From a virus: a stretch of DNA of 28,399 nucleotides. The stretch lies in the IMG/VR virus record IMGVR_UViG_3300036770_002740, positions 1-28,399 of that record; one strand, 5' to 3'. Each line of letters begins with the position of its first letter. The first letter of the stretch is position 1. Made by a program: the position numbers and the translations under genes. Shown here piece by piece: positions 1-28,399 of this stretch. The notes under the pieces are model-generated. The model was given only the letters and a program-made list of their open reading frames with translations, did not search any database and was not told where the DNA came from.

Positions 1-26
1 GCCCAGGGTTTGCTGGTCAAGGGGAT

Positions 27-42
27 TGTTTCACGTGGAACA
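27..42. other. parS: parS centromere-like site (ParB-binding sequence)
   Basis: The sequence TGTTTCACGTGGAACA is, on the complementary strand, TGTTCCACGTGAAACA. It matches at every position the bacterial chromosomal parS consensus TGTTNCACGTGAAACA known from Bacillus and largely shared by Caulobacter and many other phyla. parS is where the CTPase clamp ParB loads and spreads during chromosome or plasmid partition. By my estimate a chance match of 15 fixed positions in this window, both strands, is about 5 in 100,000. No ParA or ParB gene is visible in the window. The site could serve a phage-encoded ParB outside the window, recruit host ParB, or be a piece of captured DNA. Sequence identity is certain; function is inferred. 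Confidence 0.75.
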
Positions 43-65
43 TCTGCCCACATCATGCTCCCATC

Positions 66-97
66 TGCTGCTATCTCCCGGGAATGTGCTGCTATCT
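66..97. repeat. Direct repeat of TGCTGCTATCT, two copies 21 bp apart
   Basis: The 11-mer TGCTGCTATCT occurs at 66-76 and 87-97, i.e. two helical turns apart. Shorter echoes flank it: ATCTGC at 43-48 and 63-68, and GGAATG at 81-86 and 111-116. The spacing is like that of protein-binding iterons next to an origin or partition site, but two copies are weak evidence. The proximity to the parS sequence is the main reason to record it. Confidence 0.4.
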
Positions 98-139
98 GCT
101 GCGAACATGCTGGAATGGGGATAGTCTGTCGGCTGGCGA

Positions 140-185
140 GGGGGCATGGCAGGGGGGCGTGGGCCAGGGGGGCCTGTGAGGGGGG
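140..185 (+). other. G-quadruplex motif, five G-runs
   Basis: Five runs of G lie at 140-144, 152-157, 161-163, 167-172 and 180-185, with loops of 7, 3, 3 and 7 nt. This satisfies the standard rule of four or more runs of at least three G with loops of 1-7 nt. The strand bias means a four-stranded structure could form on the + strand of DNA or in rightward RNA. Whether it folds in the cell is unknown. Confidence 0.65.
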
Positions 186-330
186 TTATGGTCCCCTTAT
201 ACAAAATTGGCTAAAAATAAGTTGTCAATTAGAGGGCAGGGGAATGAATGGGGCTATATAAGGCGCATTCCCTGCACCTGCTAGCTCAATGGAGCTATAT
301 GGCTTTGGGAGGGCTTCAGAGGCGTTAACA

Positions 331-361
331 GGGAGGGGGGCTATAGGGGACTACAGGGGGG
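331..361 (+). other. Second G-quadruplex motif, four G-runs
   Basis: Runs of G at 331-333, 335-340, 346-349 and 356-361 are separated by loops of 1, 5 and 6 nt, again a canonical intramolecular quadruplex pattern on the + strand. More G-runs follow at 380-383 and 392-396. Two such motifs within 220 bp of non-coding DNA, on the same strand, suggest selection or a strong local mutational bias. Confidence 0.6.
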
Positions 362-443
362 AGGAGAATGTGTGTTGTAGGGGCACACAGAGGGGGCTAA
401 AGGAAATTGGAGAATAGACGCTAATGGGCTTTGTAACGTAAGG

Positions 444-492
444 TGGGGTGTAGTGATAGAGGCACCCCATAGGCTCTCTAACACAGAGCCTA
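444..492. other. Two adjacent perfect hairpins
   Basis: The first hairpin pairs TGGGGTG (444-450) with CACCCCA (463-469) around a 12-nt loop. The second begins at the very next base and pairs TAGGCTCT (470-477) with AGAGCCTA (485-492) around a 7-nt loop. No T-tract follows, so neither is a standard intrinsic terminator. Back-to-back perfect stems suggest a structured RNA, an RNase processing site or a protein-recognition site such as a packaging sequence. Confidence 0.5.
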
Positions 493-708
493 GACAGTAG
501 AGACCAGCTAGGCAGGACAGGGAATAGGAAATGTGTTCTGGATAGTGGTTGGTGTCAGTCTACTGTGGATAAACGAGCTTATGCGGTGTGATACTGTCTC
601 TGTTCTGAATAGGGGAATAGAGATGGGTAAGGTTTTGGGGGGTTTGTTTCCTTAACAAATCCTGCTCGATATACCACCTAACGTAATATGGACATATTCT
701 GGGATGAC

Positions 709-747
709 ATATTCTTCCCCTTTCTTAGAGAGAAAGGGGAGGGATAT
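709..747. promoter_or_regulatory. Long stem-loop upstream of the terminase operon
   Basis: Bases 709-725 pair with 731-747 around the 5-nt loop TAGAG, giving a 17-bp stem with two G-T wobbles; its core is CCCCTTTCT/AGAAAGGGG. There is no following T-run in either direction, so it is not an obvious terminator. It would lie in any rightward leader RNA initiated upstream. Candidate roles, all inferred, are an RNase III processing site at the 5' end of the late mRNA or a terminase recognition element. Confidence 0.55.
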
Positions 748-789
748 TAGCTATAAGAATATTATTAGAACTATATCATTCTGTCTGCA

Positions 790-833
790 TATAGAATGTA
801 TATATACTAATATATAATATATATAATATAGCT
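790..833. promoter_or_regulatory. AT-rich tract, possible promoter or unwinding region
   Basis: Positions 808-830 are pure A/T and 799-830 contain a single C, with alternating TA steps. TATAAT hexamers occur at 813-818 and 822-827, but neither has a TTGACA-like partner at 16-18 bp. A start here would give an approximately 85-110 nt leader to the small terminase gene. It could equally be an easily melted DNA element. Weakly supported. Confidence 0.3.
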
Positions 834-917
834 AATATCATATTGCTAACCTCTATCAAAGACATTCTATTGCCTTTTGATTTATAAAATATGTTCATTG
901 TCTGAAGGAAGAATATT

Positions 918-1385
918 ATGTCCAGCCTAATGCCCTTAGCAACAGAGAGTGAGATAGAGAGAGCTATTGCCTCTCTTACAGCAAAGAGAGATAGGCCATT
1001 AACAGAGAAACAAACATTATTTCTCCAGCATTTGGTTGGGAATGATTTTAACATTAAGGAGGCTATGAAGGAGGCAGGGTATGGAAGACAGGATAAGGTG
1101 GGGCTTATGCGTTCCCTGCATAAGGAGATTGTGGGGCTAGCAGAGAGCTTCCTGCTCTCAAAGGCTCCAGAGGCTATTGGTGTATTGGCAGAGATAATGG
1201 TTAGTGATGAGGCTATTCCACAGGCTAATGTAAAGCTACAGGCTGCTAAGGAAGTGTTGGATAGGATAGGGATAGTGAAGAAGGAAGAGCTCAACATCTC
1301 TCATACACATTCTGGTGGTATTCTTATTCTTCCCAGCAAAAAGCCTATTGATATGAGGAGTATTGAAGAAGGGGTGTATGCCTAA
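918..1385 (+). CDS. terS: Terminase small subunit
   Basis: Encodes 155 residues that look like a phage terminase small subunit, the DNA-recognition partner that brings the viral concatemer to the packaging motor. The N-terminal segment carries the typical phrase LTEKQTLFLQHLVGNDFN (about residues 28-45) followed by an alanine-rich helix-turn-helix region (about 46-65, KEAMKEAGYG). The central part has the usual 'SKAPEAIGVLAEIM' and 'KLQAAKEVLDRIGI' helices used for oligomerisation. A GAAGGAAG ribosome-binding site lies 5-12 nt before ATG 918. Its TAA shares one base with the ATG of the large subunit (TAATG), indicating translational coupling. Only one CpG occurs in the gene. Family assignment is by motif and position, next to an unmistakable large subunit. 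Confidence 0.85.
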   Translation: MSSLMPLATESEIERAIASLTAKRDRPLTEKQTLFLQHLVGNDFNIKEAMKEAGYGRQDKVGLMRSLHKEIVGLAESFLLSKAPEAIGVLAEIMVSDEAIPQANVKLQAAKEVLDRIGIVKKEELNISHTHSGGILILPSKKPIDMRSIEEGVYA

Positions 1386-4300
1386 TGGAAGAGGAGAATA
1401 AGAAAGAGGAAGTTAAGCGTGTAGGGAAAATCCCTGTATACGCTGATATGAAGAAGGAGAGAGGGGAAGATGGGATATTGAGGTATAGTGCTGTAGACAA
1501 TGAGAAACATAAGGAAGTGTTCTTTGAAGCTGTACAGATGTATGGGGAACAGAAGCTCTCCTCAAGAAAAGCAGCAGAATATTTCTCAGCAAAGACAGGA
1601 AGGAAATGTGCGTATCAGACAATAGTTAATGCCTGGAATAAAATTAAGGATAAGGAGAGGAAGGCTAGGGGAATAGATGGGGTGGAGGATGGGAGATATG
1701 CAAAGAGGAAACATAAGGCTGCTGTAGACAGGGTGGTTTATGGGAAGGTGGAGGAAGAGAGGGAGATAGGGGGAGTGAAGGTTAGGAAGGGCACCCTCAC
1801 CCCTATTGAACGTAGAGCAATGATGATGAAGAAGATGGAGGAAAGGAAGCTAAAGATTATAGCAGAGAAGGCAGAGAGGAGAAGGAAGAAGGAAGGGAAG
1901 AAGATGAAGGATATTGTGGAGGGGAAACCCACTTCAGGGATAGTTAGTGAAGATAGGTATGCTGTACTAACAATGACCAAGGAAGCAGAGGAACTAAAGA
2001 AGATAGATGAGAAGGTGGTGTTTGTTCCTAATGATGGACCACAGACAGAGTTTCTTTCCACCCCAGAGACAGATGTGTTGTTTGGTGGAAGTGCTGGGGG
2101 AGGCAAAGTGGTTAAAGAAGGCGACAGAATCTCTACCCCATTTGGGTGGAAGCGTATTGAAGAGGTTAAAGTAGGTGATTTGGTTTCATCTGCTTCTGGA
2201 GGAGTACAGAAGATTATTCAGCTTCATCCTTGGATACAATACTCACCAACTAGAGTAAGATTTAGTGATGGAACGTTCGTTGATGTACATGAGGATCATT
2301 TATGGCAAGCATGGAGAGCTAGAAAAAGTGTTAAGAGACATGGGGAGAAAGTGTGTGGAGAGTATAGTAAGGAAGTTGTAGAGACAAGAACTCTTCGTAC
2401 ATGGCTTGATAAAGGATATAATCCACTAATCCCTGTAACACAGCCTGTTGTTTATAATACGACAACAAGAGAGAAGGATAGAATTAGTCCTTATTTACTT
2501 GGCGTATTACTTGGAGATGGCTGTATAACAACAAACCAGATTTCAATTTCTGCACATGAAGACGATCAACCACATCTCCGTAAAACACTAGATGTGTATG
2601 AGGATGATGTGGTGTACAAAAGACAGACAATTAGGTTTAGAGGGCAAACCAGAAAGTGGTTAGAAACAAAATTATCTCTACATGGACTCTTAGGAAAGAG
2701 GAGTAGCGATAAGTTTATTCCACCTTCATATCTATATGCTCCTTTAAGCGATAGGTGGGAGCTAGTTAGGGGATTGATGGATACAGATGGGTATAGCGCA
2801 CCAGATAAGAATGGATGCTACTATACAACTATATCAAAACAATTGTCAGAGGATGTGACACATTTATTACGTTCATTGGGTTGTGTTGTAACTGTATATT
2901 CTAAGCTAGGGAAGTATAGAGATAGTGATGGCGAAGTAATTGAGTGTAGCCTAGCGTATGAGTTATATATTAAAAGCAGGAAACCAGCTGATTTGTTTTC
3001 TCTTCCTAGAAAGAAAGTGTGGAATAAGGAGATAGAAATTAGTAAGAGAGTTGTTTCAGTTGAGGTAATAGAGAATGAAGTAGTTAGAGGTAGGTGTATC
3101 ACTGTTAGTGGTGTTGACGGGTTATACCTAACTAATGATTTCATTGTTACACATAATAGCCTAGCATTGTTAATTGATCCATTACGTTTTATTCATAGAC
3201 AAGCGCATAGGGCTCTCATTCTGCGTAAGTCTATGCCAGAGCTTAGAGAAATTATTGATAAGACAAGGGAGCTCTATCCCCAAGCTGTTCCGGGGTGTAA
3301 GTATAAGGAAGTTGAGAAGAGATGGGTGTTTCCTTCTGGTGCTACAGTGGAGTTTGGATATTTGGAGAGGGATGCTGACGTATATCGCTACCAAGGAAAT
3401 GCCTTTTCGTGGATTGGGTTTGACGAGCTCACCCACCTTGCCACAGAGTTTCCATGGAACTACCTTTCCTCCCGCCTTCGTACAACAGACAAGGAAATCA
3501 CCTGCTATTTGAGAGCCACCACTAACCCAGGGGGTGTAGGACACCAATGGGTTAAGGCACGCTATATTTCTCCAGCTTCTCCTGGGACAGCGTTTATTGG
3601 GAGGGATGGATTGACAAGGAGGTTTATTCCTTCTTTCCTGAAAGACAATCCCTATTTGTATAATGACGGGAATTATGAGCGTATGTTACGTTCTCTCCCA
3701 GAGGTTCAGCGTAAGAGGCTGTTAGAAGGAGATTGGGATGTTAATGAAGGAAGTGCTTTCCCAGAGTTTGATAAGCGTGTTCATGTTGTCGATGCTTTTC
3801 AGATTCCACATTCTTGGACGAGGATAAAGGCTGTAGACTATGGCTATGCTTCTCCCAGCTGTGTTCTATGGGCTGCCATTGATCCTACAGATGATACGCT
3901 TATTGTATACAGAGAGCTGTATGAGAAAGGGCTTACAGGAGAGATGTTAGCAGAGAAGATAGTGATGATGGAGATGGATGAGAAGAGGAGTATTCCGGGA
4001 GTGTTGGATACAGCAGCATGGAATAGGACAGGGTATACAGGCCCCACTATTGGAGAGATATTGAACAAGCCTCCATATAGCCTAAAGCTTCGCCCAGCAG
4101 ATAAGAATAGAATTGCTGGGAAGGTGGCTGTACACCAGAAGCTAAGAAGAAGAACATTGCCTACAGGAGAATTAGGACGCCCCAATTTACAGATATTTGG
4201 GACATGCTCCAATTTGATTAGGGAACTGCTCTCTATTCCTCTTTCAGACACTAATAGCGAGGACGTAGACACTAAGGCAGAAGACCATGCCTATGATGCT

Positions 4301-4402
4301 CTACGCTATATGGTGATGTCACGTCCTAAGCTACAACAGCCTATGCAATTCCATCACTTCCAGAATCAATGGAGGCCAGCAGATGAAGTATTCGGATATT
4401 GA
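1385..4402 (+). CDS. terL: Terminase large subunit (packaging ATPase/nuclease) with an in-frame intein
   Basis: The 1005-residue precursor should splice to a 655-residue packaging ATPase-nuclease. Walker A is split: GGSAGGGK (to Lys241), then the intein, then SLALLID from Ser592. Walker B is IGFDEL (Asp680, Glu681), and a coupling motif ATTNPGG lies at 711-717. The C-terminal RNase H-like nuclease shows likely metal ligands Asp818 (AVDYGYA), Asp875 (VLDTAAW) and Asp967/Asp971 (EDHAYDALRY). The N-terminus is unusual: about 225 residues precede the ATPase, where many large terminases have 30-60. It contains a helix-turn-helix-like stretch (about 57-90) and a highly charged Lys/Arg/Glu helix (about 125-180). 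The first base overlaps the TAA of terS, and the end overlaps the portal gene by 20 nt. ATP hydrolysis requires intein removal, because the P-loop is interrupted. Confidence 0.93.
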   Translation: MEEENKKEEVKRVGKIPVYADMKKERGEDGILRYSAVDNEKHKEVFFEAVQMYGEQKLSSRKAAEYFSAKTGRKCAYQTIVNAWNKIKDKERKARGIDGVEDGRYAKRKHKAAVDRVVYGKVEEEREIGGVKVRKGTLTPIERRAMMMKKMEERKLKIIAEKAERRRKKEGKKMKDIVEGKPTSGIVSEDRYAVLTMTKEAEELKKIDEKVVFVPNDGPQTEFLSTPETDVLFGGSAGGGKVVKEGDRISTPFGWKRIEEVKVGDLVSSASGGVQKIIQLHPWIQYSPTRVRFSDGTFVDVHEDHLWQAWRARKSVKRHGEKVCGEYSKEVVETRTLRTWLDKGYNPLIPVTQPVVYNTTTREKDRISPYLLGVLLGDGCITTNQISISAHEDDQPHLRKTLDVYEDDVVYKRQTIRFRGQTRKWLETKLSLHGLLGKRSSDKFIPPSYLYAPLSDRWELVRGLMDTDGYSAPDKNGCYYTTISKQLSEDVTHLLRSLGCVVTVYSKLGKYRDSDGEVIECSLAYELYIKSRKPADLFSLPRKKVWNKEIEISKRVVSVEVIENEVVRGRCITVSGVDGLYLTNDFIVTHNSLALLIDPLRFIHRQAHRALILRKSMPELREIIDKTRELYPQAVPGCKYKEVEKRWVFPSGATVEFGYLERDADVYRYQGNAFSWIGFDELTHLATEFPWNYLSSRLRTTDKEITCYLRATTNPGGVGHQWVKARYISPASPGTAFIGRDGLTRRFIPSFLKDNPYLYNDGNYERMLRSLPEVQRKRLLEGDWDVNEGSAFPEFDKRVHVVDAFQIPHSWTRIKAVDYGYASPSCVLWAAIDPTDDTLIVYRELYEKGLTGEMLAEKIVMMEMDEKRSIPGVLDTAAWNRTGYTGPTIGEILNKPPYSLKLRPADKNRIAGKVAVHQKLRRRTLPTGELGRPNLQIFGTCSNLIRELLSIPLSDTNSEDVDTKAEDHAYDALRYMVMSRPKLQQPMQFHHFQNQWRPADEVFGY
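2108..3157 (+). mobile_element. Class 3 intein with LAGLIDADG homing endonuclease in the terminase Walker A motif
   Basis: The 350-residue insertion (residues 242-591 of the precursor) lies exactly between Lys and Ser of GGGK|S. It starts with Val instead of Cys or Ser. It has the three residues that define class 3 inteins: Trp66 in block B (VHEDHLW, position B:12), Cys330 in block F (GRCITVSG, F:4) and Thr348 in block G (FIVTHN, G:5). It ends in His349-Asn350, followed by the +1 Ser. In class 3 inteins the block F Cys, not residue 1, attacks first. Two LAGLIDADG motifs, YLLGVLLGDG (129-138) and LVRGLMDTDG (219-228), retain the acidic residues Asp137 and Asp227, so the homing endonuclease looks intact. 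CpG content (9 in 2101-2580) is higher than in neighbouring genes, suggesting a separate origin. Confidence 0.93.
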
Positions 4403-6662
4403 GGGAGAGGGGAGCCTATTGGCTTCTCCCCCTGTGTATGAAGACAGTGTAGATAATAATTCTTCTGCTCTAAGCCTGTATGACACAGTGAAGGGAGAGT
4501 TTGAAGATAATGAACAATCCTCCAATCCCTTCTTCTCTTCTCTAGTGGCTAACATTACAGGTAAGTTTGAGAAGGCAAAGCAGGATAGGGAGCTACATGA
4601 GGATAGGTGGTTAAAGGCTTTCCAGAATTATAGAGGAGTGTATGGGAAGAATATACGTTTCAGGGAGAGTGAGAAGAGCAGAGTGTTTATTAAAATTACT
4701 AAGACTAAAGTGTTGGCTGCTTATGGGCAGCTAGTGGAGATTGTGTTTGGTGGTAGTAGTTTTCCTATTGGTATTAGAGAGACAAAGGTGCCAGAGGGTG
4801 TAGCAGAATATGCTCATCTTTCAGAGAAAGGGGCTAGTGGGCAGACAGCAGACATTGAGGGAGGACGTTCTTTTGCTGAAGAAGGGGAAGAGATGTTTGC
4901 TATGGGAGGAGAAGAAGAGGAGAGTGGGCCTTCCACCCCCTCTGTGTATGACATGATTGGGTGGGAAGGAGATGGAAAAGTGTTGCCTCCAGGCACCACC
5001 CACCTATCTCTGGAGATGGGAGCCCTACAGAAAGAGATGGAGAAGATGAAAGAGCAGGGAGGAGGGCAGAGTGGGGCTGAATTAGTGGCAGGGATTAGTC
5101 TAAATCCACAAGTTCCTACGCTTTCTCCAGCAAAAGATGCTGCTAGGAAGATGGAAAAGCTTATTCACGACCAGATTGATGAGAGTAATGGTAGTGTTGA
5201 GCTACGTTCTGCCCTGTTTGAAGCCTGTTTACTAGGCTCTGGTGTGATTAAAGGCCCCTTTAATTACAACAAAACCCTTCACAAGTGGGAAATTGGGGAA
5301 GGAGGAGGCAGAGAATATGTACCATCCACTACCAGAGTGCCTAGAATTGAGTGGGTTAGTTTGTGGGACTTCTATCCAGACCCAGAAGCACGCTCTACAG
5401 AGGAGTGTGAATGGGTGGTACAGAGGCATAAGCTTAATAAGAGCGAGATGAGAGCCCTAAAATCACGCCCATTCTTTCAGACAGACCATATTTCAATGGC
5501 TATTGCTGATGGTCCTAACTACATTAACGAAGATTTTGAGCTTTCCATCAAGGCAGATGATGCAAACAACACCCTAGTTAATGACAGATGGGAGGTGTTG
5601 GAGTATTGGGGCATGATGGATAAGGATAGTTTGCTGGGAAGTGGTATAGAAGCGGATGGAATGGATGATATGGAGGAGATTCAGGTGAATGTATGGGTGT
5701 GTAATGGCCATGTATTACGTGCTATAGCCAATCCATTCATCCCAGCACGTATTCCCTACCTCATTTTCCCCTATGAACGCAACCCATACAGCATTTTTGG
5801 CATTGGTGTGGCTGAAAACATGGAGGATGGGCAAGCTGTTCTCAATGGACATGCCCGTATGGCCATAGACAACCTAGCTCTGTCAGGCAATTTGGTGTTT
5901 GATGTAGATGAGAATGCCCTAGCCCCCGGTGAGAGCATGGAAATCTACCCCGGGAAGGTGTTTAAGCGTGTTACAGGGGTTCCGGGACAGGCTATTTACG
6001 GGATTAAGTTCCCTACCACCACAGTAGAACACATGCAGATGTTTGATAAGTTTAGACAGCTGGTGGATGAGTCTACTGGGATGCCTTCATACAGCCATGG
6101 GCAGACAGGGGTTAGTGGAATGACCCGTACAGCAAGCGGAATGTCCATGTTAATGGGGGCAGCAAGCCAGAATATCAAAACTGTCGTCACCAACCTAGAT
6201 GATTTTCTACTAAAGCCTCTTGGAGAAGCCTTCTTTCAGTGGAATATGGCCTTCTATGAGGGGGAATTGGGGATACATGGGGATTTGGAGGTTAAGGCTA
6301 ATGGTGTTCATAGCCTAATGCAGAAGGAAGTGAGGAGCCAGAGGTTAATGGCTCTAATGCAGATTACACAAAACCCTGCCCTTGTGCCATTCATCAAGAT
6401 GCCCACCCTGATTAAGGAAGTGGCTTATAGCATGGACATTGATCCTGATGAATTAGTGAATGATGCCGATATGGCGCAAGTAATGGCCATGCTTTCTGGA
6501 CAAATGCAGCAACAGCAAGCAGCCCCTCCGGGAATGCCTCCTCCTGGAGCCAATCCAGCTGACCCAACAGGGGCAGGAGGAGGGAATGTAGGGACAGGAC
6601 AGGCTCCTATGCCGGGAGAGCAGGGATTTAGTGCTGCTCCCCCACAAGGAATGCCACAATGA
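4383..6662 (+). CDS. Portal protein
   Basis: This 759-residue protein is the probable portal, the dodecameric ring at the capsid vertex through which DNA is packaged. Support comes from its place directly after terL, its size and a portal-like C-terminal half: TGMPSYSHGQTGVSGMTRTA near 565-584, followed by a long helix that runs to the 'FFQWNMAFY' segment. An acidic Gly/Glu-rich insert at about 150-190 and a Gln/Pro/Gly-rich tail from about 703 (QMQQQQAAPPGMPPPG) look disordered. ATG 4383 is preceded by GGAGG at 4371-4375 with 7-nt spacing, so the 20-nt overlap with terL looks genuine. The last bases form an ATGA overlap with the next gene. Only 2 CpG occur in 4441-4920. It is on the long side for portals, like those of many podoviruses. 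Confidence 0.82.
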   Translation: MKYSDIEGEGSLLASPPVYEDSVDNNSSALSLYDTVKGEFEDNEQSSNPFFSSLVANITGKFEKAKQDRELHEDRWLKAFQNYRGVYGKNIRFRESEKSRVFIKITKTKVLAAYGQLVEIVFGGSSFPIGIRETKVPEGVAEYAHLSEKGASGQTADIEGGRSFAEEGEEMFAMGGEEEESGPSTPSVYDMIGWEGDGKVLPPGTTHLSLEMGALQKEMEKMKEQGGGQSGAELVAGISLNPQVPTLSPAKDAARKMEKLIHDQIDESNGSVELRSALFEACLLGSGVIKGPFNYNKTLHKWEIGEGGGREYVPSTTRVPRIEWVSLWDFYPDPEARSTEECEWVVQRHKLNKSEMRALKSRPFFQTDHISMAIADGPNYINEDFELSIKADDANNTLVNDRWEVLEYWGMMDKDSLLGSGIEADGMDDMEEIQVNVWVCNGHVLRAIANPFIPARIPYLIFPYERNPYSIFGIGVAENMEDGQAVLNGHARMAIDNLALSGNLVFDVDENALAPGESMEIYPGKVFKRVTGVPGQAIYGIKFPTTTVEHMQMFDKFRQLVDESTGMPSYSHGQTGVSGMTRTASGMSMLMGAASQNIKTVVTNLDDFLLKPLGEAFFQWNMAFYEGELGIHGDLEVKANGVHSLMQKEVRSQRLMALMQITQNPALVPFIKMPTLIKEVAYSMDIDPDELVNDADMAQVMAMLSGQMQQQQAAPPGMPPPGANPADPTGAGGGNVGTGQAPMPGEQGFSAAPPQGMPQ

Positions 6663-6850
6663 AGGCTCTCTTCACCCACCCTCAATGGCAAGAGTTTGAA
6701 GAATGGCTAGACAAGGAGGAATCTTCTTCTATGGCTATATTCCTCCACCTAGATAGGGATGGGGATATGCACAGAATACAGGGAACACTAAAACTTATTG
6801 GTAAGATAAGGGCTCTGAAAGAGAAGACACTAAAGGAGAAAAACCAATGA
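6659..6850 (+). CDS. Small hypothetical protein
   Basis: A 63-residue, highly charged protein (FEEWLDKEESSSMAIFLHLD, then a Lys-rich helix ending KTLKEKNQ) lies between the portal gene and the next virion gene, overlapping both by 4 nt (ATGA). The tight coupling on both sides and the same codon style as its neighbours support it as real. It has no signal peptide or membrane segment. I do not recognise the family; a small head-assembly accessory is only a guess from position. Confidence 0.65.
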   Translation: MKALFTHPQWQEFEEWLDKEESSSMAIFLHLDRDGDMHRIQGTLKLIGKIRALKEKTLKEKNQ

Positions 6851-8781
6851 GCAAGGTTTTGGGTAGTGGACACAAGGCAGCAACAATAGGTGTGTTGGAT
6901 GCTACTGCCGCTATACAGCCATTCAAGTGGGACAGAAAAGCAGCAGAGACAGCCAGCAAGAAACTAGAAAAAATTGGGAATAAATACGACTATGTTTTGA
7001 AGGAGCAACACGAAGCAGAGAAAAAAGCCTTGGCAGCAGCAAGGGCAGCACAAACAGCTAATGAAAGACAGGTTTGGTTAAATCAAACACAGATGTTGAA
7101 GAATATGGTGAATGGTGTTGGTGTTAGTGCTCCTCCATTTGAACCTGTTGCTGGTAGTGGTAGGGTGAGTGGAGAAGAGACATATGTTGGCAATGCTGCT
7201 AAATGGAAAGTAGCTGAAAGTGAAAGCAGTGAGGAGATGAACAAGGCTGTTGAGAAGGCTAGATATAACACACTCAAAGCAGCTTGTTCTGCTGGAGATG
7301 AAGATGCTTGCAAACAACTTGGTGGGGCTTTTTCCTTTGCACAAGGGGGATATGTAGATATGTCACGACTAACCAACCCAGGGTATAACGCCCCACAGCG
7401 CCGTTCCCAAGCCCCCGCTCCTTCAGCAGGAATGGGGAATAAGTTTGGGGCTGCTGCTCCTCAAACTCCAGCACATACACAGAGAAAGCCTACACCTAAA
7501 ATATATCAGCCACCACAACGACAAAATGCCCCGGTTGCAGGGTATGCGGAAGGAGGGGAAGTGGAGCAGCCTGCTTCTGAGAAATCTTTACTAGACAGAA
7601 TAAATGCTCTTGAGGCTAGGCTACAGAATCAAAATCCTTGGGCAAAGTTTGAAGAAGGTATGCCAGCAGACGTAACAGGCTATACACTATCTAGTGGAGA
7701 CAGAGTTTATTTTGATCCTTCTGGTAATGTAGTTAATACCTTCTACTCCCCCACTGCTCCTAGAAAGTCACAAGGCTGGACTGGAGATGACGCCAGAGAC
7801 ATCGATTTTCAGGAGTCTCTACGGCAGGCAGCAGAGATTGGTGAGTTCAAGAGGATGCACACTAACAAAGGGAAAGAAATGTTTGGTATTGGGAATGTAA
7901 GAATGAATGATGCTATTCGTAAGATGTTTGATACAACATATGGTAGGGGATGGAAAGAACCTGAAGAGAAGAAGTATGCTGAAGGTGGGGAGGTAGAGCA
8001 GGAATCTAAATCACAAACTCTAGAAGATAGAATAAATTATTTGGAATCCCTACTATCTAATTTTGGTGGTGATGATAGTGGGTCAATGGGAACTAATAAC
8101 ATGTATCAAGTGATGAAGCAGAGAGCAGAGAATAGCAATAGATATGTTCCTTCATTCGATGAGTGGTATAACACCAGAGCCACCCACCCTTCTGTTGGGG
8201 GGTCATGGCAGCATTACGCAGAAGGAGGGCCTGTGGCTCCTGCCTCTCCTTCTCTTCCTCCTCTCCCAGCCCCTACAGGAGGCTCTGGGATGCCCCCTAT
8301 GGGGGGACAAGGGGGAGGGGAGATGGAGCCTCCTATGCCTCTCCCAGGGGCTTCTGGGGGCATGCCTGAAGGTATGGGAAGCCTCCTCACTCAAGGAACA
8401 GAAGAAGGAGCCGATATGGGCGGAATGGAACCCCCATCTGGTATGCAGATGATTATGGAGAATGTGGGAGGAGAGTTGGCTGAAGAAGAAGTGGGACAAC
8501 TTGAGGAAGCCTTCTCTACCTACCCTGTATTAGATAAGGTGATGGGGATGTTGCCATTGGATTGGGAAGGAAGTGTTGCAGGCCCCGGAGGCCCTACCTC
8601 TGATGACATTCCTGCTCGCCTTTCTGATGGAGAGTTTGTATTTACAGCAAAGGCTGTAGAGCAAATTGGTGTAGATAAGTTACAGAAGATGATGGCGGAT
8701 GCTGAAGCTAAGGCTGATGGTATGCCTCCTAATGATGGAATGAATTTCAAATGTGGGGGCTTAGTTAAGCGTCGGCATTAA
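6847..8781 (+). CDS. Virion-associated protein with repeated [YF]AxGGxV motifs
   Basis: This 644-residue protein of unknown biochemical function lies between portal and scaffold genes. The short motif [YF]AxGGxV recurs: FAQGGYV (164-170), YAEGGEV (233-239 and 377-383), YAEGGPV (457-463), with a degenerate CGGLV at 636-640 near the C-terminus. Two of the copies start a longer repeat listed separately. The C-terminal part contains IPARLSDGEFVFTAKAVE (588-605), a phrase I know from many phage structural proteins, where its function is not established. The regions between are Pro/Gly/Met-rich and look disordered (about 462-540); the N-terminus has an Ala/Lys/Glu helix (30-75). It overlaps the preceding small gene by 4 nt. 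It may be a minor head protein or an assembly cofactor; no enzyme motif was seen. Confidence 0.7.
   Translation: MSKVLGSGHKAATIGVLDATAAIQPFKWDRKAAETASKKLEKIGNKYDYVLKEQHEAEKKALAAARAAQTANERQVWLNQTQMLKNMVNGVGVSAPPFEPVAGSGRVSGEETYVGNAAKWKVAESESSEEMNKAVEKARYNTLKAACSAGDEDACKQLGGAFSFAQGGYVDMSRLTNPGYNAPQRRSQAPAPSAGMGNKFGAAAPQTPAHTQRKPTPKIYQPPQRQNAPVAGYAEGGEVEQPASEKSLLDRINALEARLQNQNPWAKFEEGMPADVTGYTLSSGDRVYFDPSGNVVNTFYSPTAPRKSQGWTGDDARDIDFQESLRQAAEIGEFKRMHTNKGKEMFGIGNVRMNDAIRKMFDTTYGRGWKEPEEKKYAEGGEVEQESKSQTLEDRINYLESLLSNFGGDDSGSMGTNNMYQVMKQRAENSNRYVPSFDEWYNTRATHPSVGGSWQHYAEGGPVAPASPSLPPLPAPTGGSGMPPMGGQGGGEMEPPMPLPGASGGMPEGMGSLLTQGTEEGADMGGMEPPSGMQMIMENVGGELAEEEVGQLEEAFSTYPVLDKVMGMLPLDWEGSVAGPGGPTSDDIPARLSDGEFVFTAKAVEQIGVDKLQKMMADAEAKADGMPPNDGMNFKCGGLVKRRH
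7543..8055 (+). repeat. Imperfect 27-residue repeat within the GG-motif protein
   Basis: Residues 233-259 (nt 7543-7623) and 377-403 (nt 7975-8055) align as YAEGGEVEQ, six variable residues, then LxDRINxLExxL. The two copies are 144 residues apart. Each couples the GG-motif to a short amphipathic, coiled-coil-like helix, implying a duplicated binding module. The residues in between (GYTLSSGDRVYFDPSGNVVN) look like a small beta-rich domain. Confidence 0.7.
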
Positions 8782-8786
8782 CAACA

Positions 8787-8826
8787 AGAGGAGGGACACC
8801 CTAACTATTAGGCCCCTCTATTTTTC
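8787..8826 (+). terminator. Weak intrinsic terminator or attenuator
   Basis: In the gap after the GG-motif gene, GAGGG (8791-8795) can pair with CCCTC (8814-8818), enclosing a nested CCTAA/TTAGG stem (8800-8804/8808-8812), and is followed by TATTTTT (8819-8825). A second weak stem, GTAGG (8831-8835) with CCTAC (8852-8856), lies before the next ribosome-binding site. The T-run is right but the outer stem is short, so partial termination is more likely than full. Confidence 0.4.
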
Positions 8827-8869
8827 AACAGTAGGCTACCTTGTATAAGCCCCTACGGAGAAGTACACA

Positions 8870-9763
8870 ATGACTGATGGTGTAGTGAGTAGTGATGTAA
8901 TTGCCAATCCCTATCAACGCAATCGTATTCGTAAAGAGGAAGCAGAACTAGCAGAGTTGGAGAGAGGGTATATGAGTGCTGACAGTGGGATATATGACCC
9001 CACTCCTAAGCAAGAAACAAAGGAAGAAAAGCCCGTAGAAGAAACCAACACTATCCTAGCCACTCCTGCTGAAGAAGAGCTAGAAGAGAAAGAAGACGTT
9101 AAATACAAGAAGGTTGATTGGAAGAAGCGTTACAGTGATTTGAAGAGACATTACGACAAGAAGGTGGTGGAGCATAAGCAACAGATGGCAAATATGTCTA
9201 ATAACAATTCCATTCATGTGCCTAAGTCTATGGAAGAGCTAGAGGCGTTTAAGGCACAGCATGGAGAGTTGTATAACGTAATTGCCAGTGTTGCTCATCA
9301 ATCAGCAGAAGAGAAAAAGGCAGAGATTGAAGCCAACCTATCTGCTATGCAGAGACAGCTAGCAGAGGCTAGACAGGAAAAGGCTATTATTGAGCTGAAT
9401 ACAAAGATTCCTGATTGGCAATCCATCACACAGTCGGAGGACTTTCAGGCGTGGGCTACGGAACAGCCAGAGGAAATCCAGAGATGGGTGTTCAACAATC
9501 CTGATAATGCCTCTCTCGCTATCAAGGCTATCAAGCTATATAAGGCTGATAGAAACATCGCCACTAACACAACACCATCTACGAAGGATCGTAATGCAGA
9601 GGCAGCAGCCTCTATCAACGTGAAGGCAAAAGCTTCTGCTCCGAGAGGACAGAAGAGAGTTTGGACAACAAGTGAAATTGCAGCCCTTAGCCTCCCTGAA
9701 TATGACAAACTATCTAAAGAGATAGACAAGGCATATCAAGAAGGGAGAGTGGTTAAGGGCTAA
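8870..9763 (+). CDS. Capsid assembly scaffolding protein
   Basis: The 297-residue, very charged and largely helical protein sits immediately before the major capsid gene, the usual place of a scaffold. It has an acidic, disordered N-terminal third (KEEAELAELERGY, then several Glu/Lys/Thr clusters), a Lys-rich helix DWKKRYSDLKRHYDKK at about 83-98, and a central coiled coil with Gln/Ala/Glu (about 130-175, AEARQEKAIIELNTK). The C-terminal segment after about 240 is basic (KASAPRGQKRVW), as expected for the capsid-binding end of scaffolds. GGAG at 8857-8860 precedes ATG 8870 by 9 nt. There are no cysteines and no catalytic motif. Scaffold function is inferred from composition and position. Confidence 0.72.
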   Translation: MTDGVVSSDVIANPYQRNRIRKEEAELAELERGYMSADSGIYDPTPKQETKEEKPVEETNTILATPAEEELEEKEDVKYKKVDWKKRYSDLKRHYDKKVVEHKQQMANMSNNNSIHVPKSMEELEAFKAQHGELYNVIASVAHQSAEEKKAEIEANLSAMQRQLAEARQEKAIIELNTKIPDWQSITQSEDFQAWATEQPEEIQRWVFNNPDNASLAIKAIKLYKADRNIATNTTPSTKDRNAEAAASINVKAKASAPRGQKRVWTTSEIAALSLPEYDKLSKEIDKAYQEGRVVKG

Positions 9764-9778
9764 TAATTTATTATTAGC
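9759..9778. promoter_or_regulatory. Palindrome at the scaffold stop codon, upstream of the capsid gene
   Basis: GCTAATAAT (9759-9767) pairs perfectly with ATTATTAGC (9770-9778); the scaffold TAA at 9761-9763 lies inside the left arm. The hairpin ends 17 nt before the capsid ATG, just ahead of its GAGGAGAA ribosome-binding site. It may mark an mRNA processing or stabilising element, or a binding site for a dimeric protein. Confidence 0.5.
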
Positions 9779-9795
9779 TACTGAGGAGAATAGAG

Positions 9796-10800
9796 ATGGC
9801 ACATTTTGCAGGTGCTTCCAGCACTAACTTCGGTGGGAACAACCCACAGTCACCACAGGCAAATTCTTTCTGGGTTCCTGAAATCTTCTCAAAGAAGGTA
9901 CAGCTAGCTTATCGTAAGTCTGCTGTCTGTGAGGCAATCACTAACACTGACTACACGGGTGAGATTAGCCAGTTTGGTGACACTGTTAACATCATCAAAG
10001 AGCCAGATATTAGTGTAACAGCATACACTAGAGGGCTAGCACTAAGCAGCACTGCCCTCACTGACCATGAGCTAGTGCTTACCATTGACCAAGCAAACTA
10101 CTTCCAGTTTCAGATTGATGACCTAGAAGAGAAGTTTAGCCATGTTAATTGGCAGGCCATTGCTTCTGATCGTGCTGGTTATAAGCTAAAGGATGCTGTT
10201 GATGTAGACATCCTAAGCTACATCTACACCACTCTTAGTGCTGACACAACCTATGGTATTGCTTCAGCTGTCTCTGACACACACTTCTATGGTGGTACTG
10301 GTGGAGCTTCTAATCCAGACCCCATTGATGTAGGCCATGATTCTGGTGAAGTTGATCCTCTAAACGTACTAGCTCGCCTAGCTCGTTACCTAGATGCAGC
10401 CAACATCCCTGAAGATATGCGTTGGGTGGTGGCTGGTCCAGAGTTTTATGAGCAGCTTATCCTAACCAACTCCAAGCTAATCTCTGTAGATTATAATGGA
10501 GGTAGTGGTGATCTACGGAATGGGCTAGTGGCTTCTGGTAAGCTCCGTGGCTTCCAGATGTATAAGAGTAACAACCTACCTGAACCAGCAGAAGCCTCTA
10601 CCACTACCTTCACTACTGGTAAGCTATCTCTAGTTCTTGCTGGCCATATGAGCGCCGTTGCTTCTGCTACAGCCCTCACTAAGGTGGAAACTGTCCGCTC
10701 AACCACAACCTTCGCTGACATTGTTCGTGGGCTACATGTCTGGGGCCGTAAGGTGTTACGTCCTGAGTCACTAGCTGCTTCAATTATGTACATCGACTAA
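9796..10800 (+). CDS. Major capsid protein
   Basis: The 334-residue product has the layout of an HK97-fold capsid protein: an N-terminal segment ending in FWVPEIFSKKVQLAYRKSAV (about 26-45), a strand-rich E-loop-like region (about 55-90, FGDTVNIIKEPDISVTAYTR), then an aromatic FQFQIDDLEEKF helix (about 105-116) and a C-terminal beta region with 'YKSNNLPEPAEA'. I recognise the 'VNIIKEPDI...YTRG...YFQFQIDDLE' pattern as typical of podovirus capsids. It has a strong ribosome-binding site (GAGGAG), is preceded by a palindrome and is followed by an intrinsic terminator. More of its Phe, Ile, Asn and Thr codons end in C than in neighbouring genes, as expected for the most highly expressed protein. 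Confidence 0.88.
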   Translation: MAHFAGASSTNFGGNNPQSPQANSFWVPEIFSKKVQLAYRKSAVCEAITNTDYTGEISQFGDTVNIIKEPDISVTAYTRGLALSSTALTDHELVLTIDQANYFQFQIDDLEEKFSHVNWQAIASDRAGYKLKDAVDVDILSYIYTTLSADTTYGIASAVSDTHFYGGTGGASNPDPIDVGHDSGEVDPLNVLARLARYLDAANIPEDMRWVVAGPEFYEQLILTNSKLISVDYNGGSGDLRNGLVASGKLRGFQMYKSNNLPEPAEASTTTFTTGKLSLVLAGHMSAVASATALTKVETVRSTTTFADIVRGLHVWGRKVLRPESLAASIMYID

Positions 10801-10852
10801 CCAACCTAGGGGCAAGGATGCCCCACAATTCCCCATTTGTATTTCTAGTAAC

Positions 10853-10877
10853 AAAGCCCACAAGGGGCTTTTTGTTT
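10853..10877 (+). terminator. Intrinsic terminator after the capsid gene
   Basis: AAAGCCC (10853-10859) pairs with GGGCTTT (10865-10871) around the loop ACAAG, followed by TTGTTT. A second hairpin, GGGGCA (10809-10814) with TGCCCC (10819-10824) and an AGGA loop, lies directly after the capsid stop. Together they would reduce read-through into the tail genes and protect the capsid mRNA 3' end. This is the clearest terminator in the window. Confidence 0.75.
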
Positions 10878-10890
10878 AAGGGGAAGATGT

Positions 10891-11658
10891 ATGGCAACAA
10901 CATTCCGTACTGCTGTTAATGAAGTGTTGAGTGAATTGAATGAAGTGAAGCTGACAGCAGTTAATTTTGCTAATGCTACAAACATTCAAAATGCTGTAAA
11001 GCAATTCGTTAACAGAGCCTATTTTGATATTAACGCTCCTGTATATAAATGGCCTTGGCTCTCTGCCTCCACCTCCACTACAGCCTTATATGGCAATACA
11101 TACATCTCTACCTCTGCGGGACAGAGATGGTATTTGCTTAATGCCTCCTCCACTAATGTTAATGATGACTATGGCAGTGTGGATTGGGACAGAATGTTTC
11201 TCACAACGAATGGTGTTGTAGGTGCTTCCACCCCATATACTAATGCTAATCTCTGCTATGTTCCCATTGAGAAGTGGAAAGATTTTCATATTGAGGGAGA
11301 GGCTGATGATGCGTTTAGCTCCTCTCCTCAATACGGTGTTCCTAAGTATGTTCTACGCAATCCAGATAATAGAAGACTCGGGTTGTCCCCAATCCCCGAT
11401 AAAGAATATAGAGTGTATTTCTATGCCTTCACAAGGCCAGTGGCGCTAGTTAATGAGGGAGATGAGTTTGTTCTGCCAGATCAATACATCACTGTTCTTA
11501 TTAGTAGAGCAAGATATTATGCTTGGCAGAGAAAGGAAAACCCACAGCAGGCTGCTTTAGCCCTTGAAGATTGGAAGCAAGGGATTAGGGCAATGAGGCA
11601 GCAAGAGATGCAGGCTGCTCCTGATTATATTACAGATGATAGAATCAGGTTTGTATAA
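10891..11658 (+). CDS. Head-tail connector (adaptor) protein
   Basis: This 255-residue protein follows the capsid gene, where short-tailed phages encode the adaptor ring that attaches beneath the portal (compare T7 gp11 and P22 gp4). The N-terminal helices (AVNEVLSELNEVKLTAVNF, then IQNAVKQFVNRAYFDI, residues 8-45) and the C-terminal helix with ISRARYYAWQRKENPQQAAL (about 208-227) frame a beta-rich middle, matching the adaptor architecture. ATG 10891 follows AGGGGAAG with 5-6 nt spacing. The next gene starts 11 nt after its stop. The role is inferred from gene order and fold impression, not from catalytic or diagnostic residues. Confidence 0.62.
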   Translation: MATTFRTAVNEVLSELNEVKLTAVNFANATNIQNAVKQFVNRAYFDINAPVYKWPWLSASTSTTALYGNTYISTSAGQRWYLLNASSTNVNDDYGSVDWDRMFLTTNGVVGASTPYTNANLCYVPIEKWKDFHIEGEADDAFSSSPQYGVPKYVLRNPDNRRLGLSPIPDKEYRVYFYAFTRPVALVNEGDEFVLPDQYITVLISRARYYAWQRKENPQQAALALEDWKQGIRAMRQQEMQAAPDYITDDRIRFV

Positions 11659-11669
11659 GGGGAAATGAC

Positions 11670-13295
11670 ATGGGACAAGAAGCAGCTCTTCCTATTGTAT
11701 GTGCAGGGGGATTGGATAGGAGTAAAAATCCCCATCAAATGTATGCTTTCCCTGGGGCAGCCATAGAGCTTCGTAACTTTGAGCCCTCTATACAGGGGGG
11801 TTATAGAAGAATCAATGGGTATGTTCCGTTTGGACAAACTTCTGTTACAGAACCATCAGTATATGGGAGAGGTGTATACGGGAGTAGTTTGTATTCATGG
11901 GTGCCCCCAGCAGCAACAGAAGTGTTGGGAGTGTATGGGTATGCCACAGGACTGATTAGAGTACAGGGAACAGGGATATATTTCGCTACAGATGGATATA
12001 ATTGGAGCCTTCTTAATGCCACAGCAAGGAATAATTCTAAGAGATATGTAACAGTTAAGTATGAGGGAGACAGTAGTAATTACATTTATGGAAGCCTATA
12101 TATGGCTGATGGCACCAATCCTATAGCCAAGGTTACAATTTCCGATCCTTCCTCTCCCAGTGGCTCATACTCTACATTAGGAAGTAGTACAGGTGCTCCA
12201 CAGGATGCCTACCTATTAGAGATACATAAGGATAGGTTGTTTGCTGTAGGAACGGCAGAGCCTAATGTATTGAAGTGGAGTGGTAGATTTTTCCCAGGAG
12301 ACTTCACCCTTTCTTCAGCAGGACTAATAGAACTCACTGATAATATTGTTGGGATGAAAAGTTTTAGAGAGAGACTATTCATCTTCTGTAAGAACAGCAT
12401 CCATGTCCTAGAGAATATAGACAATCCAGCACAACTCTCTGTCTTACCAATAACAAAAAACCTAGGGTGTTTGTGTGGCTTCACTATTCAGGAAGTTGGG
12501 GGGGACATAGTGTTTTTGTCTCACGATGGAATAAGGATGTTAGGAGCAACAGAGAGAATAGGGGATGTAGCCATCTCTGCTATTAGTGGAAACATACAAC
12601 ACCTAATGCCTGCCATTCTTTCTGCTGTACAAAGCAATTGCCTTAACAGTTTAGTTATTAGAAATAAAAACCAATATCGCCTTTTCTATCCTAGAAGTGG
12701 ACAACCCAGAGAAAGACAGAATGGGATTATTGGTGTGCTAAAGCAAACAGAGGCAGGGATGGGATGGGAATGGGCAGAGACACGTGGTATAGAGAGTACT
12801 GCGTGTTGCTCATACATTGATGAGAATAGGAATGAGAGAGTGGTTTTTGGTGATTTTAGTGGGTATGTGTGGGAGATGGAGGTGGGGCCTACATTCAATG
12901 GAACACCAATAGAGGCTGTCTTCCGCACACCATATATGAATTTCCAAGATAGTAGTATGTTCAAAACCATCCACTACCTACGAGTGCCCCTTCATGTAGA
13001 AGGGGCTATTCCAGAAGATAGTGTGTTTGTCGCTACTAGATATGACTTTGAAGATAGGGATGTACATCAACCAGGGGATGTTTCCTTTGGTGGGTATAAC
13101 ACAGAAGCAACCTATGGAGCTGCTACATATGGAAGCAATAAATATGGGGCCTACAACCTAGTTCCAGAGAGAGTGTTACAGGAAGGCAGTGGACATACAG
13201 TGAGTTGGAAATTCTACACAAACGCAAACATTAGAACAGCACCATTCACAATCAATGGCTTCACCATCGTCTTTACTGTAGGCAAACGCCTATAA
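11670..13295 (+). CDS. Tail nozzle-like structural protein
   Basis: The 541-residue, beta-rich protein probably forms the short tail tube/nozzle beneath the adaptor (functionally like T7 gp12 or P22 gp10). It begins with an Ala/Gly-rich strand (ALPIVCAGGLDRSKNP) and the phrase ELRNFEPSIQGGYRRINGY (about 33-51), which I associate with nozzle proteins of many podoviruses. The middle resembles propeller-type strands (LFAVGTAEPNVLKWSGRFF; FRERLFIFCKNSIHVLENI). Near the C-terminus are short YGAATYGSNKYGAYN repeats, probably turns at the tail surface, echoed by YGRGVYGSSLYSW at about 67-79. It starts 11 nt after the adaptor gene with a GGGGAAA ribosome-binding site. No enzyme motif was seen. Confidence 0.62.
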   Translation: MGQEAALPIVCAGGLDRSKNPHQMYAFPGAAIELRNFEPSIQGGYRRINGYVPFGQTSVTEPSVYGRGVYGSSLYSWVPPAATEVLGVYGYATGLIRVQGTGIYFATDGYNWSLLNATARNNSKRYVTVKYEGDSSNYIYGSLYMADGTNPIAKVTISDPSSPSGSYSTLGSSTGAPQDAYLLEIHKDRLFAVGTAEPNVLKWSGRFFPGDFTLSSAGLIELTDNIVGMKSFRERLFIFCKNSIHVLENIDNPAQLSVLPITKNLGCLCGFTIQEVGGDIVFLSHDGIRMLGATERIGDVAISAISGNIQHLMPAILSAVQSNCLNSLVIRNKNQYRLFYPRSGQPRERQNGIIGVLKQTEAGMGWEWAETRGIESTACCSYIDENRNERVVFGDFSGYVWEMEVGPTFNGTPIEAVFRTPYMNFQDSSMFKTIHYLRVPLHVEGAIPEDSVFVATRYDFEDRDVHQPGDVSFGGYNTEATYGAATYGSNKYGAYNLVPERVLQEGSGHTVSWKFYTNANIRTAPFTINGFTIVFTVGKRL

Positions 13296-13310
13296 TCAGG
13301 AGAATAGAAT

Positions 13311-14879
13311 ATGGCAGGTTATATCAGACAATCCACCTACACTGATGGCGACACAATTCAGGCTAGCGATAGTAATGATGAGTTTGATGCTCTTGTTGCT
13401 GCTTTCTCTGCTGCTTCTGGGCATAAGCATGATGGCACTGCTGCTGAAGGGCTATATGTCCCTCTGATTGGTGATGCAGATGCTAAGAATAAGGTGGTGG
13501 CTAACACTGTTGATAACACTATTGATGTGTATGTAGAGGTGGGGGGAAGTGCTGTACAGCAGATTGAAGTGGCAGATGGTGCTATTCTCCCTGTAACAGA
13601 CAATGACATTGATTTAGGAAGTGCTACATACGAGTTTAAGGATGTGTATATTGATGGGACAGCCTACCTAGATGCTGTTGATATTGATGGAGGCACCATC
13701 GACGGCACAGCAGTTAATGCCACCACCCTCTCCGCCTCCGGCGTAACCAACCTCGACGCCGGTACCGTCGCAGCTCCAGGTCTGATCCTGGAGAGCGAAA
13801 CCGGCACAGGCCTCTACCGTATCGGAGCCAACAACCACGGTTACGCCGTGTCCGGGGCGAAAGTGTTGGATATTTCCAGCACGGGGCTGGGGGTTACGGG
13901 GAGCGTGACGACAACGGGGAATCTTGGCGTTGGGACTGCTTCCCCAAGCACTTGGGGCAAAACCGCCATACAAGGTACCACAGGTTCAGTGCAACTAGCA
14001 CTTGTACCAACTACTCAAGCGTCAAATGCTATAACATCGACCCTGTATTTAGTAGGCGACCCGGGTAATGCCAATCGTGGATGTACTATATCAAACCATA
14101 ACGCGGGTTTGAATAGTAACAATCTTGTTTTCTCAACTGGTGTAAGTGATGCAATAACAGAACGTATGCGCCTCGACGCCTCGGGGAATCTCCATGTCCC
14201 TGGCGGCGGCGGTATTGCAACAAACGAGGCTTTCGGCACAGGTGCTTTGGTTAGCAACACTACAGGCTACTATAACGCCGCGAGTGGTGTAAACGCACTT
14301 TACAGCAACACCACAGGCAGCTACAACACAGCGAGTGGCTTGAGTGCGCTCTACGGCAACACCGAAGGCAATTACAACACAGCGAGCGGTGTGAGTGCGC
14401 TTAGCAACAACACCACAGGCAGCAGTAACACCGCGCTAGGCTCGCAATACACCACAGCAGGTGCCTATGCCCCAGCGTTCGATTGTACGACGGAAAACAA
14501 CCGTGTAAGCATTGCGCATACCGGAGTGACTAACGCCTACATCAATGTAGCATGGACGGTGGTTTCTGATGAGCGAGATAAAACAGACTTTGCACCTATC
14601 CCGCTTGGCTTAGCGTTCATCAACAAACTCAATCCCACATCCTATCGTCGCAAAATTAGCCGCGATGACCCGACACCTGACGGGCCAGTGCGCTATGGAT
14701 TCAAGGCGCAAGATGTGCTTGTCGAAGAAGGAACCAATCCTGTAATCGTAGACAACGAAGACCCGGATCGCCTTCGTTTGGTGGATAGCAACCTGCTTGC
14801 AGTGCTGGTGAAGGCAGTGCAAGAGCTCAGCACCAAAAATGATGCGCTCGAAGCCCGCCTCACCGCAGCAGGGCTATAA
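13311..14879 (+). CDS. Tail fibre with C-terminal S74 intramolecular chaperone
   Basis: The 522-residue fibre has a virion-proximal part in phage-like codon usage (residues 1 to about 127, ending near AYLDAVDIDGG), then a receptor-side part of different composition. The N-terminus (TDGDTIQASDSNDEFDALVAAF) is the usual fibre anchor type. Residues 315-377 contain 17-residue repeats. The end is a peptidase S74 chaperone: SDERDKTDF with the likely nucleophile Ser419 and partner Lys424, followed by FINKLNPTSYRRK, YGFKAQDVL and LLAVLVKAVQELS. The S74 family trimerises beta-helical fibres and then cleaves itself before the Ser, here releasing about 104 residues. The mature fibre would therefore be about 418 residues. 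It determines host binding and is the probable target of module exchange. Confidence 0.9.
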   Translation: MAGYIRQSTYTDGDTIQASDSNDEFDALVAAFSAASGHKHDGTAAEGLYVPLIGDADAKNKVVANTVDNTIDVYVEVGGSAVQQIEVADGAILPVTDNDIDLGSATYEFKDVYIDGTAYLDAVDIDGGTIDGTAVNATTLSASGVTNLDAGTVAAPGLILESETGTGLYRIGANNHGYAVSGAKVLDISSTGLGVTGSVTTTGNLGVGTASPSTWGKTAIQGTTGSVQLALVPTTQASNAITSTLYLVGDPGNANRGCTISNHNAGLNSNNLVFSTGVSDAITERMRLDASGNLHVPGGGGIATNEAFGTGALVSNTTGYYNAASGVNALYSNTTGSYNTASGLSALYGNTEGNYNTASGVSALSNNTTGSSNTALGSQYTTAGAYAPAFDCTTENNRVSIAHTGVTNAYINVAWTVVSDERDKTDFAPIPLGLAFINKLNPTSYRRKISRDDPTPDGPVRYGFKAQDVLVEEGTNPVIVDNEDPDRLRLVDSNLLAVLVKAVQELSTKNDALEARLTAAGL

Positions 14880-14945
14880 CGTGACCCTCTCCGACCTAAT
14901 CCGCTCCCACGGCTGGGTGTCCAACAACGAAGTTGTTGAGGCGCT
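13690..14945. other. CpG-rich, higher-G+C segment: exchanged host-recognition module
   Basis: The composition changes abruptly inside the fibre gene and again about 65 nt into the next gene. Bases 13681-13980 contain 26 CpG, while 13381-13680 contain one. Bases 15001-15240 contain one. Codons such as GCC, CTC, GAC and CGC replace the GCT/CTA/GAT/AGA style used elsewhere. The segment covers the receptor-binding part of the fibre, its S74 chaperone and the first ~20 codons of the following gene. This is what a recombination event that swaps fibre tips together with their chaperone would leave behind. Confidence 0.75.
14253..14441 (+). repeat. 17-residue (51-nt) tandem repeats in the tail fibre
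   Basis: Three full copies (14253-14303, 14304-14354, 14355-14405) and a partial fourth follow the pattern N-T-x-G-x-Y-N-x-A-S-G-x-x-A-L-x-x. Similar NTAxG-type repeats form trimeric beta-rolls in fibres and trimeric adhesins. The DNA copies are imperfect but clearly related (each carries a variant of AACACAGCGAG), so copy number could change by slippage or recombination. Confidence 0.8.
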
Positions 14946-15579
14946 GCAACAGGAAGGATTGGAGATGATGGCTGAATGGGTGAGGGTTAGTAATACAGCC
15001 AATAGTGTGTTTGGAATAGTGCCTGGGATTAGTTGGTATGCTGACCAGCACAATGTCACAGAGGAACAGGCAGCACAGGTGGTGGTGTGTATAGCAGATA
15101 ATGGATGGTTTTTTCAGCCTCTCTTATCAATACTAAAAACACTACGTCCCCTTATTATTCCTGTAGAGAAAAAGGTGGGGTGGGGAGAGGTGAAGGCTGT
15201 ATTAGAGGGAGTGTGGGAAGGGAATAATGCTAGGTTTTGTGACAGGGAATATGCTGTGTGTTCTATAGCCTCATTGGAAGAGGCTATTAAGGCTACAGGG
15301 TATAAGTATGGAGCATGGGTGGAAGAGGAGATGGATTGTGATGAATGGGCAGGGAGGCTTTGGGGAGCATTACAGAGAGCCAATCCGGGGAATCTAGCCA
15401 TAGGCTATGTGACAATTTGTGGCAATAGTGAGGGAGGGAATGGACAATGCCATGCCCTCCTATTGGCTTTATGTTCAGAGGGGCTTGTGTGGATAGAGAA
15501 TACAGGGAAGGTATATGGGCTAGGGGAATTGCCCGGATGGCAGAACGACAGCATTAGGCTTGACGTAGCGTTATTTTAA
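14881..15579 (+). CDS. Putative Cys/His hydrolase (papain-like fold suspected)
   Basis: I prefer GTG 14881 (232 residues), which starts one base after the fibre stop and follows GCAGGG; the in-frame ATG 14839 would add 14 residues within the fibre gene and has no visible ribosome-binding site. The C-terminal half shows DCDEWAGRLWGAL with Cys153 at the start of a helix, GQCHALLLAL with His191, and VWIENTGK with Glu206/Asn207. This Cys-His-Asn/Glu order is that of papain-like cysteine peptidases and amidases. Phage proteins of this outline can be virion hydrolases or cell-wall enzymes; endolysin is one alternative. There is no signal peptide. The first ~20 codons are in the CpG-rich foreign segment, the rest in resident style, so the protein itself may be a junction product. 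Confidence 0.6.
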   Translation: MTLSDLIRSHGWVSNNEVVEALQQEGLEMMAEWVRVSNTANSVFGIVPGISWYADQHNVTEEQAAQVVVCIADNGWFFQPLLSILKTLRPLIIPVEKKVGWGEVKAVLEGVWEGNNARFCDREYAVCSIASLEEAIKATGYKYGAWVEEEMDCDEWAGRLWGALQRANPGNLAIGYVTICGNSEGGNGQCHALLLALCSEGLVWIENTGKVYGLGELPGWQNDSIRLDVALF

Positions 15580-15589
15580 GAGAGGGTTT

Positions 15590-16030
15590 ATGACTACAGA
15601 AGATGTTAATGCCCTCCATTCAGAATACAAGCAATTGCTTAGTATTGTTGTGAAGGTGGCTGGAGAGCAGAGTGCTCATCAAACTATTGCTAATAATAAT
15701 TCAAAGGCAATAGCAGAAGTAAGGGATAGTTTGGCTGTATTACACAATAGGCTATTAGAACACATGGATGATGAGGAAGGGAAGATAGAGAAGAATGCTG
15801 TGGCTCTCATAGAGCTGGCTGATAAGATTAGGGAGTTGAGTGATGTGATAGGAGAAACCCACCAGCTAGAGCACCATTGGATTAAGTTGGAGATGAAGAA
15901 GCAACAGGACAGAGCAGATTTTTGGAAAGAGATGAGGATTAGTGCCGCTAAATGGGGGCTAGTAGGAGCGTTAGCTATATTATCAAAAATAATCTTCGAT
16001 GGAATGGTGGTGTATTTTAAGAGTCATTAG
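15590..16030 (+). CDS. Small coiled-coil membrane protein, possible holin-type lysis protein
   Basis: The 146-residue protein has a long charged helical region (about 1-115, including EVRDSLAVLHNRLLEHMDDE and KLEMKKQQDRADFWKE) and one C-terminal membrane segment (about 122-143, WGLVGALAILSKIIFDGMVV) ending YFKSH. A cytoplasmic coil followed by one C-terminal membrane helix resembles XhlA-type haemolysin/holin accessory proteins. Its place after a putative hydrolase fits a lysis role, but a virion membrane-contact role is possible. The ribosome-binding site is AGAGAGGG before ATG 15590. It ends in TAG, showing TAG is read as stop here. Confidence 0.6.
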   Translation: MTTEDVNALHSEYKQLLSIVVKVAGEQSAHQTIANNNSKAIAEVRDSLAVLHNRLLEHMDDEEGKIEKNAVALIELADKIRELSDVIGETHQLEHHWIKLEMKKQQDRADFWKEMRISAAKWGLVGALAILSKIIFDGMVVYFKSH

Positions 16031-16038
16031 GAGGGAAG

Positions 16039-16365
16039 ATGAAGCAGATTAGTAGTGTTAGTGGGTATGTGTTAGAACTAGAGGATGCTCTAGTTCCTAG
16101 TGAGGATGTGTATACAGCCCTCCTAACTCCTAATGTTGCTTCCTCTCTCTCTGTTCCTTCTGGAGCACAACTGGCTGTAATGCAATTTAGACAAGGGACA
16201 GTGTGGGTGAATTATGACACCACTGCTACCATTCCTTCCAGCAGCACATTCGCTAAGGCAGGGGGAGAACCAGACCCCTATGTACGTTATGTAGGCTCCA
16301 CCTCCACCCTCTCATTCATCTCTGCTTCTGCTGCAATAGTTTCTGTCTGCTTCTATTCCAAATAA
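16039..16365 (+). CDS. Small beta-rich hypothetical protein
   Basis: The 108-residue, Ser/Val/Thr-rich product appears all-beta (YVLELEDALV, AQLAVMQFRQGTVWVNYD, STLSFISASAAIVSVCFYSK). It starts 8 nt after the preceding stop with GGAGGGAAG in front. It lacks charged helices, signal peptide or catalytic motif. Composition and position among tail genes suggest a small virion component such as a fibre-associated or decoration protein. I do not recognise a family. Confidence 0.6.
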   Translation: MKQISSVSGYVLELEDALVPSEDVYTALLTPNVASSLSVPSGAQLAVMQFRQGTVWVNYDTTATIPSSSTFAKAGGEPDPYVRYVGSTSTLSFISASAAIVSVCFYSK

Positions 16366-16386
16366 GGAAGGAGGGATGTTTCTAAT

Positions 16387-17673
16387 ATGCCAACGCTAAC
16401 AAAAGTTAGGAATTTCCATCAGCCCTCTCCTACAGATGGGCTGGAAGATGTGTTTGTTGATGCTTTAGAGAGCAGCGATATAGTGTTAGGAAAGGGAGAT
16501 TTGAAGACTGATGCTTGGGGAAACCAGAAAGTAACGCAGCTATATAGCCTAGTGCATGGGCTATTTACATTTGATATTCCTGCTACACAATGGCTCCTAT
16601 ATGAGAATGGAAGTGAAATATCTACAGCAACAGGGATTAGTAATGGGAGCATATATTCCTCTTCTGGTATGGCTGTTATAGATAGTAGTGGGACTAATGC
16701 ACAGCTAGTTAATAGAAGACACGCTCGCTATCAGCCTAACAGAGGAATACATTATTCTGTCTCAATAATACATGATAGTCCTAATAATGATGGTGTTAGG
16801 GATTGGGGATTGTTCACACCAACAGATGGGTTATTCTTCAGGCTAAAGCCAAAGGCTGGTGTAGGGACATTATATGTTGTGAGGAGATATAACAGTGTGG
16901 AGACAGAGGTGGAAGTGAGTATGCCTTTCACTCTGGATTATTCCAAAGGAAACATCTTCGATATTCAGGCTCAATGGAGAGGAGTAGGGAATGTTAAGTT
17001 TTTTGCTGGTAATCCATCAACAGGGACGCTAGAACACATACATACATTTTCCTTACTAGGAACACTAACCACCCTCTCTACTAGAGATAGTGCTTTATGT
17101 GTTGGGTTTAAGAGCACATATACAACACAGGATGTTGTGATGAGAGTGGGGTGTGTTGACCTCTCATCTGAAGGGGGAGGGAAGGACACAGAAGAATATG
17201 CCTCTATATATTCCTCCTATACTACATATACAGGAACAGGCACAGGGGCTACAGCGGAGAGTATTATTGCCATCAAACAGCCCGACACCATCAACTCGCA
17301 ACTAAACACAAGAGATATTAGGCTAGCACGGATAACAGTTAATTGTGATAAGAAGGCAGAGTTTTTTGTTTTCGTTACGAGAGATAGTAGTGCTGTTACT
17401 GGGGCTACATTTGTAGCGTTAGGGAATGGTAGTTATGTGGAGCATGACAGCCCAACAATAAATGCTGGAGCAGTTAGGGCTACAAACATTGACACCACTA
17501 AATGTAGATTTGTTACAGCCATCCCTGTTAATGCTAATACAAGATCAGAAGTAACCAACCCCTCCAGAGAGACAATACAATTCTTTCTGGTGCATGGGGA
17601 TTATCTAATCGTTACATGCACAGCAACCTCTGCTAATCCAGAAGTAGTTGTTGAGTGGGGAGAGGAGATTTAA
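16387..17673 (+). CDS. Predicted tail/virion structural protein
   Basis: The 428-residue product is rich in beta strands, Thr, Ser and Val, with no membrane segment. Its middle (RGIHYSVSIIHDSPNNDGVR, GLFFRLKPKAGVGTLYVVRR, about 118-170) has the spacing of jelly-roll or concanavalin-like sheets. The C-terminal part (VTCTATSANPEVVVEWGEEI) also ends in strands. I recognise the overall type from phage particles but not a defined family. GGAGGG lies 11 nt before ATG 16387; a nearer ATG at 16376 is out of frame and gives only seven codons. Candidate roles are a tail-associated adhesin or a spike-like accessory. Confidence 0.58.
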   Translation: MPTLTKVRNFHQPSPTDGLEDVFVDALESSDIVLGKGDLKTDAWGNQKVTQLYSLVHGLFTFDIPATQWLLYENGSEISTATGISNGSIYSSSGMAVIDSSGTNAQLVNRRHARYQPNRGIHYSVSIIHDSPNNDGVRDWGLFTPTDGLFFRLKPKAGVGTLYVVRRYNSVETEVEVSMPFTLDYSKGNIFDIQAQWRGVGNVKFFAGNPSTGTLEHIHTFSLLGTLTTLSTRDSALCVGFKSTYTTQDVVMRVGCVDLSSEGGGKDTEEYASIYSSYTTYTGTGTGATAESIIAIKQPDTINSQLNTRDIRLARITVNCDKKAEFFVFVTRDSSAVTGATFVALGNGSYVEHDSPTINAGAVRATNIDTTKCRFVTAIPVNANTRSEVTNPSRETIQFFLVHGDYLIVTCTATSANPEVVVEWGEEI

Positions 17674-17674
17674 T

Positions 17675-20600
17675 ATGGCGTATGATTTAACAAACACTGC
17701 TGTTAACGAGCGTATTCAGAATTTATTGAAGAGAGCCATTGATTATAGCAGAAGGGGCTACCCAGAAGACGCTACTTTTGAAGCAGCACAAGCCATATTT
17801 GAAGCTAGAAAGAATGGAGCTACAGCAGAGGAAGTTGTGAATACGTTAGTACAATATGGAGTAAATGCAGGCGGTACAGAAGCAGGCATGCGAACTTGGA
17901 TAGCAGATACGGCCACACCAACCTACAAGAATTTGTATAAAGAAGATAGTGATTGGACAAAACCATACAAAACACCAACCACTGGTACTGCTAACCCACC
18001 TCCTTCTACATCTCCATCAGGAGGAAGCACAGGAGGAAGCACACCTACAAAGCAAAACACGTGGAGTCTTAGTTCATGGACTAAAGATGGAACACAAAAA
18101 CCAATCTTAACTATAAACCTTGCTAATGGAAATACACATACAATCGACTTAACTGGTGGTAAAGAAGATGTTACATTTCAAAACATAGCAAGAACTTTCT
18201 CTGACACATTAAATAAATTCGATCCAACGTTTATGAACGACGCTACTGCTATGGCATTCGTACAGCAATTTGAGGATGCACATACAAGTATTGGTGGTAA
18301 AACCATAGCCCAGAACAAACCTAAACAGCCAGAAAAAATTTCTATTGTTGGTTATGAAGTGTCTGGTATTGATCTGATAGATGGGCTATTTACTGCACAA
18401 CCAACCCTTACCTTAACGCAGAGTGACGGCAAAAAAGTAGATATAGATTTACTAACAAACCCCAGCATCTCTTTCTTACAGATGGCAGATAATATTGCTA
18501 GTTACATTTCACAAATACCAGGAATAAAAAAAGAAAACGAGCCTTTTTACAAAAAATTAAAAGACTATCACACTACTTATGGAGGGAAAGGAATAGATAA
18601 AATTCTTAAAGAAAACACAATGAAAGTAACTCAGAAACCTGCCACTGATTCGTCTAATCTACCAACAGCACCAATCTTCACAGACAGACAAAGGGCTCTT
18701 AAAACAGCGTTAGATAGTGGGAATTGGGACAGTGTTGCTGAAGCAATTAGGTCTGGTAAAGGGAATGAAGCAGAATTAAAGGTAGATTTGAAAGCTATTG
18801 GTTATGATGATAAAACAATAAATGATTTCTTTAGCACCTGGGGTCCAGATGTAAGGAGAATAGTTGGGTGGGATGAGGCGGGGAATTTAGTTGCTCCCCC
18901 GCCTGCCCCTATCGTTCCCCCAGGTAGTTCCCCAGAGAATGAGAGAAGATGGCAAGGATTGAAGGAGGCTATAGCCACCGGCGATCCTGCAACAGCAGCA
19001 GCATATATCAAGACTAACGGATTTACGTTAGAAGATATTATTAACAATGCTTCTGGGTTTGGTTTGGATGCTGAGTCGTTGTCGCAATGGTTTAGTTCGC
19101 CAAATGGGCAGAAGTTTATGGTGGACGCTGGATGGAGCCAAGAATCCTCTCCTAGTATTGGGCCTGGTAATATTTATACTATGGATATGGGGACTGGGAA
19201 GTTATATTTTTCCATGAATGAAGATGGGAGTTGGACTAGTTACGATCCTACTACAGGTACTCCGAATGGAATTATATCGAAAGGAAACGCCGATGCCCTA
19301 TTGAGTCAGTATACGGTGGCTCCTGATTACAATCCTCCTTGGCAAGCATCCTCAACTCCTACACCAACAGAGGAACAAGCAGCACCTCCTGGTATTCCTG
19401 GGCAAGATCAATGGACGTATGGAGACAAGGAGTATTCATATAATGGAGGGGCTAATAAATGGGTAGACAATGTACCACTAGACCCTAGGTTTTTTAATCC
19501 AGAGGGTGGCGGTCCTACTCTATTTCCTAACGCCACTAAGCAAGATATTGACCAATTTATACAACATCATGCGGCTACATACGGCACCAACCCAGATACA
19601 TGGGGAAGCATTGGTGCCTACGCTAGAGCTGCTGGTATTAGTAAGGATAAGTTGTCCACCTACTATCCAGAAGCAAAAGCATATATAGATAATTATTATG
19701 ATAGTTATGTCCTTCCTTCTGGTATGGCACTAGAGGGAGGGATGCTGTCGGCTACGCCTGAAAACTATAGGCGTATGTTGTCAGAGCAAGTGTTTAATCC
19801 ACAGATTCCTGCTGGGGCTACACAGGCGGGGGCATATAAAGATTATGTCCCAGATGAAACAACAGAGTTTTACGACCCAACTAAATCTCAATACAAGATG
19901 GGTACAACCCCGGGAAGTAATGTTACAGGAGCATTGGTTGAAAGTCTTGCTGGTATCTATGGAATAGTTAATCCAGCTACAGGACAATTTGAGCAGAGCG
20001 AGTTTTACAAGCCAATCTCCAATCTGACAGGAAAAGCCACAGATGATAGTGTTGCACAGAATGCGTTAAACACAATAGCTGGTGTTGGGGCATTTGGTTC
20101 ACAACCCACCACCCCATATCCAGGCACAACTGTTTCTTACGATCCTAAAGCAACAACATATAATGCTGCCCAAGCTGCTAATCAATCAATGACAGCATCA
20201 ACATATAAGGACACTGACCTAACTAAGGGAGCAATTGTAGATACCAACCAACCTCTTCCTGCCAACACAATAGCAACAATGGGGGATGACGAGACAGCAA
20301 AAACTGTTATGGCTAGTAGGCAAGCAGCATGGGAAGCTGCCCATCCCGGACAGCCATATGACCCAACGGAGCAATTCAAAGAGGCCACTGTATATAAGCA
20401 ATTTGAGAAATACTTTCCACAGAGACAACCCGGCGATCCAGCAGTAATTCCTGATTGGGCAAAGCCTGCCATAGATCAGGTGGAGGCACAGCTTGCTGCT
20501 AGAGGTGTGGCTAGAAACAGCACCATTGCACGTGACTCTCTCTATTCAGCAATAGTGCAGAGTGCTATGCCAATGGTGCAACAGGACGCTGCTGCCTTCC

Positions 20601-21457
20601 AGAAGAAATGGGAGACAGAGTTTGCTAATGAGGAGAAAACCATTCTATTCAATGCAGCCAATGCTTTGAATGTTGAAATGGCTAATGCCACATTTGCACA
20701 AAGCCTATTGAAGGACAATGCAGCAAAACTATTCCAGCTAGACCTAACCAATCTAGGCAATAAGCAGAGAGCAGCAGAACTAAACCTACAGGCTGCACAA
20801 TCAATAGTGTTGTCTAACCAAGCAGCAGACAATGCTGCTAGACAATTCAATGCACAGAGTCAGAATCAAGTGGATCAGTTTATGGCCACTATGGCTCAAA
20901 CAATCAATCAGCAGAATGCTGATAGAAGAGCCTCATTGGCTAGTAAGGAAGCAGAGGTTACAGTAGACCTAGCCAAAACTGTTATGCAGGAGCGCGTTAA
21001 GGCTGCTGAAGCAGATGAGAAGTCTATGATGTTGAGGGAGCAATTCAATTCTCAAATGGCCTATCAGATAGATCAGGCAAACATACAATGGCGTAGACAA
21101 ATTAACACCCTTAACACAGCAGCCAAGAATGCTGCTACACAAGCAGATGCTATGAATCGCTTTAACCTCTCTAACCAAGCATTGGGAGTGTTGTGGCAGG
21201 AGATGAGAGATCAGGCATATTGGAATTGGGCTGCTGAACAAAACTCGGCTGCTAATGGTGTTAGTTATGCCTCTATTGCAGCACAATCTGCTATTGCTGG
21301 TCGTACCCTCGACCTACAACAGAGACAATTTGAATCAGCTAACTTCTGGAACAATCAGATTATGGAGATATGGAACGATCCTAATAAGGATAGTACAACA
21401 AGAACAACAGACATTGCCCACGTCCTCAACATAGTTGGTTATCTAGGGAAGATGTAA
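17675..21457 (+). CDS. Large internal virion/ejection protein with duplicated domains
   Basis: I start the gene at ATG 17675, preceded by AGAGGAG with about 8-nt spacing and one base after the previous stop; an upstream in-frame TTG at 17648 lies inside the previous gene. The 1260 residues comprise an N-terminal helical domain (10-80), a Pro/Ser/Gly linker (about 100-127), two copies of a ~70-residue module (142-211 and 242-307), two similar helical segments (about 337-398 and 424-487), a long mixed middle region, and an Ala/Gln/Asn-rich C-terminal coiled region from about 960 (AQSQNQVDQFMATMAQTINQ). That helical end, and the cluster of huge downstream genes, match internal core proteins that are ejected with DNA in podoviruses. 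No lysozyme or transglycosylase motif was identified. Confidence 0.68.
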   Translation: MAYDLTNTAVNERIQNLLKRAIDYSRRGYPEDATFEAAQAIFEARKNGATAEEVVNTLVQYGVNAGGTEAGMRTWIADTATPTYKNLYKEDSDWTKPYKTPTTGTANPPPSTSPSGGSTGGSTPTKQNTWSLSSWTKDGTQKPILTINLANGNTHTIDLTGGKEDVTFQNIARTFSDTLNKFDPTFMNDATAMAFVQQFEDAHTSIGGKTIAQNKPKQPEKISIVGYEVSGIDLIDGLFTAQPTLTLTQSDGKKVDIDLLTNPSISFLQMADNIASYISQIPGIKKENEPFYKKLKDYHTTYGGKGIDKILKENTMKVTQKPATDSSNLPTAPIFTDRQRALKTALDSGNWDSVAEAIRSGKGNEAELKVDLKAIGYDDKTINDFFSTWGPDVRRIVGWDEAGNLVAPPPAPIVPPGSSPENERRWQGLKEAIATGDPATAAAYIKTNGFTLEDIINNASGFGLDAESLSQWFSSPNGQKFMVDAGWSQESSPSIGPGNIYTMDMGTGKLYFSMNEDGSWTSYDPTTGTPNGIISKGNADALLSQYTVAPDYNPPWQASSTPTPTEEQAAPPGIPGQDQWTYGDKEYSYNGGANKWVDNVPLDPRFFNPEGGGPTLFPNATKQDIDQFIQHHAATYGTNPDTWGSIGAYARAAGISKDKLSTYYPEAKAYIDNYYDSYVLPSGMALEGGMLSATPENYRRMLSEQVFNPQIPAGATQAGAYKDYVPDETTEFYDPTKSQYKMGTTPGSNVTGALVESLAGIYGIVNPATGQFEQSEFYKPISNLTGKATDDSVAQNALNTIAGVGAFGSQPTTPYPGTTVSYDPKATTYNAAQAANQSMTASTYKDTDLTKGAIVDTNQPLPANTIATMGDDETAKTVMASRQAAWEAAHPGQPYDPTEQFKEATVYKQFEKYFPQRQPGDPAVIPDWAKPAIDQVEAQLAARGVARNSTIARDSLYSAIVQSAMPMVQQDAAAFQKKWETEFANEEKTILFNAANALNVEMANATFAQSLLKDNAAKLFQLDLTNLGNKQRAAELNLQAAQSIVLSNQAADNAARQFNAQSQNQVDQFMATMAQTINQQNADRRASLASKEAEVTVDLAKTVMQERVKAAEADEKSMMLREQFNSQMAYQIDQANIQWRRQINTLNTAAKNAATQADAMNRFNLSNQALGVLWQEMRDQAYWNWAAEQNSAANGVSYASIAAQSAIAGRTLDLQQRQFESANFWNNQIMEIWNDPNKDSTTRTTDIAHVLNIVGYLGKM
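18098..18595 (+). repeat. Divergent tandem domain duplication in the 1260-residue protein
   Basis: Residues 142-211 (nt 18098-18307) and 242-307 (nt 18398-18595) share the order P-x-LT, a Gly, IDL, a central Phe and Ala, and a closing HT-x-x-GGK-x-I. Identity is low but the spacing is conserved. This stretch also differs in composition: 9 CpG in 18061-18540 and many AAA/TTA codons, suggesting that the module arrived later than the rest of the gene. Confidence 0.6.
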
Positions 21458-21458
21458 C

Positions 21459-21947
21459 ATGTTGCTCCTTCTTCCAGAAACAACACCATTCTCTGCTGAC
21501 ATCCTACATCAATGTGTGGATTTGATAGAGGAATATTGGAATGAAACTCCTGTGTATAAACACATCCCTTTCAGCAGAAAGGACACAGAGCAATTTATTA
21601 TTAATATGATGGAGGGAGAGGAGGAATTAGTTGTAGGACAAATGGAAGAGGGAAGGATGGTGGGAGCACTACTAGCAACATCTTCCAGCACATTCTTCAA
21701 TGCTAAGGCAATTGTTATTGAGAATATATTGACATACGTTAGCAAGAAGGCTAGAGGGAAGTTGTACGGGAAGAAGCTGATTAAGATGCAGAACAAATGG
21801 GGGGAATGGCTAGGGGCTGTACATTCACACATCTCCACTATCTCTGCTGTAGACAGTGATAGGACAACAAGGCTATATGCTTTACTAGGGTATGATATTG
21901 TAGGCTCTACAGCCTCTATGCCATTAAGAGGGGGCTCACATGAGTAA
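21459..21947 (+). CDS. GNAT-type acetyltransferase-like protein
   Basis: The 162-residue protein has the outline of the GNAT fold: a strand ending VIENILTYVSKKARG (86-100), the acetyl-CoA pyrophosphate-binding segment RGKLYGKKLIKM (99-110), and a C-terminal DRTTRLYALLGYDIVG (134-149), which corresponds to the usual 'N-x-x-x-x-x-LY-x-x-x-GF' end. The canonical RxxGxG is present as R-G-K-L-Y-G, one position off the most common form, so binding should be tested. It begins 1 nt after the 1260-residue gene and overlaps the next gene by 8 nt, so it belongs to the ejection-protein cassette. Target unknown: it could acetylate a virion protein or a host protein, or have a purely structural role. Confidence 0.68.
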   Translation: MLLLLPETTPFSADILHQCVDLIEEYWNETPVYKHIPFSRKDTEQFIINMMEGEEELVVGQMEEGRMVGALLATSSSTFFNAKAIVIENILTYVSKKARGKLYGKKLIKMQNKWGEWLGAVHSHISTISAVDSDRTTRLYALLGYDIVGSTASMPLRGGSHE

Positions 21948-23508
21948 GGTTTTTAAGAAGGTTAAGAAGAGCATTAAGAAACAATGGAGCAATTTGAAGA
22001 AGGCTGTAAAGAAAATAGGGAAAGCCCTCAAGCCTATTCTCCCTATTATAGCTGTAGCATTGATGTTTATTCCAGGGATTGGGCAGGCTGTTGGGGGGTG
22101 GATGTTAGGCTCCACAGCAGCCAGCACAGTTGTAGCAGGAACAACATTAGGGAGCATAGTGGGGAATGCTGTGATAATGGGAGCAGCCAGTGGGGCTGTG
22201 TCCTATTCTGAAGGAGGGAGTTTTGGTAAGGGCTTCTTAAAGGGAGCAGCAGGAAGCGCAGCAGGAACCGTTGTGGGAGGAATGGTGGGGGAGGCTACAG
22301 CAGGGTGGGGAACAGGAATGGCAGCAGGAGCCGCTAGAGGCGCCATCTCTGGGGCTATTACAGGAGGAATGACAGGAGGGAAGGAGGGAATGAAGAGAGG
22401 AGCCCTAACAGGGGCAGCAATGGGAGCCTTCACTTCCACCAGCACAGGAAAGGAATTGCTCTCTACTTCTCGTAGCAGTAGTGATCCGTACGCTGGTGCT
22501 CCTAAAGACAATATTATTAGTAGAACAGCAGACAGGGTGGAGGGTTGGTTTGGGGGAGGAGAAGAGGCTGCTGTCTCAACAGGAACTACTACAAACACTA
22601 GCAATTTGCTGAGTAACAATACAGGTGGTGTAACTGGAGAAGCATCTGTCGCTAATGTAACTCCAGAACAATCATCTATGGTAGGAAAGGCTGCTTTAGA
22701 CACAGCAATTAACACAACCACATCTCCTACGGCTTCCATGGAAAAAGTGGCTAATGCTTCTGGTATGAACACAGAACAGTTTGGTAAATATGTTGCTGCT
22801 AGTAATAACAGAGTGGAGATAGAAACAGCACGGGCAGTAAAGAATGGTTATGAGCTAACTGGCAAGGAAATACAAACTATCTTAACACAGACAAGACAAG
22901 ATGCTATTGATGGAAGAATAACAGATGCGGATATGGGTAATTGGACTGTTGTGGAGACTGATACTAGATGGAACCTACCTCCAACACAAGAAACAATAAC
23001 CAAGTCTGGTAGTTTGAAGGTGGGTGAGGTGGAGTTGCGGGATGTTAGCAAAGACAACTATAAGTATAGTGTGTCTAACTTAGGGGATGTAGATAATGCC
23101 TTCGGTAGACAGGTAGGTGTTCCACTATCAAACACAGAGGTTTTGGAGCAAGGGATGGGACCAGTGAAACCAGAAGCACTTAGAAGAGATGAGATTGGAC
23201 CAACAAAAGACGGCACTACAGTGAAGTTAGAAGGAGGAGAGGATAGTTCTGGTTGGGATTGGAAGAAGCTGGCTGGGGCTGCTGGAGCATTAGGACAAAG
23301 CCTGCTTGCTGCTAATAAGGGAGCAGGAGAGGGAAGTGGGGGAAGTACAAGACCAGGCTTTGCTGAAGTGGATATTGGGGCTTCTTCTGGTGGAGCCAGT
23401 GGACAGGCTTCAACTCCAGACTTAGGCAGCCGATGGAGTAATGTGCAGGCACATGGGGCCAATGAATATCTTGCAGCCCTCCTCTCCTCTATTCGTGTAA
23501 CAGCGTAA
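21940..23508 (+). CDS. Glycine-zipper membrane-active internal virion protein
   Basis: The 522-residue product begins with a Lys-rich amphipathic helix (FKKVKKSIKKQWSNLKKAVK, 5-24), followed by a hydrophobic stretch (33-50, ILPIIAVALMFIPGIGQA) and a Gly/Ala/Ser region to about 165 with many small-x3-small steps (GAAGSAAGTVVGG; GAARGAISGAITGG), typical of glycine-zipper helices that pack in membranes. The rest is polar and probably disordered. Such a protein could insert in the host envelope and help form the DNA-ejection channel; that role is inferred. It overlaps the acetyltransferase-like gene by 8 nt and precedes a proline-rich gene by 10 nt. There is no signal peptide, as expected for a packaged protein. 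Confidence 0.66.
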   Translation: MSKVFKKVKKSIKKQWSNLKKAVKKIGKALKPILPIIAVALMFIPGIGQAVGGWMLGSTAASTVVAGTTLGSIVGNAVIMGAASGAVSYSEGGSFGKGFLKGAAGSAAGTVVGGMVGEATAGWGTGMAAGAARGAISGAITGGMTGGKEGMKRGALTGAAMGAFTSTSTGKELLSTSRSSSDPYAGAPKDNIISRTADRVEGWFGGGEEAAVSTGTTTNTSNLLSNNTGGVTGEASVANVTPEQSSMVGKAALDTAINTTTSPTASMEKVANASGMNTEQFGKYVAASNNRVEIETARAVKNGYELTGKEIQTILTQTRQDAIDGRITDADMGNWTVVETDTRWNLPPTQETITKSGSLKVGEVELRDVSKDNYKYSVSNLGDVDNAFGRQVGVPLSNTEVLEQGMGPVKPEALRRDEIGPTKDGTTVKLEGGEDSSGWDWKKLAGAAGALGQSLLAANKGAGEGSGGSTRPGFAEVDIGASSGGASGQASTPDLGSRWSNVQAHGANEYLAALLSSIRVTA

Positions 23509-23518
23509 GGAAATAGTA

Positions 23519-24205
23519 ATGGCAACACAAGCTCCTCCTCCCCCTGAAATGGCTCCTCCTATGGCTCCCCCTCCCCCTCCCCCTCCGGGGGCAGGGCCAG
23601 CAGGGGGAGCTAATAAGAAGCCCACCGACCTAACATCTCTCCCAGCACAGAATGTTATTCCTGGGATAGGGCTTATGTCTGACCCCTCTGCTCCTAAGCC
23701 ATGGGAGAGACCCCCAGAATACACCACCTATCAGGAGGCTGCTGGATATATTTGTAGTAAGATGTTGGAGCCCCATAACTTCACCATCATCTGTGACATG
23801 CTTAGATCAGGGATTCCTGTAGAAACATTGACAGAGATTACAGCAAAGATGGGTGTGTTTCAGGGGAAATACAATACAGATATGATGTTGCTAATGCTAG
23901 AACCAATAATGATATTGATAGTGAATATTGCTAATAAGGTAGGGATTGATTACATATTTGAAGAGGATGAGGATGGGATTGATGATGCTGATATTGAATT
24001 GATGATGAATAAGATTAGGAAGAAGGATATTGTTTCTAAGGATGCTATGGTGAAGGATATGGCTAAGAAGGTGGAGAGTGATGAGACAAGAAATGTAAGC
24101 AATACGGCAGAGAAAAAGTTATCTTCCTTACTAGGAGGAAATATAAATAAGCGTATTGATGAGGCACAACAGGCTGCTAATATGCCTAATGCTGGAGGAG
24201 AATAA
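23519..24205 (+). CDS. Proline-rich virion-associated protein
   Basis: The 228-residue protein opens with a polyproline segment (residues 5-23, clusters of Pro with Met/Ala). Its body is helical and carries a hydrophobic run (about 119-141, LLMLEPIMILIVNIANKVG) followed by a very acidic patch (FEEDEDGIDDAD, about 145-156) and a Lys-rich segment. The DNA coding for the polyproline tract (about 23529-23588) is almost pure pyrimidine on the + strand. The gene sits between two ejection-protein genes, starting 10 nt after one and ending 2 nt before the next. I do not recognise a named family; participation in the internal core or its assembly is inferred from the neighbours. Confidence 0.6.
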   Translation: MATQAPPPPEMAPPMAPPPPPPPGAGPAGGANKKPTDLTSLPAQNVIPGIGLMSDPSAPKPWERPPEYTTYQEAAGYICSKMLEPHNFTIICDMLRSGIPVETLTEITAKMGVFQGKYNTDMMLLMLEPIMILIVNIANKVGIDYIFEEDEDGIDDADIELMMNKIRKKDIVSKDAMVKDMAKKVESDETRNVSNTAEKKLSSLLGGNINKRIDEAQQAANMPNAGGE

Positions 24206-24207
24206 CG

Positions 24208-26448
24208 ATGGCTAGAGCATTTGGTAGAGCATTGCTTGAAGCTCTTTCAGCCAATGTTGATAAGGCTAGAGAGGAAGAGAAGGCTGTTGAAGAAAAGAAT
24301 GATGAGTACAAGAAGCTCCTTCGCACTATGGCATTAGAGCAGCATAAGACTGCTATGCAGAATTACACAACAAAAAGGGAGATGTATGAGAGGGTGAAGA
24401 GAGCCCCAACATTTATTACATATGCCCAGATGATGGGGATTGATCCAAAGGATATGGATAAGTATGACATGACAGATATGCAGAAGCATTGGGACAAGGA
24501 GGTAAAGCCAAATGTAGGGAAGTGGGTGGAGACATTCAAGCCTACAGAGCCCAGGCTTGAAGATTATTTAGGGGCTGCTGATGAAGGAGCTCTAGCCAGT
24601 GGGTATAAGTTTGATGATGGGTTTACAGATAGGGTGGGGAGAGTGTTTGGTGTTCCTCTCAAATATAGAGAGCCAGAGATTAGAAAGGGCCTAGCAGCTC
24701 TCTCTGCTGCTGAGAGAAAGAGTAGACAAGAGGGGAGTGAGGATGGTAGAGCTGTAGACAGACTTGGTTTTACTTTCCTTGGTGATGTTCCTGTTAAGAG
24801 AGCAAAAGAAGAAGAGAACGGAAATGTGTTTTATTTTATGGGAAGAGATGGAAAATTAGTTTCTTCTGTTATTGGAACAAGAGCAGCTAAAGTCTTCCAT
24901 AACGAAAACCCAGAGTTAGTTGTTACGGATAAACTACCAGACAGTGAAAAAGAAAATACCAGTGATCCTGTTTCATATATAATACAGACACAAGACCCTA
25001 CTACACGTGCGTGGACAGTAGTTGGCACAACACAAAATAAAAATGAAGCGAGGAATCTTGCAAGAGCAGCTGAACAACAAGGAGCAAATGTTGTTGTTAC
25101 CCCCGCTACCCCAACAGGAATGGCTAGCTTACTTAGAAACACAGAACAAAACAATAGAATGGCTACTGCTATTATTAGTAAGATGCAATATATGTATAAC
25201 TCCTCTACAGGAGATGTGAAGTTTGTATTGCCTGGATCAGAATCCCACAAAGAACTTCTTAGCAACGCTTATGTACCAATCCAGCCCGGTCAATTTACAA
25301 TGATGAGTATGCAGAATAGACGATTGGAACAGAACCAAGAACAGTTTGATAGAAACCTAGAACAGAAAACACGGATGTTGGAAGCAGATGGGTTATTCCG
25401 GGGAACATTTAATAGCAGCGAAGCTAAAAATAGAGCGCGAGAATATCTTGGTATATTTGGAGAGAGACTAGGTGTAGAAGAAACAGAGTTTGATAGAGTT
25501 CCTGATGCTGTTCTTTCTAAGGCAACAGCCAAATATGAGGCAGCTAAGGCTGAGGAAGCGAACAACCCTGCCAACCAAGAGGCACGAAGAAAGGCTCTTT
25601 CAGCAACCACCCAACTACATTCTGTGCGCCTATATTACACTGTCTTTAATTCATTAAAAGACGAAACGCCAACAGAAGATAATATTAAGAAGGCTAGAAC
25701 AGCATTACTAGAAGCAAGAACTAGAGAAATAAATGCTGGGCTAGAGGAGGCATCTAAGAACGCTTCTATCTACTTTGACCTACGAGGAAAATTGTATATT
25801 GGTGGCTTTGATAATGTACCAGAAGATGCTTTTAGTATTGATAATAAAGAGGCTGTTAAAGTTATGAGAGATAATATGGCTAGAGATGCTGCGCGTGAAC
25901 GCCAAGACATAAAATTTGTGCAGGATCGCATATCTATGGAGAAGAGAGTGTTTACTACAAATATGGCTAATCCAGACAGGAGAGATGCGTTTATAGAAGA
26001 GGTTAAACAAACTGCTAGTGCTGTTATGGAAACCAGACTGGGGGATAGTTATGAAAATATAGAATGGGATAAGGCGTATGGAAGGTTGTTGATGGGGCAT
26101 ATTGAGTCGTTAGTGCCTATGTATATTGGCCTTGGTATGAGCAGACAGCAGGCAACTTATGCAGCGGTAACAGAACTATTAAGTCCTGATAAGAAATACG
26201 TCAGAGTTACTGATACAACATCAAACAGACTTTTCAGGGATGATCCAAATTATACACTAGATGAGCGTAAGATTGATGAGCTACAACTTGATCTACAACG
26301 TAGACAACAACCAGAGTTATCCACAGATAATACTCCTGCTTCCCTTGGTAGTAATACACCCACTGGAGTTAGCAATGATCCACTGACAGCGTTGGGTCAT
26401 ATATTAGACACCTATCAGCCAGAACGGCAAGAAGGAGGGACTAACTAA
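24208..26448 (+). CDS. Internal virion protein, 746 residues
   Basis: A predominantly helical, charged protein. Residues 1-65 form a coiled helix (AREEEKAVEEKNDEYKKLL). Residues about 245-300 are a small alpha/beta insert (SYIIQTQDPTTRAWTVVGTT, then NEARNLARAAEQQGANVVV) reminiscent of SPOR-like repeats, though I cannot assign it. Later helices include NRRLEQNQEQFDRNLEQKTR (about 371-390). The C-terminus is polar and disordered (about 700-746). The DNA for the insert differs from its surroundings by more CpG and A-rich codons. ATG 24208 follows GGAGGAG, 2 nt after the previous stop. It lacks membrane segments. By size and location it is probably an ejection protein, perhaps comparable in role (not in sequence) to T7 gp15. 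Confidence 0.62.
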   Translation: MARAFGRALLEALSANVDKAREEEKAVEEKNDEYKKLLRTMALEQHKTAMQNYTTKREMYERVKRAPTFITYAQMMGIDPKDMDKYDMTDMQKHWDKEVKPNVGKWVETFKPTEPRLEDYLGAADEGALASGYKFDDGFTDRVGRVFGVPLKYREPEIRKGLAALSAAERKSRQEGSEDGRAVDRLGFTFLGDVPVKRAKEEENGNVFYFMGRDGKLVSSVIGTRAAKVFHNENPELVVTDKLPDSEKENTSDPVSYIIQTQDPTTRAWTVVGTTQNKNEARNLARAAEQQGANVVVTPATPTGMASLLRNTEQNNRMATAIISKMQYMYNSSTGDVKFVLPGSESHKELLSNAYVPIQPGQFTMMSMQNRRLEQNQEQFDRNLEQKTRMLEADGLFRGTFNSSEAKNRAREYLGIFGERLGVEETEFDRVPDAVLSKATAKYEAAKAEEANNPANQEARRKALSATTQLHSVRLYYTVFNSLKDETPTEDNIKKARTALLEARTREINAGLEEASKNASIYFDLRGKLYIGGFDNVPEDAFSIDNKEAVKVMRDNMARDAARERQDIKFVQDRISMEKRVFTTNMANPDRRDAFIEEVKQTASAVMETRLGDSYENIEWDKAYGRLLMGHIESLVPMYIGLGMSRQQATYAAVTELLSPDKKYVRVTDTTSNRLFRDDPNYTLDERKIDELQLDLQRRQQPELSTDNTPASLGSNTPTGVSNDPLTALGHILDTYQPERQEGGTN

Positions 26449-28399
26449 TGGATGAAGAATACACACCAACAGGCAGTGAGTTTGATTTTTTAGATAGTTA
26501 TACGGAGTATGAAGAACCAGAGTTTCCTTCTCTAATAGAGAAAGGACTTGATATTGATGAAGACAGTAAGAAGGTTAGAAATAAGTTTAAGGAGATGGTT
26601 GAGAATAGAGGGCTTGGAGATAGATATTATGAACTAATTGGTAAGCCAGAAGTACAGGAACTATTAGCAGCAGCAGGAGATAAACAATCTAAACGAGACC
26701 TAGAAGAAAGAGAATACTATTCTTCTGCTAGATCAGTGTTTGAGGATGAGAGATTTGTAGAAGAAGACAGAAGAAAATTAGCAGGACAGGAAGCGTTTAG
26801 TTTTGGTTATGCTAAAGGTGTCTCTAGTTTACTTAGAGGAGCAGGACAACTATTACAAGATTATGATGAAGACGAAGCAGAAAAAACTACTAATAGAAAA
26901 ATTACCCAAGACTTATCTGAAGCTGGGTATGGAGAAGACTTGGCTTGGGGAGAAACATTGGGTGTATTAACCGAGCCCGTTGGGGTGGCTGCTACGTTAG
27001 GAGTTGGGACATTAAAAGCCACAGCAAAGGCCCTCTCTACAGCCACACAGGGCTCTGCTCTCTCCACCGTAGGCAAGGTGGCGGCAAAGGAAACGGCTGC
27101 CTCTGCGGCTGTTCTAGGGGCGTATGGAGGCATGTTGTATGACGAGAGTGAGGAAGGAACTAGATTACAGAATGCTGCCCTATTTGCTGGCTTTGGTACA
27201 TTGTTCACAGGGGCATTTGCTGCCTTCTCCTTGCGTAAGGCTTCTCTCCTAGATAAAGAATTACTAATAGCAGAACAAGCCTCTGATGTAGACAAGCTCT
27301 TCCTAGAAGCCTCTGCTGTACACTTCCAAGATGTTCCACAAGTTAGCGTTAGTGATGCCATGAAAGATAAGTTTATGAAGGCTGTGGTAGGCACTAAGGT
27401 TATGACAGAGGTGGAGGCTGACACATTCCTAAACAATTTCATTGCAGCAAATAGAAACAATTTGCTTGCAGATGGCACTCTCTCCTCCCACATCACTGTT
27501 GCTGAACTAACCAAGAAAGCCACTGCCAGTGTTGCTGCAAAGAGTAAGGAGGCTGCTAAGGTGGCTACAGCAGAAGGGAAGGCTGCAACTAAAGCAGATA
27601 TGTTATCAGTAAATCCTGAAGTGGAAATAACTGATGATGTGTTTGATGCCTTATTCCCAACAGTTAATGTGGAGGGAGTGGGGGCTATAAGAGCCGCTAC
27701 AGGACGTGTCTATCCTTCAGAGAAGTCTGCTAAGGCTGCCCTTAATTCAAAGAAGGTGAAGGATGTTAGTAAAGAAACCCACACTATCACCAGTGTTACA
27801 ACAGAGAAAGGGAAGGGATGGGCCGTAGTTCCTAAAGCCTCCCTACCACCAGAAACCAAAGCCTCTATTGAGGCCATGACTGTTGCTGCTAGAGCAGCAG
27901 GGGCTCCACCTGTAGCCGTGGAGGCTGCTACACAAGCCATCAATACATTCGGCAATCAGAATGGTGGGGTGGCTCTCCTTGCTCTAACACAGCTTGCTGG
28001 AGGGGCTGTAGGAGGGGCTATTGGTGGGACACAATGGGAATCTACAGATAGTTTGTTAGACAATCTAAGCAAGGTGGTGGTTGGGTTTAGTGCTGGATTC
28101 ATTACACCATTCGCTGCCAGATGGGCATACAGGAATGGCAAGACAATGATTAAGGATGTGAGAGTAGCACGGGCAGATAGATGGATAAACAATGTTGAAA
28201 TGCTGTGGTCAATGGGGATTAAGAATGGGTTAACTAGAGAAGATACATACAAGCATGTTGCTAGTGTTGTTGGCGGGGATTTGATGAAGCGCCTTACTGT
28301 GGCTAGAACTATAGCAGATAGAAAGATAAGACTCCCTGTTACACAGAAAGCAGCAGAGGAAGTGTTTTCTTTCTACACAGATTTGAATAGGAAGAATGT
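26448..28399 (+). CDS. Very large ejection/internal virion protein, 3' end outside the window
   Basis: An uninterrupted frame runs from ATG 26448 to the end of the window (650 complete codons, no stop). The A of its ATG is the last base of the preceding TAA (TAATG), with AAGGAGGGA upstream. The N-terminal 150 residues are acidic and helical (DEEYTPTGSEFDFLDSYTEY). A hydrophobic Gly/Ala region spans about 170-265 (VAATLGVGTLKATAKALS; AALFAGFGTLFTGAFAAF), and a second lies at about 505-555 (GVALLALTQLAGGAVGGAIG). These resemble membrane-active parts of podovirus inner-core proteins such as T7 gp16, but no transglycosylase signature is visible in this part. The remaining C-terminal portion may hold an enzyme domain. 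Confidence 0.7.
   Translation, partial: MDEEYTPTGSEFDFLDSYTEYEEPEFPSLIEKGLDIDEDSKKVRNKFKEMVENRGLGDRYYELIGKPEVQELLAAAGDKQSKRDLEEREYYSSARSVFEDERFVEEDRRKLAGQEAFSFGYAKGVSSLLRGAGQLLQDYDEDEAEKTTNRKITQDLSEAGYGEDLAWGETLGVLTEPVGVAATLGVGTLKATAKALSTATQGSALSTVGKVAAKETAASAAVLGAYGGMLYDESEEGTRLQNAALFAGFGTLFTGAFAAFSLRKASLLDKELLIAEQASDVDKLFLEASAVHFQDVPQVSVSDAMKDKFMKAVVGTKVMTEVEADTFLNNFIAANRNNLLADGTLSSHITVAELTKKATASVAAKSKEAAKVATAEGKAATKADMLSVNPEVEITDDVFDALFPTVNVEGVGAIRAATGRVYPSEKSAKAALNSKKVKDVSKETHTITSVTTEKGKGWAVVPKASLPPETKASIEAMTVAARAAGAPPVAVEAATQAINTFGNQNGGVALLALTQLAGGAVGGAIGGTQWESTDSLLDNLSKVVVGFSAGFITPFAARWAYRNGKTMIKDVRVARADRWINNVEMLWSMGIKNGLTREDTYKHVASVVGGDLMKRLTVARTIADRKIRLPVTQKAAEEVFSFYTDLNRKN

Follow-up and report, generated by a model that had tools for sequence, protein, structure and literature searches.

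A probable mobile class 3 intein with a LAGLIDADG endonuclease in the terminase Walker A motif of a Pelagibacter-phage-like virus

Class 3 inteins are defined by a triplet of residues, Trp at B:12, Cys at F:4 and Thr at G:5 (PMC5222942; PMC7891396). Their splicing pathway has been published (PMC5222942, PMC7664689), as have the roles of the catalytic His and the Trp in solved examples (PMC7664689; PMC5222942). By 2020, 1,701 class 3 inteins had been catalogued, 82.5% of them with LAGLIDADG nucleases (PMC7891396). According to Kelley et al. (2016; PMC5050341), the commonest intein host in mycobacteriophages is the large terminase subunit (TerL). The same study places one of these inteins, TerL1-a, at a Lys/Thr position in the P-loop and reports that TerL inteins at other sites splice and that two of them cut the empty allele.

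Two further groups are useful for comparison. The DnaB inteins Msm DnaBi1 and Mch DnaB1 are class 3 mini-inteins without an endonuclease, and the former is also inserted in a P-loop. PI-SceI, the VMA intein of the yeast vacuolar ATPase, is a class 1 intein. It combines a Hint domain with an inserted nuclease carrying two LAGLIDADG motifs (1lwt and others).

The locus described here lies in IMG/VR virus record IMGVR_UViG_3300036770_002740, of which 28,399 bases were analysed (the window). Annotation with Pfam and PHROGs reveals a podovirus-like structural module, with a small ORF weakly matching Terminase_2, terL and an SU10-type portal. The window also encodes a major head protein and tail proteins, one of them of the endosialidase-chaperone type, as well as long ORFs such as are expected for internal virion proteins. 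The terL gene (positions 1385 to 4402, plus strand, as are all the features below) is a single open frame for an intein-containing precursor of 1005 amino acids, predicted to give a TerL of 655 amino acids after splicing. The host protein matches Terminase_6N in Pfam and the terminase large subunit in PHROGs (5.4e-48). Three other PHROG terminase families (36964, 19299 and 15) match mainly through the intein. The nearest cultured relative is the TerL of Pelagibacter phage HTVC115P, which is 62% identical to the C-extein and has an uninterrupted P-loop (GGAAGGGKS).

The N-extein (1385 to 2107) ends in GGSAGGGK, that is, the Walker A motif through its Lys, and matches the uninterrupted GGxAGGGKS of relatives. 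The 350-residue intein (2108 to 3157) follows in frame. The C-extein (3158 to 4402) opens with SLALLIDP, its Ser+1 being the Walker A Ser, and contains the nuclease half as well as IGFDE, which resembles a Walker B motif. The insertion between the P-loop Lys and Ser that had been proposed in the original prediction is therefore exact to the codon (GGGK/S; empty relatives read GGGKS). Within the intein, residue 1 is Val, which is not a nucleophile. Block B supplies His64-Leu65-Trp66 (2297 to 2305; B:10 His and the class 3 B:12 Trp), block F supplies Cys330 (3095 to 3097; F:4), the predicted initiating nucleophile, and block G ends the intein with Thr348-His349-Asn350 (3149 to 3157). Two LAGLIDADG motifs lie between blocks B and F: LLGVLLGDG from residue 130, with Asp137 (2495 to 2521), and GLMDTDG from residue 222, with Asp225 and Asp227 (2771 to 2791). 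The class 3 signature and the two motifs with their Asp residues are thus present where they had first been read. Pfam detects LAGLIDADG_3 (4.6e-10) and Hom_end (6e-06) in the intein, both above the cut-off.

The intein differs from its host gene in composition, with a G+C content of 38% versus 45% for the exteins and a GC3 of 0.27 versus 0.48 and 0.41. A second contig (IMGVR_UViG_3300035670_001185) has the same terL and intein without a single base change, making a one-off assembly error less likely. The two contigs are nearly identical over the 7.8 kb compared, and their differences cluster at positions 256 to 315 of the window, where a small indel and nearby substitutions precede the small terminase-like ORF. 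The TerL also has a lysine-rich N-terminal extension (1385 to 1960) with a helix-turn-helix-like stretch at about residues 45 to 95. This extension has no Pfam match and is partly missing in most relatives (559 to 566 amino acids). The intein-free sister TerL described below (L083) is about 620 amino acids long, compared with 655 here.

We consider it very probable that this is a mobile class 3 intein containing a homing endonuclease, inserted in the Walker A motif of a podovirus-like TerL and able both to splice and to home. A scan of viral contigs yielded at least 593 relatives of the intein and the 80 best were retained; conservation was assessed on 57 distinct full-length IMG/VR inteins, including that of the window. 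His64, Trp66, Asp137, Cys330, Thr348, His349 and Asn350 are invariant across all 57, and the +1 residue is always Ser or Thr. Residue 1, on the other hand, may be Ala, Val, Gly, Ile, Leu, Met, Ser, Cys, Gln or Asp, with Ser or Cys in just five of the 57. A variable residue 1 together with a fixed Cys330 is the pattern expected if splicing starts at Cys330.

For the endonuclease this set is not independent, and we rejected it as unbiased proof of nuclease conservation: 56 of the 57 inteins contain the search peptide GLMDTDGY, which itself imposes the conservation of Asp225 and Asp227. Eight relatives from cultured phages, recovered with tblastn, make up a set free of the search peptide. In these, Asp225/227 is present in 8/8 and Asp137 in 7/8; the Trp and the Cys are found in all eight and the Thr in seven (Ser in the other).

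Structural comparison leads to the same assignment. The AlphaFold model of the intein (pLDDT 95.9, pTM 0.92) has a Hint fold. PI-SceI matches it end to end (Z 27.3 over 337 residues) and shares its architecture of Hint domain plus inserted two-motif nuclease, although the two are only 19% identical and PI-SceI differs in host. The splicing domain superimposes on those of the class 3 DnaB inteins (Z about 18, 1.6 to 1.9 Å), with Z 18.4 and 1.6 Å over 123 residues for Msm DnaBi1 (6bs8) and Z 18.1 for Mch DnaB1 (6rix). The Trp-Cys-Thr triplet and the catalytic His of both align with those of the window intein, His65 and Trp67 corresponding to His64 and Trp66. In a family profile alignment the engineered Cys and Thr of gp41-1_WCT (6riz) fall on Cys330 and Thr348; the block F Cys, whose position was a point on which the class 3 reading could have failed, is thus at the catalytic position. 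Chance resemblance is excluded by the hundreds of homologues, the best of which match over their full length at the same kind of site, together with the AlphaFold model.

In its Walker A position the intein resembles TerL1-a. It differs in being distant from the mycobacteriophage inteins (31% identity to that of the Phrappuccino terminase) and in its host, a Terminase_6-like, Pelagibacter-phage-like protein, whereas TerL1-a interrupts a different TerL family. Unlike the two DnaB mini-inteins, it includes an endonuclease.

Intein-free alleles, which the original prediction had suggested looking for, are abundant: 78 of the 80 nearest TerL loci have an uninterrupted GGGKS, and only the phage of the window and one other (L084) carry an intein. 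Nearly all of the relatives examined, whether in TerL, a DnaB-like helicase or RecA, are inserted after the GK and before the Ser or Thr of an ATP-binding loop; the exceptions form one TerL group (L054 and L059 to L061). Intein and extein kinship do not agree. The third-best intein (L004, about 50% identity) resides in a TerL that is barely related (30% over 102 amino acids), while L024, L028 and L053 have exteins about 45 to 50% identical to those of the window and inteins only 37 to 42% identical. This mismatch, the sporadic distribution and the low GC content of the intein fit horizontal spread. In bacterial genomes the closest relatives are just 38% identical, which argues against a recent host-chromosome source in the genomes searched.

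The exceptional group has an unusual terL of its own. In L061 (positions 875 to 4380), and also in L059 and L054, the gene harbours mobile elements of two kinds. The ATPase half is split by what is probably a group I intron with an HNH-like ORF (Rfam RF00028, E 1.4e-6, under the gathering score), and a relative of the class 3 intein occurs outside the P-loop, at GQAGK/SE in the downstream nuclease half. The published mycobacteriophage TerL inteins, by contrast, were all in the ATPase domain (PMC5050341).

The strongest evidence for mobility comes from the sister locus. L084 (also L003; IMG/VR 3300025687_000205) has an intein of 1,044 bp, 71% identical to that of the window and at the same codon, in a TerL that is 77% identical. 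Its junctions are at L084:100 and L084:1145-1154. L083 represents the intein-minus allele in an otherwise identical background (the same two contigs also appear as L164 for L083 and L163 for L084): the two match at 100% along 9,925 bp on the downstream side and 99 bp on the upstream side. On the 5' side of the insertion only the last base of the Lys codon differs (AAG in L083, AAA in L084). On the 3' side, five of the first ten bases differ, AGTTTTGCCC in the minus allele becoming AGCTACGCGT in the plus allele (Ser-Phe-Ala to Ser-Tyr-Ala). Clustered changes of this kind point to co-conversion during homing and not to simple precise loss. On these sequences, the pair looks like a recent homing event with a short co-conversion tract.

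The plus allele sits at the edge of its assembly: just 99 bp of the L084 contig precede the first difference from L083. On this account the two contigs might differ through chimeric assembly instead of forming a natural plus/minus pair, which would leave the intein of the window unaffected. We regard this as unlikely: the downstream identity extends over almost ten kilobases, the insertion is exact and in frame, and the changes are limited to one base 5' and five of the first ten bases 3', in a flank that is absent from the other phages fetched. The 99-bp overhang may instead reflect a k=99 assembler where both alleles share one sample. A donor for AGCTACGCGT was not found among the fetched loci, in which it occurs only in L084's own contig.

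If the pair is natural, it might be taken further. The intein family could be spreading at present among environmental podovirus-like phages by homing events that co-convert about ten bases each; plus and minus alleles would occur together in the same sample, and the wait for the P-loop would slightly tune the onset of packaging. This is a bold proposal and quite improbable as a whole; if true, a single community would show a class 3 intein homing in a packaging motor in real time.

Recent mobility, originally suggested for the window intein itself from its intact Asp residues, finds support in the family as a whole and strong support in the sister; for the window's own copy the evidence is indirect. 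An exact search of IMG/VR viral contigs with its N-extein pattern revealed no empty twin, the sole match being the same intein-bearing phage. The dN/dS of the endonuclease region between the window and L084 is about 0.17 (NG86), a ratio that is merely indicative since dS is saturated (1.6 to 2.6).

By analogy with the published pathway, splicing would proceed as follows. After translation Cys330, activated by His64, would attack the Lys-Val1 peptide bond, with Thr348 holding His64 and Trp66 packing the active site. A block F branched thioester would form on Cys330 with the N-extein Lys, and the N-extein would then pass to Ser+1. Cyclisation of Asn350, assisted by His349, would free the intein, and an acyl shift would complete a packaging ATPase that is active and has a continuous GGGKS P-loop. 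In mixed infections the LAGLIDADG nuclease would be expected to cut intein-free terL across the GGGK/S codons, repair of the cut allele copying the intein in. In the unspliced precursor 350 residues divide the ATP loop, and ATPase activity should be absent, an argument already made for P-loop inteins (PMC6195587). That TerL activity depends on prior splicing, as had been proposed, is a sound inference from this anatomy. PMC6195587 cites a report that the P-loop intein of RadA disrupts the ATPase.

The original prediction went further and saw in this dependence a possible conditional switch, in which regulated splicing (by redox state, metal or temperature) would time or pause the packaging ATPase. 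There are precedents: Msm DnaBi1, itself class 3 and in a P-loop, is inhibited by H2O2 via a disulfide between Cys48 and Cys118 (PMC6195587), and H2O2 also inhibits N-cleavage of MchDnaB1 (PMC7664689). Cys330 is the sole catalytic thiol of the window intein. The partner cysteine is, however, not conserved. That switch, the only one we found characterised in a class 3 intein, depends on Cys48; the aligned residue here is Thr48, and we rejected redox control of the Msm DnaBi1 type. None of the other cysteines (83, 139, 237, 259 and 280) falls within a splicing block. Ready splicing, mainly to the ligated product, is on record for five representative mycobacteriophage TerL inteins (PMC5050341), and 78 of the 80 nearest TerLs have no intein. 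We found no evidence of regulation in the window; a switch is not needed to explain any observation and we judge it very unlikely.

Is Cys330 really the first nucleophile? Class 2 inteins also lack a nucleophile at residue 1, and in a class 2 or other non-class-3 route Ser+1 would attack the N-terminal junction directly. It was mutation of the Cys that excluded the class 2 route for the Bvi, Msm and Mle class 3 inteins (PMC5222942). The complete Trp-Cys-Thr triplet and His-Asn, invariant throughout the family, stand against such a route here, as does the requirement for Cys F:4 in all three of the tested inteins with the class 3 signature (PMC5222942), and we consider it highly improbable. A phage without TerL cannot package DNA, and that terL is broken, or its intein degenerate and unable to splice, is barely credible in a gene with no frameshift or stop, a full set of catalytic residues, a confident model (pLDDT 95.9) and an intein under purifying selection relative to L084, even though class 3-like pseudogene inteins are on record (PMC3196547).

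A mobile, splicing class 3 intein therefore remains our interpretation. It is not the rarity that was first implied, as class 3 inteins have already been published, mostly with LAGLIDADG nucleases, and so have TerL insertions at the Lys/Ser or Lys/Thr of the P-loop. What is new is a member of a large described family from a Pelagibacter-phage-like TerL. The papers searched contained no report of inteins in Pelagibacter phages.

Intein-split TerLs are easily mis-called, and the example is of use for annotation. In several RefSeq phage records the intein-bearing gene is labelled 'DarB-like antirestriction' while the GenBank twin reads terminase or helicase; the annotation has probably been carried over through the intein.

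The window comes from an uncultured, Pelagibacter-phage-like virus that has many empty relatives; it provides a clean class 3 intein with a homing endonuclease and is candidate material for splicing tools. On its own it does not alter any concept. What deserves following up is the sister plus/minus pair, as a concrete substrate for the study of class 3 intein mobility.
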